Assembly: GCF_014207255.1 (NCBI RefSeq) | Contig: NZ_JACHCZ010000006.1 | Location: forward strand, 124,001 to 188,000 | Length of the DNA stretch: 64,000 bases | From: Pseudomonas sp. JAI120 | Lineage (GTDB): Bacteria; Pseudomonadota; Gammaproteobacteria; Pseudomonadales; Pseudomonadaceae | Direction of reading: 5' to 3' | In this document: in pieces, positions 1-64,000 of the stretch | Position numbering within the stretch: the first letter of the stretch is position 1 | Layout: the number at the start of each line of letters is the position of its first letter | Made by a program: the position numbers and the translations under genes | Notes under the pieces: generated by a model | What the model was told of the DNA's origin: nothing | Database searches by the model: none | The model's input: only the letters and a program-made list of their open reading frames with translations

Positions 1-1
1 T

Positions 2-728
2 CCGATCACTGCGTATCTCTACACGCTGCACCTCGACGGCCCCGTGCTGGCGTGGGAATCTCTGCGCCGTCACCCCGACTACCACCGCGACTGGCTGCGC
101 AGGCGCCGCTGGCCAGAGTCCGCCGCGCGCTGGGTATTGCGCCTGCTGGAAGATCCCGCGCTGGATGCGCGCGACGCGCATCCGGTTTGGTTCCCCGATC
201 ACGATGCGGTGGTGTAGCTCTACCCGGATGCCGACTCGCCGACCGCCGCGGTGGCTTTCGCGTTCTGGCGCCTCCCCGGCCACAAGCATCTGGTCCACGA
301 TGGTAGGCGCCTGGTGCTGCTGACACGCTGGCCGGGTTGCTGCCTGCGGCTGATGATCGCTCCCGGCCTGGCCGATGGCATGGCCTACGCCTATGCCACC
401 CGCGTCTGCGCGCGCTATCAGGCGCTGGCGTGCGAGTTGGACAAGCTGGCCACCGTTGGGGATGCCGTGCCTGGGGGAACGGCACTGCCACGGCCTACAT
501 CTGCCGCGCAGTTGGAACTGCACACGTTCCAGTCGCTCGATGCGACCTTGGTGGGCGCGTTCTTGCGCGACGCGGCCGGAGGGGGGCGGAGCCAATGCCG
601 TCGCGGATGACTGGTATCCCGACAGCGCTTTTCGCGCTCGCGTTCGTCGGCTGGTAAGCCGGGGACATGCACTGATGCCCGACGGCTATCGCCGCCTGGC
701 ACAGCTTCCACCGTTGCCATTGCGCTAG
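2..728 (+). pseudogene. DUF2285-type regulator gene of a Tn4371-like element, degraded
   Basis: The plus-strand reading matches the C-terminal part of the DUF2285 proteins found near the start of Tn4371-like elements. The protein begins before the window. An in-frame TAG lies at about 215-217, after FPDHDAVV, and the matching reading resumes directly as LYPDADSPTAAVAFAFWRL. A frameshift near 595 moves the last stretch (ADDWYPDSAF to the stop at 726-728) into another frame. Two independent lesions make a functional product unlikely. The end overlaps the stop of the convergent LysR gene by 4 bp. The family assignment is from memory of the sequence pattern; its role in these elements is thought to be regulatory but is not well established. 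Confidence 0.6.
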
Positions 729-1636
729 GGCCGATCGAACGGTTTTCTATCCAGCAAACAGTCGATGAATGCACCGAGGAGGGCTGGTCTATGCTGACTG
801 CTCGGGTAGTAGAGAAACAACCCCGGACGCGAAATTGACCAGTCCGGCAGGATCTGGACCAGCCGTCCCTGTGCCAAAAGCTCGCCCACGCCATCTCGCT
901 CAAAGTGATAGGCAATGCCGAGCCCGTTCAGCGCAGCAGCAATGCCGATGTCGGGATGATTGGTGACGACGGGGCCGTCCACCACCACTTCTAGTCGTTG
1001 CCCTCGCTTCTTGAACTCCCAACGATATTGCCTACCATCCATCTGGAGCCGCCAATTGATGCAAGCATGGTCATGCAGCTCGGCAGGTGACTTGGGTGTT
1101 CCTCGACGCGCGAGATAGTCTGGGGACGCCACGGCAACCATATTCATGTCCGGCGTGAGGCGGACGGCAACCATGTCTTTTTCGAGCTGTCCGCCCACAC
1201 GGATGCCCGCATCAAAGCGGCCAACGACAATATCCGCCAACGCGTCGTCCACCACGATGTCGAGCACCACGTCAGGGTGTGCTTGGTGGAAGCGTGAAAG
1301 CCGGGGCGCGATGATGGTTCGCGCTGCAATTCCCAGCGTGTTGATGCGAAGCGTGCCGCTCATCTGTCCTGTCGCTTCGCTGGCTTCAACGACTGCAGCA
1401 GCCAGCTCTCGAAACAACGGCGCGATGCGCCTGTAAAGCAGTTCGCCACTTGCCGATGGGGCGACGCTTCGAGTCGTGCGATTCAAGAGGCGAGCGCCGA
1501 TGCGGCGTTCGAGCTTTCGGATCGTCTGGCTGAGCGCCGAAGGCGACAGACCCAGATGCTCTGCAGCTCGGGAAAAGCTCTGGCGCTCCACCACGGCTAC
1601 GAAGGCTTTCAGCTCAGCGAAGTCAGATCCACGCAT
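725..1636 (-). CDS. LysR-family transcriptional regulator
   Basis: A 303-residue protein of standard LysR length. Residues 1-60 form the winged helix-turn-helix, with the typical run FVAVVERQSFSRAAEHLGLS and SALSQTIRKLERRIGARL; residues of about 90-300 are the periplasmic-binding-like effector domain, in the subgroup with a SPDYLARRGTP stretch. It is divergently transcribed from the SnoaL-like/SDR pair that starts at 1739, so it most likely controls that pair; the roughly 100-bp gap holds a LysR-type inverted repeat (1653-1679). The gene is intact although the flanking conjugation genes are broken, which suggests cargo kept under selection or recently acquired. The effector is unknown. Confidence 0.9.
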   Translation of the reverse strand: MRGSDFAELKAFVAVVERQSFSRAAEHLGLSPSALSQTIRKLERRIGARLLNRTTRSVAPSASGELLYRRIAPLFRELAAAVVEASEATGQMSGTLRINTLGIAARTIIAPRLSRFHQAHPDVVLDIVVDDALADIVVGRFDAGIRVGGQLEKDMVAVRLTPDMNMVAVASPDYLARRGTPKSPAELHDHACINWRLQMDGRQYRWEFKKRGQRLEVVVDGPVVTNHPDIGIAAALNGLGIAYHFERDGVGELLAQGRLVQILPDWSISRPGLFLYYPSSQHRPALLGAFIDCLLDRKPFDRP

Positions 1637-1652
1637 TCTGTATCGTTTCCTA

Positions 1653-1679
1653 AATAACCCATCAAGATTCTAGGGTATT
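1653..1679. promoter_or_regulatory. Probable LysR binding site between divergent genes
   Basis: Half-sites AATAACCC (1653-1660) and GGGTATT (1673-1679) form an interrupted inverted repeat, apart from one extra A in the left arm. The site lies 17 bp upstream of the LysR start and 59 bp before the SnoaL-like start, the usual place for an autoregulatory LysR box. Binding is inferred from position and symmetry only. Confidence 0.45.
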
Positions 1680-1738
1680 CACTCACTAGACGTCGACGCG
1701 CATTCTGAGGCCTTCGTTGAATCCACGGAGCCTGAAAG

Positions 1739-2065
1739 ATGAGCGACTTGAACCTCCCTGAGCCAATTGCCGCGTATTTTGCGGCCGGACACAACCCGGA
1801 CGCCTTGGCGCGTTGCTTCACCGCGCAAGCCGTCATGAAGGACGACGGTCATACCTACACGGGCATCGACGCCATCAAGGCTTTTATGGCCGAGGCATCG
1901 GCCAGGTACAGCGCGACGAGTGTGCCGTTCGCCCTCGACCCGGAGGGCGACTTCCAGTGCGTCCGTGCCGATGTCACCGGCAACTTCCCTGGCAGTCCGG
2001 TCGTTCTGTCCTATCGCTTTCGCCTTGAACGCGGCCTGATCGCATCGCTGGAGATCACGGCATGA
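1739..2065 (+). CDS. SnoaL-like / NTF2-fold protein
   Basis: A 108-residue protein of the NTF2-like superfamily: the N-terminal helix LPEPIAAYFAAGHNPDALARCF, the segment with DDGHTYTGIDAIKAFMAEAS, and the C-terminal strand SYRFRLERGLIASLEITA follow the SnoaL-like pattern of small cone-fold proteins. Some members are isomerases or hydratases; many have no known activity. GGAG about 10 nt upstream supports the ATG at 1739. The stop overlaps the next start (ATGA at 2062-2065), so it is translationally coupled to the SDR and the two probably act together, with the divergent LysR as regulator. The substrate cannot be told from sequence. Confidence 0.8.
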   Translation: MSDLNLPEPIAAYFAAGHNPDALARCFTAQAVMKDDGHTYTGIDAIKAFMAEASARYSATSVPFALDPEGDFQCVRADVTGNFPGSPVVLSYRFRLERGLIASLEITA

Positions 2066-2844
2066 GCTTCGACCTTCATCTGAACGGCCTGCGGGCGTTG
2101 GTCACCGGCGGTACGCTGGGGCTTGGCGCTGCTGTGGTGGAAACCCTTGCGGAGGCCGGCGCTCGGGTGACGGCATCTGCCCGCAGCGTGCCCACGGAGC
2201 CGGTGACGGGCGTCAACTACTTGGCTGCCGATCTGTCGACGGCGGAAGGTGCGACTCACCTTGCTCAGACAGTCCTGCGGGACTGGGGCGGCGTCGATAT
2301 TCTGATCAATGTGCTTGGTGGTTCGAAGACGCCCGGTGGCGGTTTCGCTGCGATCAGTGATGAGCACTGGTTCGCCGAGCTGAACCTAAACTTGATGCCT
2401 GCCGTACGCCTGGATCGTGCGTTGCTGCCGGCGATGCTGGCTCAGGGCTCCGGCGTCATCATCCACGTCAGCTCCATCCAACGTATATTGCCTCTGCCCG
2501 AGTCCACCACCGCCTACGCCGCAGCCAAAGGGGCGCTCACGACCTACAGCAAGTCGCTGGCGAGAGAGGTGACTCCGAAGGGAGTTCGCGTCCTGAGCGT
2601 TGCGCCGGGCTGGATCGAGACCGAGGCTTCCGTAGCGTTTGCGCAGCGGATGGCTGCAGAGGCCGGGACGGATTACGATGGCGGCAAGAAAATTATCATG
2701 GATTGGTTGGGAGGAATTCCAGTTGGCCGACCGGCTACACCACAAGAGGTGGCCGATTTGATCGCTTTCCTCGCATCCCCGCGGTCTGCTTCGATCGCAG
2801 GGGCCGAGTATCGAATCGACGGCGGCACTGTTCCTACCCTGTAG
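2062..2844 (+). CDS. SDR-family oxidoreductase
   Basis: A 260-residue classical short-chain dehydrogenase/reductase. The N-terminal nucleotide-binding motif is TGGTLGLG (about residues 16-23), the central motif reads INVLGG in place of the usual NNAG, the catalytic serine is in HVSSIQ and the YxxxK pair is in TAYAAAKGAL (about residues 152-161). The C-terminus ends with AGAEYRIDGGTVPTL, typical of the family. It overlaps the SnoaL-like gene by 4 bp. SDR plus SnoaL-like plus LysR is a common small catabolic or detoxification module; the substrate is unknown. Confidence 0.9.
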   Translation: MSFDLHLNGLRALVTGGTLGLGAAVVETLAEAGARVTASARSVPTEPVTGVNYLAADLSTAEGATHLAQTVLRDWGGVDILINVLGGSKTPGGGFAAISDEHWFAELNLNLMPAVRLDRALLPAMLAQGSGVIIHVSSIQRILPLPESTTAYAAAKGALTTYSKSLAREVTPKGVRVLSVAPGWIETEASVAFAQRMAAEAGTDYDGGKKIIMDWLGGIPVGRPATPQEVADLIAFLASPRSASIAGAEYRIDGGTVPTL

Positions 2845-2943
2845 CCTGTAGCCGCGCTCCAGGCTAATGGGGGCCGGCAGTGTTAACTGGCCCCTGGGGG
2901 ATGTTTTGCGTCCTTTGCAGATCGTCCCTTAGCAAGGAGCCTC

Positions 2944-2986
2944 GCACTCTTGAAAGTGCCTCTATCCGGCCGCGTGGTGTGGCCGG
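2944..2986 (+). promoter_or_regulatory. Paired hairpins in the leader of the AlpA-like gene
   Basis: The 160 bp between the SDR and the AlpA-like relic contain no gene but several hairpins: GCACT/AGTGC (2944-2959) and CCGGCC/GGCCGG with a 9-nt loop (2966-2986), ending 20 nt before the ATG at 3007. A third inverted repeat (GGGGCC/GGCCCC, 2870-2894) lies just after the SDR stop and may act as its terminator, although no T run follows. Published structured RNAs exist upstream of alpA genes in mobile elements; whether this is one needs a covariance-model search. Confidence 0.35.
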
Positions 2987-3006
2987 GCTTGATGGAGGTA
3001 TATCCC

Positions 3007-3290
3007 ATGCGACACGCTCCCTTGCGGCCTTCCGCCGATGCCGCCGCTGCGCCCGTGCAGCCCCAACGCTACCTGACAAACGACGGAGCAGCCGAGTATC
3101 TGCGCCTGTACCGCGCACGCTGGAGAAACAGCGCGTGATCGGTGGCGGCCAGAAGTTCCGCAAGTTCGGCGACCGCGTCATGTACGCGGTGGCCGACCTC
3201 GATGCCTGGGCCGACCAGCGCAGCTACGAGACCACGTCCGACCCGGAATACGCCGAGCGCCATGCAGGCGACTATCGCGATGGCTGCTGA
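3007..3290 (+). pseudogene. AlpA/excisionase-like helix-turn-helix gene, frameshifted
   Basis: The first frame reads MRHAPLRPSADAAAAPVQ and RYLTNDGAAEYLRL, the beginning of an AlpA/MerR-like DNA-binding domain. The expected continuation (RTLEKQRVIGGGQKFRKFG, then VMYAVADLDAWADQRSYETT) lies in a different frame from about 3112, so one base is missing near 3105. It ends at 3290. In Tn4371-like elements this gene sits just before repA and parA, as here. The domain is short (about 94 residues when repaired). Product inactive unless the shift is a sequencing error. Confidence 0.65.
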
Positions 3291-3316
3291 TCGTCGGTTC
3301 GCCGGCGGCCATCGTC

Positions 3317-4141
3317 ATGTCCTGCCCATCGCGGCCTTCGGGGCAGCGATCGCAGCAGGGGGAACAGCTCAACCTGTTCCGCGCGCTGTCGGGCGACAGC
3401 CAGGATTTGATAGTTTTTCCTTTCTTCTCGCTGGCGACGTCGCGACGCACGGCGCCGATCAACTTCCGCAGCGGGAACATCACCATCCGCGTGGAAGGCA
3501 CCGCCGAGCAAGGCATTGCCACGATATGGGATGCTGACGTTTTGATATGAGCCGTTTCCCAGATCGTGGAGGCGCACGACGCGGGCTTGATACGCACCAC
3601 GCCCTACGAGATCCTGCGCTTCGTCGGGCTCGGCAAGTCCCTCAAAGACCACCAGCTCCTGAAAGCCGCGCTCGACCGCCTGCAATCGACCAGCGTGGCG
3701 ACTTCCATCCGCGAAGCGACCGGGCGACGCCTGCACCGCTTTTCGTGGGTGAACGAATGGTGCGAGCAGGCCGACGCCAACGGCACGCCGCTGGGCATCG
3801 AACTGATCCTGCCGGACTGGTTCGATGCCGGCGTGCTCGACGCCTCCCTGGTGCTGACCATCGACCCGGCCTATTTCCGCTTGAAGGGCGGTATCGAACG
3901 CTGGCTGTACCGCCTGGTGCGCAAGTGCGGCGGGCGGCAGAAACACGGCTGGCAATTCGACTACCGGCACCTGCACCGCAAGTCCGGCAGCGCGGCGCGC
4001 CTCTCGGACTTCGCTTACGACCTACGCGTGCTGGTCGCGCGTCAGTCGCTGCCTGGCTACATCCTGGGCATCGAGCCGACGCCGGGCGAACGGCTGGAAC
4101 TGCTGACCTTCCGGCCCGTGCCTTGCACCGCACGAGTATAA
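3317..4141 (+). pseudogene. repA: Replication initiator RepA of a Tn4371-like element, nonsense mutation
   Basis: The reading EQLNLFRALSGDSQDLIVFP, then INFRSGNITIRVEGTAEQG, then IWDADVLI continues after an in-frame TGA (3548-3550) with AVSQIVEAHDAGLIRTTPYE and runs to 4139-4141. This is the replication initiator RepA family next to parA in these elements; at the stop the family has tryptophan, so a TGG to TGA change explains it. Everything else is open (about 274 residues). Read literally, only a 77-residue N-terminal peptide would be made, with possible reinitiation at 3566. The family is known from sequence similarity; autonomous replication of the element is inferred in the field rather than proven for this one. 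Confidence 0.7.
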
Positions 4142-4166
4142 CTGCGGGAAAAGGTGTGGACGGCCT

Positions 4167-4231
4167 CGTACTATCAGGAGTACGGGGTATCGTGCTATCG
4201 GGAGTACGCCTATAGTGCTATTAGGAGTACG
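4167..4231 (+). repeat. Three tandem iteron-like palindromic repeats between repA and parA
   Basis: Three 18-bp units at 4167-4184, 4191-4208 and 4214-4231 share the pattern CGTRCTATCRGGAGTACG (unit 3 reads AGTGCTATTAGGAGTACG), with spacing of 24 and 23 bp, about two helical turns. Each unit is itself an imperfect palindrome (GTACT/AGTAC arms). Position between a replication initiator and a ParA gene fits either iterons bound by RepA or a partition centromere bound by the small ParB-like protein at 4951-5214. The rest of 4232-4382 has no recognisable feature. Confidence 0.7.
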
Positions 4232-4382
4232 AAAACGCCAAAAAGCCAGTAACGGCGCGGGTTTGCGTCCATTCTAACTTACCTAACTATAAATCTCTAA
4301 CTTTTAGTAGAAGCACGCCGTTACGGTGGACAACCACGAAACGGTACGGCCAGGCCGGCTTTCCTGCAGAGAGGGCCGCGCC

Positions 4383-4954
4383 ATGATCTTCGCGTTTCTC
4401 AATTAGACAGGTGGCGTCGGCAAGATCACGCTCGCCACCCACATCGCGGGCGAGCTGGCGATGCGCAGTTTGCTCGTCATCCTGCGGGATGCCGATTCGC
4501 AGGGTTTCTCGCTGGACTGGACGCAACGCAGAGGCCAGCAGGGCTTGCCACTACTGTTTAGTGCTTTGGGCCTCGCCCGCGAAACGCTGCATCAGGAAGC
4601 GCCGGAGCTGGCCCGGACCCGCCGCGCATCGCCGCCCTGGTGCGTTCCGCGCTCCTGGCGGCCGAGCGCGTGCTGATTCCTGTGCAGCCCAGCCTGTATG
4701 ACCTGTGGGCCAGCGCTGAGATGGTGGAGTTGATCCGTGAGGTGCAGGTGTTACGGCCTGCTCTGCGCGCGGCCTTCGTCATCAACCGGCGCGTCGGTAC
4801 CACCATCATCGGCAGGGAAGCACTGCAATCGCTGGCCGAACAGCCGCTGCCGGCGCTGCGCAGCGAAGTGCGCCAACGCATCGTCTTCGTCGACAGCGCC
4901 GCCGCACGCGAGATTGCCGTTCTCACAGATGAACTGCTGCGTTGGCCGAGATGA
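4383..4954 (+). pseudogene. parA: ParA partition ATPase, degraded
   Basis: The start reads MIFAFLN followed by an in-frame TAG (4404-4406) and TGGVGKITLATHIAGELA: a ParA Walker A box in which the expected QKGGVGKTT has become stop-TGGVGKIT. The match proceeds through LDWTQRRGQQGLPLLFSALG and RETLHQEAPELAR, then an out-of-frame deletion of roughly 25-30 bp near 4615 removes the Walker B aspartate strand; the C-terminal part resumes in another frame at IAALVRSALLAAERVLIPVQ and ends at 4952-4954. A second, in-frame shortening follows RIVFVDS. Three lesions, two in nucleotide-binding motifs, leave no active ATPase. Confidence 0.75.
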
Positions 4955-5214
4955 GTCAGCGCAACGGCAAGCGTATCGCCATCGGCGCGCGTCCGCCTGA
5001 GAATCCGCTCACCGATGCGTGGGTTCGCCAGGGCGAGACCGACGGCATTCAGAAAGGTGACCTCTACACCGCGCGCCTGACCCTCGACATCACGCCCTCG
5101 ATGCGGGTGCGCATCAAGGTGTCGGCATTCACGCAGGGCGTGACCGTCTCGGAACTGTTGCGCGGTTTGCTGGAGCGAGAGTTTCCAGAACAGCGGATGG
5201 AAAACACACCATGA
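4951..5214 (+). CDS. Small ParB/ribbon-helix-helix-like partition protein
   Basis: An 87-residue open reading frame starting inside the parA stop (overlap ATGA at 4951-4954). The middle part, YTARLTLDITPSMRVRIKV, then FTQGVTVSELLRGLLEREF, has the beta strand plus two helices of ribbon-helix-helix DNA-binding proteins. In intact Tn4371-like elements a gene of this size follows parA and is often annotated as ParB-like. It is the only backbone gene of the relic with no visible lesion. It could still bind the repeats at 4167-4231, but with ParA and RepA broken its present role is unclear. Confidence 0.65.
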   Translation: MSQRNGKRIAIGARPPENPLTDAWVRQGETDGIQKGDLYTARLTLDITPSMRVRIKVSAFTQGVTVSELLRGLLEREFPEQRMENTP

Positions 5215-5739
5215 CCGCATCCGATTCTCCTGCCGCTGGCGCGGCCACGGCTGCGCTGTCGCTGCATCCCGCAGCACTCGCCCGCTAAGCCGGCAACGTG
5301 CCGCTGACCCACGTATCGCTCGCCTACATCGAACCGCGCTTCAAGCTCTATCTGCGTTTCGGCGAACCTGCGCGCACGCTGCGGCTCGACTACTGGCGGC
5401 CCTGCGCGGTAATCCTGCCGGGCGCGATGTTCTGCCGCATCCGCTGGCAGGCCAACGACTACGGCACCGTGCGCTGGCAGCTCATGGTGATGCAGGCCGG
5501 CACGCCGCATCCTCGGCGTAGGTCTCGGCGTACGCCTGCTGCTGCACGTCGCAGGCGAAAACGCGGTGCGTGCCGTGCTGGAACGCATCGACGGCATCGA
5601 GGCGCAGGGCATCGCCGCCATCGACGTGTCGCCCGCGTACTGGCGCACGCTGGGCAACCGTCTGGCGGCCCGCCTGGCGTTGCCCGAATACACCGCCGAG
5701 CGGCCCGCCGCCTGGCTGGCCGGGAGGGCGCTGCCATGA
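5211..5739 (+). pseudogene. DUF2840 protein gene, degraded
   Basis: Begins with ATG overlapping the previous stop. An in-frame TAA at 5286-5288 interrupts the N-terminus; the conserved core then reads LTHVSLAYIEPRFKLYLRFG and RWQLMVMQAGTP. A frameshift near 5505 moves the remainder (LLLHVAGENAVRAVLERIDG, then DVSPAYWRTLGNRLAARLAL) into another frame, ending at 5737-5739 and overlapping the start of traF by 4 bp. DUF2840 proteins occur between the partition genes and traF in Tn4371-like elements; their function is unknown. Confidence 0.7.
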
Positions 5740-6302
5740 CCGCTGATTCCACCATCGCACGCGCACCCGAAATCGCGCCGCGTCCTCGCTCGCGCCTTCA
5801 CTATCGCATCGTGCTGGCGCGCTTCGCCGCCGTCTGCCTGGATGCGCTGGCCTGGGCGGCTTTCGCGCAGCCTCTGTCGCGCCTGATTTACAACCCGTCC
5901 GACAGCATTCCGGTCGGCTGATATCGCGTGCAGCCGCTTGACCATCGGGCCGCCTCGCTGCCACATCCTTTGTCCGTGGGCAGCATAGTCCTGACCCGAT
6001 TGCCCGCCGACGCTGCCCCGCAGAGCGGCTACCTGCCGGCAAACGTTCCACTACTTAAACTTGTGGGCGCGGTCGCGCCGAAACAAGTTTGCATCGTCGC
6101 CCGTCAGGTTAGCATCGACGGCGCGCCTGCGGCCGCCGCGCTCGATCGGCTGGACCGGCCGCTGCCATCCTTGCCGCATTGCAGTCTGCTGGCCGAGGGC
6201 GAGTTATTACTGTTGAGTGTGACCAATTCGGCGTCGTTCGACAGCCGCTATTTCGGCCCAGTCAGCGCATCCGCCGTGATCGGCGTCGCGCATCCGGTCT
6301 AG
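5736..6302 (+). pseudogene. traF: TraF, S26-family conjugal peptidase, nonsense mutation
   Basis: The reading has an N-terminal hydrophobic part (LARFAAVCLDALAWAAF) and the signal-peptidase box NPSDSIPVG with the expected catalytic serine, then a TGA at 5919-5921 exactly where the family has tryptophan (VGWY). The open frame continues past the stop with a candidate general-base lysine (VAPKQV) and the C-terminal strand SFDSRYFGPVSASAVIGVAH. In active relatives TraF matures the conjugative pilin. A single TGG to TGA change disables it, the same type of change as in repA. Confidence 0.75.
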
Positions 6303-6648
6303 CTGGAGACATGTTCATGATGGCCGCCGATTCGCTGCACGTTGCCGTGCATCTCATTGAGCCATCGGGCATGCCGTTACGACTGCTGCCGCCGTGTCGT
6401 CGCGTGTGCAGCGCGGGCGCATCCGCGCCGCGCTTCGCGCAACGTCCGGCGCAGCCGTCACACGTGCATGCGTTTTGCCTCGAACGCGCCCGGCCCGCGG
6501 CCATTGGCGCGTTCGCCGGCGCGCTGGCTGCAAGCAGCGCCGCCGGGCCGCCGACGCCCGGAGCGACAGCGAAGGGCAAAGGCGAAAGGCAAGATAAAAG
6601 GTCGCGGCACATGGCGGCTTGAAAACCTTGTCTGCCCATGGGGGGGAG

Positions 6649-6678
6649 CGGCACGCGCCACGGGGCGTCGGCGTGCCG
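6649..6678 (+). other. Inverted repeat upstream of the relaxase relic (candidate oriT of the Tn4371-like element)
   Basis: Arms CGGCACGC (6649-6656) and GCGTGCCG (6671-6678) are perfect complements with a 14-nt spacer, 85 bp before the relaxase start. The 460-bp stretch 6303-6762 is GC-rich and has no credible gene. Relaxase genes of this type often have the transfer origin directly upstream, so an oriT is a reasonable guess; a nic site cannot be identified by eye. Confidence 0.35.
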
Positions 6679-6762
6679 CGAAGGTGCGCAATGCCGCGTC
6701 CGCATGGGCGAAGCCGCGTGCTTCGTTCGCTGGACTGCTACGACCTTGGACGGAGCCGTGCC

Positions 6763-8662
6763 ATGAGCCAGCGCGATGACGACCTGTTCCGCATGCGTCC
6801 TGGTGCGCCCAAGCAGCGCGGCGATGCCTTCGTCAACAAGGTGCTGCATCAGACCAACAAGGCCGGCGCGAAGCTCGGCAAGGCGGCGGACAAGGTCGGC
6901 CAGCGTCCCGCTTGGGCTGCGGCCAAGTTGCCGCGCGCTTCGCGGGCCGAGGACTTGGGGCCAACGTCCGGCGCGTCACGAGCAACGCAAAGCTGGTCAA
7001 TCTGGCGCAGGCCGGGCCGGGCTCGACCGCCGCGCACCTGCGCTACATCGAGCGCGAAGGCGTTGATCGCCAAGGCGGCCCGGGCCATGCCTACTGGCCG
7101 ACGACTGACGATGCCGACCTCGAAGCGTTCGAGGAACGCGGCGCCGGCGACTGGCACCAGTTCAGGTTCATCGTCTCGCTGGAGGATGCCGAACAGCTCG
7201 ACGATCTGCGCACCTACACCCGTCACATGATGGCACGCATGGAAGCCGACTTGAGCACTCGGTTGGAATGGGGCGCGGTCGATCACTGGAACACCGACAA
7301 CCCGTACACGCACATCGTCCTGCGCGGTAAGGACGACACCGGCAAAGACCTCATCATTTCCCGCGACTACATCATCGCCGAGGGGATGCGACGCCGAGCG
7401 TCGGAACTGACGACGGAATGGCTGGGGCCACGCACTGAACTGGAAATGCGGCGTGCCATGCAACGTGAAGTCGAACAAGAGAGGTGGACAGGGCTGAATT
7501 GCACCTTGCAGCGCGAAGCCGGCGATGATCGCCTGGTGCATGTTGAACGCTTCGCTGAACCACGGCTGCAACATCTGCGGCAAGCGCTGACCGGGCACCT
7601 GCAACACTTGCAGCGCATGGGGCTGGCGACCGAACAGCAGCCCGGCGAGTGGGCGGTCCACGCCGAGGCGAGCCGACCCTGCGAGTAACTGGCGAGCACG
7701 GTAACATCATCCTCACCATGCCGCGTGCCATGAGCGGCAAGCAACGCGAGCTGACGATGTTCCAGCCTGGCGAGGATGGCCGCTTCATCGTAGGACGCGT
7801 CGTCGGTAAGGGACTGGCCGACGAACTGTACTACAAGGGCTATATGATCCTCGATTGCACGGACGGCAAGGCGCACTACGTCGCGCTGCCGCTGCGGTCC
7901 GAACTGGAGCGGTACCTGACTCGCGCCGTGGTGGAAGTCAAAGGCGCAGCGGACGTGCGCACCGGCGATCGGAACATCGTCGCGCTGGCTGTCGATGGGG
8001 TGGACCGCAAAGATCATCACCTAGCCGTGGCGCAGGGACAGGCCACGCCCGGCCGCGACCCGCACGAGGCGTCGCCACGCATGTGCGCCGACTCGAGGCA
8101 TTGAGCCGCGCCGGTATCGTAGAGCGTGAGACCGAAGGCGCCTGGCGCGTCCCCGGGGACCTTGCAGAACGAGGCCGCCAATACGACGCGCAACGGCTCG
8201 GAGGAGGCCTCACCTGCCCATCGAGCGGCAGGCGCGTGTGATCGCTGCCGCCTTGCTCGACCAGCAGTTGATCTGCGGCGGTAAGGGGCTGGGCAACCTG
8301 AGCTTTAGGGCTGAGGACAAGGATGCGCTACGCCAACGCGCGGACTTTCTGGCCGAATAAGGGCTGGCCGAGCATCGCGGGCAGCGTGTCGTCCTCGCGT
8401 GCAATCTGCTAGCGATGCTGCGCGGGCGCGAGCTGCGAAGGACATTGTCGGGGAAACGGTATGGAGCATCGGCCATTGGCCGACGGACAGCGCGTGGCCG
8501 GCATCTACCGGCGTAGCGTCATGCTCGCCAGCGGTCGCTACGCGATGCTTGATGACGGCATGGGCTTCTCGCTGTGCCGTGGAAACCAATGATCGAACAG
8601 CGGTTCGGTCAGCAGGTAGCCGCCACGGTTAGCGGGGCACGCGTGTCTTGGAAATTGCACAA
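6763..8662 (+). pseudogene. DUF3363 (VirD2-like) relaxase/mobilization nuclease, degraded
   Basis: Begins MSQRDDDLFRMRPGAPKQRG and continues in at least four frame segments. A shift near 6905-6960 leads to the long segment STAAHLRYIEREGVDRQGGP, HQFRFIVSLEDAEQLDDLRT and VDHWNTDNPYTHIVLRG, which contains the relaxase core with the HxH-type metal-binding region (NPYTHIV). Further shifts occur near 7685, 8030-8060 and 8220, and the C-terminal piece (MLASGRYAMLDDGMGFSL, then PWKPMIEQRFGQQVAATVSG) ends around 8662, where similarity stops. An in-frame TAA at 8358-8360 adds another lesion. The family is about 650 residues when intact; it nicks oriT and pilots DNA. Here it is dead. Confidence 0.75.
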
Positions 8663-8733
8663 CAGCGAGACATATCACATTGAGACCGTCTGCGCCGATG
8701 CAATCGATACTTGTCTATTGCTTTCTATCAGTC

Positions 8734-9153
8734 TCACAAAGCCGACGATTGCTTCTCTCGTGAGTCGTCTTCGCTCAACAGCAGTGCATCGTACTTGAGC
8801 GACCATTCCAGCATTTTTTGGAATATAGGTATTAAGTCGATTCCGGCTTGGGAGAGTTCATATTCGACTCTCGGAGGAATTTCGGCGTAAGCACGACGTA
8901 TCACTATTCCGTTGGAAGCAAGCTCCTTGAGTTGCTCCGTAAGCATGTGCTGCGTTACGCCGGGAAGTGATCGCCTCAGTACGCCGAATCTCATTGGCCC
9001 TTCGATCAGCATGCAGACGATTTCGATTTTCCACTTGCCTGTGATGGCACGGATGGCTCTCTGAAACCGAAGGATGTCAACGTCGCTCGGGCCGGCGCAG
9101 CCGTCGCAGTCCTTGTTGTCGTAGGTTCTTGGGTGAATTGGCTGGATCTTCAT
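8734..9153 (-). CDS. HxlR-family transcriptional regulator
   Basis: A 139-residue winged-helix protein. The core ITGKWKIEIVCMLIEGPMRF, LRRSLPGVTQHMLTEQLKEL and RRAYAEIPPRVEYELSQAG is the standard HxlR signature, with an N-terminal Cys-containing segment (DCDGCAG) that could sense thiol stress as in redox-active relatives. It is divergent from the reductase gene at 9254. A perfect palindrome (9170-9192) lies 17 bp upstream of its start, so it probably represses itself and the reductase. It is intact inside an otherwise decayed region. The inducer is unknown; electrophiles or aldehydes are likely given the neighbours. Confidence 0.9.
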   Translation of the reverse strand: MKIQPIHPRTYDNKDCDGCAGPSDVDILRFQRAIRAITGKWKIEIVCMLIEGPMRFGVLRRSLPGVTQHMLTEQLKELASNGIVIRRAYAEIPPRVEYELSQAGIDLIPIFQKMLEWSLKYDALLLSEDDSREKQSSAL

Positions 9154-9169
9154 TTTTTCCTCGGTCTGA

Positions 9170-9192
9170 ATTTTCTTACTAGGTAAGAAAAT
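9170..9192. promoter_or_regulatory. Palindromic operator for the HxlR regulator
   Basis: A perfect palindrome with 10-bp arms, ATTTTCTTAC and GTAAGAAAAT, separated by TAG. It lies in the 100-bp gap between the divergent HxlR and reductase genes. HxlR proteins are dimers that bind such symmetric sites in divergent promoters. The symmetry is seen directly; binding is inferred. Confidence 0.7.
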
Positions 9193-9253
9193 CCATCCTA
9201 CTTGTAAAAACTGCTGTTAGTCACCAACATCATGCCATAGCGGAGAATCAACG

Positions 9254-10282
9254 ATGAATAGAGTTCTTGTTACAGGTGGCTCCGGTTTTCTAGGCAGCCA
9301 TTGCGCTCTCAAGCTGCTGCATGCCGGGTACAGCGTCAGGGCAACGGTTCGATCTCAGGCGAAGGCGGATGAGGTCAGGAAGATGCTCGTTTCTGCTGGC
9401 GCTTCGTCTGTCGGCGAGGTCGAGTTCGTTCAAGCCGATCTCACGCGCGACGACGGCTGGCAAGCAGCGATGGCAGGCTGCGAGTACGTGTTGCACGTGG
9501 CTTCGCCATTCCCGTCCGGGGTTCCAAAGGATGACAATGAAATCATCCTTCCTGCCAGAGACGGCACGTTGCGCGTGCTGCGCGCGGCGCGAGACTCGGG
9601 TGTAAAGCGCGTGGTGGTGACCTCGTCGTTTGCTGCCGTAGGCTACGGCGGCAAACCGAAGAATGGCACTACCTATACAGAATTGGATTGGACTGATCCG
9701 ACGGTACCTAACTCACCCTACATCCGCTCCAAGGCGATCGCAGAACGCGCGGCATGGGATTTCGTTAGCTCGGAAGGCGGCAACTTGGAATTGGCTGTCG
9801 TCAATCCAGTCGGAATTTTCGGGCCCGTGCTGGGCGCGGACTACTCTGCCTCCATCGCCATCGTGAAGGGCATGCTTGAGGGCGCCATGCCCGGCCTGCC
9901 AGATGTCTACTTCGGTGTCGTGGACGTCCGCGACGTAGCCGACCTACATTTGAAGGCGATGGTGAGTCCCGATGCGAAGGGGGAACGCTTCATTGCTGTC
10001 GCAGGCCCGCTGATGTCTATGGCGGGCATCGCTTCCATCTTGCGGAGTCGCCTGGGCGAAGCTGCCGCGAATGTTGCGAAGAAGCGACTGCCTAGCTGGC
10101 AAATCCGACTGGCCGCGTGTTTCAGCCAGAACGCTCGTCAGATGGTTCCCAACTTGGGCAAGAGGCGTGACTCTACGAGCGAGAAGGCGCGTCGGGTACT
10201 GGAGTGGAGTCCGAGGCCGAATGATGAAGTCATCGTATCGACGGCGGAGAGCTTGATACGTCTTGGCCTTGTGGCCCGCTGA
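9254..10282 (+). CDS. NAD(P)-dependent epimerase/dehydratase-family reductase
   Basis: A 342-residue extended SDR similar to dihydroflavonol-4-reductase-like aldehyde reductases. The N-terminal motif is VTGGSGFLGSHCALKLL (residues about 6-22); HVASPFPSG, the serine-containing VVTSSFAAVGYG and the YIRSKAIAERAAWDF segment supply the nucleotide and catalytic (Y-x-x-x-K) residues; NPVGIFGPVLG is the usual downstream loop. It is the first gene after the HxlR divergent promoter and intact. Such enzymes reduce aldehydes or ketones; with the HxlR partner it may be an inducible carbonyl-detoxifying enzyme. The substrate is not determinable. Confidence 0.85.
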   Translation: MNRVLVTGGSGFLGSHCALKLLHAGYSVRATVRSQAKADEVRKMLVSAGASSVGEVEFVQADLTRDDGWQAAMAGCEYVLHVASPFPSGVPKDDNEIILPARDGTLRVLRAARDSGVKRVVVTSSFAAVGYGGKPKNGTTYTELDWTDPTVPNSPYIRSKAIAERAAWDFVSSEGGNLELAVVNPVGIFGPVLGADYSASIAIVKGMLEGAMPGLPDVYFGVVDVRDVADLHLKAMVSPDAKGERFIAVAGPLMSMAGIASILRSRLGEAAANVAKKRLPSWQIRLAACFSQNARQMVPNLGKRRDSTSEKARRVLEWSPRPNDEVIVSTAESLIRLGLVAR

Positions 10283-10295
10283 GAGGCGCAGCGTC

Positions 10296-11098
10296 ATGTC
10301 TCGCGCTCCTCGAAAAACCATCCTGATTACCGGTGCAAGTTCGGGTATCGGGTTTGAGATGGCCCGCCAGTTCGTAGGGAAAGGACATGATCTGGCTTTT
10401 TGCGCCCGCCGAATGGACAAACTTGAACAGCTTAAAGCCGGATTTCTGCACAGCGGCGGGCGCGTCGAAGTACGGGAACTCGAAGTAAACAACCACCATC
10501 AGGTGGCATCGGTCTTTTCCGAGCTTGCCGACAAGTTCGGCGGTCTGGATCGAATCATCGTCAACGCAGGCATTGCTGGTGGTAGCAGGATTGGCACGGG
10601 CGAGTTCGACAAGAACCGACTTGTGCTCGAAACCAACCTCATATCCGCACTCGCACAGATCAAGGCGGTCCTCACGCTGTTTCGTGCTCGTGCTCACGGC
10701 TACCTTGCACTGATTTCCTCTCTGAGCGGCCGTAACTGCATTTCCAGGCTTATGGCTACCTACAGCGCAAGAAAAGCAGGTTTGAGTTATTGGGAAAGCC
10801 CCTGAACAGGGAATTGGCAGGAACTTTAATCAGTGTTTCAACTATTTTCCCTGGCTGTATCCGCACCCCGCTTAATACGCACAAAAAACACCTGCCTTTC
10901 GAGGTAGATGTTGAGTCTGGAGAAGCAGCAATAGTCCGTGCTGTCGAGCACGAGCCACGGGCCGTATATGTCCTGTCTTAGCCGTGGGAGATTTTGGGGC
11001 GGGTGCTACCATTGATCCCGACGGCCTTTATTTCGGGTAAAAGGCCGCATAGGGAGTTAGCGAGGCCAACTCCAACAGCATATCTACATGGGAGATGA
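10296..11098 (+). pseudogene. SDR oxidoreductase gene, frameshifted and interrupted
   Basis: The 5' part is a clear SDR: ILITGASSGIGFEMARQFVG, IVNAGIAGGSRIGTGEFDKN and SSLSGRNCISRL with the YSARK catalytic pair. A one-base shift near 10786 moves the C-terminal part (LNRELAGTLISVSTIFPG, then RAVEHEPRAVYV) to the next frame, and a TAG at 10979-10981 is followed in frame by PWEILGRVLPLIPTAFISG to a stop at 11096-11098. Repaired, it would be about 265 residues. It sits 13 bp after the reductase gene, so it was probably part of the same HxlR-controlled operon. Confidence 0.75.
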
Positions 11099-11104
11099 GA
11101 CGCG

Positions 11105-12233
11105 ATGAGTCTTCCAATCAAGATATCTGCTTATTCCTTGCTTGCCGCAGTGATTGTTTATTTGGTCTTGGTCGGCACATTCTATTTGTCGCTCAACGAC
11201 ACTAAAGCCGCGAGCGTACCTAAATACATCGGGCTCATCATCGACGATGATTCCCCGTTCGACCATTCGAGCATGGCGTCGGATGTGGTTAAAGGAGTCA
11301 ACTTGACCGCGAAAATCGTAGTCATCACTGGAAGCCACAGCGGAACGGGTCGAGAGGAAGTTAAAGCGCTTGCTTCGTCTGGCGCGCACGTTATTTCTCT
11401 GGCGCGAGATGTTGATCGGGCCAAGAAGAGTTTAAGCGGAATCGACAATGCCGAAGTTGAATATGTTGACCTGCTCAAGCCCGATTCCATTGATGAGTTT
11501 GCAAAAAAATCCTGTTGTCCGGTCGCCCCGTCCATATTCTCATTAATAGCTCAGGCATCATGGTGACACCCATGTAACGGGATAGTCGCGGGTACGAACG
11601 GCAATTTGCGACGAATGTATTGGGACATTACGAACTAGCGGTGACGCTAGCTCCGGCTTTGGAGCGGGCAAATGGATCACGCATCATCAATATCGCGTCG
11701 CGAGGCCATCGCGCCGCCGGCGTGCAGTTTGAAGACATAAATTTCAAGCACTCCGAATACACGGACATGCGAGCTTATGCGCAAACAAAGACGGCTTTCA
11801 TCCTGCTGTTAATCAAAGAAGATGAACTGTTAAAGGACAAGAACATCAGGGCATTTGCCGTACACCCGGGGCCGTTCCGTCTACGGAACTTTTCGCCGCA
11901 GGGTCCGTTGGATACGGCGGTGACATTCAAAATGTGGCTTGGCATCCCTGGCCGCCTTGGTGCGTGCAACGCGCGTTACGGAAACTCTCAACTTCCTGCG
12001 GCGCCCCGCCAATGTGGGCGATATTTATAAAACCGTCCAACAAGGCGGTGCAACGGCTATCTGGGTGGTAACCAACAACCAACTCAACGGCCAGGGTGGA
12101 CTTTATTTGGAAGACAACAACATTGCCGTAGTAGTGCCCAATGGAAGCGATGCTCCTTTCTATAGATAAAGCAACCGCAGATCGTATTTGGAACATCTGC
12201 GAACAGATGACTGGAGTGCGGCTGGAGAACTGA
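11105..12233 (+). pseudogene. Retinol-dehydrogenase-like SDR gene, several lesions
   Basis: An N-terminal hydrophobic segment (ISAYSLLAAVIVYLVLVGTF) precedes an SDR fold: KIVVITGSHSGTGREEV; a frameshift near 11515 leads to RPVHILINSSGIMVTPM, then an in-frame TAA at about 11576; the reading continues as RQFATNVLGHYELAVTLAPA, with IINIASRG and a tyrosine/lysine pair in AYAQTKTA. A second shift near 11935 and a third near 12155 carry the C-terminus (TETLNFLRRPANVGDIYKTV and TADRIWNICEQMTGVRLEN) to 12231-12233. At least four lesions. Members of this group end in similar WxxxxxxTG tails. Confidence 0.7.
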
Positions 12234-12343
12234 GAAATCAGAAAGTCATTTACTCGGCGTTCTACTCCTGGCCAGAAGTTAGATCTCGGAATATGCAGTC
12301 GTTTGACACCACGGTTTCGCAGCTTTTTGTTTTGGATAAGCAT

Positions 12344-13145
12344 ATGACTATTGAAACCATCCGGGCTCTCGTGGTGGATTCACCTGATGCCCCCTCCATT
12401 GGGCCGACCTACCCCTGCCGCTGGCGAGGTCGGGGGAAGTTGTTGTTCGCATATATGCCAGCGGAGTGAATCCGCTCGATACGAAGATTCGAACGGGTGC
12501 TGCTGCGCATCCTCGGCATCCGCTGCCGGCTGTCCTCGGGATGGACTTGGCAGGCGTCGTCGAGCACGTTGGCCCCGGCGTGACGAATTTCTTTCTTGGC
12601 GACGAGGTTTGGGCTACGGCTGGAGGCGTCGTCTGGGTGCAAGGCTCGATAGCTGAATTCGCCGCAGTCGATGTCCGTCTCCTGGCGAAGACACCGACCA
12701 ATCTCTCCATGCGGCAGGCGGCTGCGCTGCCCTTGGTCGTTATCACAGCTTGGGAAGGCTTGGTGAACATTACGAACGTCGGGCCGGATGACAAGGTACT
12801 CGTGATCGGTGGCGCTGGTGGCTTAGGACACGTGGCACTACAGATCGCGCGCGCCCACGGGGCTGAAGCCTTTGGCGTCGCAGGTAGCGATGCGGCCGAA
12901 TGCTTGCAGTCGATCGGTGCCATAGCAATTGACCGAACTACTCCCGTGGAAGTTTATGTAAAGGATTTCATGGAAGGTTTGGGCTTCGACATCGTCTACG
13001 ACTATGTTGGTGCGCTTGATGTCGCCTTCCAAGCAATACGGAAATTCGGAAAAGTCACTAGCGCTCTTGGTTGGGGACCTATTCGCTTGCTCCGTTGTCT
13101 TTTCGCTCAGCAAGCTATGCAGGCGTGTTCACTCTCCGTCCGCTT
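12344..13145 (+). pseudogene. Zinc-type alcohol dehydrogenase/quinone oxidoreductase, truncated
   Basis: Starts at ATG 12344 (MTIETIRALVVDSPDAP). A frameshift near 12430 is needed to reach the conserved GEVVVRIYASGVNPLDTKIR and LPAVLGMDLAGVVEHVGPGV; the nucleotide-binding loop VLVIGGAGGLGHVALQIARA and DKVL strand follow. Similarity to the medium-chain dehydrogenase fold stops near 13075 (KVTSALGWG), about 80-100 residues before the usual end, where the reading frame runs without a stop into trbG sequence. The region 12234-12343 has no gene. The fused open frame spans 12466-13635 from an internal start. Confidence 0.75.
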
Positions 13146-13456
13146 CTCTCGGGAGGGCTACGTCAATACAATCCAAGTGTGGCCGTACAGCGACGGCGCG
13201 TTGTATCAGGTCTATGCGTCACTTGGGCGCGTCACCGTGGTTTCGCTCCAGCCCGGCGAGGAACTGGTCACCGTCGCCTCTGGCGATACTGTGCGCTGGA
13301 TCGTCGGCGATATTTCCAGCGGCAGCGGCGAGGCGCTGCGCGTCAGTGTGCTGGTCAAACCCACTCGCTCAGGCCTCAAAACTAATCTGGTCATCACCAC
13401 CAGCTGTCGGACAACTGCTGGAACTGACCTCGACCGAAACGACATGGATGGCCTAG
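13146..13456 (+). pseudogene. trbG: TrbG C-terminal fragment of the Tn4371-like transfer region
   Basis: From REGYVNTIQVWPYSDGALYQ through VYASLGRVTVVSLQPGEELV, GDTVRWIVGDISSGSGEALR and VLVKPTRSGLKTNLVITTS the sequence matches the C-terminal domain of TrbG/VirB9, an outer-membrane-ring component of type IV secretion. It begins in the frame of the upstream dehydrogenase remnant, then shifts near 13405 to a frame ending LELTSTETTWMA at 13454-13456. The N-terminal part with signal peptide is missing. Bases 13457-13575 encode, in one plus-strand frame, an acidic then lysine-rich tail of unknown origin that runs into the end of traI. Confidence 0.75.
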
Positions 13457-13575
13457 CTACCAAGAAGAAGCTGTTGTGCCTCAGGACGAAGAGGAGAATG
13501 AAGAGCCAGTTGAAGTCGAATTCGAAGTCGAAGCGGAAAAGAAAAAGCTCAAGCGTGTTGAGGTATACGGGACGT

Positions 13576-15309
13576 TTATGCTTTTTCAATTTTAAGGAAA
13601 GGATTATCGGTAGGTATCGGTCCAGCTTCGAATAAGATTGCTGGATTTTTTAACAAATAGCCTTTGAGGGTTCCTTTTTTCCGTAGACCTTCCACCTGAC
13701 AGATCCAGATGTTCAAACCATCATCGCGCTTTTGGTGGATTTTCAGTTTTTCGAATTGCTTCTGCACCCATCGCCATTCCTCACCTGCGGAATCGGTCCC
13801 CAATGAGATGGCCGGAAATTCCTGAACGTAGCGATGAAAAAGGCCAGGTGTGACCAGGAACACAGTACCTCCGACTGTATGGATTTTAGCCTTGCTGTCA
13901 TTGATAATCAGCTTGTGGCTCAGAATGCCTTCCTTGACCCAATTCAGGAATGCTTGGCCTGGGTTGTCCGATTGAAGCGTTGAAGTATCGTCAGCACTTT
14001 CTGACGGTGCATCGTTCGCCCCATGCTCACCCAACTCGAACATGTCCAGCAGCGTGCTGAGATAATCGGCATCCTCTAGCGCCATGAGATCCGGCTGCGA
14101 TGATGGGTTTTGAGTTGATTTTGTATTGACAGCCTTAGGAGTTACTGGTGATACCGGAGCGTTGGGCTGATTTTCATCTACTGCGATGCTAACCGTTCCG
14201 TTGAAAGCCTCTGGCCGGTCTTTGTTCCCCCAGATCAACGCCGGTTGAAAGCGCAGAAAGGTAAAGGTCTGCTCCCAGTTTCCCTGTGCGACAAGGGCGG
14301 TCCAGATGGCTTTGCCTTCCGGCGTAGACTCGACCAGACCATGCGACTGCAGTTCGTCGAACACGGCGATGTTGGATGAAGGAATGCCTTCTATGGCTTG
14401 CGACAGCAGATAGGCCCGAAGCTTGTCCGTGACCGTCTTGCTGACCAGCCAGAGCGCGTCCTGGGTCAGCCATCCCGCGGCACCCGGCTGGTTAAGTTTC
14501 AGCTCGTGCTGAACAAGGTGACGCAGTCCGCTGATCAAGTGATGTTGCAGCGAATGAATCGGCGCTTGCAGCGCCTTGTTCGGGTTGCCACCGATGTTCT
14601 GTGCGGTAGAGACTCGGTCTGCTTGAATCACCAATTCGCCCAGCACGCCGGCGCGTTCGTACTGACCCGCCAGCACATACAGCAGGCTCGCCCATAGCAG
14701 CGGAAAACCACTGAGCCAGTCCAGGATAGGTCGGTCAAGAATGTGGGTGTAGAGCAAGCCTGCGGCAGCGCCGTGCAGGTGGTAGTCGCGACCTTTGACA
14801 TAGCGAAAGCGGTAGGGCTGATCCAGTGGGCCCTGCCAGGGATGCCAAGGACGGCCATCCTGACGTTCGACCTGCAGGTCCACGGCGATCTTGCCAATGT
14901 CATGCAGCAGGGCGCCATAGGCGATGCCGGCCGACCAGGCATCGGTCTGGGCGGCTTGGTCTTCGGGCGCGGCGCCGGAGGGAAGCAGATATGACTGACG
15001 CAGTTTCAAACTGCAGGCGACCAGTTCCAGCCCATGGTCGAGCATGCCTCCGAGATAGGCGTGGTGGTGCGTCTCGCTGGCTGGGAGTTGCTGGACCTGC
15101 TCGGCGTAGCGATGGATCGGATTTAAATAGAGCTGGATGAACTGCGCGTGGGAGAGGGCGGTGTACTGCCAGATGCGATCGAGCAGCTGGCGGCGGTGCT
15201 CAGCGGCTAACAAGCTGTGAGCCGACTCGATGGGCAAGTAACCTTCGGCGACGTTGACGGTCGGTGGCGGAGGTGGCCTCCGCTTTTTGTGGCGAAACAG
15301 ACTGAGCAT
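13576..15309 (-). CDS. traI: MobH-family relaxase TraI of the PFGI-1-type element
   Basis: A 577-residue protein. Residues about 20-330 form the TraI_2/MobH relaxase domain with an HD-hydrolase-like metal site: HHHAYLGGMLDHG (81-93) and LLHDIGK (135-140). A low-complexity linker (about 375-455, rich in Ser, Asp, Pro) separates a C-terminal DUF1528-like domain (about 460-577). MobH relaxases nick and carry the transferred strand of PFGI-1/SXT-type elements. The length is slightly short of some relatives, mainly in the linker. The gene is open. In related elements an integrase gene lies downstream; here the stop abuts the trbG relic instead. Confidence 0.9.
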   Translation of the reverse strand: MLSLFRHKKRRPPPPPTVNVAEGYLPIESAHSLLAAEHRRQLLDRIWQYTALSHAQFIQLYLNPIHRYAEQVQQLPASETHHHAYLGGMLDHGLELVACSLKLRQSYLLPSGAAPEDQAAQTDAWSAGIAYGALLHDIGKIAVDLQVERQDGRPWHPWQGPLDQPYRFRYVKGRDYHLHGAAAGLLYTHILDRPILDWLSGFPLLWASLLYVLAGQYERAGVLGELVIQADRVSTAQNIGGNPNKALQAPIHSLQHHLISGLRHLVQHELKLNQPGAAGWLTQDALWLVSKTVTDKLRAYLLSQAIEGIPSSNIAVFDELQSHGLVESTPEGKAIWTALVAQGNWEQTFTFLRFQPALIWGNKDRPEAFNGTVSIAVDENQPNAPVSPVTPKAVNTKSTQNPSSQPDLMALEDADYLSTLLDMFELGEHGANDAPSESADDTSTLQSDNPGQAFLNWVKEGILSHKLIINDSKAKIHTVGGTVFLVTPGLFHRYVQEFPAISLGTDSAGEEWRWVQKQFEKLKIHQKRDDGLNIWICQVEGLRKKGTLKGYLLKNPAILFEAGPIPTDNPFLKIEKA

Positions 15310-15372
15310 CTTGACCCCCGGAAGGTGGCTGGGGCAGTGGCCTTTTAGCCTTTTCGGATAGAGCTCTTACCC

Positions 15373-15729
15373 TTGAGTCCCCATTCCCTTCCAACCCTTA
15401 TCCGTCCTTTTTGGCTCGTGTCCCTTTGCGCGGCAATCGGGATATCGATACTGCTACACATCGTTTTATTGGGGCTGGTACGAAAACGAAAAGAGTCGGT
15501 ACACTACGGTGCCTATTTTTTGGGTCTTGCCATGAACCTTACTGACGCCACGCTGGTGCTGCTGCTCGCGGCACGTATCCATGGGACCGACGAAGCCGTC
15601 AGGGCTTCAGCGAAGAGCGTGGTCAAGAAGTTGCCGCGCAGTAAACGCGATCTGATCTACAAGGTTATCGACAGCCGGAGTCCGCTCGATCTGGTGGATT
15701 TTCTGGCGCAGAACCTGGATGCGGAATGA
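15373..15729 (+). CDS. Hypothetical small protein opposite traI
   Basis: A 118-residue frame beginning at TTG 15373, with a hydrophobic segment (LVSLCAAIGISILLHIVLLG) and then a soluble domain (NLTDATLVLLLAARIHGTDE, then KRDLIYKVIDSRSP). No ribosome-binding site supports the TTG; GTG 15418 or ATG 15532 (65 residues, without the membrane segment) are alternatives. The C-terminal part looks like a real coding sequence with helical character. It is divergent from traI and convergent with the ArdC-like gene. I do not recognise a family. Confidence 0.5.
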   Translation: MSPHSLPTLIRPFWLVSLCAAIGISILLHIVLLGLVRKRKESVHYGAYFLGLAMNLTDATLVLLLAARIHGTDEAVRASAKSVVKKLPRSKRDLIYKVIDSRSPLDLVDFLAQNLDAE

Positions 15730-15803
15730 CAGGCTGCGGGGGGATGTGCCCCTCCCTGACTCTTTGCATTAGAGCCACGCGGCATGGGGTTTTCTGGACG
15801 CAG

Positions 15804-15829
15804 AAAAAAGGCCCAACTCGCGCTGGGCC
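15804..15829 (-). terminator. Rho-independent terminator after the ArdC-like gene
   Basis: Read on the minus strand: GGCCCA, 8-nt loop, TGGGCC, then six T residues (AAAAAA at 15804-15809 on the plus strand). It lies 32 bp beyond the ArdC-like stop codon. The plus-strand side has only TTTG, so it acts mainly on minus-strand transcription. Confidence 0.85.
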
Positions 15830-15860
15830 CTTTGATGCGATTGCGGCGGTGAGGTGATGG

Positions 15861-16820
15861 TCAAACTCCATCGTTCATGCATCGTGAGTCATCCATAACC
15901 ATCTGCTTCCGTTGCTGCTTCAGGTTGAGCACAAACTCCGAAGCGCTTCGGGCCTGACCACTGGCGCGAAAGATCGCGCGTTTGTCAGCCTTTAGCAGGC
16001 CGAGCCAGGAGTCGATGTAGCCCTCGTGCCGCAGCTCCCCCTGTATACCGGCGTAGGCACATAAAAAAGCAGCGCCCATCTCGGCGATCAATTCCTCAAA
16101 CGCGTAGCCTGGCGAGCCGAACGGACAGGCTGACCTCACGCCTTCGCGCTGCAACCGAGTGTGATGCCCGGTCCAGTGCGTCAGCTCATGAAGTGCAGTG
16201 GCGTAGTACCCGCCTTCATCGTGAAATTGTGCTTTTGTCGGCAGTTGGATGAGATCCCTGATCGGGTGGTAAAAGGCTTCGTCAGCAGGCCGATGAACGA
16301 TGCGTGCACCTGAACTTAACAGCAGATCTTCCGCGGCGCTGTTGGGCTGGAAGGGATCACTCTGTTCCGTCTCGAGCAAGGTGTCATTGAGCATTTCGAG
16401 CCCCTCCGTTTGCTCGATGTTGAACAGAAAATGCGTCCTGAGAATGCCGAAGTGAGCGATCTTAGGTTGACCGTTTTCATCGAGTACGGGTTGGCCTGAC
16501 TCGGTTTGTTCCTCGCGCTCCATCGGCTTGTAGAGCACCGCCAGAGTGCTGTGCTCACCCTTACGAATGTGCCCGCCAGCTTTTTTGGCTTGATTGAAAG
16601 TCAGCCAACGATCTTGAGTGAACCCCTGCAACCTGGCCTCGGCCCAGAGCAGCGGTAAATTGATGCCCGAATACGGACGTCGCGTGATGGCGTTGACGGG
16701 GTAGGGTTGATGACCGGTACAAGCGGAGTCAATTGAGGACCAGGGTTTAATCCAGGGTGCAACGCCTTGGTCTAACGCAGTAACGAGCTTGTCTGTCACG
16801 TCTTGGTAGATATCGCGCAT
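15861..16820 (-). CDS. ArdC-like anti-restriction protein (ssDNA-binding domain plus zincin)
   Basis: A 319-residue protein. Residues about 1-140 are the ArdC N-terminal single-strand DNA-binding domain (DUF1738: YQDVTDKLVTALDQGVAPWI, NAITRRPYSGINLPLLW). Residues 200-290 are a zincin metallopeptidase-like domain with HELTHW (211-216) and a downstream acidic helix FEELIAEMGAAFLCAY that supplies the third ligand. Such proteins protect incoming conjugated DNA from host restriction and are common next to TraI. It starts at ATG 16820 preceded by GAGGAA, and its leader carries a hairpin (16863-16878) of the type shared with three other genes in this element. A strong terminator follows. Confidence 0.88.
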   Translation of the reverse strand: MRDIYQDVTDKLVTALDQGVAPWIKPWSSIDSACTGHQPYPVNAITRRPYSGINLPLLWAEARLQGFTQDRWLTFNQAKKAGGHIRKGEHSTLAVLYKPMEREEQTESGQPVLDENGQPKIAHFGILRTHFLFNIEQTEGLEMLNDTLLETEQSDPFQPNSAAEDLLLSSGARIVHRPADEAFYHPIRDLIQLPTKAQFHDEGGYYATALHELTHWTGHHTRLQREGVRSACPFGSPGYAFEELIAEMGAAFLCAYAGIQGELRHEGYIDSWLGLLKADKRAIFRASGQARSASEFVLNLKQQRKQMVMDDSRCMNDGV

Positions 16821-16862
16821 GGCAATTTCCTCGAGAGAAAAACGGAGGAACGCCGTGCCCGT

Positions 16863-16878
16863 GGGGGAGGGTTCCCCC
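16863..16878 (-). promoter_or_regulatory. Leader hairpin of the ArdC-like gene
   Basis: GGGGGA (16863-16868) and TCCCCC (16873-16878) pair around a 4-nt loop. On the minus strand the hairpin is preceded by CACCCAGC and followed by GGGCACGG, about 40 nt before the ATG. The same layout (CCCA, G/C-rich hairpin, GGG, about 37-43 nt, ATG) is found before three other genes in the window. Confidence 0.6.
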
Positions 16879-16952
16879 GGCTGGGTGATGGGTTGGATTG
16901 ATGCAGGTCTTGCATGCCGTCCGAATGTGGCGTTGTGCGCCGCTAATTGCGC

Positions 16953-17282
16953 TTAGCGCTGGTGTTCTCCTGCAAGCGCTATCAGCAATGCGCCAGGCTG
17001 ATCCGGTTCTTGGAGTAAGCTCAGACTCAATTGCAGCAACGGGTCGTGGCCTAATTGATCGGCTGGTTCAATATGCATTACCTCGAACAGCACGTAGGGT
17101 TTGTATGGATATGCCAGGTGGGCCTCGAAGGCTGCGCGCAATACGTGGCTCAACCGATCGACCTGCAGCTTCTCAGCGTAATCGGATTGATCGAGCAGTA
17201 CTGCGCGTTGCCACGCGCCAGGAGTGAACACGACGGGCAGCCGAAGGGTGTTTATTGTTTCCGGTGTAAGTGAGTCAGGCAT
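16953..17282 (-). CDS. Hypothetical ICE protein of 109 residues
   Basis: The protein starts MPDSLTPETINTLRLPVVFT and contains AYPYKPYVLFEVMHIEP. ATG 17282 has GGAG at the right distance. No transmembrane segment or known motif is visible; it is a soluble acidic protein. It lies upstream of the ArdC-like gene on the same strand with a 132-bp gap, and it has an unusually long and structured leader: a hairpin at 17321-17342 and the conserved RNA at 17410-17565. The shared leader design with ArdC-, RadC- and DUF3577-type genes suggests co-regulation with genes that protect or replicate the transferring DNA. I do not recognise the family. Confidence 0.7.
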   Translation of the reverse strand: MPDSLTPETINTLRLPVVFTPGAWQRAVLLDQSDYAEKLQVDRLSHVLRAAFEAHLAYPYKPYVLFEVMHIEPADQLGHDPLLQLSLSLLQEPDQPGALLIALAGEHQR

Positions 17283-17320
17283 GGAATGTCTCCGTTGAAA
17301 GCGCGAAGAAACCTGTCCCG

Positions 17321-17342
17321 TGCGGAGAAAGATTTCCCCGCA
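17321..17342 (-). promoter_or_regulatory. Leader hairpin of the 109-residue protein gene
   Basis: TGCGG (17321-17325) pairs with CCGCA (17338-17342). On the minus strand it is preceded by CAACCCAC and followed by GGGACAGG, 37 nt before the ATG at 17282: the same arrangement as before the ArdC-, RadC- and DUF3577-type genes. Confidence 0.55.
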
Positions 17343-17409
17343 GTGGGTTGAAGAAAATCAAGAGGGCTTACCTCACGAGCGAAGCTCGAAAGGCGCTCAT
17401 AAGAGCAGT

Positions 17410-17565
17410 AGGCGTTCATTACCGTAGAAACGGTCACCGTGCGAGCCACCGAACGCTAATCGCACTTGGGGGGGAACCATCATCGAAGTGACGTAGCCTT
17501 GAAGGTTCTGGCTACCTGGGAAAGTGCTGTCGATAACAGCGATCCGCACCTTGTATTTAGCCGGA
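17410..17565 (-). ncRNA. Conserved structured leader RNA, copy 1
   Basis: About 155 nt that closely resemble 60493-60648. Helices seen (plus coordinates): ACCGT 17421-17425 with ACGGT 17430-17434; GTGCGA 17439-17444 with TCGCAC 17460-17465; TCAT 17480-17483 with GTGA 17488-17491; GTAGCC 17493-17498 with GGCTAC 17510-17515; GCTGT 17526-17530 with ACAGC 17536-17540. Several pairs change in a compensatory way in the other copy. The second helix has a G-U pair in copy 2 only if read from the minus strand, which agrees with the downstream minus-strand gene at 17282. The 17283-17738 gap has no credible gene. A radC RNA motif has been described 5' of such genes; identity is untested. Confidence 0.65.
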
Positions 17566-17738
17566 CGATTTATCTGGGTCAATTGCTGTAGAGACGATGT
17601 TTCGCGGAGCTTGTCTTCTAGCTTCCAATGAGGATTTTTCGACCGGGGAAACTGATAAACGGTCAGGCATGGGCCGCTTTCGGTAGTAGGCTATTCCTCC
17701 AGGCTCAACCATGAAAACGCTCAGAAGAGGGCGAGACC

Positions 17739-18137
17739 ATGCCGACTCAGCAACCTGTTCAGAATTCACGAGCCCACTGCTGGGCGTATGCCTGTGGTCT
17801 TTCGGTGAAGCGTGGTTACCGTAGGTTGAAAACTTTTGAATCCCATGTGGTTGAGCGTGCCGAGACCGCAGGTGTGCCCGCAGGTAAATTACTTGTTCGC
17901 GGGAGTTTTCTGATTGCCAAACTGGCATTGATCGGAGGATTGCTGTTTGTCAGTGTTTGGCTGGTTACTTTTATTGTGATGATGCTGGCTGTTATCACTT
18001 TGCTATGGCTCAGGACTTTTATTGGTGCCGATCGTGAAGATAAAAATCCAGGGCCAGACTACCTAGGTGCTGATCTCTACATCGGCGACTTCGACGACAA
18101 TGGGCATTATATAGGCGACAGCAAGTCATCTAATTGA
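17739..18137 (+). CDS. DUF3742 family ICE protein
   Basis: A 132-residue protein: a basic N-terminal part (AYACGLSVKRGYRRLKTFE) followed by two transmembrane helices (about residues 65-95: KLALIGGLLFVSVWLVTFIV, MMLAVITLLWL) and an acidic tail (YLGADLYIGDFDDNGHYIG). DUF3742 genes lie next to the TraG-N gene in PFGI-1-type elements, normally in the opposite direction, as here. Its last 12 bp overlap the end of the convergent TraG-N gene. Role unknown; an inner-membrane accessory of conjugation is likely. Confidence 0.85.
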   Translation: MPTQQPVQNSRAHCWAYACGLSVKRGYRRLKTFESHVVERAETAGVPAGKLLVRGSFLIAKLALIGGLLFVSVWLVTFIVMMLAVITLLWLRTFIGADREDKNPGPDYLGADLYIGDFDDNGHYIGDSKSSN

Positions 18138-19667
18138 GCGCTTAGCAGCACCCAATATTTGATCCGTACCTTTGCTCGCTGAATCACTTGCAGCTTTGCT
18201 ACCGTTCGCCAACATGCCTTGAATCCCGCTGCCGACTGAATATCCTGCCCAGCCCATGACGCCTAGAAACAGCATCGGTAGTACGATGAACATCGCCCCC
18301 ATTACATACTCAATCACCTGCGCCGTGACGGTTCCATCCATGAGGCCTGATGTGGGCAGCGACAGCAGCACCTGATTTGACGCTGACACCTGGCTGTACA
18401 ACGTATCGAGCATGCTGGAGTCGACCCAGCGCGCCAGTTCCCACCAGAAGCTCAGCATATGCAGTGTGAACAGTGCGAACGTCACCGTCATGACGGTCTT
18501 TAGCTGGTAGGTACTGACCAGCAGGATCAGCGGCAAGCTGATGATGACGCCCATGATCAGGAACGCCTGTACCATCGGCAAGGCTGCGCGTAGTGCATTC
18601 ATTGCCGGGAAGTTGCTGAAGGAACCGAGGGCCAACCCGGTATTGGTGGCCAGGTTATTGAGTCCCTGATTGATCGAACCGCCACGAGCGCTGGAGCCGT
18701 AGTCCTGGTACACCTGTCCGGGCGACATGGACATCGATTGCTGGCGCGGACTGACCAGTTCGCGCAGGGTGGCATCCTCGATCTCGTTGCTCGACCGGCC
18801 AGTCAGCCAACCTTTCAGCTGAGTCAGCAGAGAGGGATCAACCTGCTGTATCAACCGCTCGCGCAAGCCAACACCGCTGTCGCTCCACCACTGCTTGCAG
18901 GTGGGGTAGCCTGCGCCATTCTCCAGCCGTGGCAAGGAAACATCGCGGCTTTCGTCATACGGCCAGCTGACTCTCGGTGTACGTGAGCGATCCGTATCGT
19001 AGTAGCCGGGCGTGTCGAGAAAATAGCTTGAACCGATCCACGCTGCGTCGTGACTTTGTGCTTTGTCCAACTGCGGACGGTTGGTGAACAGCCGAGAACG
19101 GGAATAGCTGTAGCAGTCGCGAGTGAAGTCGGCGACTTCCTGCAGCAGGACCTGACTGTCGATGCGCGAGCTGTCGATCTCCATGCGCATTTGTCGGATA
19201 TCCGGAGCGCAAGGGATGGAGGCGGTGGCCGCCGCAGTCACGCCTTTGCTCAAGGCATGCACCAGAAACCACCAGATCGGCACATTGGCAGAGCGTTCGC
19301 CAATGGTATTGAAGGTTGTCCCCCAGGCGGTTTCTGCTGGTTTGGCCACACTCACGCCGCAGCGCTGGCTCGCCACATCATCGAACGTCATTGACGAGAG
19401 GCTCAACGGAAAGACCGGCGCGCAGCCGAACAACACGACGATGTAGGCCAGCCATAACCGATTCTCGATCCGCGGCACCGAGAGCAGTCCCCTGTTGCCC
19501 TCATCCGCACCTTGCTGACGGGCAGACAACCATTCCTGCAAGATGATTGCACCAAAGGGCGCGGCGAATAGCCCGGTGTCGGAAAGAACACTCCAAAGGC
19601 CGTTGTTGATGATCCAGGCGAGCAGAGAGAGGTAAAACTCCAGGTAGCTGTTTGTGCTCATGAGCAT
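18126..19667 (-). CDS. traG: TraG N-terminal-type conjugal transfer membrane protein
   Basis: A 513-residue membrane protein of the TraG-N family found at the end of the transfer operon in PFGI-1/ICEclc-type elements. It has an N-terminal membrane segment (LSLLAWIINNGLWSVL), another near LWLAYIVVLFGCAPVFPL, a long periplasmic region with cysteines, and a C-terminal set of helices (QAFLIMGVIISLPLILLV, VTFALFTLHMLSFWWELA, VMGAMFIVLPMLFLGVMGWA). In F-type systems TraG-N takes part in mating-pair stabilisation and pilus assembly. The first ATG (MLMST) or the second, two codons later, could be used. Operon continues from 19986 with an 10-bp gap. Confidence 0.88.
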   Translation of the reverse strand: MLMSTNSYLEFYLSLLAWIINNGLWSVLSDTGLFAAPFGAIILQEWLSARQQGADEGNRGLLSVPRIENRLWLAYIVVLFGCAPVFPLSLSSMTFDDVASQRCGVSVAKPAETAWGTTFNTIGERSANVPIWWFLVHALSKGVTAAATASIPCAPDIRQMRMEIDSSRIDSQVLLQEVADFTRDCYSYSRSRLFTNRPQLDKAQSHDAAWIGSSYFLDTPGYYDTDRSRTPRVSWPYDESRDVSLPRLENGAGYPTCKQWWSDSGVGLRERLIQQVDPSLLTQLKGWLTGRSSNEIEDATLRELVSPRQQSMSMSPGQVYQDYGSSARGGSINQGLNNLATNTGLALGSFSNFPAMNALRAALPMVQAFLIMGVIISLPLILLVSTYQLKTVMTVTFALFTLHMLSFWWELARWVDSSMLDTLYSQVSASNQVLLSLPTSGLMDGTVTAQVIEYVMGAMFIVLPMLFLGVMGWAGYSVGSGIQGMLANGSKAASDSASKGTDQILGAAKRSIR

Positions 19668-19677
19668 GGTGGTGACC

Positions 19678-19986
19678 TCACAGGCGGGTGAGTTCGACGC
19701 AGGTAAAGAGCACGAGCCCTAATGTCCCTATGCGTTTCACGCGCAGTCGATCCTGTGGTCGATGTCGGTAGCGCCGAAGCAGGTCCCACCAGAGCGCAAA
19801 TAGGGCGGCGTAGAGCAGGGCGCGCCACCACTGCAGGTAAGGTCGTGCGGATTCGAATGCCTGCTGCCAGACTTCGAAACTACCCAGCGCAGCGCGGCCG
19901 ATCCAGGCGACCAGTGCGGCGGTCAGGATCATCACTGTGGCAATCCCCAGACCTGAAAGCAGAGTGAATAGCGGTGAGCGTTTCAT
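19678..19986 (-). CDS. Small ICE membrane protein, 102 residues
   Basis: Three hydrophobic stretches are visible: FTLLSGLGIATVMILTAALV, WRALLYAALFALWWDLL and IGTLGLVLFTCVEL, with a basic loop (RRYRHRPQDRLRVKRI) between the last two. It sits between the TIGR03755-type and TraG-N genes with gaps of 3 and 10 bp, so it belongs to the same transfer operon. A small membrane protein in this position is usual in the family of elements; function unknown. Confidence 0.8.
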   Translation of the reverse strand: MKRSPLFTLLSGLGIATVMILTAALVAWIGRAALGSFEVWQQAFESARPYLQWWRALLYAALFALWWDLLRRYRHRPQDRLRVKRIGTLGLVLFTCVELTRL

Positions 19987-19989
19987 GGT

Positions 19990-21372
19990 TCACTTGCGCC
20001 TGGCGTCAGCATCATTAAGTCGACCTGGCTCAGGGTCGCCTTGCTCGACGATGCGCGAAGCGTCGGCGCCACCAGCATGCCGGTCGAGCACCAAGCTGGC
20101 GGTATTGGTTGTCAGCATCTGCCTGACCTGCATCTCGGTCTGCAGCAGGCGTATTTCGCGCTCCAAAGCGTCGATGTTTTTCGTCAAGGCGGTCTGGGCA
20201 GGCTCGGCGGAGGCGATGTTGGGTTCGTGACTGCCTGCCAGTAGTGTGCGCAGTAGCAGCAGTGCCTTGTCCAGGACGCTGGACAGGGCCGTTTCACTAG
20301 CCAGACGTCGTGCCAGCAGATCCTGATCGGGATCGTCGCGCAGGGCTTCGATCACACCACGGCTCACCGGCAGCATCGGGCTGGAGGCTTTCGACAGGTT
20401 GTCAGCGGTAGGCGGCAGAGAGCCCGACAGCAACCCTCGCAAGGCTTTCATTCGCTCGCTGTAGGCCTCCTGGATCAACGGCGTCAATCCGCCACCCGCG
20501 GTCGCGCGCAGGGTTTCGCAGCTGTCACAGGTCGCGACTTCGCTCTCGCCCAGTACGCGGACGGCCCATTCGGCTTCCTCTTGGGGCGAAGCCCAGGTCT
20601 GACAAATAGTCCCACCTAAGCAGTCGCTGCTATTGATGGAGGTGCTGTCATCTACTGACCGGTTATGCAGCAGGTTATAGCCCGCGCGCACCACGTCGGA
20701 AGTCACACGAATGGGAGTTTGCCCATCACCTCCGGCCTTTGAACCGCCGACCCAGGCCACTCCATTGTTGCCGTTATGGGCCTCGGTGTTTTTCACCGCG
20801 GCCACCGCATCACCGCCGGTTTGCTCTAAGTTGCCTTGCATTTCTTGGTTCTTGGCCAGTGCACCCCAACCGGCTTGACCAACCTTGTCCGCCATCTTTT
20901 CGGCCATGGCCTGGCAGGTCAGTTTGGAGCGGTCGAAGTCGATACGACCTTGCATCACTCCGTTGCTGAGCAACTCATAGAGTCCGGGATTGGCGCGCTG
21001 GATGATCAACGCCGGCAGCGACATCACCGCTTGGGTCGCGTTCTGCACGATGCTGCCCATGATCTGCTGGAAACCTTCGGTGACGCCGTTCAGTTGGTTT
21101 TGCAGTGTGTTGGTGAGGCTCATGTTTCCGCACATCATGTTCGCTCGCCAAGACCCTCCGACACCGAGACCACTGGGTCGGTAGAGTGAACTCGGTGAGC
21201 CGACTGCCGAGCCGCCACCAATGGTGTACATCACGCGGTCATCGAGCACTTCGCCTTGAGTGCCCAGGCGGTAATCGCCTTCGGCGGCGTGGGCATGCGT
21301 CGCCACAGTAAGCAGTCCACAGAACAACAGACTCAGCGCGCCCAACCATGGTCGTGCGAGAAGCCGACTCAT
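19990..21372 (-). CDS. ICE protein of the TIGR03755 (PFL_4711) type, TraH-like
   Basis: A 460-residue secreted protein. It starts with a signal peptide (WLGALSLLFCGLLTVATHAHA, about residues 9-29) and carries a cysteine pair (ATCDSCETL) and a coiled-coil C-terminus (IDALEREIRLLQTEMQVRQM). The family is specific to PFGI-1-type conjugation regions and is placed like TraH of F-type systems, a periplasmic component for pilus assembly. The start overlaps the end of the TIGR03756 gene by 4 bp. Confidence 0.85.
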   Translation of the reverse strand: MSRLLARPWLGALSLLFCGLLTVATHAHAAEGDYRLGTQGEVLDDRVMYTIGGGSAVGSPSSLYRPSGLGVGGSWRANMMCGNMSLTNTLQNQLNGVTEGFQQIMGSIVQNATQAVMSLPALIIQRANPGLYELLSNGVMQGRIDFDRSKLTCQAMAEKMADKVGQAGWGALAKNQEMQGNLEQTGGDAVAAVKNTEAHNGNNGVAWVGGSKAGGDGQTPIRVTSDVVRAGYNLLHNRSVDDSTSINSSDCLGGTICQTWASPQEEAEWAVRVLGESEVATCDSCETLRATAGGGLTPLIQEAYSERMKALRGLLSGSLPPTADNLSKASSPMLPVSRGVIEALRDDPDQDLLARRLASETALSSVLDKALLLLRTLLAGSHEPNIASAEPAQTALTKNIDALEREIRLLQTEMQVRQMLTTNTASLVLDRHAGGADASRIVEQGDPEPGRLNDADARRK

Positions 21373-22325
21373 GAAGCACCTCCTTCGAAGTCGATACTGA
21401 ACAGAAAGATCTGCCCCTCACGTTTGCAGCAGCTATAGGGACGCCAAAGTGACCAGGCGTAGCCGCCATCCGCGCTCTGTACTGGATTGCTGGGGAAGAC
21501 GGCGCACGTGGGCTGAGTTTGGGGGGAGAGCAATTGCCATTTGTGGGTCGAAGCGTCGTTTTCCACGATCGGGCCAGGTGGCCAGTAGCCGTCGCGTTTG
21601 GCTGGTGTGAGTGGTAAGTACACATGCGGCTGCCAGTTTCGGGTAACTACATCACCGGCCCGTTGTGCCATGACTGCGGCTGCCTTGAAATCGTCGGGCT
21701 GTACCAGAAAACCCTGCCGGGGATAAATATTACCCCACATGTTTCCTAAGACTTGACTACCGACTTCGCGGACCCCAGGCACAAGTGACTCGGGGTAGAA
21801 ATTTTCCGGGATGCCATGGCGCCAGGCCAGTGAGTCCAGGGTACTCAGGTAGTAAGGTATGAATGCTGTTGCACCGCTGGCGCAGGCATAGCCGGATTGC
21901 GAAGCCAGTTGCGTTGCGATCCAGCCCCCGGGGTGGCCGATGCCATCGACGTTCTTGAAGCGGGTCAGGTTGTCGCGGTGGGTGTTAGGGGTGATCAGGT
22001 TGCCGCCACCTTCCGAACCGCTGATGGGAGAGGAGAGGGTGGCCATCTCGGTCCATGGGTTATTGCCCGTGGTGCTGTAGCTTGAGACCACCAGTTCAGG
22101 AATGAAATGACGCACCTTGGTCGAGGTTTTTACTGTGCAGCCGAACGGCGTGCAGAGCAGCCAGAAACAAATGCCGACAACCCTGTATTCCAGGCAGCTT
22201 GGAGAAAGCACGGAGGATGTGATACTGCCTGTGTTCAGCGCAATGCTTGGCGCGCACATCACCAGGACGCTCAGTGCCAAGGGTCTTAGATTTTCAGGCG
22301 ATATTGACGAGCAGATGGCAGTCAT
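21369..22325 (-). CDS. ICE protein of the TIGR03756 (PFL_4710) type, TraU-like
   Basis: A 318-residue exported protein: signal sequence LRPLALSVLVMCAPSIALNT, then CLEYRVVGICFWLLCTPFGC with the cysteine pattern of TraU, and several more cysteines (SCCKREGQ near the C-terminus). TraU-type proteins act in the periplasm in DNA transfer and depend on disulfide bonds. In related elements a TIGR03757 gene directly precedes it, and a disulfide isomerase gene is often nearby; both are absent here and the next upstream gene is an unrelated XRE regulator, so this gene is where the transfer operon is split by cargo. Confidence 0.85.
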   Translation of the reverse strand: MTAICSSISPENLRPLALSVLVMCAPSIALNTGSITSSVLSPSCLEYRVVGICFWLLCTPFGCTVKTSTKVRHFIPELVVSSYSTTGNNPWTEMATLSSPISGSEGGGNLITPNTHRDNLTRFKNVDGIGHPGGWIATQLASQSGYACASGATAFIPYYLSTLDSLAWRHGIPENFYPESLVPGVREVGSQVLGNMWGNIYPRQGFLVQPDDFKAAAVMAQRAGDVVTRNWQPHVYLPLTPAKRDGYWPPGPIVENDASTHKWQLLSPQTQPTCAVFPSNPVQSADGGYAWSLWRPYSCCKREGQIFLFSIDFEGGAS

Positions 22326-22430
22326 AATCCAGGCTCAATGTGTATGGCCTGGGCAGGTTCGGGGATGGGCTAAAGATTATCAGCGGAAATTGTGAAGGCC
22401 GAGCTATCGGCTTTGTGATGCGTAAGACTA

Positions 22431-22685
22431 TTATTTGACGTGAAGGGAGCTACGCAGTACCTCAGGTTCCACAAGTAACTGATCTGCGGTAATTTCGAAA
22501 ACGGTTGCGAGCTTAAAAAGAACTAATAACGACGGATTGCCCGTGCATCGTTCAATTTGACTGACGTAGGTGCGATCAACCTCGGCCATGAGCGCGAGCT
22601 GCTCTTGGGAAAGGTTTTTCACGCGTCGCATCAAGCGGATATTTTCCGCCAGTTGCAGACGCAGCTGTTCGTAGTCGTGAGTCAT
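22431..22685 (-). CDS. XRE-family helix-turn-helix regulator
   Basis: An 84-residue single-domain protein: LAENIRLMRRVKNLSQEQLA, LMAEVDRTYVSQIERCTGNP and SLLVLFKLATVFEITADQLL give the five-helix XRE fold with the recognition helix around RTYVSQIER. It is divergent from the small protein gene at 22842. Such short regulators frequently mark cargo insertions in these elements; target unknown. Confidence 0.88.
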   Translation of the reverse strand: MTHDYEQLRLQLAENIRLMRRVKNLSQEQLALMAEVDRTYVSQIERCTGNPSLLVLFKLATVFEITADQLLVEPEVLRSSLHVK

Positions 22686-22841
22686 GCGCGCAAATTGCGC
22701 CTTGAGGGACTCTCAATCCACGGGATATAGTCTGCATTAGGGCTGATCTATGCCATTTGAAGGCTTATGGCTGTTAGCGAGAGCTTAAAAGTTTTTGAAG
22801 CTGGACTTGCGTCTGAAAATAAATCAGAAATTTAGGTGTGT

Positions 22842-23129
22842 ATGGACGAAAACTACGTTTCAATTCCTCCGGCGGATGGTTATCCAAGTCTTCAGACACC
22901 GTGGGGTAGCGAATTTTCCTCGATGATTGAGCGTGGCGTGCAATGCGCCCAGGCTTGGCTTGATGCCCCTGGCGAAATTCCGCTGTGGTGGGAGCTGGCG
23001 CAAACCCGCAAAACCTTTCCTGTCGGTGACTGCCAGGATGCTTTTGAGGCCGGATTTCTGTTGAGGATTCAGCAGCGGTTACTACGTACGTACGTTGATC
23101 CTTTGCCTGCTGCAGTATCGCCCGATTAA
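22842..23129 (+). CDS. Hypothetical protein, 95 residues
   Basis: Starts at ATG 22842 (MDENYVSIPPADGYPSLQTP); a GTG 6 bp upstream is an alternative. The body is MIERGVQCAQAWLDAPGEIP, LWWELAQTRKTFPVG and AFEAGFLLRIQQRLLR. No domain recognised. It is divergent from the XRE gene with 156 bp between starts, so the two may form a regulator/target pair. Confidence 0.6.
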   Translation: MDENYVSIPPADGYPSLQTPWGSEFSSMIERGVQCAQAWLDAPGEIPLWWELAQTRKTFPVGDCQDAFEAGFLLRIQQRLLRTYVDPLPAAVSPD

Positions 23130-23717
23130 GAAGCCTCGGTGTCAAGTGGTCTGACACTTCGAATGGCAATAGCGTGATGCGACCCTCCTGACGACTCAAG
23201 GGAGCGACACCGTTCTGTATGTACACGCCATTCTTTCGAGATGTGACCACTAACAGCATTAGTAAATGCGTCAGGATGTATGCACCAAGCAAATCAAAAT
23301 TCTGATTGAACCTTTCTTGAAAATCGCCTGAACGTACCCCTCTAAAACCCCCTCCTCAAATCTTTCCTCGCTGGAAAACAACTGCCAGCCGACGGATGGT
23401 CATGCGCGGAATTGAGCTTTGCGCTGCCCTTAAGACCGGTAGGTCGGACTCTCGGCCAACAGATTGAAATCAAGACGATTTTGCCACTGAACACGTATTC
23501 ATCTGGTAGAAGATGTTAACTGACTGTGTAGCTGTATTTACATTTTATCCCATTTTTGCCTGTCTATCTCGTTTGTATTGGTAGTTTAGTTTAACTATGT
23601 GCGTTCTTGAGCGTAGACATCCTCAAGTCTCCGAGCGTATGGTTTTGATCGTTGGATTCGAAAGATTCCTGCTACATACCTATGCCGCATCAGGCCCCGC
23701 TTCATAAGGAGATGAAC
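23130..23717. other. Gene-free stretch at the left edge of the biosynthetic cargo
   Basis: No credible gene in about 590 bp. Base composition turns AT-rich from about 23500 (TGTATTTACATTTTATCCC), which probably contains the promoter of the downstream operon; a ribosome-binding site AAGGAG lies at 23706-23711. No direct or inverted repeat shared with the right-hand edge (41611-42162) was found by eye, so the mechanism of insertion is not visible. Confidence 0.5.
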
Positions 23718-24101
23718 ATGCGCGAAAGGTATTCATCAGGCTCCAGTTGGGAGGAGGTGTTCGGGTTTTCCCGGGCGGTTCAAGTGGATGACACCCTGTA
23801 CGTATCCAAAACGGGCGCGTTGGGGCCCGACGGAACAATCGTTGCGACCGACGTCGCCGGCCAGACCCGCGTCATCCTGGAGAAAATCACCCGGGTACTG
23901 GAGGAGGCCGGATTCGCCTTGGCGGACGTGGTGCAAAGCCGCATGTACTTGACGCAACTGACGCACTGGCGCCAGGCGGCTGAGGTCCATGGCGCGTTTT
24001 TCGGCGATATCCGCCCGGCGTTCACGCTGTTGCATGTGCTGCCTTTCGCCGAGCCGCAAATGCTGGTGGGAATCGAAGTGGTTGCCTGCCGGAATCGTTG
24101 A
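23718..24101 (+). CDS. RidA/YjgF-family enamine/imine deaminase-like protein
   Basis: A 127-residue RidA-fold protein: RYSSGSSWEEVFGFSRAVQV, VDDTLYVSKTGALGPDG, ILEKITRVLEEAGFALADVV and SRMYLTQLTHW follow the family; the family's conserved arginine falls in QSRMYLT. RidA proteins hydrolyse reactive enamines and imines released by PLP enzymes. Start 23718 is chosen because AAGGAG precedes it by 6 nt; an in-frame ATG at 23712 is too close to that site. It heads the cargo operon, which contains a transaminase and a ProC-like reductase, so handling of an imine intermediate is a sensible role. Confidence 0.85.
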   Translation: MRERYSSGSSWEEVFGFSRAVQVDDTLYVSKTGALGPDGTIVATDVAGQTRVILEKITRVLEEAGFALADVVQSRMYLTQLTHWRQAAEVHGAFFGDIRPAFTLLHVLPFAEPQMLVGIEVVACRNR

Positions 24102-24115
24102 CGGAGACCATCGAA

Positions 24116-25315
24116 ATGAGCCTGTCTGACACACGATTCGTCACCGGTTTTGTGGCTGGCGCCGCAGGGCTATCCATCGCTAACAACTACTTGCTGCAGC
24201 CCGTGCTGCCGGCCATCGCGACGTCCTTGAACATCCCGCTGTCCGCTACCGGGCTGATTGCCGGCAGTACCCAGGTCGGTTACATGCTCGGGATAATGCT
24301 GCTGGTGCCTTTGGGGGATTCGCGTAACAAGCGCAGCGTGGTCAGCATTCAGTTCCTGATACTGGGCCTGGCACTACTGCTGGCGGCGTGCGGCACGCAC
24401 CTGCTGTACATGATCAGCCTCGGCGCTGTAATCGGCGCCATGGCCACCAATGCTGTCCAGCTCAATGCCTTGGGCTTTCAGATTGACCCGAAGGGCAGTA
24501 CGGTCGGCCTGGTGGGGGCCGGTATCGCGGCCGGTATTCTGCTGGCGCGGTTCATGGGGGGAGTGCTGGCTGATCAATTTGGCTGGCGCGGGATGCTGGT
24601 GGCAGTGGGGCTATTGATGCTGCTGCTGGCATTGGCCAGCCGAGCCGTGTTGCCCTTTATCGAAACCCGGCGCAGTGCCAGTTACCGGCAACTGCTGCGA
24701 GGCCTGGCGCCTCTATTCATGCGGCACGCGGCGTTACGCAGGGCGACGTTGCTGGGAGGCTGCTGGTTTTTCATCTTCAGCCTGTTGTGGGTTGCATTGA
24801 TGTTGCACGTCAGTAGCGCGCCCTTGCAGTTGAGCCCTTCGCAGGCAGGCATGCTGGGCCTTGCAGGGCTGGCGGGGTTATTGATGGCACGGCCGGCCGG
24901 GAAATGGGCCGACAAGTGGGGAAGTCGGCAAGTGATTGGCGCCGGTTTTGGTATGACCGGGCTGGGCGTGCTCATATTGTTGGTGTTTCCTTATTCCCTG
25001 GTTGCGATTGTCGCGGGCGTGGTGCTGTTTGACCTCGGTTGTTTCAGTGCCCAAGTCGCCAACCAGACGACGGTGTTGAAGATTGATCCGCTACAGCGCA
25101 ACAGCGTGTTTGCCCTCTATATGTTTTTTTATTATGGCTGCGGCGCAGTGGGTTCAATAGTTGCGCCGGTCATTCATGCCTATTTCGGTTGGGCTGGTAT
25201 TTGCTGGACGAGTCTTCTACTGGCCGTGACGGGTGGGGCGGCCAACTACTTAATGAGTTCGCGTGCGCTGTGCGTAGGAGTTGAACTGTCGGTCGCCGAT
25301 ATCATTGACAAGTAG
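24116..25315 (+). CDS. MFS transporter
   Basis: A 399-residue major facilitator protein with about 12 hydrophobic segments. The early segment GLIAGSTQVGYMLGIMLLVP and LGDSRNKRSVVSIQFLILGL carries the D-x-x-(N/G)-(K/R)-R cytoplasmic loop motif of the superfamily. ATG 24116 follows an ACGGAGA site; an upstream in-frame TTG at 24098 is less likely. The 14-bp gap from ridA makes them one operon. In this context it is most likely the exporter of the pathway product, but an uptake role is possible. Confidence 0.88.
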   Translation: MSLSDTRFVTGFVAGAAGLSIANNYLLQPVLPAIATSLNIPLSATGLIAGSTQVGYMLGIMLLVPLGDSRNKRSVVSIQFLILGLALLLAACGTHLLYMISLGAVIGAMATNAVQLNALGFQIDPKGSTVGLVGAGIAAGILLARFMGGVLADQFGWRGMLVAVGLLMLLLALASRAVLPFIETRRSASYRQLLRGLAPLFMRHAALRRATLLGGCWFFIFSLLWVALMLHVSSAPLQLSPSQAGMLGLAGLAGLLMARPAGKWADKWGSRQVIGAGFGMTGLGVLILLVFPYSLVAIVAGVVLFDLGCFSAQVANQTTVLKIDPLQRNSVFALYMFFYYGCGAVGSIVAPVIHAYFGWAGICWTSLLLAVTGGAANYLMSSRALCVGVELSVADIIDK

Positions 25316-25470
25316 TTCACGGGTAACTCACTCAGTTTTTTGATAAACGTGTTGTTGTCCTGCCACTGACTGCCAGTCGGGTTTAAATCGTGCCTGGAGG
25401 CCGAAGGTATGCCTGTTTTTCGGCTTCTTAGTGTCTCTTTCAATTGTTTGTACTGCAGGGATACTTGATT

Positions 25471-26733
25471 ATGTTTTTCATACAATTGGCCGTTATATTA
25501 CTTGCGTGTCACCTGTTTGGCTGGCTGGCCGAACGCCTCGGGCAATGTCGCGTAGTGGGCGAGATCACGGCGGGCATCGTGCTTGGGCCGACAGTGTTCG
25601 GGCGCCTGGAATCATTCCTTGGCCAATCCGCGGGCCTGTTTGAAACCCAGCACATCGGCTGGCTGGCGCATGTTGCCGATCTGGGCCTGATCTTTCTGAT
25701 GTTTCAGGTGGGCGTACACATCAATCAACGCCACCCCGAGGCATCGCCACAGGGGCGGTTCGCCGCGCTGTCGATCGCACTGCTTGGGCTAGTCGTCCCC
25801 TTTGCCCTGGGCGTCGGCGTAGCACTGGTTGCCCATGAGCACCTGGCGCCGACCTATTCGAAGTGGGGGTTTGCGTGGTTTTGCGGTGTCGCGCTGGCGG
25901 TATCGGCGGTGCCCGTGATGACCCGGATCGTCCAGAGCCTCGCCTTGCAGGACACGCTGGTGGCACACGTCACTCTGCGCGCGGCGGTGATCACGGATGT
26001 GGTGGGCTGGGTGATATTGGGCGCGATAGTGTTTTGTTCCCGAGTCGATGGCGACCCCCTCGACGCCCGCTATTTCGCTGCGCAACTGCTGGTGGCCTTC
26101 GCTGGTTTCTACGGCGTGACACGCTGCCTAGTCATCCCCTGGATCCGGCGCTGCCAGGCTCGAGGTGAGCCTGCGGCGATCATGCCCGTGGTGATCAGCT
26201 ACGTATTGCTGTGTGCCTGGGTCACCGACTGGCTGGGGCTGCACTGTGCGATCGGGGCGTTGCTCGCCGGGTTGATGATGAAACAGGTGCCCGAGTTCAC
26301 GGATTATTGGCGCAGCCAGGTGGAGGGGTTTCTGAACTTCGTCCTGTTGCCGGTATTTTTCGCCTGTGCCGGAATCAAAACCTCGTTCGACAGCCTTGGC
26401 AGCAACGAAAACCTGTTCTGGCTGGCTGTGTTCCTGGTGTGTGCGTTCGCGGGCAAGTTCGGCGGTGCCTACCTGGGCGCACGGGTCAGCGGTCTACAAC
26501 GGACCGATTCGGCTATCGTCGGTGCCTTGATGAATACCCGAGGTCTGATGGAGCTGATCATTTTGGCCATTGGCCTGGAACTCAAACTGATCTCGATTGA
26601 TGCCTACACCGTCCTCGTGTTCATGGCATTGATCATTACCGTCACTACCACGCCTTTAGTCCGGCGCCTGTTACGCCCGGACCCACATGTTTTTCTCTCA
26701 AAGGAAATGCTGCAAACCAGAAGTTCTCATTGA
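25471..26733 (+). CDS. CPA2-family cation/proton antiporter
   Basis: A 420-residue membrane protein of the Na+/H+ exchanger (KefB/GerN-like) family: LAERLGQCRVVGEITAGIVL near the N-terminus, VALAVSAVPVMTRIVQSLAL with the family's unwound helix, TDVVGW carrying a likely transport aspartate, and GALMNTRGLMELIILAIGLE near the C-terminus. The protein lacks the long C-terminal RCK domain of Kef channels. ATG 25471 is preferred over TTG 25444. About 155 bp separate it from the MFS gene, and it is 44 bp from acpP-like downstream. CPA2 antiporters are found in several antibiotic clusters as resistance or pH-homeostasis genes. Confidence 0.88.
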   Translation: MFFIQLAVILLACHLFGWLAERLGQCRVVGEITAGIVLGPTVFGRLESFLGQSAGLFETQHIGWLAHVADLGLIFLMFQVGVHINQRHPEASPQGRFAALSIALLGLVVPFALGVGVALVAHEHLAPTYSKWGFAWFCGVALAVSAVPVMTRIVQSLALQDTLVAHVTLRAAVITDVVGWVILGAIVFCSRVDGDPLDARYFAAQLLVAFAGFYGVTRCLVIPWIRRCQARGEPAAIMPVVISYVLLCAWVTDWLGLHCAIGALLAGLMMKQVPEFTDYWRSQVEGFLNFVLLPVFFACAGIKTSFDSLGSNENLFWLAVFLVCAFAGKFGGAYLGARVSGLQRTDSAIVGALMNTRGLMELIILAIGLELKLISIDAYTVLVFMALIITVTTTPLVRRLLRPDPHVFLSKEMLQTRSSH

Positions 26734-26777
26734 TCTGTAACACCCGTTGTTTCCTTTCATTCAAAAGTGAGGTTTCC

Positions 26778-27047
26778 ATGAGCGTACATACCCAGCAGGA
26801 AGTGATCGCGATTCTCAAGGATATTGTTGCAAATCGATTGGACCTGGATATACCGCAAGCGCAAATAAAAGAGGACGCCGGGTTCTCTTCGCAAGTGGGG
26901 GTGGATTCAATTGGATTTATTGAACTGCGGTATCAGTGTGAAGAGGAATTCAAAATACAAGTGAGCGAGGAGGAGTTTGGTCCTGACAACTTCTTTAGTT
27001 GCAAGACGCTGTCCGAATTTATTGTTAATAAGCTTGAGGCCCGTTGA
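26778..27047 (+). CDS. Acyl carrier protein
   Basis: An 89-residue acidic protein with the carrier motif GVDSIGFIEL; Ser44 is the phosphopantetheine site. Helix 1 (VIAILKDIVANRLDLDI) and helix 3/4 (FSCKTLSEFIVNKLEA) complete the four-helix fold. It is not the housekeeping AcpP (which has the DSLDTVE motif). Its stop is 1 bp from the ligase start, so ligase loading of this carrier is a natural pairing. Confidence 0.92.
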   Translation: MSVHTQQEVIAILKDIVANRLDLDIPQAQIKEDAGFSSQVGVDSIGFIELRYQCEEEFKIQVSEEEFGPDNFFSCKTLSEFIVNKLEAR

Positions 27048-27048
27048 A

Positions 27049-28491
27049 ATGAATAACGTCGTGTCAATCGAACGAAGCAGGGTATTTTTTCCTGCCGATA
27101 AACTGTTGAATATTTCTGCCACCTCATCCGTAGGCGATCATTGCACAGCGACTGACACTTACACTGAGTACCTGCGGTTCTGGCAAAGCAGTTCGCTGCA
27201 ACCCGGACATGTCGTGGTCATCGCCTTGCCGAATACGATCGATGTACTGCATATGTTCTTTGCCGTGCTTAACAGTGGCCTGGTACCGGCGCTGATCGCG
27301 CCGACTACACCGGCTGAGCGGCTTGGGCAGATCATCGAGGATTTCCAGGCGGCGGCGTTGGTGAAGTCGGCGCTGGGCTATGACGCTATTGCCCGTGGGC
27401 CCGGCGCACGTACGCAGCTGATCGGTCGTTGGAGTGCGCTGATTTTCGATGCGCCTCGGCTGCCGTCAACCCGGCCGGGTGAGGTGATCATCACCACGTC
27501 AGGCACGTCGGCGTCGTTCAGCAGTGGCTGCGTACACCGGTTCGAATCGTTGCACACCAACGCCTTGCGGCATGCCCATAGCATCGGGCTGCGCAAGGAG
27601 GATCGTGTGCTGGTGAACCTGCCGTTGTATTACTCGACGGCGTTGGTGGCACAAGCCATCGCGACCCTGGCGCTGGACGCCCAATTGGTCATCAGCGGCC
27701 CACCCTTTTTGCTAACGCAATACACCCGCGATATTGCGGCGCATGGCATCACGGTCAGTTCATTGACCCCGGTGCTGTTGCGGCAGATCAATGCCTGCGA
27801 ACCGTCAGGCTTGCCTCCAGGTTTGCGGGTGCTGAGTGTGGGCGGCGACCATGTCCCGCCGGAGCAGGTGCAACGTTGCCTGCACGCCAACCCGCAATTG
27901 GAGTTGTACCTGACGTACGGCATCACCGAGGCCGGGCCTCGTGTATCGACATTGGCTGCCCACCGCGTCGAACCGGCCCGGCATGACTCGGTGGGGCTGC
28001 CGTTGGAGGGCACCGAGGTGATGCTCGACGCCTTACCCGAGAGCCCTTGGCAGGGGGAGTTGCTGGTGGCGTCCAGCACGTTGATGCTCAACAAGATCGG
28101 GCGCAGCGCGAAATCACCCTTGGTTGACATCAACGGTAAGACGTGGCTGCGCACCGGCGACATTTTTACCCTCGATGCCCAGGGGTATCTGTTCTTCAAG
28201 GGGCGCAAATCGGACTTCCTGGTGATCAACGATGAGAAGGTCAACCTCGGTGCGATCAAGCATATCTGCCGCACGCTGCCCGGGGTCATCAGTTGTCGCA
28301 CGCTGGTCAAGCCAACGCAGCAGGCGCTGGCGGGGTTCGAGCTGGAAGTGACCCTCGACCGGTCCATCGTGCCGTCCTGCGACGGCCCTTCGTTCAAGCA
28401 ACGCATCCTGAAACTGCTCAAGCGCTACGAGCGCCCCGGCCACATTGACCTGGTCTTTCAGGACGCCGGCTCCATCGTCAATTACAAATAG
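27049..28491 (+). CDS. Adenylate-forming acyl/aminoacyl ligase
   Basis: A 480-residue ANL-superfamily enzyme. Core motifs: A3-like TTSGTSASFSSGCVHR (about 161-176), A5 TYGITEAGP, A7 LRTGDIF, A8 GRKSDFLVINDEKVNL. The chain ends with GSIVNYK, where the final lysine takes the place of the A10 catalytic lysine. The P-loop lacks the usual Pro-Lys, and the protein is somewhat short. It probably activates a carboxylic acid as the AMP ester and loads the adjacent ACP. Substrate cannot be predicted by eye; both fatty and small amino acids are possible. Confidence 0.85.
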   Translation: MNNVVSIERSRVFFPADKLLNISATSSVGDHCTATDTYTEYLRFWQSSSLQPGHVVVIALPNTIDVLHMFFAVLNSGLVPALIAPTTPAERLGQIIEDFQAAALVKSALGYDAIARGPGARTQLIGRWSALIFDAPRLPSTRPGEVIITTSGTSASFSSGCVHRFESLHTNALRHAHSIGLRKEDRVLVNLPLYYSTALVAQAIATLALDAQLVISGPPFLLTQYTRDIAAHGITVSSLTPVLLRQINACEPSGLPPGLRVLSVGGDHVPPEQVQRCLHANPQLELYLTYGITEAGPRVSTLAAHRVEPARHDSVGLPLEGTEVMLDALPESPWQGELLVASSTLMLNKIGRSAKSPLVDINGKTWLRTGDIFTLDAQGYLFFKGRKSDFLVINDEKVNLGAIKHICRTLPGVISCRTLVKPTQQALAGFELEVTLDRSIVPSCDGPSFKQRILKLLKRYERPGHIDLVFQDAGSIVNYK

Positions 28492-28500
28492 GTGACTGCT

Positions 28501-29184
28501 ATGAATGAACAGATTACGGCTGCGGTCCGCCACGTGATCGCCCGCTACGCGCTGTCCTCGCTGGAGGATGTCATGGCCTTGATTCCTCGCTACATGTGCC
28601 ATGTGCTGCAAGAGTCCGAACAGTTCGAGACCTACCCGCCCAATGTCGTCAAGTTGAAGTTCGACGCTGAACAATGGGACGTCTACATCCAGCGCTACGA
28701 GCACTACCGGGATGAGGTGATTCCCGGGATCAGCCCGTTGGACTACCTCAACGCCATGCTGGATGAAGGCCCGCGGTTGCCGTGTTTCTGCTCGGAAATG
28801 GCCAACGTCGCTGGCGTGCTCGTCAGCCAGTTGCTCGGCCAGAAGGTCTACGCGGTGAGGAATATCTTCGTCAACTATTTGTACCTGCCGCAACGCTGGC
28901 ACTGCATCAACGCGTTGATACAGGACAACCGCATCCGCTACTTCGATGCCTCGGCCTACGCCCAGGTACTGGACAAGAAGCGTCGCAAGATCGTCGAGCC
29001 CTCGCAGTTGCCTGGCTTCAATGCGGCCGATATTGACGAGGTCTTCATCCACAGCGACCGCTGGCTGCAAAACGAACCGTTTGCCCGGCGCATCGAGCTG
29101 GTCTCGGGCCAGTTGCTCGACAACTACTACCCCTCGCCAGTGCGCGACAAGCCGGTTGACGAATTTCAACGGGTATTCGGCTGA
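28501..29184 (+). CDS. Transglutaminase-like protein of the biosynthetic cluster
   Basis: A 227-residue protein with no name that I recognise, but the order of possible catalytic residues is that of the transglutaminase/papain-like fold: Cys95 or Cys97 in PCFCSEMANVAGVLVSQLLG, His134 in PQRWHCINALIQ and Asp149 in RIRYFDASAY. The helix after the Cys and the strands around His and Asp have the family's spacing (about 37-39 and 15 residues). Transglutaminase-like enzymes form amide bonds in some natural product pathways (AdmF of andrimid). Start ATG 28501 lies 9 bp after the ligase stop. Inferred role: amide formation or release of the ACP-bound chain. It could instead be non-enzymatic. Confidence 0.55.
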   Translation: MNEQITAAVRHVIARYALSSLEDVMALIPRYMCHVLQESEQFETYPPNVVKLKFDAEQWDVYIQRYEHYRDEVIPGISPLDYLNAMLDEGPRLPCFCSEMANVAGVLVSQLLGQKVYAVRNIFVNYLYLPQRWHCINALIQDNRIRYFDASAYAQVLDKKRRKIVEPSQLPGFNAADIDEVFIHSDRWLQNEPFARRIELVSGQLLDNYYPSPVRDKPVDEFQRVFG

Positions 29185-29217
29185 GGCGCTCCCCCCGACT
29201 TTTCTACTGGAGGCACT

Positions 29218-30327
29218 ATGAACAAGGTTGTGGTGACAGGTCTTGGATGGACCACTGCATTGGGGCATCAATTGCAGGACGTATGGGACCGACTTTTACT
29301 GGGCGACACCGGTATACGTGATCTGCCCGCCGAGTATCCGCTCAAGAACACCCTGGCAGGAAGCCTGCCGGACAGCGACACGACCGAGCCCAAGGCGCGC
29401 TTGCTGGGGATGACGCAACGCACGGTCAAGGCGGCACTGGAGGACGCGCACGTGGCCGTCAGAGGGCAAAACCCGCGGCAGTTTTTGATCGCCGGCACCA
29501 GCCTTGGGTATCGCCTGGACAGCTTGGCGTTTCATGAAGACCCGCTGGACGAATGGGTGGTGAGCACGGCGCAGCAACTCGGTTTGCAGCCGTTGGCGCT
29601 GTCCACCGCGTGCTCATCGGGCTCGGATGCACTGATGTTGGGCGCCTACCTGATTCGTGCCGGGTTGGCCGACACCTGCGTCTGCGGTGGCGCCGATATC
29701 CTCGGACGTTCAAAACGCCTGGCCCATACCGCGTTGGGCACGATGTCGGCGACGCGACTACGTGCGTTCGACCAGCGCCACGACGGCACCTTGCTGGGGG
29801 AGGGCGCAGGCTTCTTGGTGCTTGAGCGTCAAGGGCAAGAGGCGCGCAAACCCTATGCCTACCTGCTGGGTTGTGGCTCGGCCAACGATGCTGCCGGCCT
29901 CACCGCGCCAGATGAGCAAGGCACCGGCATCCGTCTGGCATTGGACCGATCGCTGGAAGAGGCGGGTATCCACCGCAACCAGATCGGCCTGGTCAATGCC
30001 CATGGCTCCGGAACCCTGACCAATGACCGCGTGGAAAGCGCGACCTATGCCGATTATTTCAGCGGTTACCAGCCCATCGTCTTTGCCACCAAAGGCGCGT
30101 TTGGCCACACGTTGGGCGCCACGGGGGCGCTGGAAGCGATTGCCTTGGTCAAGAGCCTGCAGACCGGCGTCGTGCCACCCATTCATGGGCTCGGGACGCC
30201 AATGGCAGACCTTGATTTGCGCTTGCCCGTCGGCACGGCCTTGCATGCCCAGGCAGAGATCGGCCTGAGCCTCACCATCGGCTTTGGCGGGTTCAACACC
30301 AGCCTTGTGTTCCAGCGCTACAGCTAA
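29218..30327 (+). CDS. Beta-ketoacyl synthase (KAS I/II type)
   Basis: A 369-residue condensing enzyme, a little shorter than FabF (about 410). The thiolase-fold triad is complete: Cys132 in LSTACSSGSDALM, His262 in VNAHGSGT and His297 in KGAFGHTLGATGALEA, with Lys292 before it. Gly-rich C-terminus IGFGGFNTSLVFQ fits. It is followed 21 bp later by a small ketosynthase-like protein, an arrangement like a ketosynthase with a chain-length-type partner. Expected to perform one or more decarboxylative condensations on the cluster ACP. No acyltransferase is present in the cluster, so malonyl loading must come from the host. Confidence 0.92.
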   Translation: MNKVVVTGLGWTTALGHQLQDVWDRLLLGDTGIRDLPAEYPLKNTLAGSLPDSDTTEPKARLLGMTQRTVKAALEDAHVAVRGQNPRQFLIAGTSLGYRLDSLAFHEDPLDEWVVSTAQQLGLQPLALSTACSSGSDALMLGAYLIRAGLADTCVCGGADILGRSKRLAHTALGTMSATRLRAFDQRHDGTLLGEGAGFLVLERQGQEARKPYAYLLGCGSANDAAGLTAPDEQGTGIRLALDRSLEEAGIHRNQIGLVNAHGSGTLTNDRVESATYADYFSGYQPIVFATKGAFGHTLGATGALEAIALVKSLQTGVVPPIHGLGTPMADLDLRLPVGTALHAQAEIGLSLTIGFGGFNTSLVFQRYS

Positions 30328-30348
30328 GTCACTTTCAAGGAGGGCCTT

Positions 30349-30858
30349 ATGAAAATCCTGGATCGCGCTCACGCCAGCAACTTTACCTACAACGACCTTG
30401 ATGAGGGCTTGCGCAAGGGCCTCAAAAGCGCTGACCCCTCGGTCTACAGCGTGCTGTCCAGCGTCAGCAAGTTGTACCTCAAGTATCACCAGCGCCTCGA
30501 CCCGGTGCGTGGCCAGGTCGGCTTGATCTACTACGGCAACGCTTACCCCAAGACCATCACCGGCAGGATCGTCGAAGGCCTGGCCAGCAAGGACCGTGTT
30601 TCGCCCTCGGACTTTATCAACGCCAATGCCGGGGCGGCGACATCCATCTGCTGCACACGCTATGGCTTTCAGGGGCCGACGCTGGTCCTAACCATGCCAG
30701 GGCACAACGTTCAAGCCATTGCCCGGGGCTTGGCCGACTACTGGCTGACAACGGGCCAGGCCGACTATCTGTTTCTGGTCGAGGCCCAGACCGACAGCGC
30801 TGAAGTGCTGCACGTCAGTACCGAACTGCTACAGCGTGCAAGCGCGCAATTTCACTGA
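30349..30858 (+). CDS. Small ketosynthase-like protein lacking the active Cys
   Basis: A 169-residue protein that resembles the N-terminal half of a ketosynthase (ketoacyl-synt_2 type): SKLYLKYHQRLDPVRGQVGL, PSDFINANAGAATSICCTRY, GFQGPTLVLTMPGHNVQAIA, then RGLADYWLTTGQADYLFLVE. At the position of the catalytic ACASG loop it has TMPGHN, so no nucleophilic cysteine. Proteins of this kind accompany ketosynthases in aryl-polyene clusters. A heterodimer with the KS at 29218-30327, setting chain length or stability, is inferred. Confidence 0.75.
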   Translation: MKILDRAHASNFTYNDLDEGLRKGLKSADPSVYSVLSSVSKLYLKYHQRLDPVRGQVGLIYYGNAYPKTITGRIVEGLASKDRVSPSDFINANAGAATSICCTRYGFQGPTLVLTMPGHNVQAIARGLADYWLTTGQADYLFLVEAQTDSAEVLHVSTELLQRASAQFH

Positions 30859-30884
30859 ATCAATACCCACCGATCGAGGTTGTC

Positions 30885-32573
30885 ATGGAAAACACTTACG
30901 ACGTAGCCATCATTGGCAGTGGCATTGCTGGAACCATGTTGGGCGCTATCCTGGCCAAGGAGGGCGTGAAAGTTGCCATCATCGACGCCGGGACCCATCC
31001 GCGTTTTGCGGTGGGCGAGTCGATGGTGCCCGAGAGTGCCGTGCTGCTCAAAATCCTGGCCAACCGCTATGCCATTCCCGAGCTGGCTTACCCTGGCGAA
31101 CTCAACTCGCTGATCAAGCATGTGGGCTCTTCGTCGGCAGGCATCAAGTTGGCGTTCAGTTTCGCCTGGAACGGCAAGCATCAGGAACACAACCCGCTGG
31201 ACGTGGTGTCCACTCCGGTCATCGCCCCCGAGGCCCATCTGTTCCGCCAGGATGTGGACGCCTATTACTTGGCCTTGGCCGCCAGGCTCGGCGCGACCAT
31301 CAAGCAGCAAGCACGTATTCAGGACATTGAAGAGACCGCCGATGGCCTGATCCTGAACCTGGGCCGCGAACAGCTCAGCGCACGCTACGTGGTGGACGCG
31401 GCGGGCTACCGTTCACCCATCGCCGACAAGTACCAACTGCGCCAGGGCGCGCGGGAAATGCAGGCGCGTACCCGTTCGATCTTCACGCACATGACCGGGG
31501 TCAAGCTCTACGAAGATGTCATCGCGTCGACCCAGGCCTCCGGCTCGCCCACGCCGCTGGCGCAAAGCACCTTGCACCATATGTTCAAGGGCGGGTGGTT
31601 GTGGATCATCCCGTTCAACAATCATCCTCACTCTACCAACCCCTTGTGCAGCATCGGGTTGCAACTGGATATCGACGAGCATGGTCCCGCCGGCGATCCG
31701 GAGGTGGAGTTCAAGCAGTTTCTCGACGATCACCCGTCCGTTGCCCGGCATTTCGAGGGCGCGGCCAGGGTGCGAGAGTGGACGGTAGCCCCTCGGCTCA
31801 ACTACACCAGCCGCGAAAGCGTGGGTGACCGTTACTGTTTGCTCGGCCATGCGGTGGGGTTTGTCGACCCCTTGTTTTCTCGTGGCTTGGTCAACACCTT
31901 TGAGTCGATTGCGCGGGTGGCGCCGAAGATTCTCAAGGCGGTCAAGACGGATGTCTGGCGCAAGGAGGACTTCTACTCCTATCAGGACTACAGCCTGGAA
32001 GTGGTGAAGGTGAACGACCGCCTGGTGGCCAATTCCTTCACGGCCTTCGACAGCTTCCCCCTCTGGAACGCGTGGTTCAGGGTGTGGATCAGTGGCAGCT
32101 ACATCGGCGTGCTGCGGTTTCGCAAGATCCTCTCGGACTACCTCAAGACCGGCGATAACGAGGCCCTTGAACAGGCGTTCGAGACCGCAACGTATGCCGG
32201 GCACTTGTCGATCGAGAGTCCGTATTACGAAGTGCTGTTCGAAGCCGCCTGCACCGCTATGGAAGCCTACGCTGCCGGCCAGCAAAGCGAAGCGCAGACC
32301 ATCGAGGTGCTGCAACGCCTGTTCGAAGAGCAGCGCGAGCATTTGCCGATCGATTTTGCCGATTTCTCCAACCGCTTCATTTCCCGGGCCAGCCAGGAGT
32401 TTGCCGACTCACTGCTCAAGTGGGCCAATGATGCGCCGGGCGGGCTCAAGGCACGGTTTGATCGCGGGGATGCGCCGGTCAAGTTTGACTTCCTCGACAG
32501 CTACCGTTATGGCGACCGCTTGCAATTGGCGGCCGAGGCGGACGCTGCGTTGCACGCCTATCGGGCGCGCTGA
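30885..32573 (+). CDS. Flavin-dependent halogenase-like monooxygenase
   Basis: A 562-residue FAD enzyme. The dinucleotide motif is GSGIAGTM (11-18), followed by VGESMVPES (43-51). The halogenase signature WxWxIP is present as WLWIIP (238-243), and HAVGFVDPLFSRGL (about 322-335) is the conserved flavin-binding segment; Lys78 in SLIKHVGSS is a candidate for the lysine that activates hypohalous acid. A roughly 200-residue C-terminal helical domain follows. A flavin reductase is encoded at 33967, as needed by such enzymes. Whether it halogenates or hydroxylates cannot be settled from sequence; the signature favours halogenation. Confidence 0.8.
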   Translation: MENTYDVAIIGSGIAGTMLGAILAKEGVKVAIIDAGTHPRFAVGESMVPESAVLLKILANRYAIPELAYPGELNSLIKHVGSSSAGIKLAFSFAWNGKHQEHNPLDVVSTPVIAPEAHLFRQDVDAYYLALAARLGATIKQQARIQDIEETADGLILNLGREQLSARYVVDAAGYRSPIADKYQLRQGAREMQARTRSIFTHMTGVKLYEDVIASTQASGSPTPLAQSTLHHMFKGGWLWIIPFNNHPHSTNPLCSIGLQLDIDEHGPAGDPEVEFKQFLDDHPSVARHFEGAARVREWTVAPRLNYTSRESVGDRYCLLGHAVGFVDPLFSRGLVNTFESIARVAPKILKAVKTDVWRKEDFYSYQDYSLEVVKVNDRLVANSFTAFDSFPLWNAWFRVWISGSYIGVLRFRKILSDYLKTGDNEALEQAFETATYAGHLSIESPYYEVLFEAACTAMEAYAAGQQSEAQTIEVLQRLFEEQREHLPIDFADFSNRFISRASQEFADSLLKWANDAPGGLKARFDRGDAPVKFDFLDSYRYGDRLQLAAEADAALHAYRAR

Positions 32574-32589
32574 GTTTTCCCATTGCATG

Positions 32590-32613
32590 CGGCTCCGGTG
32601 AAGGCTGGAGCCG
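32590..32613 (+). terminator. Hairpin between the halogenase-like and transaminase genes
   Basis: CGGCTCC (32590-32596) and GGAGCCG (32607-32613) form a perfect 7-bp stem with a 10-nt loop, followed by TTTC. It could be a weak terminator or a processing/stability element that sets the relative expression of the transaminase. Confidence 0.45.
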
Positions 32614-32644
32614 TTTCGACGGTTGGCTACGAGAGGGCAATGGT

Positions 32645-33949
32645 ATGCAAGATAAAACCCAGGCATTGGCGCAGCGACGTACTCAGGCAGTCGCCCGGGG
32701 CGTCAACCAGGCCCATGCCGTGTACGTGCAGCGTGCCGAAAATGCCTTGCTGTGGGATGTCGAAGGACGGCGCTACGTGGATTTCTGCGGCGGGATTGCA
32801 GCGCTCAACACGGGCCACCTGCACCCGCGGGTGGTCGACGCGGTGCAGGCGCAATTGCAGCGGTTTACCCATACCTGTTTTGCCGCGTTGCCCTATGAGG
32901 GCTACATCGCCGTGTGTGAAGCGATCAACGCCAGGGTGCCGGGGGATTTTGCCAAAAAGGCGCTGCTGTTGACCACGGGCTCCGAGGCCGTGGAAAGCGC
33001 GTTGAAGATCGCGCGGGTACACACGCGTCGCACCGGCGTCATCGTGTTCACCGGTGCCTATCACGGCCGAACTCTGATGACCCTGGCGATGACCGCCAAG
33101 GTCAACCCCTACGCCCAAGGTATGGGGTTGATGCCCGGTGGTGTCTACCGGGCACTGTTCCCGGATGCAGACGCCGGGGTCTCGGTGGTCGAGGCGATGA
33201 ACAGCATTCACCGGATCTTCAGCAGCGACGCCGCACCGGAAGATATCGCCGCCATCGTGATCGAGCCCGTCCAGGGGGAAGGGGGCTTTGTCGTTGCCCC
33301 TGTGGCATTCATGGTTGCGCTGCGCGCCTTGTGCGACCAGCACGGCATTGTGCTGATCGCGGACGAAATACAGTGTGGCGCCGGGCGTACCGGCAGTTTT
33401 TTTGCCATGGAACAGATGGGTGTGCACGCCGATTTGATCGTGTTCGGCAAGTCGATTGCCGGCGGTTTGCCGTTAGCCGGCGTGACCGGCAAGGCTGCAA
33501 TCATGGATGCGCCCGTGCCCGGCGGCCTCGGCGGGACCTATGCCGGCAACCCGCTGGCCTGTGCGGCTGCCTTGGCAGTCCTGCGGGTGTTTGATGAGCA
33601 AGGCTTGCTCGATATCGCCCGGGAACTGGGCGAGGAGTTGCGCGACAACCTCAAGGAAATCACCGGCGCCCTTGGCATTCACTGCCGCATCCGCGGGTTG
33701 GGGGCAATGGTTGCCCTGGAGCTGTTCGACGATGCTGCACGTCGCATCCCTTCCGCGCGCCTGACCCGGCAGTTGATCCAAGACGCGCGCGCGCGAGGCT
33801 TGCTGCTGCTGGCGTGCGGGCAGTACGGCAATATCATCCGTTTTCTCATGCCCCTGACCATTCCCCGGCCGGTATTGCTTGAAGGCCTGGAAATACTGGC
33901 GGCGTGCTTGACAGCAATCGACAACCATACCGTGGTTGGCCAACTCTGA
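32645..33949 (+). CDS. Class III PLP aminotransferase, GabT-like
   Basis: A 434-residue omega-aminotransferase: VYVQRAENALLWDVEGRRYV, DFCGGIAALNTGHLHPRV, TTGSEAVESALKIARVHT, IEPVQGEGGFVVAP and LIADEIQCGAGRTG are all canonical; the PLP lysine is Lys269 in VFGKSIAGGLP. It is closest in look to 4-aminobutyrate aminotransferase. These enzymes aminate terminal aldehydes or convert gamma-amino acids to semialdehydes. In the cluster it may aminate a carbonyl on the assembled chain, giving an amine that can close to a cyclic imine, or supply a semialdehyde precursor. Confidence 0.92.
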   Translation: MQDKTQALAQRRTQAVARGVNQAHAVYVQRAENALLWDVEGRRYVDFCGGIAALNTGHLHPRVVDAVQAQLQRFTHTCFAALPYEGYIAVCEAINARVPGDFAKKALLLTTGSEAVESALKIARVHTRRTGVIVFTGAYHGRTLMTLAMTAKVNPYAQGMGLMPGGVYRALFPDADAGVSVVEAMNSIHRIFSSDAAPEDIAAIVIEPVQGEGGFVVAPVAFMVALRALCDQHGIVLIADEIQCGAGRTGSFFAMEQMGVHADLIVFGKSIAGGLPLAGVTGKAAIMDAPVPGGLGGTYAGNPLACAAALAVLRVFDEQGLLDIARELGEELRDNLKEITGALGIHCRIRGLGAMVALELFDDAARRIPSARLTRQLIQDARARGLLLLACGQYGNIIRFLMPLTIPRPVLLEGLEILAACLTAIDNHTVVGQL

Positions 33950-33966
33950 AAAAGGTGGACAGGCAA

Positions 33967-34455
33967 ATGCAGACGCTTGAAAAACAGTTGGATAAACGCG
34001 CATTGCGCAATGCCTACGGCAAGTACGCCACGGGTGTCACCGTCGTCACGACCCTGGATGACAACGGCGCGCCCGCCGGGCTGACGGTCAGTAGTTTCAA
34101 TTCGGTTTCACTGGAGCCGGCGCTGGTGCTGTGGAGCCTGCGCAAGGAGTCCTATACCGCCCCCGCGTTCCAGGCGGCGCGGGGCTTTGCGATCAATGTA
34201 TTGGCGCATGAGCAACAACTGCTGAGCGACCGTTTTGCAACGCCGACCGCGGATAAGTTCAGCCAGGTGCCTTATGCAATCAGCCAAAACCAACTGCCAT
34301 TGATCGACGGCGCGATTGCACAGTTCGAATGCATCAAACGCAATGAATTCGATGGCGGCGACCATTGGATTTTCATCGGTGAGGTCATCAATTTCACCCT
34401 GAATGAAGGCAGCCCGTTGATCTTCCACGGGGGCAAATACGCGACGGCGGTCTAG
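33967..34455 (+). CDS. Flavin reductase
   Basis: A 162-residue flavin reductase-like protein: LRNAYGKYATGVTVVTTLDD, PAGLTVSSFNSVSLEPALVL and FAINVLAHEQQLLSDRFA follow the family (HpaC/PheA2-type split-barrel), and the C-terminus has the common DHWIFIGEVINF strand. ATG 33967 lies 17 bp after the transaminase stop. It most likely supplies reduced flavin to the halogenase-like enzyme at 30885. Its last 4 bp overlap the end of the convergent GST gene. Confidence 0.92.
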   Translation: MQTLEKQLDKRALRNAYGKYATGVTVVTTLDDNGAPAGLTVSSFNSVSLEPALVLWSLRKESYTAPAFQAARGFAINVLAHEQQLLSDRFATPTADKFSQVPYAISQNQLPLIDGAIAQFECIKRNEFDGGDHWIFIGEVINFTLNEGSPLIFHGGKYATAV

Positions 34456-35135
34456 CCGACAGCGCGGCGCTCGAGGCTGCCGGCAATCGCCTGTAGCTTG
34501 TCGACGTCGCCGTGCGCACGCTCGTGATACGGCGCGCCTGCGGCATAGGCGCGCCGAACGTCGTCCCGTTGGGCCATGCGTTGCAGGTACTGCGCAACGT
34601 TCGGCAACGCCTCAAGGCTGACGTGCAGCAGTTTGTGCAGCCGCAGCCAGGGATAAATCGCCATGTCGGCAATGGAAAAGTCGCCGCAAATGAACGGTTG
34701 CCCGGCGATTGCCTGCTCGAACACCTCAAACAACGTTTGAGTCTGGTTCAGGTAGCGCGCAGCCGAGTACGTGTCGGCTTGGGGCGCCTGATGATGGAAG
34801 TGGTAATTCTGCCCGGCCATCGGTCCCAGGCTGCTGACTTGCCAGATCAACCATTGCACCACCTGCCAGCGTTGCTCGGGCGATGTGCCGCGAAAACGTG
34901 CGTGTTTTTCCCCCAGGTACAGCAGCACCGCCGCAGACTCCACCACCACTTGCTGGTTGTGATTGTCCAGCAGCACCGGAATTTTGGCGTGCGGGTTAAC
35001 CTGCAGGTACGCGGGAAGGTGTTGCTCATCGCTGGCGAGGTGAATATGGCAGATGTCATAACTGACCGCGAGGGCCTCCAGCATCAGCAGGATTTTATAG
35101 CCATTGGCGGTGGGCGAGAAAAAGACGGTGTACAT
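34452..35135 (-). CDS. Glutathione S-transferase family protein
   Basis: A 227-residue GST: thioredoxin-like N-terminal domain with SPTANGYKILLMLEALAV, the cis-Pro loop PHAKIPVLLD and the glutathione-binding VVESAAVLLYLGEKH, then an all-helical C-terminal domain with FICGDFSIADMAIYPWL. It resembles YfcG/Nu-type GSTs. Encoded opposite to the biosynthetic operon and tail to tail with the flavin reductase. Likely roles are self-protection against an electrophilic product or thiol chemistry on an intermediate. Confidence 0.9.
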   Translation of the reverse strand: MYTVFFSPTANGYKILLMLEALAVSYDICHIHLASDEQHLPAYLQVNPHAKIPVLLDNHNQQVVVESAAVLLYLGEKHARFRGTSPEQRWQVVQWLIWQVSSLGPMAGQNYHFHHQAPQADTYSAARYLNQTQTLFEVFEQAIAGQPFICGDFSIADMAIYPWLRLHKLLHVSLEALPNVAQYLQRMAQRDDVRRAYAAGAPYHERAHGDVDKLQAIAGSLERRAVG

Positions 35136-35163
35136 AGAGGCCGTTCATGTGAGCGCAGAGCGA

Positions 35164-35185
35164 AGAGCCGGCGGGTGCCGGCTCT
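35164..35185 (-). terminator. Terminator-like hairpin after the second GST gene
   Basis: AGAGCCGGC (35164-35172) and GCCGGCTCT (35177-35185) form a perfect 9-bp stem with a GGGT loop, 19 bp beyond the stop of the GST gene at 35204. The U-tract is weak (TTCGCT), so termination may be partial and the first GST gene may be read through. Confidence 0.55.
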
Positions 35186-35203
35186 CGGTACGTTGCAGGT
35201 GAC

Positions 35204-35806
35204 TTATTCGATGGAGTATCGCTTGAAGGCCGGGTGTTCCTCGAGTCGCCTGGCGTGGCGCTGCAGGTGCGGGAAGGCCTTGGCGTTAACCACTGAGGCG
35301 ACTGTGAACTGGCTGAAAGACCAGGCCACTGCAGCGCTGATGGCACCTTGGGTCAGGGCGCCATCCGGCTCATGGGCCAGGCGTTTTTCCAGGGCCGAGT
35401 AGGCTGCCAGCAACTGGCCGGTTACGCGGTCGAGCCAGGGCTCGTGGAGTTTTTCGGCGGGGCGCAGGTTATGTTCGTACACGATCTGCACGGTTTTTTC
35501 ACAGGCGGCCAGGGCGAGGCCAATCAACTGCAGGTCCTGGGCGCGCGCGCCGGCTTGCTGTGGCAACAGCTTTCTATCAGCCGGGGCCAACGCTTCGAAG
35601 TAATCGAGAATCAGGCTTGAGTCCATCAACACAGTTGAATCATCCAGCACCAGGCTGGGCGCCTTTACCACCGGGTTGATCTTGGCAAATTGTTCGTAGG
35701 TGCTGAATACCGAAAGTGGCTGATGCTCAAAGTCGACGCCGTAAAGATTCAGGGAAATTGCTACGCGGCGCACATAGGGCGAGTCCAGCATGCCGACCAG
35801 TTTCAT
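35204..35806 (-). CDS. Glutathione S-transferase family protein
   Basis: A 200-residue GST: MKLVGMLDSPYVRRVAISLN (N-terminal strand and helix with a likely catalytic serine), INPVVKAPSLVLDD and MDSSLILDYFEAL provide the glutathione site; AISAAVAWSFSQFTVASVVN is in the helical domain. It is close to GSTs of the maleylacetoacetate-isomerase-like/beta group. With the other GST and the small protein upstream it forms a three-gene minus-strand unit opposite the LysR gene. Confidence 0.88.
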   Translation of the reverse strand: MKLVGMLDSPYVRRVAISLNLYGVDFEHQPLSVFSTYEQFAKINPVVKAPSLVLDDSTVLMDSSLILDYFEALAPADRKLLPQQAGARAQDLQLIGLALAACEKTVQIVYEHNLRPAEKLHEPWLDRVTGQLLAAYSALEKRLAHEPDGALTQGAISAAVAWSFSQFTVASVVNAKAFPHLQRHARRLEEHPAFKRYSIE

Positions 35807-35817
35807 GAAGCCTCCAT

Positions 35818-36204
35818 TTACGTCAGGGTAATTTTCAAAGTGCAGTTGGGATGCTTGAGGTACTTGTACAGGTTAAGCAGCAGCCCGCAGGCGCGTGGGC
35901 TGGCCTCATTGCCGGCCAGGTACAGCGCAATTTCCCCTTCGCCCTCCAGCAGGATCAGGCCCGGCGCAAGGCAGGTAAAATACCCTTGTTCCAGGCAGAC
36001 ATCAGTGCCTTGGGACGTCATCCAATGGCGCCCCTTCAGCGCGATCACATAGGCCTGCTGCTCCAGCCAGAAAGAGAGTAGTTGATCCTTGGTCACCAGC
36101 CATTTCAGGGTATGGCGACCCAGGCCCATTTTCGTCAGCAATACCTGCGGGGCCTGGTTGAGGCGGGCTGTCGAGAGGCTCTGTTCCAAGATCGTGGTTT
36201 TCAT
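35818..36204 (-). CDS. Hypothetical protein, 128 residues
   Basis: ATG 36204 is chosen over an upstream TTG (36240) because GGAG precedes it by 8 nt. The sequence alternates short strands (TLKWLVTKDQLLSFWLEQQA, GYFTCLAPGLILLEGEGEIA, LYLAGNEASPRACGLLLN), suggesting a small beta-barrel such as a cupin-like or DUF2917-like fold, but no metal-binding histidine cluster is seen. It is the first gene of the minus-strand unit that includes the two GSTs and faces the LysR gene at 36349, so it is probably LysR controlled. Confidence 0.65.
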   Translation of the reverse strand: MKTTILEQSLSTARLNQAPQVLLTKMGLGRHTLKWLVTKDQLLSFWLEQQAYVIALKGRHWMTSQGTDVCLEQGYFTCLAPGLILLEGEGEIALYLAGNEASPRACGLLLNLYKYLKHPNCTLKITLT

Positions 36205-36348
36205 CGAAGACGCTCCGCAGTTCGCGAGGTGACGGTGCAACGGGAAGACGCCTGTGGCTGGCAGGATTGTTAATTTGAGGTTACTTTAACGTGAGTGCCG
36301 TCCTCAAAATATCGATAAATTTTACCACGACAGGTTAGTTGAGCTTAC

Positions 36349-37248
36349 ATGAGTGCATTTCCTCCGTTGACCTGCCTGCGCAGTTTCGAAGCCACTTCCA
36401 GGTTGGGAAGCGTCACCCTTGCCGCCAAGGAATTGCACGTCACGCATTCAGCTATCAGCCAGCAGATCAAGGTACTGGAGGAGATTGTGGGGTTGACGCT
36501 ATTCGTGCGCGAAGGGCGGGGCTTGCGTGTCAGCGAGGATGGGCGCCTGTATGCGCTGCAGATTCGCAAAGCCCTGGGCGACATCGCCGAGGCCACACGA
36601 TTGATCCAGGCACAGCCCAAGATGGGGGAGTTGGTGGTGGCGGTTCTGCCCTCGTTCGGCCGGTCCTGGCTGTTACCGCGCCTACCGGGTTTCCAGCAGC
36701 TTTACCCGCATATCAGCATTCGCCTGCAAGCCAGCCTGACAATTTCCAACCTGCATCAGGAGTCGGTGGATATCGGCATCCGCATGGGCAAGGGGGACTG
36801 GGAGGGCGTCGAACAAAAGCTGTTGTTTCATGATGAAGTCGTGGTGGTTGCCGCTCCTCATTTCAATGGCGGGCGCCTGCCGCAGACGCCGCAAGAGGTC
36901 ATCGACAGCACGATCATCTACAACACTGAATCCTGGTTGCCCTGGTGCGAGGCAGCCGGTGTCGAGTTGGGAAACGAGCGCAAGGGGTTGTGCAGCAATG
37001 ACTCCAACCTGGTGTTGGAAGCCGTTCGCCTGGGGCAAGGCATCACGCTGGAGCGGCGCAGCCTGGTGCATGATGCTATCGAGCGGGGCGAGCTGGTCCA
37101 GCTGTGTGAGGTCAGTGCGCCGTATGCCTACCCCTATTGGCTGGTGTGGCCACCCCGGGAAAGTTCGGAAGACAAACAGCGCGAGTTCTCCCATTGGTTG
37201 TCCGGGGAAGTGGAGCGTTACCTCGCGCAACTGAAAAAAAACGCCTGA
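36349..37248 (+). CDS. LysR-family transcriptional regulator (GcvA-like)
   Basis: A 299-residue regulator: PLTCLRSFEATSRLGSVTLA, AKELHVTHSAISQQIKVLEE is the DNA-binding domain; the effector domain includes LLPRLPGFQQLYPHISIRLQ and VDIGIRMGKGDW. The divergent 145-bp gap to the gene at 36204 is AT-rich and contains a near-palindromic AAAATATCGATAAATTTT (36306-36323), a plausible binding site. It sits at the centre of the cargo and may control the GST unit, the SDR behind it, or the whole locus. Confidence 0.9.
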   Translation: MSAFPPLTCLRSFEATSRLGSVTLAAKELHVTHSAISQQIKVLEEIVGLTLFVREGRGLRVSEDGRLYALQIRKALGDIAEATRLIQAQPKMGELVVAVLPSFGRSWLLPRLPGFQQLYPHISIRLQASLTISNLHQESVDIGIRMGKGDWEGVEQKLLFHDEVVVVAAPHFNGGRLPQTPQEVIDSTIIYNTESWLPWCEAAGVELGNERKGLCSNDSNLVLEAVRLGQGITLERRSLVHDAIERGELVQLCEVSAPYAYPYWLVWPPRESSEDKQREFSHWLSGEVERYLAQLKKNA

Positions 37249-37263
37249 CGAGGTACTGCCCGA

Positions 37264-38058
37264 ATGGAGCTGTCTCTGCAAGAACGCTTGGTAGTGGTCG
37301 CGGGCGGCAGCTCGGGAATTGGCCTGGCGTGCGCCCAGGCATTCGCCTGTGAAGGCGCCCGAGTGGCGATTGTATCGAGGTCGCACGCGCGGCTGGAACA
37401 GGCGCAACGCGAGTGTGAGCAAGCGGGTCTGCAGGTGCATGCCTTTGCCTCCGACCTGACAGACGCCGACCAGGCACAGGCGGTCATTGACGCCATCATC
37501 GCGCGGCATGGCGCTATCAACGTCTTGGTCAACAGCGCAGGTGCCGCCACCAGGCATCCGGTCGGCCAACTCACCCCGACGCATTACCTGGACGCAATCA
37601 ATGCCAAGTTCTGCCCATGCATCAACGCCCAGCATGCGGTGCTCGCCCACTTCCTGGGGCAGCCGCAGCCATCGCTGCGAGCGGTGGTCAATATCGTCGG
37701 CATCGGCGGCAGAGTGGCAATGCCTGAGCACATCGCCGGCGGCGCGGCCAATGCGGCGCTGATCCTGACGTCACAGGGGCTGGCGCAGGCTTATGGCCGC
37801 GAAGGCATCCGTATCAATGTGATCAACCCCGGCTTCACGCTGACCCCGCGCACCCAGGCGACCCTTGAACGTATGGCTCAGCGCAGTGGCGAGAGCCTTG
37901 AGCAAGTCCTGGCGCAACAACAGGCACTGATTCCGATGGGCCGGTTTGCTCGTGCTCAGGAAGTGGCCGACCTGGCGCTGTTCCTGGCCAGCCCCAGGGC
38001 GTCCTATTTGTCGGGGGCGGTCATCAACATGGACGGCGGAGCCTACCCCGGTGCTTAA
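37264..38058 (+). CDS. SDR-family protein without the YxxxK pair
   Basis: A 264-residue SDR with an intact cofactor motif (GGSSGIGLACAQAF, residues 15-28) and NSAG (about 90), but at the catalytic site it reads HIAGGAANAALILTSQG where classical enzymes have YxxxK: asparagine replaces lysine and no tyrosine is present. The C-terminal INMDGGAYPG is normal. A subgroup of SDRs has this substitution; activity may be altered (hydratase or isomerase type) or lost. 15 bp after the LysR gene, same strand. It ends in a 4-bp overlap with the convergent LysR gene at 38055. Confidence 0.85.
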   Translation: MELSLQERLVVVAGGSSGIGLACAQAFACEGARVAIVSRSHARLEQAQRECEQAGLQVHAFASDLTDADQAQAVIDAIIARHGAINVLVNSAGAATRHPVGQLTPTHYLDAINAKFCPCINAQHAVLAHFLGQPQPSLRAVVNIVGIGGRVAMPEHIAGGAANAALILTSQGLAQAYGREGIRINVINPGFTLTPRTQATLERMAQRSGESLEQVLAQQQALIPMGRFARAQEVADLALFLASPRASYLSGAVINMDGGAYPGA

Positions 38059-39011
38059 GCTGCGGCGCCCGGGAATGCCGGCGGCTGCCCTGCGGCGCGC
38101 AGCAAACCGTTGATGAGGTGCTGCTGGTCGCGCGACTGGTGCGCCGATTGCGTCCAGACCAGCCGGTATTCGTAAGGCGAGGTGAGTTGATGGCGCTCGC
38201 CGAACACGGCGACCAGGCGTCCGTCGGCCAGTTCGTCCTGCAGCAGCGCAGAGCTGCCGATCATCACTCCGCCATTCTGCGCCACTTCATGCATGGCATA
38301 GCCCACGCCGCTGAACGATAACGCGGCGGTCGTCTGCGTAGGGTGCTTGGCAATGGCCGTGAACCAGTCGTCCCAGGTCGCGTTGCCCAAACGATCCTGG
38401 TGGTACCAGGGCGACTGGACCAACCGCGCGCCCACCAGGTCCATCGGTTCGTCGACAGGCCCAAGGCTGCTCAGGTAGGCAGGGCTGCAGACTGGAAAAT
38501 AGCGGTCCTGCAGCAACAGCGCCGAATGGCTCAGTGCAAGCTGGCGAGGGCTGTAGCGAATCGCCAGGTCGGCATCGCCATTATCGAGGTTGCGCACTTC
38601 TGAACTCGGGTCGATCGCCAACGCAACGGCGCCGCCGACACAGGCAGTGATATCCGGCAGGCGTTTGCTCAGCCAATGGCTGGTGATGGAAACCGTACAG
38701 GTCAACACGATGTTGGTGCCGGCTTGCGGACGCACGTCCTGGGTAGCCTTGAGCAGCAGCGAAAAGGCCTTGGACACATCACGGGCCAGGCGCTGGCCGG
38801 GCTCATTGAGGCTCACGCCGTTGGCGGTGCGATGAAACAGGCTGAGCCCCAGGTCGTCTTCCAATTGACGGATCTGCCGGCTTACCGCGCCCACGGTCAC
38901 GCATAACTCCTGCGCGGCTTCAGTGAGCGTGCGGCAGCGAGACGCGGCTTCAAAAGCACGCAACGCGCTGAGAGAGGGAAGGCGGCGAGGTTTTTCCAGG
39001 TTAAGTTTCAT
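38055..39011 (-). CDS. LysR-family transcriptional regulator (GcvA-like)
   Basis: A 318-residue LysR protein: LPSLSALRAFEAASRCRTLT, EAAQELCVTVGAVSRQIRQL is the DNA-binding domain, and the effector domain has LDNGDADLAIRYSPRQLALS. Divergent from the EamA exporter at 39101 with an 89-bp gap that contains AAAAAATCGATTAC (39026-39039), sharing the ATCGAT core with the gap before the other LysR gene. Probable regulator of the exporter-reductase-methyltransferase unit. Confidence 0.9.
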   Translation of the reverse strand: MKLNLEKPRRLPSLSALRAFEAASRCRTLTEAAQELCVTVGAVSRQIRQLEDDLGLSLFHRTANGVSLNEPGQRLARDVSKAFSLLLKATQDVRPQAGTNIVLTCTVSITSHWLSKRLPDITACVGGAVALAIDPSSEVRNLDNGDADLAIRYSPRQLALSHSALLLQDRYFPVCSPAYLSSLGPVDEPMDLVGARLVQSPWYHQDRLGNATWDDWFTAIAKHPTQTTAALSFSGVGYAMHEVAQNGGVMIGSSALLQDELADGRLVAVFGERHQLTSPYEYRLVWTQSAHQSRDQQHLINGLLRAAGQPPAFPGAAA

Positions 39012-39100
39012 GCAAGCACCTTAGCAAAAAATCGATTACTTGCCAGAGGTGATGCGCATAGCCTTGAACCCATGTTTTTCACTGCCGTGGCTCAAGGTCA

Positions 39101-40045
39101 ATGATTATGCTCGATACACGCAAATCCCTCGACGTCTTTTCCGTGTCCACGATGATGGTCCTGTGCCTGTTATGGGGCGGGCAGCAGGTGTTGATCAAGC
39201 TTGCCGCGCCGCAGCTCGACCCACTGATGCAACTGACCATTCGATACGCCATTTCTGCGCTGATCCTGGGCGGTTACCTGTGGTATCGCCAGGGCGCGGG
39301 GCTGTTCGGCGACAATACCGTTAGTGCGGGCATTGTGGTTGGAGTCCTGGTGGCCCTGGAATCGATCTTCATTGCTGAAGGCCTGCGATACAGCAGCGCC
39401 AGCCATATCACCGTGTTTTTGTATACCGGCCCATTGTTTGCGAGTTTCGGCCTGCATTTCCTGCGCGACGAAGAGCGACTCAGTGGCAGCCAATGGTGTT
39501 TCGTGGTGCTGGCGTTCCTGGGCATCGTCATTACCTTCATGGGCCGAGGTGACGCGGCTCAGGGCAACACGTTGCTCGGGGACGGGCTCGGGCTGCTGTC
39601 GGGCGCCGCATGGGGCGCCACCACCATCGCGGTACGTACGTCGGCGCTGGCCAGCGCGCGGCCGGAGAAAACTTTGTTCTACCAGGTGAGTATCGCAACG
39701 CTGCTGATATTCCCGTTGACCTTTTTCATGGGGCACTCCACCTTTGAAATCGACGGCGCAGTGGTCGCAAACCTGACATTCCAGACCCTGGTCCTGGTGC
39801 TGGGGACGTTCCTGGGCTGGTACTGGTTGTTGACCAAATACCTGGCGTCGCGCCTGTCCGTGCTGCAGCTGTTGACGCCGGTGGCGGGTGTAGCCCTGGG
39901 AGTGGTGGTGCTCAATGACGCGCTGGACCTATGGTTTGTTTGCGGGGCCTTGCTGGTACTGATCGGCATTCTCGGCGTCAGCGTGCTGGAGGTCCTGACC
40001 TTGCGCCGCGCAGGCGTGACCTCGCACCTGGCGTCCGAGGCGTGA
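39101..40045 (+). CDS. EamA/DMT-family transporter
   Basis: A 314-residue membrane protein with ten hydrophobic helices in two EamA repeats: LLWGGQQVLIKLAAPQL, then YAISALILGGYLWYR in the first and GLLSGAAWGATTIAVRTSAL, LTPVAGVALGVVVLNDALDL in the second. DMT proteins of this kind export amino-acid-like or small hydrophobic metabolites. First gene of a three-gene unit with the ProC-like reductase and the methyltransferase. It is the third transporter in the cargo. Confidence 0.9.
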   Translation: MIMLDTRKSLDVFSVSTMMVLCLLWGGQQVLIKLAAPQLDPLMQLTIRYAISALILGGYLWYRQGAGLFGDNTVSAGIVVGVLVALESIFIAEGLRYSSASHITVFLYTGPLFASFGLHFLRDEERLSGSQWCFVVLAFLGIVITFMGRGDAAQGNTLLGDGLGLLSGAAWGATTIAVRTSALASARPEKTLFYQVSIATLLIFPLTFFMGHSTFEIDGAVVANLTFQTLVLVLGTFLGWYWLLTKYLASRLSVLQLLTPVAGVALGVVVLNDALDLWFVCGALLVLIGILGVSVLEVLTLRRAGVTSHLASEA

Positions 40046-40080
40046 TGCCGTTTTCTCTTACCGCCAAGGGGCAAGCCGCC

Positions 40081-40911
40081 ATGGATATGAATGACAGCAA
40101 TACGCGCGCCCAGGTGCAGTCCACCCGCATCGGCATCGTCGGCTCCGGTCACCTGGGGATCGCCCTGGCCCAAGGCCTGATTGCCGCGGGCTTGCCCAGG
40201 ACCAACCTGTTGCTCGGCAATCGGCATTCGAGCGCGGCCCAGGCCAGGCTCGAAAAGGCCGGGCTTGGAGACCGATATGCCGCCAACCAGCGAATCGCCG
40301 ATGAGTCGCAGTTGATCCTGCTGACGGTACGGCCCCAGGACTACCGGGCGTTGAGCGGGCTGGCTCTGAAACCTGGCACGGTGCTGGTTTCGTTTATTGC
40401 CGGTTTGCCGGTTGAGCGCATCAAGTCGCTGTTCCAACCGCCACCCCAGGTCATCCGCGTAATGGTCAGTGCCCCGGACACGATCGCCGACGCCTGCGCC
40501 ATCGGCGCGCGTTACGGCGCAGATTCAGGCTTGGTTGATGCGCTGCTGCGTCAACTGGGGATTGAGCTGATCAAGCTGCCGTCCGAGGCCGAATTCGACG
40601 CTTTTACCGTCTATGGACCCTGCTTGCCCATCGTATTGACCTACTGCGAAAGCCTGGCCGTGAGCGTGTCTCAGGAGGCCATCGCCAGCGGCGCCACCGC
40701 CTGCAACCTGCCGGCATGGGGCAAAGTGATTGCCTGGGCCAATGCCGTCAGGCCACGGGGGTTGGACGACCGCGCCCGGCGCGATTATCTGCTCAGCGCC
40801 ACGACGCCAGGAGGCGTCACGGAAGCATTGCTGGAGGCCGTAGGAGAAGGCTTGGCGCTATCAGACTGCTTCCGGGCCGGCATTGCGCGCAGCCAACGGC
40901 TGGCGAGCTGA
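40081..40911 (+). CDS. Pyrroline-5-carboxylate reductase-like enzyme
   Basis: A 276-residue ProC-family protein. The NADPH motif is GIVGSGHLGIALAQGLIAAG near the N-terminus; LLTVRPQDY, LVSFIAGLPVERI and the C-terminal LLSATTPGGVTEALLEAVGE are family landmarks. The usual RxMPNTP stretch reads RVMVSAPDT, and the dimer-interface region is divergent, so it is unlikely to be the housekeeping proline enzyme. Homologues in natural product clusters reduce cyclic imines. Starts at ATG 40081, 35 bp after the exporter. Confidence 0.85.
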   Translation: MDMNDSNTRAQVQSTRIGIVGSGHLGIALAQGLIAAGLPRTNLLLGNRHSSAAQARLEKAGLGDRYAANQRIADESQLILLTVRPQDYRALSGLALKPGTVLVSFIAGLPVERIKSLFQPPPQVIRVMVSAPDTIADACAIGARYGADSGLVDALLRQLGIELIKLPSEAEFDAFTVYGPCLPIVLTYCESLAVSVSQEAIASGATACNLPAWGKVIAWANAVRPRGLDDRARRDYLLSATTPGGVTEALLEAVGEGLALSDCFRAGIARSQRLAS

Positions 40912-40950
40912 AACGACAACTACCCAGGCGACATCTATCGAGGAACGACA

Positions 40951-41610
40951 ATGAAACATACGGCAACGGAAAGTGCATTGGTGACCGCTTCTCACCAGCT
41001 CAATGGTGACAAGGAAGTACTGCGCAGCTTCTACGATGAGTGGGCGCAAGGCTACGTGGAGACCGCCTTTGGTGAGGACTATGTCGGCCATTGGGTTTGC
41101 GCAAAGCTAGTGGATGGGGTTGCCCATGCGTTGGTCAAGTCGGGCAGACCGCACAGTGCGCGCATTCTGGATGCCGGGTGTGGTACTGGATTGGTGGGGG
41201 AGCAGTTGGCCGGGATCGGATACGGCGATATCGATGGGGTCGACCTGTCTGCCGGCATGATAGAACAGGCACGCAAGACTAACGCGTACGGACGGCTCAT
41301 CGCCGATGTCGACTTGAACGTGAGCAATCACGCCATTGCCGACGCCGACTATGACTTGGTGGTCTGCTGCGGGGTGTTCATCGACGGGCATGTGGCCGTC
41401 ACCGCACTCGATGAATTGCTGCGTGTTACGCGCAGCCCAGGCTACTTGATCGTCAGTACGCGCCAGAGCTACCTGGACCATGAACCTTTTGTCGCGCATG
41501 TCGAGCGCCTGTTAGCAGACGGCAAGGTGCGCGTGGTCATGCGTATTGAGCGGGGCAACTACATCAACGTCGACACCGCCGACTATTGGGTGATTGAAAA
41601 AACACGCTGA
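40951..41610 (+). CDS. SAM-dependent methyltransferase
   Basis: A 219-residue class I methyltransferase. SAM motif I is ILDAGCGTGLVGEQLAGIGY (about 67-86), followed by IDGVDLSAGMIEQARKTNAY; YDLVVCCGVFIDG is motif II and the ITP-like strand SPGYLIVSTRQSYLD follows. The N-terminal VLRSFYDEWAQGYVETAFG is typical of Williams-Beuren-like small-molecule methyltransferases. It closes the cargo on the right; an O- or N-methylation late in the pathway is inferred. Confidence 0.9.
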   Translation: MKHTATESALVTASHQLNGDKEVLRSFYDEWAQGYVETAFGEDYVGHWVCAKLVDGVAHALVKSGRPHSARILDAGCGTGLVGEQLAGIGYGDIDGVDLSAGMIEQARKTNAYGRLIADVDLNVSNHAIADADYDLVVCCGVFIDGHVAVTALDELLRVTRSPGYLIVSTRQSYLDHEPFVAHVERLLADGKVRVVMRIERGNYINVDTADYWVIEKTR

Positions 41611-42162
41611 TCGATGACATGCTTCTATGAGCTCAACGGGCGGCTTCCTCGACGGCGGCTTGGTAATACAATTTAACCTGCTCTTGAATGTTGCCTTGGG
41701 GAGATATAGCACAGACGCGGTGCAGCTTTTTTGATGGGCAGGTTTTCTAGGATCTGGTATTAGCTGGCGAACCGAATTTACAGTTCGGCCACGTGACATC
41801 GCGGCGATATGCCAAGGGCGGGCAGGAACGTATTGGCAGACCCGCGCTTGATGCATGGCACTGCGTCGTCAGGTTGGCTGCGCTCTAGTCGGATAACTTT
41901 TGTTCATGGTACTGAAGAGGGCGCGGATTGGTTTGGTGTAATCCAGCTAACAGGCCAATGCACAGCAGCAAGATCATCGCTGCCGCTATACCGGTGGGGT
42001 GCTTGAGTACGCCTGCGAGAAATGCCAGGAGCGTTTTTTGCCTTGGGTGCGCGTGCTGCCAGTGTCAATCATCTATTGATGATTGCAAAGATGTTTTGAC
42101 GCTGGTTTTGGGGGCTCCATATACCGCTTTCCAACTCTATGCAGATGTAACGCTATTTGATC
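41611..42162 (-). other. Right edge of the cargo with gene remnants
   Basis: No full gene in 552 bp. On the minus strand an open end reads KKLHRVCAISPQGNIQ, then EQVKLYYQAAVEEAAR, before a stop at 41638-41640, which looks like the 3' end of a lost gene. A short open frame ATG 41977 to TAG 41885 encodes 30 residues with a clear membrane helix (MILLLCIGLLAGLHQTNPRP) and could be longer at its start. Both lie in the direction of the transfer operon, directly downstream of the VirB4 gene, so they may be what remains of the gene that stood there before insertion. Confidence 0.35.
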
Positions 42163-44913
42163 TTAAGTAGCGATTCCACGGGCCTTGTCAATGCGCTCTG
42201 CTACCTGGTAAGCCGCTTCCAACTCCGAGAAGCCGTTTTCCTGCATCAGCGTCCAGCGCTCGGCTTTTTCCTCGGGCTCCGTCATGGCCAGGGCGAGATA
42301 GAGGCTGGGCGGTACGGCCCGAAACAGTGTTTCAAGTTTTTTCGACAGCACGACTCCCTCAGTGTACTTCCCCGGCTCCTTACTGGCAGAGAGCAGCAAG
42401 GCTTTCTGCGCGGGCGTTAGCTTTTTAAATCGTGCGATTTCCTCAATCTCCGCGGGTGGCATATTCAAACAAATCCACCATTCGATCATGTTGAGCATGG
42501 TCTGCGCAGCCGTGGGAAAATCGGCAAGGTTTTGCGTGGCGAGCCAGAACCAAGCGCCGAGCTTGCGCCACATCTTGGTCCCCTTGACCACGAATGGCGC
42601 CAGCAGCGGGTTCTTGGTGATGATATGGCCCTCGTCGGTGACCATGATGATCGGTCGGCCTAGGTACTGGTCGCGCTCGGCAAGGTTGTTCACGGTGTTC
42701 ATCAGGCTGATGTAGCTGATGGACATCTGTGCCTCGTAGCCTTCGCGAGCGTAAGTGGCGAGATCGACAATGGTCACATCGCTCTCGGGCCAAGGCGTGC
42801 CCTCGCGATCGAACAGTTCACCCTCGAAACCCTGGCAAAACAGGTCGATGGACTCGCCCATTTCCTGTGCACGCTCGCGACGCTTCTCCGGCAAGTGCGG
42901 GTCGGAGGCGACGCGCAGCAAGGCGTGGCGCACGTCGCGGGTCAGCACTTGACGGCCCGCGGTGACGCAGGTTTGCGCCGCATCGAGAATACACTCGCGA
43001 ATCAAGCTACGATCAGCTCGACTCAGTCGCGCCTCTTCCTTGGCCTCGCCGCCGGTGATCATCAGGCGAGCGGTGATTTCCAACTCGCCGAGAACATCGC
43101 GCTGGTCTTCGCGACTGGCTACTGCTTCATCATCCCACTTATCAATGGAAAGACTCGCCACCTGATCTGGTTGTTCGACCAAGCGCCAGGCATCGCCGAA
43201 TGGGGCGAGACTGACCGGGGCGCCAGGTTTCAATTGGACCTTGTTGATCGACAAGCCCTGTGTGGCGAAGTAGTCGCCCTGCAGGCCGAACGAGTTGCCA
43301 GCCTCTACGATAAATAGGCGAGGGCGGTATATAGCCATGATCTGCATCAACAAGGTGACTAGGGTCGCTGACTTGCCGGCGCCGGTGGGGCCGAATAACA
43401 GCAGATGGCCGTTCATAGCCCGGTCTAAACGTGACAACGGATCAAAGCTCAAAGGCGAACCACCACGATTAAACAGCGTGATACCCGGGTGGCCGGTGCC
43501 AGTGCTGCGGCCCCAGACTGGAACGAGGTTTGCCAGGTGTTGGGCGAACATCAGGCGTGTGTACCAGTTACGTGTGTCGCAGGCTGGGTTGTAAGCCATC
43601 GGTAACCAACGCAGGTAGCTGTTGCAGGCGGCGACTTCATCGCCCTCACGCACCGGTTGTAGCCCTGCACCCAGCAGCGCGTTCGTCAGGCCGACTGAGC
43701 GTTGGTGCAACTGCTGTTCATCGTGACCGCGCACATAAAATGCCAGGGTGCCGCGGTACAGCTTGTGCTGTCGGCCAATGATCGCACGAGCCTCTTCAAC
43801 ATCCTGACGGGCCTGAGTCGAAGCCAAGTTTTCACCAATGGCTTTGCGTGCCAAGCGGTTTAACTGATCCTCGAGTACATCCTGTGGTTTGACCACCAGG
43901 GTCAGGCTCATCACTGTGCCTTCGGGTAATTGATCGAACAGCGCATTCACCGCGTCTCCCTTGCGGATTTCGCCAGTGAGTTGACCAATCAATGGCGCCC
44001 GGCGCAGTTTATCTACCACCATGACCCGGTGGGGCTGATCATCAAAAAGCCAGAGTCCATGCTGCACGTCCGAACGCGGTTCGTTGAAGAACAACCGTTC
44101 GGCAAAGTCGTGATCGAAGGGCAGTTCCAGCGACTCGCCTTCGCCGGACTCTGGATAGGCCACGCGGCTGTAGAAATCTTCGGGCGATTCATCTGTGAGC
44201 TTGGGGGCTGGATTGAACCAGGGCAATAACCAAGCATACAAACCTCGGCCATCGACTCGCGTCGATTGCACCCCGCACGCCTGCAACGAAACAGCGATAC
44301 GTTCGCAAGTTTGTTGCAGCGATTGCACTGGGTTGAGTCCCGCCTCCTCACCGTCAGACTCAAGCCAGCGATAGATCACCAATCGCACCCGACGGTTATT
44401 TCCTCGCCAGGGCAGGCGCGTGACTGCCTTATCCTCGAACAGGCCGCCGGGCTTGGAGATGGCTTTCAGATGTCGGCGAATAAGTTCCAGGTACGCTTCG
44501 GTGAAAACCGTGCCTCGGGCGCTGTCATGAATATAGTCGGTGAGCCGGGTCAGGTAGGGGGTGAAGTCGTTGTCGTCCTGGCAGAAAAACTGCGCCACCC
44601 AAGGCGCTTGATCCAGCTCATCAAAGCTATCCTGCAGGGCATCTTCGAGGGCATCGCGGGCTGCCATTAGCCAATCGGGTTCGCGCCCTTCGGTGCCTAT
44701 GGGCAGTAGCTCGAAAACCGCACCCACAGAGCGATTGTCATCTAGTAGAAAACACTGCTCGGTGTCGAGGTATTCGACCCACGGTAGGTGGTCGGTGAAG
44801 CTGGGATTGTGCGCATAGAGCGCAGCTTCATCGGCCAGTGTGGCGCGGGGGCGCAATGGGGTGCGCCAGGCTTTCCAGGCATAAGTGCGGTTCCCCGCAT
44901 CGTTGCTACACAT
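42163..44913 (-). CDS. VirB4-like conjugative transfer ATPase (TIGR03744 type)
   Basis: A 916-residue ATPase. Walker A is GPTGAGKS (about residues 507-514), Walker B lies in PIIMVTDEGHIITKNP, and ATQNLADFPTAAQTMLNMIE is the conserved motif after it. The N-terminal half corresponds to the CagE/TrbE/VirB domain. The enzyme powers pilus biogenesis and substrate transfer. The start overlaps the stop of the lipoprotein gene by one base (ATGTAA region at 44911-44915). It is intact. Normal downstream partners (DsbC-like and TIGR03757) are missing; the cargo follows. Confidence 0.92.
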   Translation of the reverse strand: MCSNDAGNRTYAWKAWRTPLRPRATLADEAALYAHNPSFTDHLPWVEYLDTEQCFLLDDNRSVGAVFELLPIGTEGREPDWLMAARDALEDALQDSFDELDQAPWVAQFFCQDDNDFTPYLTRLTDYIHDSARGTVFTEAYLELIRRHLKAISKPGGLFEDKAVTRLPWRGNNRRVRLVIYRWLESDGEEAGLNPVQSLQQTCERIAVSLQACGVQSTRVDGRGLYAWLLPWFNPAPKLTDESPEDFYSRVAYPESGEGESLELPFDHDFAERLFFNEPRSDVQHGLWLFDDQPHRVMVVDKLRRAPLIGQLTGEIRKGDAVNALFDQLPEGTVMSLTLVVKPQDVLEDQLNRLARKAIGENLASTQARQDVEEARAIIGRQHKLYRGTLAFYVRGHDEQQLHQRSVGLTNALLGAGLQPVREGDEVAACNSYLRWLPMAYNPACDTRNWYTRLMFAQHLANLVPVWGRSTGTGHPGITLFNRGGSPLSFDPLSRLDRAMNGHLLLFGPTGAGKSATLVTLLMQIMAIYRPRLFIVEAGNSFGLQGDYFATQGLSINKVQLKPGAPVSLAPFGDAWRLVEQPDQVASLSIDKWDDEAVASREDQRDVLGELEITARLMITGGEAKEEARLSRADRSLIRECILDAAQTCVTAGRQVLTRDVRHALLRVASDPHLPEKRRERAQEMGESIDLFCQGFEGELFDREGTPWPESDVTIVDLATYAREGYEAQMSISYISLMNTVNNLAERDQYLGRPIIMVTDEGHIITKNPLLAPFVVKGTKMWRKLGAWFWLATQNLADFPTAAQTMLNMIEWWICLNMPPAEIEEIARFKKLTPAQKALLLSASKEPGKYTEGVVLSKKLETLFRAVPPSLYLALAMTEPEEKAERWTLMQENGFSELEAAYQVAERIDKARGIAT

Positions 44914-45329
44914 TACAGATCTTCCTGACGTTCACCCGGCAGTGCGTACTGCACCCGTTGGTAGAATGGAAAGACGGTGGAGTACCCCGGTACTGGTGCC
45001 TGCTCGGTACCACTCAGATGCGGATACACGTACATCACCAAATCAGGATTGGGCAGGCGAGGGAACAGGTTGCGAATTTCATTCGCTGCTGTACGCGTAT
45101 ACGGTTCCTGGAGCGCAGCGGAGAGATCTGTTTGAGCCAACGGGCGACGCAACTGTTGCCGAGCATCCAACAGTTGCTGCTGAGTACCCTGTGAGCCGGC
45201 GCCGTTCCAGATGTCCAGCATGGTTTGCTCGCCATGCGGCAAAAGTGTGTCCTTGTCGGTGGAACACCCCGTCAGGACCCAGCAGAGCAAGCTAATCCAG
45301 ATCAGATAGAGACGTAGGATCTTTTTCAT
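44913..45329 (-). CDS. Conjugative transfer lipoprotein (TIGR03751 type)
   Basis: A 138-residue lipoprotein. Signal sequence and lipobox IWISLLCWVLTGCS (Cys about residue 22) followed by a charged N-terminal tail; the conserved body contains LLDARQQLRRPLAQTDLSAA and PRLPNPDLVMYVYPHLSG. ATG 45329 begins MKKILRLYLIW with the expected basic n-region; upstream in-frame starts would destroy the signal peptide. It sits between the TIGR03752 and VirB4 genes and overlaps both. Likely an outer-membrane core component analogous to VirB7/TraV. Confidence 0.85.
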   Translation of the reverse strand: MKKILRLYLIWISLLCWVLTGCSTDKDTLLPHGEQTMLDIWNGAGSQGTQQQLLDARQQLRRPLAQTDLSAALQEPYTRTAANEIRNLFPRLPNPDLVMYVYPHLSGTEQAPVPGYSTVFPFYQRVQYALPGERQEDL

Positions 45330-46809
45330 GGCGAACGCTCCGGCCCTTAGGCTCGTAGTCGATGGTGATCTCATGGTCGAGGTGAAGGGCGACTTCTGCT
45401 GCCGGTGGTACGTACACGGCAGCAAAGGCTTCGCCATACAGTCTGTTGACCCACTCTCGAATGTCGCTGGCCCCACCACTGAGAATTGAGGTCAGTGCGC
45501 TATTACCACTGTTGTTAGTGACCCCGAAGGCACTGCCGCCCGAGCTGATCACGCTGCTGTTGTTTTGCTCATTCCCGAGCAGGGCGGCGACGCCAGCGCC
45601 GGCAGCAGTGATCAGGCTCTGACTACCGAGGTACTGTTGGGCGTTCGAGCGGCGGTCGCCGGCGATGCAGGGAATACCATACGGATCGGACAGGTAACCA
45701 AGTCCACCGCGGATCTTGTCGGTGTTTGAGCTCTGGGTGGTGGAGGCATTGCGGCTGGATACCGCTTTCGGCTGAGGCACCGTGCGGATGGTGCCATCGG
45801 TAAACACAAAAGTGATCGACTCGACCTGTCCGCGTACGCAGGACAGCGTCCAATCACCGGATGCCGTGCCGCTCATTACGGCACCTGCGATCTCTGGCAG
45901 GTCGATGCCGTTGGCCGTCAGGTTCTCCGGACCGACCAGCACCTTGAATGGATAGGGATCGTTCACGGTGCCATCCACCGGGAGTCGGCCAATCAGCGCG
46001 GTCATGGCGACCGAGCCCATCAATGTCGCATTTTCGGGAATGGTATAGACGGGCTTCGCACCTTCGGTACGATCACCGGATCGCGTCAGGTCACGCTCAC
46101 CCTTGGTGACCTCGCGTAACTGCTTCTGGCTGCGGTCGATGGCATTGTCCTTCAAACCCTCCAGCGAGTTGAAGGCAGTAGGCAGGCTCGATGTGGAGGA
46201 GGTCTTGGTTTCGCCTCGGGCTTCGGTGGGGGGAGCATCCGAGGGCTCAATCCACTGCAGCGCATCATTGGCAGAATGCTGTCCTTCGAACTGAGCGCTG
46301 TCGCCCGGCTCAAGCCCCAATCCGACCGGCATGTCCTTGCCTTTGCCGGCCAGCCCCGACAACTGCTCTTGTAATTGCGTCAGCAGACCGCGAGCCTGAC
46401 GACTGTCTTGTTCCGCTTTGAGGCGTGCTTCATTGGCTTGTCGGCGGCCTTCGTCTACCTGCTGGGTCACACTGCCAAGTGCCGTCTGAATACGCGAGTC
46501 GACGCTGTTTTCCCGCTCACGTAGACGGTTGTTTTCCGTTTGCAGTGAATCATTGTGTTTCTTCAAACCGAGCATGTCGCTGCGCATGGCCTTCACTTGG
46601 CCTACCAAGGTGGCGACCGTGTCGCGTGGGGTATCGCCCGCAATACCGAGCGACTTGGCTTGCTCGGCAGATAATTGAATATCGCCCTGATCAACTGGGT
46701 GCTCTGGAGAAGGCGTGCTGCCTCCCGCGACCCAGCTTTTCATGATGATCAGTACCACGCCCAGCAGCGCAGCCGGTACCAGCCATTTGAGCAAGGCGTT
46801 AGCCTTCAT
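45292..46809 (-). CDS. Conjugative transfer protein, TIGR03752 type (TraB/VirB10-like)
   Basis: A 505-residue protein. One N-terminal membrane helix (LLKWLVPAALLGVVLIIMKS), a coiled coil (about 75-150, LKKHNDSLQTENNRLRE), then a proline/serine linker and a C-terminal domain with LMGSVAMTALIGRLPVDGTV and NDPYPFKVLVGPENLTANGI, as in TraB/VirB10. It bridges inner and outer membrane. ATG 46809 gives the membrane anchor at the start. The 3' end overlaps the lipoprotein gene by 38 bp. Confidence 0.88.
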   Translation of the reverse strand: MKANALLKWLVPAALLGVVLIIMKSWVAGGSTPSPEHPVDQGDIQLSAEQAKSLGIAGDTPRDTVATLVGQVKAMRSDMLGLKKHNDSLQTENNRLRERENSVDSRIQTALGSVTQQVDEGRRQANEARLKAEQDSRQARGLLTQLQEQLSGLAGKGKDMPVGLGLEPGDSAQFEGQHSANDALQWIEPSDAPPTEARGETKTSSTSSLPTAFNSLEGLKDNAIDRSQKQLREVTKGERDLTRSGDRTEGAKPVYTIPENATLMGSVAMTALIGRLPVDGTVNDPYPFKVLVGPENLTANGIDLPEIAGAVMSGTASGDWTLSCVRGQVESITFVFTDGTIRTVPQPKAVSSRNASTTQSSNTDKIRGGLGYLSDPYGIPCIAGDRRSNAQQYLGSQSLITAAGAGVAALLGNEQNNSSVISSGGSAFGVTNNSGNSALTSILSGGASDIREWVNRLYGEAFAAVYVPPAAEVALHLDHEITIDYEPKGRSVRHEKDPTSLSDLD

Positions 46810-47611
46810 CGTCAGCACCTCGCGCAACGGGCGGAAGCATCAGGGCGTGTTCGAGGCCGGCACCGCGAGTGATGAGGTAGGCAATCGTGGTGTCTTCCGC
46901 ACTGCCGACCGGCCCGAGGAAAGCATGCTGGAAGGTCCCGGAGAACAGTTTTGCCTGAAGCTGACGCGGATCTAGTTGCACCGTCGCTGTACCTCGATTG
47001 CGCAACTTCACGGCCGTCACCCAATAGTCACCGAGCCGCCAGGCGGCGATGGGTGTGCTGGAAATGTTTTCGCTCGGTAGCAGGGTCGGCAGTTCGGTGC
47101 GCAGCTTGAGCGGCACGCGCCGTACGCCGGGCAGGGATTCGACGGTGCGCAGCGGGCCGTACAGGCTTTGCGCGGCGTAGCGCGTCAAAGCGGCCGGGAT
47201 CGGCGTACGTTCTGGAACAGGGACGGTGCTCGATTCAGACTCGATAGCTTGCATCGGAGCATTCTTGAGAATACGCACGGGCTCCAGGGGTTGATCGCCA
47301 GGCGTGGCCGCGATATCCAAGAGGATGATCTCGCCCGTCTTGACCGATTGCAGTTGCAGTCGTGTCGGTGCAATGGCTTCCGACGCGCGCAGGTACAGTG
47401 TGCCTCCGGTTGATTGCACACGCAGTTTATCCTTCAGGGTGGAAGGCACGCCGACACGAACAGCTTCGTCGACAAAGACCACTCGTTCCTGATTGATCAC
47501 CAGTGGGACCGCGAGCGGTAGGCGCTCCCAGTGCATCAGTTCGACGGCCTGCGCTGCAGCGCCCGATAGCATTAGTGTGAGGGTGAGTCCCAGGGTAGAA
47601 ATCTGCTTCAT
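46799..47611 (-). CDS. Conjugative transfer protein, TIGR03749 type (TraK-like)
   Basis: A 270-residue secreted protein with signal peptide LGLTLTLMLSGAAAQAV and beta-rich body (VELMHWERLPLAVPLVINQE, LYLRASEAIAPTRLQLQS). The C-terminal part GTATVQLDPRQLQAKLFSGT and VGSAEDTTIAYLITRG is characteristic. Placed before TIGR03752, it corresponds to TraK/VirB9 of the outer-membrane complex. Overlaps the next gene start by 11 bp and the previous stop by 4 bp. Confidence 0.88.
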   Translation of the reverse strand: MKQISTLGLTLTLMLSGAAAQAVELMHWERLPLAVPLVINQERVVFVDEAVRVGVPSTLKDKLRVQSTGGTLYLRASEAIAPTRLQLQSVKTGEIILLDIAATPGDQPLEPVRILKNAPMQAIESESSTVPVPERTPIPAALTRYAAQSLYGPLRTVESLPGVRRVPLKLRTELPTLLPSENISSTPIAAWRLGDYWVTAVKLRNRGTATVQLDPRQLQAKLFSGTFQHAFLGPVGSAEDTTIAYLITRGAGLEHALMLPPVARGADDEG

Positions 47612-48249
47612 GGCTCACCTCCAGGCAGGAAGATTTTTTGCGGCGTACCCTGATAGCAATCCAGTGCAAGGCCCCACTTATTGCGTTCGGGGTCCAGATC
47701 GAAACGCACCACCCGTAACGGATAGCGCACGACCACCCGTTTCACCGGTTCGGCGGCGTAATACTCATCAGCGTTGAGGTCGAGTGTGACCAACCAACTG
47801 TCGCGATCGAGTTGCTTGACCCGCAGTTCCGGATCTTCACTGTAGCCTCGGCCTAGAATTTCGTAGACGCCACGCACCCGTTGACGCAGTTCGCCGGCGG
47901 CCTTGCGATACTCGTAGTCGCCGTCGAGGAAGGCCTTGCAGGCAGGTGTCAGGTAGGACTGCAAGCCATAGATGGCGCGGCGATAATCCTGCTCGCCATC
48001 CGAGGGCCAGCGGTTGAGTTGGCCAAAGATGTACAGGGCAAAGGCATACACATTCTCTGGGGGAACATCCCACCACTTGCGCGTGCTGCCCGAGCGCAGA
48101 TCAGGGGGTACATGCACGGTCAGATCGGTCGGTGCTGAGCGCCAGCCATACCATAGTCCGGCGCTGAGCAGGGCGAGCATCACTATCGCCAGACGCAGGC
48201 TGCAGATATGAGCCTGTTGGGCATCGACCTTGTTTCGAAATCGACTCAT
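47608..48249 (-). CDS. Conjugative transfer protein, TIGR03746 type (TraE-like)
   Basis: A 213-residue protein with one N-terminal membrane helix (LRLAIVMLALLSAGLWYGW) and a periplasmic domain: PENVYAFALYIFGQLNRWPS, DGEQDYRRAIYGLQSYLTPA. ATG 48249 gives the proper cytoplasmic n-region; longer readings to 48555 are spurious. It is the TraE/VirB5-8-like inner-membrane component. The start overlaps the TIGR03750 stop by 4 bp. Confidence 0.88.
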   Translation of the reverse strand: MSRFRNKVDAQQAHICSLRLAIVMLALLSAGLWYGWRSAPTDLTVHVPPDLRSGSTRKWWDVPPENVYAFALYIFGQLNRWPSDGEQDYRRAIYGLQSYLTPACKAFLDGDYEYRKAAGELRQRVRGVYEILGRGYSEDPELRVKQLDRDSWLVTLDLNADEYYAAEPVKRVVVRYPLRVVRFDLDPERNKWGLALDCYQGTPQKIFLPGGEP

Positions 48250-48659
48250 GGCTGCCACCGGGACAGGGCAGGGCGCAGTCGACGCGAACGGCGAACTGTC
48301 CAGGCACCGGAGTGGAGAATCAAACTTCCACGCCCCAGGCGCCAACGGCTGGCGAGTATCCATTCGAGCTTGCGGTACAACCAGGTCTCCGGACGAGCCC
48401 GTTTGGCCCGACGCAGTAGTGTGCCCCCGATCAATAAAACCACTGTCATGCCTGCGATCATGCTGGTCGGTGCCACGGCAATCGAGGCGGTGACGATCGC
48501 CAGAGGAATGCCCACCAGTAAGCCAATGACGGCGCCGGTGCCTAGGGCTACCCACATTTCATCATTGGTTAAACCGCGCAATACAGCTGGATCACGATTG
48601 AGTCGCTCTGGCAGAAAGACCAAAGTGCCGTCGGCAAGACGTTCGATAGTGTCGTTCAT
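48246..48659 (-). CDS. Conjugative transfer protein, TIGR03750 type (TraL-like)
   Basis: A 137-residue membrane protein: the conserved N-terminus MNDTIERLADGTLVFLPERL, NRDPAVLRGLTNDEMWVALG, two membrane helices (GAVIGLLVGIPLAIVTASIA, MIAGMTVVLLIGGTLL) and a basic tail ending in YRKLEW. Corresponds to TraL/VirB3. In the same operon with a 7-bp gap to the TIGR03745 gene. Confidence 0.88.
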   Translation of the reverse strand: MNDTIERLADGTLVFLPERLNRDPAVLRGLTNDEMWVALGTGAVIGLLVGIPLAIVTASIAVAPTSMIAGMTVVLLIGGTLLRRAKRARPETWLYRKLEWILASRWRLGRGSLILHSGAWTVRRSRRLRPALSRWQP

Positions 48660-48666
48660 GCCAACC

Positions 48667-49038
48667 TCACAGAATCGCGGCAGCCTTGGTGAGAAACCAG
48701 ATGATGATCACCACCAACAGGGCGCCGATACCGACTACCGCGCCGAGGTCTTTCCAGGTCTTGCGCTGGTTTTGGACATCGGCGAATACAGTCAGGGAAT
48801 GCCAAGCCACGCCGAGAAACGCGAGCAGGGCAATCAGCAGGCCTAGTAGAATGCCGGCGTCGTAGGCGTAGTTTTTGATCGTCTCGATCAATCCGGAACC
48901 TTCGCCTCGGGAAGGCGCCTCCATGGTCGGTAGCTCGGCAAAAGCTAGGCCTGGACCAAGGACTAGCAGCAGACCTATTAAGCGTTGGCTTGCACGATCA
49001 CGCAGGTTGTTTTTAAGGGGGACAAGGCACTTGAGCAT
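48667..49038 (-). CDS. Conjugative transfer region membrane protein, TIGR03745 type
   Basis: A 123-residue protein with a signal peptide (RLIGLLLVLGPGLAFAELP), a short glycine-rich part, and two membrane helices (DAGILLGLLIALLAFLGVAW, VVGIGALLVVIIIWFLTKAA). This resembles the pilin/VirB2-type subunit arrangement, so it may be the conjugative pilin or a pilin-like membrane protein. Start ATG 49038 is set by the signal peptide. Confidence 0.85.
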   Translation of the reverse strand: MLKCLVPLKNNLRDRASQRLIGLLLVLGPGLAFAELPTMEAPSRGEGSGLIETIKNYAYDAGILLGLLIALLAFLGVAWHSLTVFADVQNQRKTWKDLGAVVGIGALLVVIIIWFLTKAAAIL

Positions 49039-49055
49039 GATGGCGATCTCCGATG

Positions 49056-49295
49056 TTAGGACAGGGTGAAGAACATCAAAATCAGCAAGGTAAGCAGTAC
49101 GCGCGCAGCGCTTCCGCCGAAGGCTCCAAAACGCACATTGCCGGTGGCCCAACCTCGGTAAGCGGTCCACATCACCCAGGCACACCACAGCAAAGCCAGG
49201 ACGAGAACCAAGGACAGCCACAGTGTCAAGCTGCTCTGTGCCGAGAAGCCGGAAGCGTTTTGAAAGGCGGCGGTCTGGGCGTCAGTCATGCTCAT
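49056..49295 (-). CDS. ICE membrane protein, TIGR03758 type
   Basis: A 79-residue protein with two membrane helices (LTLWLSLVLVLALLWCAWVM, ARVLLTLLILMFFTLS) separated by a short basic loop. Start MSMTDAQTAAFQNASG; a second ATG two codons later is possible. It overlaps the RAQPRD gene stop by 4 bp. Small membrane component of the transfer apparatus; its exact role is unknown. Confidence 0.85.
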   Translation of the reverse strand: MSMTDAQTAAFQNASGFSAQSSLTLWLSLVLVLALLWCAWVMWTAYRGWATGNVRFGAFGGSAARVLLTLLILMFFTLS

Positions 49296-49627
49296 GGCGA
49301 GGACTCTGCGTATGGTGTGTCGAGACGGTATTCTCCGACCAGCTCAGTGGCGTCGCGGGGTTGAGCGCGGGAGGGGGAGAGATAGTCCTGCACACCCTGG
49401 CGGATGCGCTGGATGTCTTCTGTTAGGCGGGGATAGTCAAAGCGGTAACGCTCCACTGATCCAGTCGAACTAGCTATCTGGGCTCGTATTGCAAGATGTT
49501 CGATCGCATCAAATTGCTGCAAAATCAGACTCAACTGATCCTGTTCATGAGCAGATGCGGCATAGCTGCCACTATTGAACGTGGTCAGTAGGAGCAGACA
49601 GCAGATTCGGCAAAATACAGTTGGCAT
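49292..49627 (-). CDS. RAQPRD family ICE protein
   Basis: A 111-residue exported protein with signal peptide (MPTVFCRICCLLLLTTF) and the eponymous motif RAQPRD near the C-terminus (SPSRAQPRDATELVGEYR). Start ATG 49627 gives a compact signal peptide; an ATG at 49660 would add 11 residues. It is the first gene of the transfer segment after the chemoreceptor insertion, so it must have its own promoter or rely on read-through. Confidence 0.88.
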   Translation of the reverse strand: MPTVFCRICCLLLLTTFNSGSYAASAHEQDQLSLILQQFDAIEHLAIRAQIASSTGSVERYRFDYPRLTEDIQRIRQGVQDYLSPSRAQPRDATELVGEYRLDTPYAESSP

Positions 49628-49965
49628 GTGGGTAGCCCATTTGGTAATTGGGGCTAGCATCCAACTGACGGCTAGGGCTCAGCAGTAAAAAACACGAAAC
49701 ACGCTGCGTCATTTTATTTCGTTACAGGCGCCGATCATGTAGCGAGCTTGGTCATAGCGTTTAAGCTCGTCTCCATGCTTAAGTGCTTCCAGCTACTTGG
49801 CGGTGGCGCTACGCGCAGTCCGCGAAAGTAAGACTGCGCGTAGTACGTTTCAACATCCGTGTGGGCGGCCGCAGATGGGTTCTGGTCACGGCAATGCATG
49901 GTTGTAAAGGAGGAGGACAGGCCATAGTCGGGCCAGATCACGGTGCATGATCGGCCCTCTCACCA
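49628..49965. other. Gap between the RAQPRD gene and the chemoreceptor gene with a 12-bp inverted repeat
   Basis: No convincing gene. CTACGCGCAGTC (49809-49820) and GACTGCGCGTAG (49832-49843) form a perfect 12-bp stem with an 11-nt loop, 120 bp beyond the chemoreceptor stop. No T run follows on either side, so it is not a classical terminator; it may be a repeat-element remnant or a transcript-stabilising hairpin. Confidence 0.55.
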
Positions 49966-51588
49966 CTACAGCTGAAACTTGCTCACTTCCTGCTGAAGGC
50001 TGGTAGCGAGCTTCTTCAAGCCACCGCTGGTCTTGAGCAGTTCTTGCACTGATACGTTGTTCATTTCCGCCATTTGCGCGGTGCGCTCAACATTGCGGGC
50101 AACGTCCTGGCTGGCCGCAGTTTGCTCACGCAGCGCGAAGGAAATCTGATCGACGACCTGCAGCACTTTTCCCGAGCTGTCACGGATCTCGACGATAGCG
50201 GCGCCGGCGGTACTTGCCGTTTCCACGCCCTGATTCACTTCCAGTACACCACCGCGCATGCTTTCGACGGTATCGCGCACGCCAGCCTGGATTTTCTCGA
50301 TCATGACCGCGATCTCTTGCGTCGACTTACCCGTATTCTGTGCAAGCAGGCGCACCTCATCGGCCACCACGGCAAATCCGCGACCTTGCTCGCCCGCCCT
50401 AGCCGCCTCGATGGCGGCGTTAAGCGCCAGCAGGTTGGTTTGGTCGGCAATGCCTTGAATCACGCTGATGATTGAGGAAATCTGCTCGGAATGCTGGCCC
50501 AACCCCGCCACCTGGGTGGAGGAGTGCTGCACGGTCCTGGCAATGCCGTTCATGCTGGACAGTGTATTCTCGATGACTCGCGCACCGTTTTGGGATTGCT
50601 GGCCCGAACGGCTAGCAAGTTGGTGGGCCTCATCGGCGTTTTCGGACACGTGATGGATGCTGACGGTCAATTCTTCAATGGTGGCAGCCATCATCGACGC
50701 CGACGTCGACTGTTCCTGAATCGCGCTAGAGAGTTGCTCTGACGCTCCTGAAATTTGTTGCACGGAAACCATCAGTTCATTCGCGGCCTGGCTGATCTGT
50801 TGAATCATTTCCCGTAGGCGTTTCTGCATGCGGTCGAAGGCTTTGGGCAGCTCGTCATGGCTGCTGGTGTCGATCACTGTATCCAGTTTTCCGTTGGCAA
50901 TCGCGGTAGCAGCATCAATCGCCAATTGCAACCGCCGGGTGGTACTGCGCCCCAGCGTAGCCGCTAGAATCAACGATAGGATTGCCGTCGAAGCCCCGCC
51001 CAGTATCAGAATCGTGAGGGCGAGACGTTTGGCATCGAGCATTTCCTGGCTTCTCGTCGCCAGCAATGTGTTCTCGGCGGCGGTGATTTCGGCCAGCGTC
51101 TCGCGCATGCCGTCCATCTTGGCTTTATCTGCACCGGAGGTGATGCGAGTGTCTAGCTCGTCGTCAGGCATATTGCGCGCCGTCAGGCTTCTGCGCAGAG
51201 CTATAATTGGATCGATGTTTTCAGCGAGCCAACGCTTTTGTGTGTCGCCCAAAGAAGCCAACCGCTGCTGCTGTGCCGGATTATCCGCCGTCAAACGTTT
51301 GAGCAGGTCCAATTGCTCTGAAAAGCGCTTTCCGCCCTCCACTAACGGCTCTAAAAAGGTATCTTTTGAAGTTATGACGAAACCCCGCATACCGGTTTCG
51401 ATATTGATCAATTGTTCGAGCGCCGATTGGGCAGCGCTGATGACTTGATAGGTATGAAGGTTACTATTTGTAGCATCCTCCACTGCTTCGAAGCCTTTAT
51501 AAGCACTCGCCACCAGCATACCGATCAGTATAACTACTGTTGTGAAGCTTAAATAAAGTTTTTGCGAGATGCTCAGTTTTTCGAACAT
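49966..51588 (-). CDS. Methyl-accepting chemotaxis protein with CHASE3-like sensor
   Basis: A 540-residue chemoreceptor. Membrane helix 1 ([20 protein letters not shown], about 11-30); a periplasmic four-helix domain with the CHASE3 pattern ([20 protein letters not shown], about 63-82); membrane helix 2 (about 190-211); HAMP (about 212-264); and the signalling domain with its hairpin tip [20 protein letters not shown] and [20 protein letters not shown]. No CheR-binding pentapeptide at the C-terminus. It interrupts the conjugation operon between RAQPRD and TIGR03747 genes, a cargo position. The ligand is unknown. Confidence 0.92.
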
Positions 51589-51975
51589 TTTGTTCTTTCC
51601 TGAAACGCCTATCCGTGGCTCGTATGAGGGATTTTGTTCTGGACGTGAGAAAAGGGTGTGCGAACATTAGATATCGACCATCATAGTTTTAACTTTAGAC
51701 ATGACCTGGAAATATCTCGATGAATCGCCTCAAGCTTTTTGGACAGGCAGACGTTCGTTCAGATCCAGATCAACGTCTTTAGGAGACACCAGTGGTGTAG
51801 CTCGACGCAGAATGGGCTTTGACCGGCGTTAACGTAAACCAGGTCGGCCTAATCAATTGTTATCAACAATGAATGCCGCCATTTCCTTCCAGTGATTGGT
51901 TGCAGCAGCCATGAGTATTGTCGCCGTATTGCCTAGATTGACCGGAATGGTTTAACACTCCAACAGTGAGCTCTA
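51589..51975. other. Gene-free stretch upstream of the chemoreceptor gene
   Basis: About 390 bp without a full gene. On the minus strand a short open end (51730-51831) reads PILRRATPLVSPKDVDLDLN, then ERLPVQKA and stop, which looks like a piece of a lost coding sequence. The AT-rich 51600-51720 part probably carries the chemoreceptor promoter. Confidence 0.4.
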
Positions 51976-52707
51976 TCAAAGATATTTTTTGAACGTTGCC
52001 GCGGTGATAGCAGTTGCTATTCCGAGCATCACCACGCAAGGCAAAAAAATCACCATGGGGTTGAGCGAAAACGGTAGGGATAGGTAAATAACCCAGGGCA
52101 CGATCAGCATTGGTAACACTGCTCGCTTAGCGCGGTGGTAGACAAAGCTGCTTTCTAGTCCCGAGCCAAATTTGCGCAGGTCACGACGCATTAACCCATC
52201 AACAAGGCCAGTGATCATGCCTAGCAAGAACAGTGGCATGGCTAAGACCAGAATGGTCAGGCGCACCACAAAAGTGAAGGTGATGTAGACCGAAGCCAGC
52301 ACGAAATCCTCAATAGTCACGTAGAGCTTATTGGTCCATCCCCAGAACCCGTTGCCCTGGCTCGATACCCTGGCTTGCCGGGCAAAGTCCGCAAATCCAG
52401 TCTTGACCAACAGCCACTGATTGAGGAAGTCCAGTACCTGAAGGATCATCTGCCCAGGTTGTTTGAGAATGAGTGACGATTTGAAATGGTCGCTAAGCCA
52501 GCCCAGTTCATTGACCAGCATGACTTGGCTATGTCTCCAGCCTTGTTCCCCCCAAAATAAGAGCAGACCTGCCCACTCGATCAAGATCGAGAACAGTAAT
52601 GAGGCAATCAACAAACCGATGATGCGCAGGACCAAGCCGATCGCCGAAATAATCAACCCAGGACGCTGGCTCGATTGTGGCGGCGTGTTCTGGACGGAAG
52701 TCGCCAT
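51976..52707 (-). CDS. ICE membrane protein, TIGR03747 type
   Basis: A 243-residue protein with several membrane helices (LVLRIIGLLIASLLFSILIE, ASVYITFTFVVRLTILVLAM, then PLFLLGMITGLVDGLMRRDL and YLSLPFSLNPMVIFLPCVVM). The segment GLMRRDLRKFGSGLESSFVY is typical. ATG 52707 is preferred, as GGAG lies 7 nt upstream; ATGs at 52719 and 52782 are alternatives. It follows the TraD gene in the operon, with an 85-bp gap. Confidence 0.85.
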   Translation of the reverse strand: MATSVQNTPPQSSQRPGLIISAIGLVLRIIGLLIASLLFSILIEWAGLLLFWGEQGWRHSQVMLVNELGWLSDHFKSSLILKQPGQMILQVLDFLNQWLLVKTGFADFARQARVSSQGNGFWGWTNKLYVTIEDFVLASVYITFTFVVRLTILVLAMPLFLLGMITGLVDGLMRRDLRKFGSGLESSFVYHRAKRAVLPMLIVPWVIYLSLPFSLNPMVIFLPCVVMLGIATAITAATFKKYL

Positions 52708-52792
52708 TGATAACTCCATTGCGTGTTGCCGCGTTGATGTGGGCACGACTCTATCTGAACCATCTGCTGTTAAATCGAACAACTAGGTTGGG

Positions 52793-54898
52793 CTATCCGA
52801 CCTGATCCAGATTGAAGTTTGTAGTTGGTCCACCGCCACCCGCACTCCACCATTGACCCGCCTGCTCGTTGTAAGCCGCTCGCATCATCTGGGTGAGCTC
52901 CTGCAAGTCCTTGGGCATGGCATCGTCGTTAGAGTGTTTTGGCAACGGCATGCGGACTTTCCAAAGCTGACCACCAGCCTGGAAGGAGAACATTTGCCCC
53001 TTGGGCAAACTGACGATGTGAGCCGGCTCGATCAGCGGCACACTGGTGCTGCTAACACGGTCCTGTGAGGATGAGGTGAAATCCGTGTTGGCCTCGGGAT
53101 CGGAGGTGTCGGTGGCACCCGACACCAGCGTCCTGGTCAGCACGTTTACCTTGGGCAACTGTTGGGTGAGTAGTTCAGCGGTTGCTGTTTCGCGTACCCG
53201 CAGCATCTGCAGGGTGTTGAAGTTACCAATCACCTGGCCCGCCTTGGCGCGGTTGCCGATACGTGCTTCGATATCGCTGAGGGTTTGGGTGTAGGCCGTC
53301 ACCTGGATACCTGCACCGCCGCCCTTGTTTATCAGTGGGATAAACTCATCGCCCATCAACTCGTTAAACTCATCAGCATGCAGGTTGATTGGCAGTTTTC
53401 CACCAGCGTTGCCAGATCTAGGCAGCCCATGGTCAATGCCATGTTTGTAGATATGTCCCGCGACCGAGACCAAGTCGGCGAACATTGAATTGCCCACGGC
53501 GGCGGCCACTTCGGCATCAGTCAGCGCATCCAGGCCAACGTAGACGATGCCGCGTTTTCGGATGATCTGCATCCAGTCGAAGATCGGCCGCGGGTCATCC
53601 AGGTCGGTGTAGTTGGGAGCCAGTAACTGAGCGGTCTTGCCGGTGGTGAGTTTCTCCAGCAGCGGCAGTAGCGAGGCCACGATTTTGTCGAAGTAAGTGC
53701 GGTCGTAGCGCACCGCTGAACGCAGTCCGTCCATTACCGGATCAAATACACGCTTCACCGCCAGGTATTGCTCGATGGCCACAACCCGCTTTTCGCGTCC
53801 TATCATATGCCGCGGAATGTTCTTCTCGGTGAGCTTGCCTTCGAGCTGGACGATCACTTCCCACGCCTTCGGGTCGGTCTTGGCGAAAAACTGCTGGGCG
53901 TATTCGATGAACAGCGCATCGATGTTGACCACATGCCGTTGGATCTGCAGGTAGTCCGGACGCCGGCCCAGTTCGATCAAAGCCCGGGCAATAATGTTGA
54001 CGAAACGCCATGCGAACTCACGGAAGGCTGCGGAGTTACCTTCACCACTGAGCTGCCCAGCAATGCGAGATGCCACCTCAGAAATACGTCCGAAACGTCC
54101 CACCGCGTTGTAGCGGGCGGAGATTTCTGGCCAGCCCAGATGGAAGACATAAAACTCTTTCTCCCGACCGGCGCGTTTGGCTTCGACGTACATTCGCTTG
54201 AGCAAGTCGGCGTCGCCCTTCGGGTCGAAGACAATTACTACCTCATGTTCAATGCGGTGAATGTCCTGGGTGATGTACACCTCGGCGAGTCGCGTCTTAC
54301 CGACGCGGGTCGTGCCCAGCACCAGCGTGTGACCGACCCGTTCGCCCAGTGGCAGACTGACTTCCGTTTCATCGGGCTCGACCCCATGCAGCAAGGGCGA
54401 GCCTCCTACCGGTGCTAAAGGGCGCAACGGATTGAAGGCGCTGTCCCAGGCGGTGACACGGGACAATATCGAGAGCGGAAACGGTGCATGCTCAAGGGAC
54501 CGTTCGAGACCACGGGCTAGGCGATAACGGGCCGGTTGGTCGACATAATGGGCGACCGCTGGATCCTGAGCCTCGACCAAGCGCTGGGTATGCAGGCGGC
54601 TCCAGCGAAACCCTCGCCCCATGAACAGACGCTTACAACTGACCGGAATCTGCCGACTGGTCAGCTCGTAGCGGGATAGCCGACGGATATTACTCCGATA
54701 GCGCAACACCTCCCAGGCTTGTCGCAGGCGGATCAGGCCGAATAGGGTATAGGCCAGCGCTGCAACCAGCCCGATCTCGGGTGACAGGGCCACAGCCCAG
54801 GGCGAGTACACGCACAACACCGCGGCGGCGATGCAGATCGCTACGTTGTACAACTCCACCGCCGGCCGGAGCTTTGACTCCATCGCATGCTCTGCCAT
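52793..54898 (-). CDS. traD: Type IV coupling protein TraD (TIGR03743 type)
   Basis: A 701-residue coupling ATPase. Two N-terminal membrane helices (about 18-36 and 42-56), Walker A GTTRVGKT (195-202), Walker B in YVGLDALTD, and the downstream NLHADEFNELMGDEFIPLIN and GIQVTAYTQTLSDIEARIGN segments conserved in TraD/TraG/VirD4 proteins. It links the TraI-DNA complex to the secretion channel. The gene is intact. Its start is 10 bp from the stop of the TIGR03765 gene. Confidence 0.92.
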   Translation of the reverse strand: MAEHAMESKLRPAVELYNVAICIAAAVLCVYSPWAVALSPEIGLVAALAYTLFGLIRLRQAWEVLRYRSNIRRLSRYELTSRQIPVSCKRLFMGRGFRWSRLHTQRLVEAQDPAVAHYVDQPARYRLARGLERSLEHAPFPLSILSRVTAWDSAFNPLRPLAPVGGSPLLHGVEPDETEVSLPLGERVGHTLVLGTTRVGKTRLAEVYITQDIHRIEHEVVIVFDPKGDADLLKRMYVEAKRAGREKEFYVFHLGWPEISARYNAVGRFGRISEVASRIAGQLSGEGNSAAFREFAWRFVNIIARALIELGRRPDYLQIQRHVVNIDALFIEYAQQFFAKTDPKAWEVIVQLEGKLTEKNIPRHMIGREKRVVAIEQYLAVKRVFDPVMDGLRSAVRYDRTYFDKIVASLLPLLEKLTTGKTAQLLAPNYTDLDDPRPIFDWMQIIRKRGIVYVGLDALTDAEVAAAVGNSMFADLVSVAGHIYKHGIDHGLPRSGNAGGKLPINLHADEFNELMGDEFIPLINKGGGAGIQVTAYTQTLSDIEARIGNRAKAGQVIGNFNTLQMLRVRETATAELLTQQLPKVNVLTRTLVSGATDTSDPEANTDFTSSSQDRVSSTSVPLIEPAHIVSLPKGQMFSFQAGGQLWKVRMPLPKHSNDDAMPKDLQELTQMMRAAYNEQAGQWWSAGGGGPTTNFNLDQVG

Positions 54899-54907
54899 GA
54901 CCTGGAC

Positions 54908-55423
54908 TCACTGTTCCAGTGAGGTGTCGGTGATCAAGACGGGGTAGTGCTCGATCTGCAAGCGGGTGGCGATGTCGTTACCGTTGACCGGCAGGATGCT
55001 GATGCCCGGGGCGGCGGCTCGAATCCGGGCCAAAGCTTCGGTATCGGTTACTTCAACCGCTAGACCGGCTGCGCCCATTTCCTGCAGTTCAGGCGCGCGT
55101 TGACGCAACCAAGCCAGTGAGTGGGTATCCTCACCCACCAGGAAAAATGGCCGTAAGCCCGGCATGTTTAGGGCGCGAGACTTGATTTGGCCGGGACTCA
55201 AGTGAGAGCTGCGAACGGGTAATATCCAGGTTTCATCGGCAAACCTGGACAAGTCCGCATGCATGGCGCGACCAGGCTGGAGATTGTTGTTTATGGGCGC
55301 CATGGCAACTTGAAGATGGGGACGGGTGAAGCCGCCAAACTGGTCCTCTGCAACGGATTCTTTCGACTGGGCGAAAGCAGCCAAGAGAAGGGAGAAGTAA
55401 TAGGCAGTAGGAATTCGTTTCAT
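54908..55423 (-). CDS. ICE protein, TIGR03765 (PFL_4695) type
   Basis: A 171-residue exported protein: signal peptide (RIPTAYYFSLLLAAFAQSKE), then LPVRSSHLSPGQIKSRALNM and PGLRPFFLVGEDTHSLAWLR. The family occurs only in these transfer regions, directly upstream of traD; role unknown, probably periplasmic. It overlaps the transglycosylase stop by 4 bp. Confidence 0.85.
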   Translation of the reverse strand: MKRIPTAYYFSLLLAAFAQSKESVAEDQFGGFTRPHLQVAMAPINNNLQPGRAMHADLSRFADETWILPVRSSHLSPGQIKSRALNMPGLRPFFLVGEDTHSLAWLRQRAPELQEMGAAGLAVEVTDTEALARIRAAAPGISILPVNGNDIATRLQIEHYPVLITDTSLEQ

Positions 55424-55968
55424 GGTGGTGTGCCTTGTTCAGCGGACGCCTGTAGTCGTGCGAGTTGCCGGGAGAATCCATCGCGGTAACGCGCGGCGGG
55501 TAAACCTCCCGCAGGGCGGTGATAACGCCCTGCGGCTGAAACCCAATCGCCGGTGACGGCGTGATGCTCTTGCAGCAGGGCGGCAGTCACAGCCAGATTG
55601 CGGTAGGGTTCGAGAGTTTCGCAGGGACCGGAAAAACGTTGTCCGTGATAACCCAGGTTGGTTTGCCCAAGTCCGGCGTCGACCCGTTTAGCGTCATATT
55701 GTGTGAGCGCCTGGAGCAAGGCGTGACATGCGGCCTGGCGAGTGGCGAAACGGTAGGGTGTTCCGGCGATATTCAGGGTCCAAGGCCACGGCAGCAGTCG
55801 ATCACGGACGCGAATACCGCTCTCCTGTAAGGCAATCGCGAACAACACCGTAGAAGGAATGTTGGCGTCATGCGCCGCCAGTTGATAAGCCGGAGGGGGA
55901 AGTTCGTTAGCCCGAACCGCGTGCACCGTCAGCAGGAGGGCAATAGCAATCAATCGAGACGTTGCCAT
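55420..55968 (-). CDS. Lytic transglycosylase of the transfer region
   Basis: A 182-residue SLT-type muramidase with signal peptide (LIAIALLLTVHAVRA). The catalytic glutamate is in FAIALQESGIR, and DAGLGQTNLGYHGQRFSGPC plus NLAVTAALLQEHHAVTGDWV are the usual downstream motifs. It opens peptidoglycan for channel assembly. Its 5' end overlaps the TIGR03759 gene by 19 bp. Confidence 0.9.
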   Translation of the reverse strand: MATSRLIAIALLLTVHAVRANELPPPAYQLAAHDANIPSTVLFAIALQESGIRVRDRLLPWPWTLNIAGTPYRFATRQAACHALLQALTQYDAKRVDAGLGQTNLGYHGQRFSGPCETLEPYRNLAVTAALLQEHHAVTGDWVSAAGRYHRPAGGLPAARYRDGFSRQLARLQASAEQGTPP

Positions 55969-56669
55969 TGTCCATTCACCTGTTGAAATGTGACGGGTAA
56001 TGGTCTTGGGGCGCCCAGGCTGAACCAGCGACCACGGTCATGGTTCAGGGTGATCTGTCGGCGTTGAACCTTGACTGGATCGATGTCCGCTTGCCGAGCC
56101 CAGCTGCGGACGCGTTCATCCTCGCCTTGGCTGCCCACCAGGTAGATATCGAACGCCGTATCACTGCTTTGCAGACGCTGTGCTTCGGCGGTGCACGCAG
56201 AGCAGTGGTCTTCGACAAACAGAGCTCGGCGCGGCTCTACCGGTGAGCTAGCAGAGGGCGGGGATGCCATACCCTGAACCGGCAACCGCCCCGGAAACAG
56301 CTTGGCCCAGGCCGCTGTGTAAGCGTTTTGGTAGGCCAATTCACGCTCGGCGCGCTTGGCTTCCAGTGCTACCTGTAATTCGGCATATCGCTGGCGCTCT
56401 TGGTCGGTCTGGGCCTCAACCCCTAGGGCGGTCAAGGGGTCGAGGTTCGGGCTCCAGAAACCGCGTGGGCCGGCTTGGATCTGTTCGAAACGTGTCCATT
56501 CCTGCTCGGTCACGCCCCAACTCGCCGCCTGTTCAGAGTCAGAGCGCCCCAAGGGCGCGACCTGCGTGTCCTGGTTCCTTGACGGTGTCGTGACGGGGTT
56601 GCCCATCGCAGCGCCTATGGCCAGTAGCGAAGCGAGACAGACGATGGGGAGTAGTGGGGCTCTGTTCAT
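55950..56669 (-). CDS. ICE protein, TIGR03759 (PFL_4693) type
   Basis: A 239-residue exported protein: signal peptide (LPIVCLASLLAIGAAMGNP), then WGVTEQEWTRFEQIQAGPRG and WSPNLDPLTALGVEAQTDQE, the family hallmark. A C-terminal thioredoxin-like part includes FVEDHCSACTAEAQ, with a CxxC pair that could act in disulfide chemistry; this is of note because the usual DsbC-like gene of the element is missing. Confidence 0.85.
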   Translation of the reverse strand: MNRAPLLPIVCLASLLAIGAAMGNPVTTPSRNQDTQVAPLGRSDSEQAASWGVTEQEWTRFEQIQAGPRGFWSPNLDPLTALGVEAQTDQERQRYAELQVALEAKRAERELAYQNAYTAAWAKLFPGRLPVQGMASPPSASSPVEPRRALFVEDHCSACTAEAQRLQSSDTAFDIYLVGSQGEDERVRSWARQADIDPVKVQRRQITLNHDRGRWFSLGAPRPLPVTFQQVNGQWQRLD

Positions 56670-56678
56670 GATCGCTTC

Positions 56679-57350
56679 TCAAGGGAGTTGCACTGTCTGG
56701 TCTGGCTGAGCAGCCACTGCGAAGATGGCCGCCTTCGGCTCCAGCACTTTCAGTCGCCATGTGCCAAGCTGCTCGCCGTTGTGCAGCAACCGGATATCGT
56801 TGAGCGAGCGACTATCAGGAGGCGCGACCGCCAGAAAGCGCTCGCCACCACGGGACTCGACACTCAACACTGAGAATGGCGGCGGGAGCAGGGCAGACTT
56901 GGGGCGAGAGGTTTTCGTCGGTTTGGCCGGGGAAGATGTCGGTGGAGGAAGTGTTGGCTGTGGCTTGAGGTCCAGGAGTTGCTGCTCGACGTGCTCAAGT
57001 CGTGCGCGTAGCGCGTTCATGTCGGCTGTGGTGGCTCGGTCTGCCAGACCGTCGCGTAGCTCCTGTATCTCTTGTGCCCATTGATCCAACATCGGGTCGA
57101 GTGTGTTGGCCTGTTGTTCACCGGAATCCACCATCTGCTTCAGGTCCTTCAGTGCATGCTGCAGCTTCTCCTGCGCGTCTTTGAGATCGCTCGAATCACG
57201 TTGCAAGGTTTGCAGGATCTGTAGGTGTTGGGCGTTCGCATTTCCCAGCTCGGTCACGCGTTGATACTGGTTATACAAACCACCACTCAGTCCGGAAACC
57301 GCCAGGCAAAGTAAGCCAACAATGATGGTTTGAAACGTCGAGGCTTTCAT
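56679..57350 (-). CDS. ICE protein with membrane anchor and coiled coil
   Basis: A 223-residue protein: one N-terminal membrane helix (TIIVGLLCLAVSGLSGGLY), a long coiled coil (about 30-125, with LQRDSSDLKDAQEKLQHALK and LRARLEHVEQQLLDLKPQ), a proline/serine/lysine linker and a small C-terminal domain (FSVLSVESRGGERFLAVAPP). Its position between the PilL-like and TIGR03759 genes is constant in these elements. A bitopic periplasmic protein; function unknown. Overlaps the PilL-like gene by 4 bp. Confidence 0.8.
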   Translation of the reverse strand: MKASTFQTIIVGLLCLAVSGLSGGLYNQYQRVTELGNANAQHLQILQTLQRDSSDLKDAQEKLQHALKDLKQMVDSGEQQANTLDPMLDQWAQEIQELRDGLADRATTADMNALRARLEHVEQQLLDLKPQPTLPPPTSSPAKPTKTSRPKSALLPPPFSVLSVESRGGERFLAVAPPDSRSLNDIRLLHNGEQLGTWRLKVLEPKAAIFAVAAQPDQTVQLP

Positions 57351-57889
57351 GGCCGTGCCTCCGTCTGATGGGACGAGTCTGGTTTAGCCGGCACGATGCC
57401 GACATCAGCTTTCTGCTGTTCGAAGCAGACCGAACGGCTGACCTCATCGGTCGTGAGTTGCCAGGCGGAGCCAGCCAATACCTGTAGTGCGCTGCGTAAC
57501 GGGACCGGGCCGAGCCGGTAATGGGCTGCAGGCAGAGGTTGAGTGAAAAGTGTCTTTACTGGTTCGGTGGCAGGGCAGAGCGAATAACCCGAGCGCTGCA
57601 GCACGTAGTGCATCGCCTCCTGTACCGAGGGATTAAAGTTGGACGGTATGTTCACATCAATGATTTGAGCGAGAAGATCACGTTGCTCCGTGGTGGGCTC
57701 GGTGCTCACCAGCGTATAGCGACCATAACGGATTTCCGCCGGATGGCTTGCTTCGGCTGGGCTCCTTGATAACTGGGTCCGATTGGAACCACTGTCGATC
57801 TTTGGATCAGTCGGCAATGGGGTGGGGATTTGCGCGCTGCAGGCACTCAAAAAAACCAGCAGGCAGACAGGCGTAAAAAAACGCTCCAT
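57347..57889 (-). CDS. PilL-type N-terminal protein (TIGR03748-like)
   Basis: A 180-residue lipoprotein: lipobox VFLSACS (Cys about residue 17), then GRYTLVSTEPTTEQRDLLAQ, IIDVNIPSNFNPSVQEAMHY and PLRSALQVLAGSAWQLTTDE, a secretin-N/PilL-like domain. In PFGI-1-type elements this begins the transfer region and is linked with the type IVB pilus. No other pil genes are visible in the window. Confidence 0.82.
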   Translation of the reverse strand: MERFFTPVCLLVFLSACSAQIPTPLPTDPKIDSGSNRTQLSRSPAEASHPAEIRYGRYTLVSTEPTTEQRDLLAQIIDVNIPSNFNPSVQEAMHYVLQRSGYSLCPATEPVKTLFTQPLPAAHYRLGPVPLRSALQVLAGSAWQLTTDEVSRSVCFEQQKADVGIVPAKPDSSHQTEARP

Positions 57890-57890
57890 G

Positions 57891-57933
57891 AAAAAAACCT
57901 CATGTCAGATTCAGTGCAGAACCTGACATGAGG
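57891..57933 (-). terminator. Strong terminator upstream of the PilL-like gene
   Basis: CCTCATGTCAG (57898-57908) pairs perfectly with CTGACATGAGG (57923-57933); seven A residues at 57891-57897 give the U-tract for minus-strand transcription. It ends the transcript coming from the 57996-58733 gene and insulates the transfer operon. Confidence 0.88.
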
Positions 57934-57995
57934 TGAAGGAGCGATTCAGTGAGAAAGTCGATTCAAGGCGGGTCGTCTTAACGCTGAACGCGTTG

Positions 57996-58733
57996 CTATT
58001 CATCAAAAATGGCGAGCGTGTCCAAGACGGCAGCGTCGGGGTCGAAAATCAACAAGCACACATCCGCCAATGCCGCCAGATACAGCACGTTGACCAAGGC
58101 TGCCGGCGTACCGGCATCGAGTTGCTCTTGCCTCAGCGATGAGTAAGAACAGCCCTCGATTTTGATCAGGTTATTGTCGGTCCAGGGCGTGCCGATCAGC
58201 TTACACCCGACGCCATTGCAGTCCTTCAGGGCAAAGGGTTCGAACAGCAGACCGGATGGTCTGTAGTCGAAATTGCCAGCCCGGCGCTCCAAGTAACGCA
58301 ATGCTTCTTCAGTGAGGTGTGTGGTACTGATCTCCCAGATTCGACTGTAGTGTCCTGTCTCGAAGCTCAAGCGACGGATCACGGCTTCGGCATCTTCCAA
58401 GGAGTACAGATCGCCGACATGATGCCGCTCGTTGAGCATTTCGCCCATCACGGCATAGATCACTTGGCGCACCAGCCCAGTGGACTGACAGCGTTCATCC
58501 AACTCATCCGGAATGGATTGACCTTCGCTGATCAAGGCGAAATCTTCATTGAAGATGCAGGGGAACAGCTGCAGTTCATCGTCGGGCAAATGGACCTGTG
58601 AGTAGTGCAGGGGGCGAAAGCAGGGAGGGTAGTTGTTTTCGTAGGTGATCAGTAGCAGCCGTTCGATATGCAAGTTGTCGTAACCGCGAGCAAACGGGTT
58701 TGAAGCTGGGAGCAGGGCTAGGGTTTGGTTCAT
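57996..58733 (-). CDS. Hypothetical ICE protein, 245 residues
   Basis: Starts at ATG 58733 (MNQTLALLPASNPFARGYDN). It contains NLHIERLLLITYENNYPPCF, DDELQLFPCIFNEDFALISE and ALRYLERRAGNFDYRPSGLL. No membrane segment. Not recognised as a named family. It stands alone between two terminators (58761-58778 upstream, 57891-57933 downstream), so it is probably expressed from its own promoter. Short gap 57934-57995 holds nothing else. Confidence 0.75.
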   Translation of the reverse strand: MNQTLALLPASNPFARGYDNLHIERLLLITYENNYPPCFRPLHYSQVHLPDDELQLFPCIFNEDFALISEGQSIPDELDERCQSTGLVRQVIYAVMGEMLNERHHVGDLYSLEDAEAVIRRLSFETGHYSRIWEISTTHLTEEALRYLERRAGNFDYRPSGLLFEPFALKDCNGVGCKLIGTPWTDNNLIKIEGCSYSSLRQEQLDAGTPAALVNVLYLAALADVCLLIFDPDAAVLDTLAIFDE

Positions 58734-58760
58734 GAGGGGTCTCCAGAATTGAAATGAACA

Positions 58761-58778
58761 AGGCGCCCGTAGGCGCCT
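58761..58778 (-). terminator. Hairpin after the RadC-like gene
   Basis: AGGCGCC (58761-58767) and GGCGCCT (58772-58778) form a 7-bp stem with a CGTA loop, 8 bp beyond the RadC-like stop codon. On the minus strand the hairpin is followed by TGTTCATTTC, a weak U-tract. Confidence 0.6.
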
Positions 58779-58785
58779 GTGAGGG

Positions 58786-59280
58786 TTAAAGCCAGCCGTA
58801 TTCGGCAAGGGAGAGCGGGCGACCTTCACCCACTATGAAGTGATCCAGTACGCACACGTCGATCAAGGCCAAGGCCTCTTTCAACCGTGCGGTCAAAACA
58901 CGGTCCGCCTGGCTGGGCTCCGTGCACCTTGAGGGATGGTTGTGAACAAAAATGACGGCTGCAGCGTTATGCGCGAGGGAGCGCTTAACGACTTGGCGGG
59001 GGTAAACGCTGGCGCCATCAATGCTGCCGTGAAAGAGGATTTCGAACGCCAGCACCCGGTGCTGGGCGTCAAAAAAAACCACACCAAAGACTTCATGTTC
59101 TTGTTGTGTAAGCTGCAGTTTTAGGTATGAGGTCACGGCGTCAGGTGACGTCAGTTTAGGACCACGGTTGAACAACCGACGGTCTAGAATATGCAGCGCT
59201 TCGTCGATCAGCAGGTTTTCTTGGACAATGCGATCAGCCTCGAAATCCGAGGTCTCAATCAGTGTGAGTTGGGGGCTCAT
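58786..59280 (-). CDS. RadC-like JAB-domain protein
   Basis: A 164-residue protein of the RadC/JAMM family: [40 protein letters not shown] and the metal-binding [16 protein letters not shown] (His113, His115, Asp126). Start ATG 59280 has GGAGGT upstream. RadC-like proteins are common on ICEs and phages; a role in recombination or anti-defence is assumed but not proven. The leader has a hairpin at 59322-59339. Confidence 0.88.
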
Positions 59281-59321
59281 GGCGCTACCTCCGAAGGGAA
59301 TAATCAGGGGGTACACGCCCA

Positions 59322-59339
59322 TGGGGAGTGGTATCCCCA
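59322..59339 (-). promoter_or_regulatory. Leader hairpin of the RadC-like gene
   Basis: TGGGGA (59322-59327) and TCCCCA (59334-59339) pair around a 6-nt loop. On the minus strand it is preceded by CACCCACC and followed by TGGGCGTG, about 40 nt before the ATG; same design as before the ArdC-like, DUF3577 and 109-residue protein genes. Confidence 0.6.
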
Positions 59340-59381
59340 GGGTGGGTGTGGAGTTGCAGGCGTTTGCAGGTGATGTAGGGT

Positions 59382-59639
59382 TTACAGCCGAGTGTATCGG
59401 TGACGTTGACCGTGTAGAGGTGAACCACAACTGTCGCAAGGCAACGTAGAAAAGGCTCTTATTCCCCAGCCGGTTTCGGGGTCGAAGTCGGCACTGATGG
59501 GCATTAAGCGAACCAGCCCACGATGTATCGCGGCGATGCGTTGTGCGATCTCATTCGGCGAGTGATACAGCGATAACGTGCTGTAGTCCTCGTAAGCCGC
59601 ACCGAACAGGCAGTCGTCGCAAAGCCAGAAGGATTCCAT
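59382..59639 (-). CDS. Hypothetical cysteine-rich ICE protein, 85 residues
   Basis: Starts [20 protein letters not shown] and ends with [20 protein letters not shown]. Two CxxC pairs (residues 7-10 and about 69-72) suggest a small zinc-binding protein. GGAG precedes ATG 59639. It lies between the DUF3577 and RadC-like genes on the same strand. No family recognised. Confidence 0.7.
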
Positions 59640-59666
59640 GTTGGTTCTCCTGTGCTGATTGAAGAA

Positions 59667-59688
59667 AAGGCGCTCGAGGGAGCGCCTT
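59667..59688 (-). terminator. Terminator after the DUF3577 gene
   Basis: AAGGCGCTC (59667-59675) and GAGCGCCTT (59680-59688) form a perfect 9-bp stem with a 4-nt loop; the minus strand continues as TTCTTC. It lies 23 bp beyond the DUF3577 stop codon. Confidence 0.75.
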
Positions 59689-59710
59689 GATGTAAAACAT
59701 CATGGATTGT

Positions 59711-60292
59711 TCAGGCGGACTGAACAGCACGTGTGGCGACACGGCGGGCCGTGCGGGGAGTGGTGGCAGATACAGGTTTAGTCCTGAGCTCTGTTGATTT
59801 ACCGATATTCTCAGCTTCGACATCAGCCGACGCTGGGGATGACTCACTGTTTGGCGCTTGCTCAGCAGATGCTGTTCCTTCCTGCCTGGCGGGCGCTTTG
59901 TATTCGAACTTGCCATTGACCTTGATCCAGTCGATGAACAGCAAACGACCTTTCAGGCTGGCGCCAGGTTGGCCTTGTTTATCGCCTTTCTCATAGAGAA
60001 ATGGGTCGATCCACAGGTCACCAATACGGAACGACAGCAAGACCTTTTTCTCGGCTTTGACGGCGTCCATATAGAGGCGAATCAAGCGGTCAGCTTCGCC
60101 ACCAGCGACTTTGCAATCAAAGCGGGTGTACTCCACTGCATCGGAGGCACCATGCAAGGCTGCGATATCGCAGGCCATGAATGGCTGACCGCGGCGGACC
60201 TGTACTTCACGAACACGGTTGAGGTAGCCGATACCGGCGGTGTGCAGGTTGAAGTAAGAGGTCGCTTCTTGGGATTGGTTGGCGTAGGCCAT
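59711..60292 (-). CDS. STY4534-type ICE replication protein (DUF3577)
   Basis: A 193-residue protein: QEATSYFNLHTAGIGYLNRV, REVQVRRGQPFMACDIAALH and AEKKVLLSFRIGDLWIDPFL are conserved DUF3577 segments (about 1-125), followed by a low-complexity tail of alanine, serine and glutamate. The first domain resembles a single-strand DNA-binding OB-type fold and the family is annotated as an ICE replication protein. It has the longest leader in the window: a 10-bp hairpin (60333-60362) and conserved RNA copy 2 (60493-60648). Confidence 0.88.
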   Translation of the reverse strand: MAYANQSQEATSYFNLHTAGIGYLNRVREVQVRRGQPFMACDIAALHGASDAVEYTRFDCKVAGGEADRLIRLYMDAVKAEKKVLLSFRIGDLWIDPFLYEKGDKQGQPGASLKGRLLFIDWIKVNGKFEYKAPARQEGTASAEQAPNSESSPASADVEAENIGKSTELRTKPVSATTPRTARRVATRAVQSA

Positions 60293-60332
60293 GGTGGTTC
60301 TCCTGTTTCAAGGGAAAACGGCGACGCACAGC

Positions 60333-60362
60333 CCCTGACGGGAAAGTGAGCCCCCGTCAGGG
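60333..60362 (-). promoter_or_regulatory. Leader hairpin of the DUF3577 gene
   Basis: CCCTGACGGG (60333-60342) and CCCGTCAGGG (60353-60362) are perfect 10-bp arms with a 10-nt loop, preceded on the minus strand by TTACCCAC and followed by GCTGTGCG; the ATG is about 41 nt downstream. Fourth member of the leader hairpin set. Confidence 0.65.
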
Positions 60363-60492
60363 TGGGTAAGATGAAGTCGAGCGATGAACGACTCGCCACC
60401 GGCAAGCCGATGACCATCAGAATGAAGCTTCTGGGTGAGTAGCTGTGCAGCAGAGGAGAGTCTGCAGTGGTAACCCGCAGGCATGGAGTAGT

Positions 60493-60648
60493 CGGCATTC
60501 ATCACCGCTTAAGCGGCAACCGCGCGAGCTTCCGAACGCTGATCGCACTTGGGTAAACCACCACGAACGTGGCGTAGCCTTGAAGGTTTTGGCTACCTGG
60601 GCTGGGCTGTCAACGACAGCGAACCACGCCCTTTGTATAAGCCTGTCA
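60493..60648 (-). ncRNA. Conserved structured leader RNA, copy 2
   Basis: Similar to 17410-17565. Helices (plus coordinates): CCGC 60505-60508 with GCGG 60513-60516; GCGCGA 60522-60527 with TCGCAC 60543-60548; CCAC 60561-60564 with GTGG 60569-60572; GTAGCC 60574-60579 with GGCTAC 60591-60596; GCTGTC 60606-60611 with GACAGC 60615-60620. Compared with copy 1, T-A pairs become C-G in helices 1 and 3 while loops vary. It lies 200 bp upstream of the DUF3577 start on the same strand. Open frames across it share no protein sequence with those of copy 1 in the same register, so it is not coding. Confidence 0.65.
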
Positions 60649-60814
60649 CCGGGGAGCGTCAAGACGCTACAACCCGATTTTTTAAGGCCGGAATACGGTG
60701 GTAGTCACTGGAATTAAGAAAATGAAAAAAAGAAGAGTGGGCCTGGTGGTGTGCCAGGCGAGGAATAGAAAAAACCACCTTTGACGGTCTTACGCAGTCG
60801 ACAAGCTCCTCGCA

Positions 60815-61094
60815 AAACTTGGTTGAACTGCGCAATGATTCGCCAACCGACCCTTGTCGTGGCCTGGGTCGGAAGCTACTGGCACGCATCCGCGCACAAA
60901 GGGTGCCCAGTGTTTCCCCGGCGGGCTCCGGGGCTGAATACGATCGCCGAAGCGGATGACCGCTGTTGTCTGGCAGAGGCAACAGTGGTCATCCGCCACC
61001 ACGATCAGGTCGAGCACAAAGCGGGAATGAAATTCCGCAGAAGAGAAGGCTCCGAACTCAGGGAGTCCGACCGAACTACCCGGAGCGAATCGGT
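60815..61094. other. Hairpin-rich non-coding segment with a 17-bp stem
   Basis: The gap 60661-61172 has no gene but contains a cluster of inverted repeats: CCCCGG/CCGGGG (60916-60933), a 17-bp stem with one mismatch (60952-60968 with 60980-60996, 11-nt loop), GCGGGAAT/ATTCCGC (61021-61038) and GACCGA/TCGGTC (61068-61094). There is no T run after the long stem. It lies between a regulator gene and the replication protein gene. Candidates are an origin of transfer or replication of the element, or a structured regulatory RNA. Confidence 0.5.
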
Positions 61095-61172
61095 CTTGGG
61101 TCGCCGTAAGCGATGATCCTGAGGCACTACAGCAGAGCGGGTGTGACGACGTCAAGCCAATGGGCGAAGAGA

Positions 61173-61535
61173 TTATTTGCTACTGAGATGAGCGGCCAGC
61201 TGTTCGACGGTCGTCAGGATAAAGGCCCGGTCGCTTTCTTGAAGGCCGCTCAGCAGGCCCGCGATCATCTGGCCCTGGTCGTTGGGGCGATTGCTCGACG
61301 CCGTCAGCAGTTCATCCATCCGGCAGCCGAAGATGTCCGCCAGTTGCATCAGCTTGACCACGGAAAGCTCCACCACCCCCCGCTCAGGGCGCGAAATGGC
61401 TTCGCTGCCGATCCCCAGGCGTTCAGCCACCTCTTCCTGGGTCAGATTACGCTGAGTGCGGTGTTTCGCGATCATGCGTCCAATTTGGGCTTGGGTTGGA
61501 TGTTTATGTGCCAAGTGATGAGCTCTCCAATTCAA
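61173..61535 (-). CDS. XRE-family helix-turn-helix regulator
   Basis: A protein of up to 120 residues: QIGRMIAKHRTQRNLTQEEV, AERLGIGSEAISRPERGVVE and LVVVKLMQ-like LSVVKLMQLADIFGCRMDEL make the XRE domain, followed by a helical tail (LSGLQESDRAFILTTVEQLA). The upstream TTG at 61535 overlaps an inverted repeat and lacks a ribosome site; TTG 61514, preceded by GGAGAG, or the ATG in GRMIAKH are more likely starts. Probably regulates element maintenance genes nearby. Confidence 0.82.
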   Translation of the reverse strand: MNWRAHHLAHKHPTQAQIGRMIAKHRTQRNLTQEEVAERLGIGSEAISRPERGVVELSVVKLMQLADIFGCRMDELLTASSNRPNDQGQMIAGLLSGLQESDRAFILTTVEQLAAHLSSK

Positions 61536-61723
61536 CCCGGATGGTTGAGCAAAGACCCATTGACATTAACATCCTTAACGGTTGAGTGTCGTCTTAAAGG
61601 GTTGTTATATTGACTTAAATAGCTGTTTGTCGCGACGTGGCTTCTATTCCTCCAGGAATCAGAGTCCGAGGTGGTCAGTGAGAAATGAGCGGTCTGAAAG
61701 GGCCAAGCTGAGGAACGGTTGAG
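61532..61723. repeat. GGTTGAG repeats around the XRE and DUF4880 promoters
   Basis: GGTTGAG occurs at 61543-61549, 61580-61586 and 61717-61723, and TCAACC at 61532-61537 forms an inverted repeat with the first copy (5-nt spacer). They flank the gap between the XRE gene and the DUF4880-like gene (61549-61724), which also holds AT-rich promoter-like sequence near 61605. They may be operators of the XRE regulator. Confidence 0.4.
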
Positions 61724-61724
61724 C

Positions 61725-61982
61725 ATGGAAGAGAAGAGCGAGAACGTCATGGATCAGATCTGGGATCGAACACTGGAGCTGTTCATCAAGATCCATGATT
61801 GCCCGGATAACCCCGAACACTTCGACAGCCTTGTTCATTGGCTCAACGAAAATCCTGATCACCTGAAAGCGTTCAACGAACTGGGGCAGATATGGATTTC
61901 GACAGGCATCGCCCTGGCCCGTGAAATCGGACAACCCTTAATCGACTTAGAGAGGGATCAGTCACCGTTGATGATGCACTGA
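61725..61982 (+). CDS. DUF4880/FecR N-terminal-like small protein
   Basis: An 85-residue protein that matches the N-terminal cytoplasmic domain of FecR-type anti-sigma factors: TLELFIKIHDCPDNPEHFDS, LVHWLNENPDHLKAFNELGQ, IW. The membrane helix and periplasmic FecR domain are absent, so it is a free-standing domain. In full proteins this domain binds the ECF sigma factor. Standalone copies are known on ICEs, without known function. Start ATG 61725 (after TTG 61719). Confidence 0.7.
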   Translation: MEEKSENVMDQIWDRTLELFIKIHDCPDNPEHFDSLVHWLNENPDHLKAFNELGQIWISTGIALAREIGQPLIDLERDQSPLMMH

Positions 61983-62026
61983 CCATTACATTGACCCCAA
62001 TGCTTATGTTGATCTCCAATGGCGCG

Positions 62027-63994
62027 TTATGGGCGAGGCGTATCTTTTTTGAACGGGGCAGTGCCCTTGCAGTCTGGGTAGTGGGAGCATGACCAGAACG
62101 GCCCTGATTTCCCCTTTCGCTTGAGCATTGAGGCGTTGCAAATGGGGCAGGCCGGGCTGGCTTCGACAGGCATGGCTAAAGTCAGTGAACCGCAGTGTGC
62201 GACCAGTTGCGCTATCCAGTTTGCCTGTTTGGCGACGAATGCATCCAGGGTCAGACGTCCCGCTTCGATTTCGTCCAGAGCCTGTTCCCAGACTGCGGTC
62301 ATACCCGGATCTGCAACCGCTGTTGGTACCGCTTCGATCAGGGTATGGGCCGCCGCCGAGGCCATTAAGGCGCGTTTTTTCTTCAGCAAATAACCGCGAT
62401 CAATTAACCCTTTGATAATGCCGGCTCGTGTGGCTTCGGTTCCGATACCGGTGGTGTCCCGAAGTTTCTGTTTCAGGCGTGGGTCGTTGACAAGCTTGGC
62501 GACGTTTTTCATCGCCTTGATCAGATCACCCTCGGTGAGAGGTTTAGGAGCGGCAGTTCGCATGGATTTGAGTTCAACATTGTCCACGGCGCACTGCGTG
62601 CCCTGTTGCAAGATGGGTAAGACTTGGGATTTTTGAATGGGCTCATCCTCCTCGGTGTTTTCGGAGAGCGAGCTTTTCCAGCCCTGGACCAAGATCAGTT
62701 TGCCCACAGCGGTCAATCGTTCTTCGCCACACGCCAGTTCGACCTGGGTCCGATCAAACTCATGATGCGGAAGAAACTGCGCTAGGTAGTGGCTACGGAT
62801 CAGTTCGTAGACATGGCGTTCTTGTTCGGACATCCGCACCAGGTTTGCCGGTTCGGTGGTGGGGATGATGCCGTGGTGCGCAGTGATCTTGGCATTGTTC
62901 CATGCGCGAGAGCGCAATGATTGATCGAGGTCCTCGAATGCAGGTCTGAGTGCAGGATCCGTTTTGAGCAGAGCGTCGAGTACCGCGGGAGCCTCGTTGA
63001 ACATATTCTCTGGTAGATAGCGGCAATCGCTGCGCGGGTAGGTGGTGGCTTTGTGGGTTTCATACAGGGCTTGGGCGATGTTCAGGGTTTCCTGGACGCC
63101 GAGCCCCAGCTTACGCGAGCAGACTTCCTGCAATGTGCTCAGGTCGAAGGGCAGGGGCGGCGGTTCTCGGAAATGCTCAGTATGTAACGAGATTACCGTG
63201 GCAGACTTCTCGTCGGTGATTGTTTGGACCGCGTGATGGGCAAGCACTTGTTGTAGGCAACGCCCCGACTCGTCCCGTCCTGAGCCTGGCGGTAACCACG
63301 ACGCGATGAGTCGCTGGCCCATCGACGATAGGTGTACCTCAACGTTCCAGTAAGGCACCGGGACAAAGCCGGCAATCGCACGATCCCGATCGACCACCAG
63401 ACGTAAGGTGGGTGTCTGGACGCGCCCCACTGACAAAACGCCGTCGTAGCCTGCCCGCCGACCAAGAAGGGTAAACAAACGACTGAGGTTCATGCCGATC
63501 AGCCAGTCGGCACGGCTGCGGGCGAGGGCCGAGTGATAGAGCGGGAAGGTCTCCTGACCAGACTTCAGCGAGGTCAGTGCCCTGCGAATCGATGCTTCGT
63601 TGAGTGCGGACAGCCAGAGGCGCTGAACAGAGCCTTGGTACTGGCAGAGCTCCAATAATTCGCGGGCAATCATCTCACCTTCGCGGTCGGCGTCGGTTGC
63701 GATGACAACGGTGGTGGCTTCGCTGAGCAGGCGTTTGATGACTTCGAACTGCGCGGCAGTCGTGGGTTTGACCTCCACTTGCCACTGCGCCGGAATGATC
63801 GGTAGATGATCCAACGACCAGTTCTTGTACTGAGTGCCGTAGGCTTCAGGCGGGGCCGTCTCCAGTAGGTGGCCTATACACCATGTGACAGTTGTCTCGG
63901 GGCCGATCAGGCAACCATCGCCACGCCGAGTGGCTCCGAGAACCTTGGCGATGTCACGACCCTGGGAAGGTTTTTCGCAGAGGAAGAGGCGCAT
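62027..63994 (-). CDS. topB: DNA topoisomerase III
   Basis: A 655-residue type IA topoisomerase. TOPRIM domain at the N-terminus (MRLFLCEKPSQGRDIAKVLG, and acidic DADREGE 101-107); catalytic tyrosine Tyr319 in ATTYPRSDCRYLPE; C-terminal zinc-finger-like tail (CPICNASMLKRKGKSGPFWS, CSHYPDCKG). Plasmid and ICE topoisomerase III enzymes decatenate DNA during element replication. The start ATG 63994 is close to the window edge, but the N-terminal TOPRIM start is complete. A free-standing unit with a 45-bp gap to the convergent DUF4880-like gene. Confidence 0.92.
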   Translation of the reverse strand: MRLFLCEKPSQGRDIAKVLGATRRGDGCLIGPETTVTWCIGHLLETAPPEAYGTQYKNWSLDHLPIIPAQWQVEVKPTTAAQFEVIKRLLSEATTVVIATDADREGEMIARELLELCQYQGSVQRLWLSALNEASIRRALTSLKSGQETFPLYHSALARSRADWLIGMNLSRLFTLLGRRAGYDGVLSVGRVQTPTLRLVVDRDRAIAGFVPVPYWNVEVHLSSMGQRLIASWLPPGSGRDESGRCLQQVLAHHAVQTITDEKSATVISLHTEHFREPPPLPFDLSTLQEVCSRKLGLGVQETLNIAQALYETHKATTYPRSDCRYLPENMFNEAPAVLDALLKTDPALRPAFEDLDQSLRSRAWNNAKITAHHGIIPTTEPANLVRMSEQERHVYELIRSHYLAQFLPHHEFDRTQVELACGEERLTAVGKLILVQGWKSSLSENTEEDEPIQKSQVLPILQQGTQCAVDNVELKSMRTAAPKPLTEGDLIKAMKNVAKLVNDPRLKQKLRDTTGIGTEATRAGIIKGLIDRGYLLKKKRALMASAAAHTLIEAVPTAVADPGMTAVWEQALDEIEAGRLTLDAFVAKQANWIAQLVAHCGSLTLAMPVEASPACPICNASMLKRKGKSGPFWSCSHYPDCKGTAPFKKDTPRP

Positions 63995-64000
63995 ATCACT

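Follow-up and report, generated by a model that had tools for sequence, protein, structure and literature searches.

Tandem pseudoknots of the radC RNA above predicted buried start sites of conjugative-element genes: a possible platform for ribosome standby

The window analysed here, a 64,000-nucleotide stretch of Pseudomonas sp. JAI120 DNA, carries two copies of the radC RNA (Rfam RF01754; Weinberg 2010) as leaders of genes of a conjugative element of the PFGI-1 class (relaxase model TIGR03760). Computation gives the family, the structure, the folding strand and the position of these RNAs, a Shine-Dalgarno sequence predicted to be buried below them, and the replacement of radC at its place by two other leaders, STAXI RNA and an RNA that we call K-leader. 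By analogy with toxin mRNAs, the reading that we put first, while rating it somewhat short of an even chance, is that ribosomes stand by on radC RNA, a pseudoknotted platform at the mRNA 5' end, before they reach a sequestered start site below it.

If this were true, radC, STAXI and K-leader would gain one testable function as platforms above buried start sites, and two orphan Rfam families together with a new one would form one functional class. ICE gene control would gain a translational layer, and standby translation, now a matter of a few toxin mRNAs, would also cover a widespread regulon of mobile elements. Our literature search found no function in print for radC or STAXI RNA and no paper under "radC RNA" or "radC motif"; a limited search for ICE with pseudoknot, leader RNA or structured RNA returned, in the portions of the literature covered, none on ICE leaders.

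Table 1 Features of the window and of the loci compared with it (window positions unless a locus is named)
Feature	Positions	Strand	Basis or remark
Promoter-like hexamers, copy 1	17554-17582	-	Sequence: TTGACC 17582-17577, 17 nt, TAAATA 17559-17554; start expected ~17547
radC RNA copy 1 (P1, P2, PK1, P3, P3b, PK2, P4)	17412-17557	-	Rfam RF01754, 81.2 bits, E 1.5e-13
Leader hairpin, copy 1	17321-17342	-	RNA fold of 17262-17411, z -3.66
Helix UCUUCG/CGGAGA, predicted to bury the Shine-Dalgarno of the next gene, copy 1	17289-17309	-	Same RNA fold of 17262-17411
First gene 3' of copy 1, 109 aa	16953-17282	-	No match to Pfam or NCBIfam families at E 0.001
Anti-restriction protein ArdC, second gene 3' of copy 1	15861-16820	-	Pfam ArdcN and MPTase-PolyVal
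Promoter-like hexamers, copy 2	60634-60662	-	Sequence: TTGACG 60662-60657, 17 nt, TATACA 60639-60634; start expected ~60627
radC RNA copy 2	60495-60637	-	Rfam RF01754, 92.2 bits, E 5e-16
Leader hairpin, copy 2, 12-bp stem	60333-60362	-	RNA fold of 60272-60494, z -3.68
Helix GUUUUCC/GGAGAAC, predicted to bury the Shine-Dalgarno of STY4534, copy 2	60297-60319	-	RNA fold of 60272-60494
ICE replication protein of the STY4534 family (DUF3577), first gene 3' of copy 2	59711-60292	-	Pfam PF12101, NCBIfam NF040584
RadC-family JAB protein, downstream of copy 2	58786-59439	-	Pfam PF04002
STAXI RNA directly above STY4534	L314:872-1023, L315:859-1009, L320:859-1009, L322:881-1025, L323:857-1007		Enterobacterales plasmids
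Two further radC-like RNAs, ICEclc-like island	L143:1781-1918 and 2679-2814	+	Own model R1

Two radC RNAs and their structure

A search of the window with Rfam returned two RF01754 matches, both above the gathering cut-off of 40 bits and both on the minus strand at the places where the initial annotation had located a repeated structured RNA. Our own model, R1, scores copy 1 at 97.5 bits (17558-17412) and copy 2 at 113.4 bits. The annotation had proposed that these may be radC members or else a new class; the former is borne out and the latter is wrong for both copies. The genes of Table 1, beside which a MobH relaxase gene also lies downstream of copy 1, are on the same strand as the RNAs, and the distance from RNA end to start codon is 129 nt for copy 1 and 202 nt for copy 2. 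The view that the two copies are leaders of minus-strand ICE genes (the ArdC region; STY4534 and RadC), and that a leader hairpin comes after each of them, holds. The claim that the RNA ties these genes to one signal finds no support here: no ligand or signal was found, and the upstream sequences vary between copies while the RNA stays.

The source genome has five radC copies above the cut-off. At least one radC RNA occurs in 133 of 398 genomes of the host's family, and 2 of the 369 genomes drawn from the class carry it, the source genome included; single radC copies used as queries against plasmids and phages returned 4, 1 and 4 records. A weak third radC-like match in the window (61049-61171, minus strand; 16.4 bits, E 0.0069 within the window) is marginal and is perhaps a degenerate copy.

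Judged from the comparison of related sequences, radC RNA is a tandem double pseudoknot of eight helices. Both halves follow one plan, that is, a stem, a pseudoknot strand in the loop, a hairpin and the pseudoknot partner: the first pseudoknot would comprise stem P2, PK1 and hairpin P3, and the second stem P3b, PK2 and hairpin P4. Our structure agrees with RF01754 as modelled in family, strand and place above ICE genes, and adds to it three covarying helices: PK1, between the P2 loop and a stretch 3' of P3; P3b, of the GUUCGC/GCGAAC type; and PK2, between GCAUCC in the P3b loop and the 3'-terminal GGAUGC. These pseudoknots may already have been drawn in Weinberg's additional files or in the S3 motif figure in PLoS Genet. 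In the window, PK1 reads GAACC/GGUUC (copy 1) and AAACC/GGUUU (copy 2), and PK2 pairs GCGUUC with GAACGC or GAAUGC. The helices described in the initial annotation can be placed on this structure: the invariant helix GTAGCC/GGCTAC is confirmed and corresponds to P2, the two helices with T-A against C-G between copies are P3, at alignment columns 74/93, and P4 at its inner end, columns 155/163, the wobble present on the minus strand only belongs to the inner pair of P1, which is U-G in copy 1 and C-G in copy 2, and the fifth helix is probably P3b.

The relatives derive from listed radC matches only: stretches were fetched for 141 of the 158 (17 were left out), which gave 127 unique cores and, below 88% identity, 51 rows. 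In these 51 rows the eight-helix structure has standard pairs in 95.0% of cells, compared with 81.3% when shuffled and 23–38% when slid, which is beyond chance. Changes on both sides affect 34 of the 47 pairs and 333 cells (shuffled, 23.9 and 88.7). For the added helices, the paired cells amount to 91.3% (PK1), 94.8% (P3b) and 97.8% (PK2), with four pairs changed on both sides in each; p-values are overstated, as the alignment rows are related. The outer P4 pairs of the Rfam model (117-119/147-149) use the same 3' strand as PK2 and pair less often, being standard in about 81%, 92% and 71% of the 127 rows, while the PK2 value refers to filled cells in the 51 rows.

Covariation was also scored against a tree-based null with a script of our own, modelled on R-scape, for which the 127 copies were aligned without regard to structure. 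Ten of the 12 top covarying pairs fall in the final helices (P1, P3b, P2, P4, P3, PK1), and four of the ten lie in P3b and PK1, beyond the Rfam model. A single pair of P1 and a single pair of P3b stand above every null value, and the others have expected false counts of at least 0.3, so that we read the list as a ranking and not as proof.

Sense strand, predicted transcription start and the buried Shine-Dalgarno

In the radC helices, read on the sense strand, G-U cells outnumber A-C cells by 181 to 34, or by 139 to 34 without one near-constant G-U pair (42 of the 181), whereas slid controls are balanced in sum (1453 to 1472; range 137:267 to 306:188). Thus, it is the sense strand that folds. 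Copies lie on one strand in all 42 multi-copy clusters (115 copies with neighbours at most 80 kb apart, among the 158 listed matches).

From the promoter-like hexamers at both copies we infer a start of transcription at P1. Transcription would begin at the first nucleotides of this helix, and each copy would form the 5' end of an mRNA leader. A consensus promoter scan of both window leaders found no promoter at either copy. Among the 127 copies, a -10-like AnnnT occupies RNA positions 1/5 in 84 (background 3.2%), and TTGAC with at most one mismatch and the right spacing lies upstream in 30 (background 4.5%). A CCGATT-like motif, present at -42 to -24 in 51 copies (background 3.1%), may serve as the site of an activator, BisDC for example. 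Since the TTGAC and CCGATT-like types are nearly exclusive, with 1 of 127 copies having both, two upstream sequence types feed the same RNA.

Downstream of the RNA, both window leaders fold better than shuffles, with the Shine-Dalgarno predicted in a helix. The median predicted probability that the Shine-Dalgarno is unpaired is 0.035 for 102 radC-linked genes and 0.26 for 512 control ORFs, whose start codons are less certain. Anti-Shine-Dalgarno helices scoring at least 18 were found in 44% of 95 radC-linked genes (11% shuffled) and in 45% of 71 leaders of a second STY4534 set, most of them without radC (5% shuffled), whereas the control ORFs, with 16% of 250, are hardly above their shuffles (12%). 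In 74 STY4534 leaders of the second set the Shine-Dalgarno was not predicted to be less open than in controls (0.25 vs 0.26, p 0.16). First-gene calls after radC include spurious GC-rich ORFs, the first ORF being antisense in 34 of 141.

The spacing between radC RNA and start codon has a median of 84.5 nt and a range of 28–202 nt; the linker of copy 2, at 202 nt and well structured, departs from the usual 70–92 nt. The first 25 nt after radC are unpaired at 0.61, compared with 0.38 for the remainder of the linker (shuffled, 0.53 and 0.49; n = 83).

STAXI and K-leader at the same place

STAXI RNA (RF01728), likewise described in 2010, is presented as a pseudoknot in two or three repeats, close to genes for ssb, topoisomerase, antirestriction and integrase (PMC2864571). 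We predicted beforehand that STAXI would stand at radC's place in Enterobacterales, and then found it in 5 of 11 plasmid STY4534 loci, 136–144 nt above the gene in Salmonella pSGI4, Pantoea (twice), Erwinia and Citrobacter, which amounts to five of the seven Enterobacterales loci. radC RNA itself lies above plasmid STY4534 in Stutzerimonas and Enterobacter ludwigii; the latter copy (L319:915-1064) is outside the Pseudomonadaceae. The Klebsiella, Shewanella, Vibrio and Burkholderia plasmid loci have no radC, STAXI or K-leader above STY4534. Leaders of Vibrio and Burkholderia glumae (L316 and L317, above DUF3577 genes) still have the hairpin and the anti-Shine-Dalgarno helix, and platforms besides these three may exist. 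At all 11 plasmid loci the Shine-Dalgarno lies in a helix in minimum-energy folds judged by eye.

Six of the ten records searched with STAXI hold two to three matches each, on one strand per record, with one of these matches under the cut-off. About 700 nt after a STAXI copy, two records have an integrase gene. The STAXI model gave no match at its gathering cut-off in the window, where the two radC matches stood alone, and none in the 369 class genomes, in which the controls were equally silent. STAXI resembles radC in being a repeated pseudoknot on one strand above STY4534, with a similar hairpin and anti-Shine-Dalgarno helix below, but it is a separate Rfam family, listed for Enterobacteriales.

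K-leader is an RNA family without an Rfam model and new here. Its plan consists of a P1 hairpin, a P2 stem with the pseudoknot strand in its loop, a hairpin P3 and the pseudoknot partner; the strand reads GGAUCG, GGACCG, GGGCUG, GGAUUG and the like, and the partner CGAUCC, CGGUCC, CAGCCC, CAAUCC and the like. Among named STY4534 loci (the best 80 of 417), three have radC and 69 pass the K-leader detector; K-leader is over-represented in this sample because the loci are ranked by likeness to a query that has a K-leader in its own first row. At a detector score of 52, 85 of 96 leaders pass and so do 23 of 276 shuffles. At 55 or above the numbers are 80 of 92 leaders (including three radC and up to two coding false matches) and 3 of 276 shuffles, and in 68 of these 80 leaders the last K-leader strand lies 95–114 nt above the start codon. 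K-leader was seen about 100 nt above STY4534 at L174-L229 and others, often with several copies per element on one strand.

After two coding false matches and three radC leaders were dropped, the 80 K-leader rows became 50, of which 32 well-aligned rows form alignment A4 and 18 were removed by hand. In these 32 chosen rows 96.1% of cells are paired, compared with 85.3% when shuffled, and 112 cells are changed on both sides, compared with 34.9; the pseudoknot is at 100% by construction, because the detector required it. Further pair types in A4 were not above shuffles (29 vs 27.8, 165 of 500). A model without the pseudoknot finds K-leader in 15 of 21 searched genomes, and none in the radC-bearing G000, G158 and G658 nor in G622, G675 and G710. 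In 33 rows of that search, some of them overlapping and two of them antisense false matches, 111 of the 128 filled pseudoknot cells are paired (70 cells are gapped), compared with 33–80 of 128 when slid.

The 12 multi-copy K-leader clusters (45 of 59 listed matches) each occupy one strand; the 14 weaker matches, which this count leaves aside, include one on the opposite strand within 80 kb of a cluster (G643:C2:3555592, E 0.0018). Forty copies were examined for the genes that follow, with 31 gene calls, and for 15 of the 31 a homologue is also the first or second gene behind a radC RNA: STY4534 (six), RadC (two), DUF932 (two), DUF3275, an integrase and three nameless genes. In the class draw, STY4534 is present in 20 of the 369 genomes and K-leader in 19, 12 of them among those 20, an overlap that is partly built in because the model derives from STY4534 leaders. 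Rfam reached no cut-off at 20 K-leader loci, and at 19 STY4534 loci it gave three matches up to E 1, all below cut-off and from unrelated families. The K-leader model had no match in the window at E 0.05, and a DNA similarity search of E. coli genomes with one K-leader stretch gave no match. The first 25 nt after K-leader are no more open than in shuffles (0.46 vs 0.50, n = 65). At positions 4 and 5 past the 3' pseudoknot strand T is frequent in both RNAs (radC 0.49/0.50, K-leader 0.52/0.80). radC, STAXI and K-leader are alike in plan, place and genes; homology is not claimed.

Possible roles of the leaders, and ICEclc as a test case

The feature shared by these leaders, a buried Shine-Dalgarno below a pseudoknot, points to translation, and the architecture and interchange of the leaders point to its initiation. 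We favour a standby platform because the tisB and timP mRNAs need a pseudoknot for translation. tisB mRNA is reported to need a pseudoknot at its 5' end together with unpaired sequence some 100 nt upstream of its sequestered ribosome binding site, for S1 and the 30S subunit (PMC7708055), and timP mRNA is reported likewise to need its pseudoknot (PMC11228461). In radC leaders, the 30S subunit with protein S1 would dock at the pseudoknots and linker, and would then open the buried start site, usually 70–110 nt downstream. On read-through transcripts the ICE establishment and replication genes would stay silent, and their translation would require a transcript that begins at the RNA.

The likeness to tisB lies in a pseudoknot, supported by covariation, near the 5' end of radC mRNA predicted from the hexamers, and in the predicted sequestered binding site below it, at the median spacing given above. 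For the single-stranded stretch of tisB the picture is mixed: the first 25 nt of radC-linked leaders are more open than the rest, those of K-leaders are not above shuffles, and copy 2 of the window is structured. Unlike radC leaders, tisB and timP are toxin genes with antisense RNA, and tisB mRNA is processed; no family relation is claimed. That radC, STAXI and K-leader are interchangeable platforms for standby translation of one conjugative-element regulon across Gammaproteobacteria is a wider proposal, which we hold a little more tentatively than that for radC itself. The natural compensatory changes in the two conserved pseudoknots offer a simple test.

Next after the standby platform ranks a ligand- or protein-responsive translational switch, doubtful in our estimate, in which binding of a molecule from the ICE or the host to the pseudoknots would decide whether the Shine-Dalgarno helix is open or closed, one signal serving all copies. 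The complex conserved double pseudoknot, the predicted burial of the Shine-Dalgarno and the several copies per element, on one strand and at genes of one element, agree with such a switch; a specific ligand or protein could be meant, because the conserved loop letters of radC (CCCAG, CUUCAAGG) exceed the needs of a generic platform. The variable spacing to the start codon argues against it, as does the occupation of the same place by RNA families unlinked by Rfam or our own models. We consider improbable a transcription attenuator, by which the leader would stop transcription early unless a factor acts. It would agree with ICEclc, where reads above ORF81655 are reported as the highest of all and reporter output as like that of Pint (PMC9286271), with terminator-like hairpins in 10 of 127 radC copies and 14 of 65 K-leaders (about 2% in shuffles), and with at least five T within the first 8 nt after the RNA in 14 of 127 radC copies (background 1.4%). 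Most copies, however, are without such sites, and terminators in the window leaders are no commoner than in shuffles (none in leader 1 and one in leader 2, vs 0.5 and 0.8). To a 5' mRNA stabiliser or a trans-acting RNA, with no role in translation initiation, we give a slightly smaller chance still: P1 would enclose the predicted 5' end and the ORF81655 transcript is abundant (PMC2892462), but the RNA recurs above one set of genes and is linked to a buried Shine-Dalgarno, which speaks against it.

Our first idea, from the single strand and the ArdC and RadC neighbours, was a single-stranded-DNA promoter of the leading region (Frpo/ssi type) on the transferred strand. In Frpo, the transferred strand is the template. 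Frpo and ssi carry their -35/-10 inside a hairpin on the template strand, whereas in radC it is the sense strand that folds, with the promoter-like hexamers outside the helices, at the 5' edge and upstream of P1; the G-U/A-C test and the hexamers thus counter this idea. The precedent of Frpo, located as radC is upstream of anti-restriction and related conjugative-element genes (PMC11541004), and the one-strand arrangement of all 42 clusters of listed matches beside ArdC, RadC and STY4534 genes would agree with it. We read radC RNA as a leader and not as a promoter of this kind, to which we leave a very small probability.

For the standby platform, ICEclc offers a test case. Genome G158 has two ICEclc-like islands, and the one examined has 19-bp repeats at its ends, separated by 102,775 bp, with one of them at a tRNA-Gly. 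P. knackmussii B13 is described as having two identical ICEclc copies (PMC9286271), and G158 is probably this strain. By coordinates, radC RNA lies above ORF84835, ORF81655 (STY4534) and ORF58432 (RadC) in this island, and R1 adds a radC-like RNA above ORF88400 (63 bits) and another about 0.9 kb higher (53.9 bits), with no more matches at E <0.02 in the 120 kb that hold the island and its other bimodal promoters.

The transcripts of these four ORFs are listed as stationary-phase induced (Table 1 of PMC2892462). Bimodal promoters are reported at 88400, 81655 and 58432, that of 58432 being weak or perhaps not independent; 84835 shows induced reads, yet its cloned fragment was inactive, and post-transcriptional control is suggested for 81655 (PMC9286271). 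The ORF81655 transcript is given as among the most abundant, and 5'-RACE on it as without product, while a very weak primer-extension product ended about 250 bp above the start codon (PMC2892462); the start that we predict from the place of the radC RNA lies 224 nt above it.
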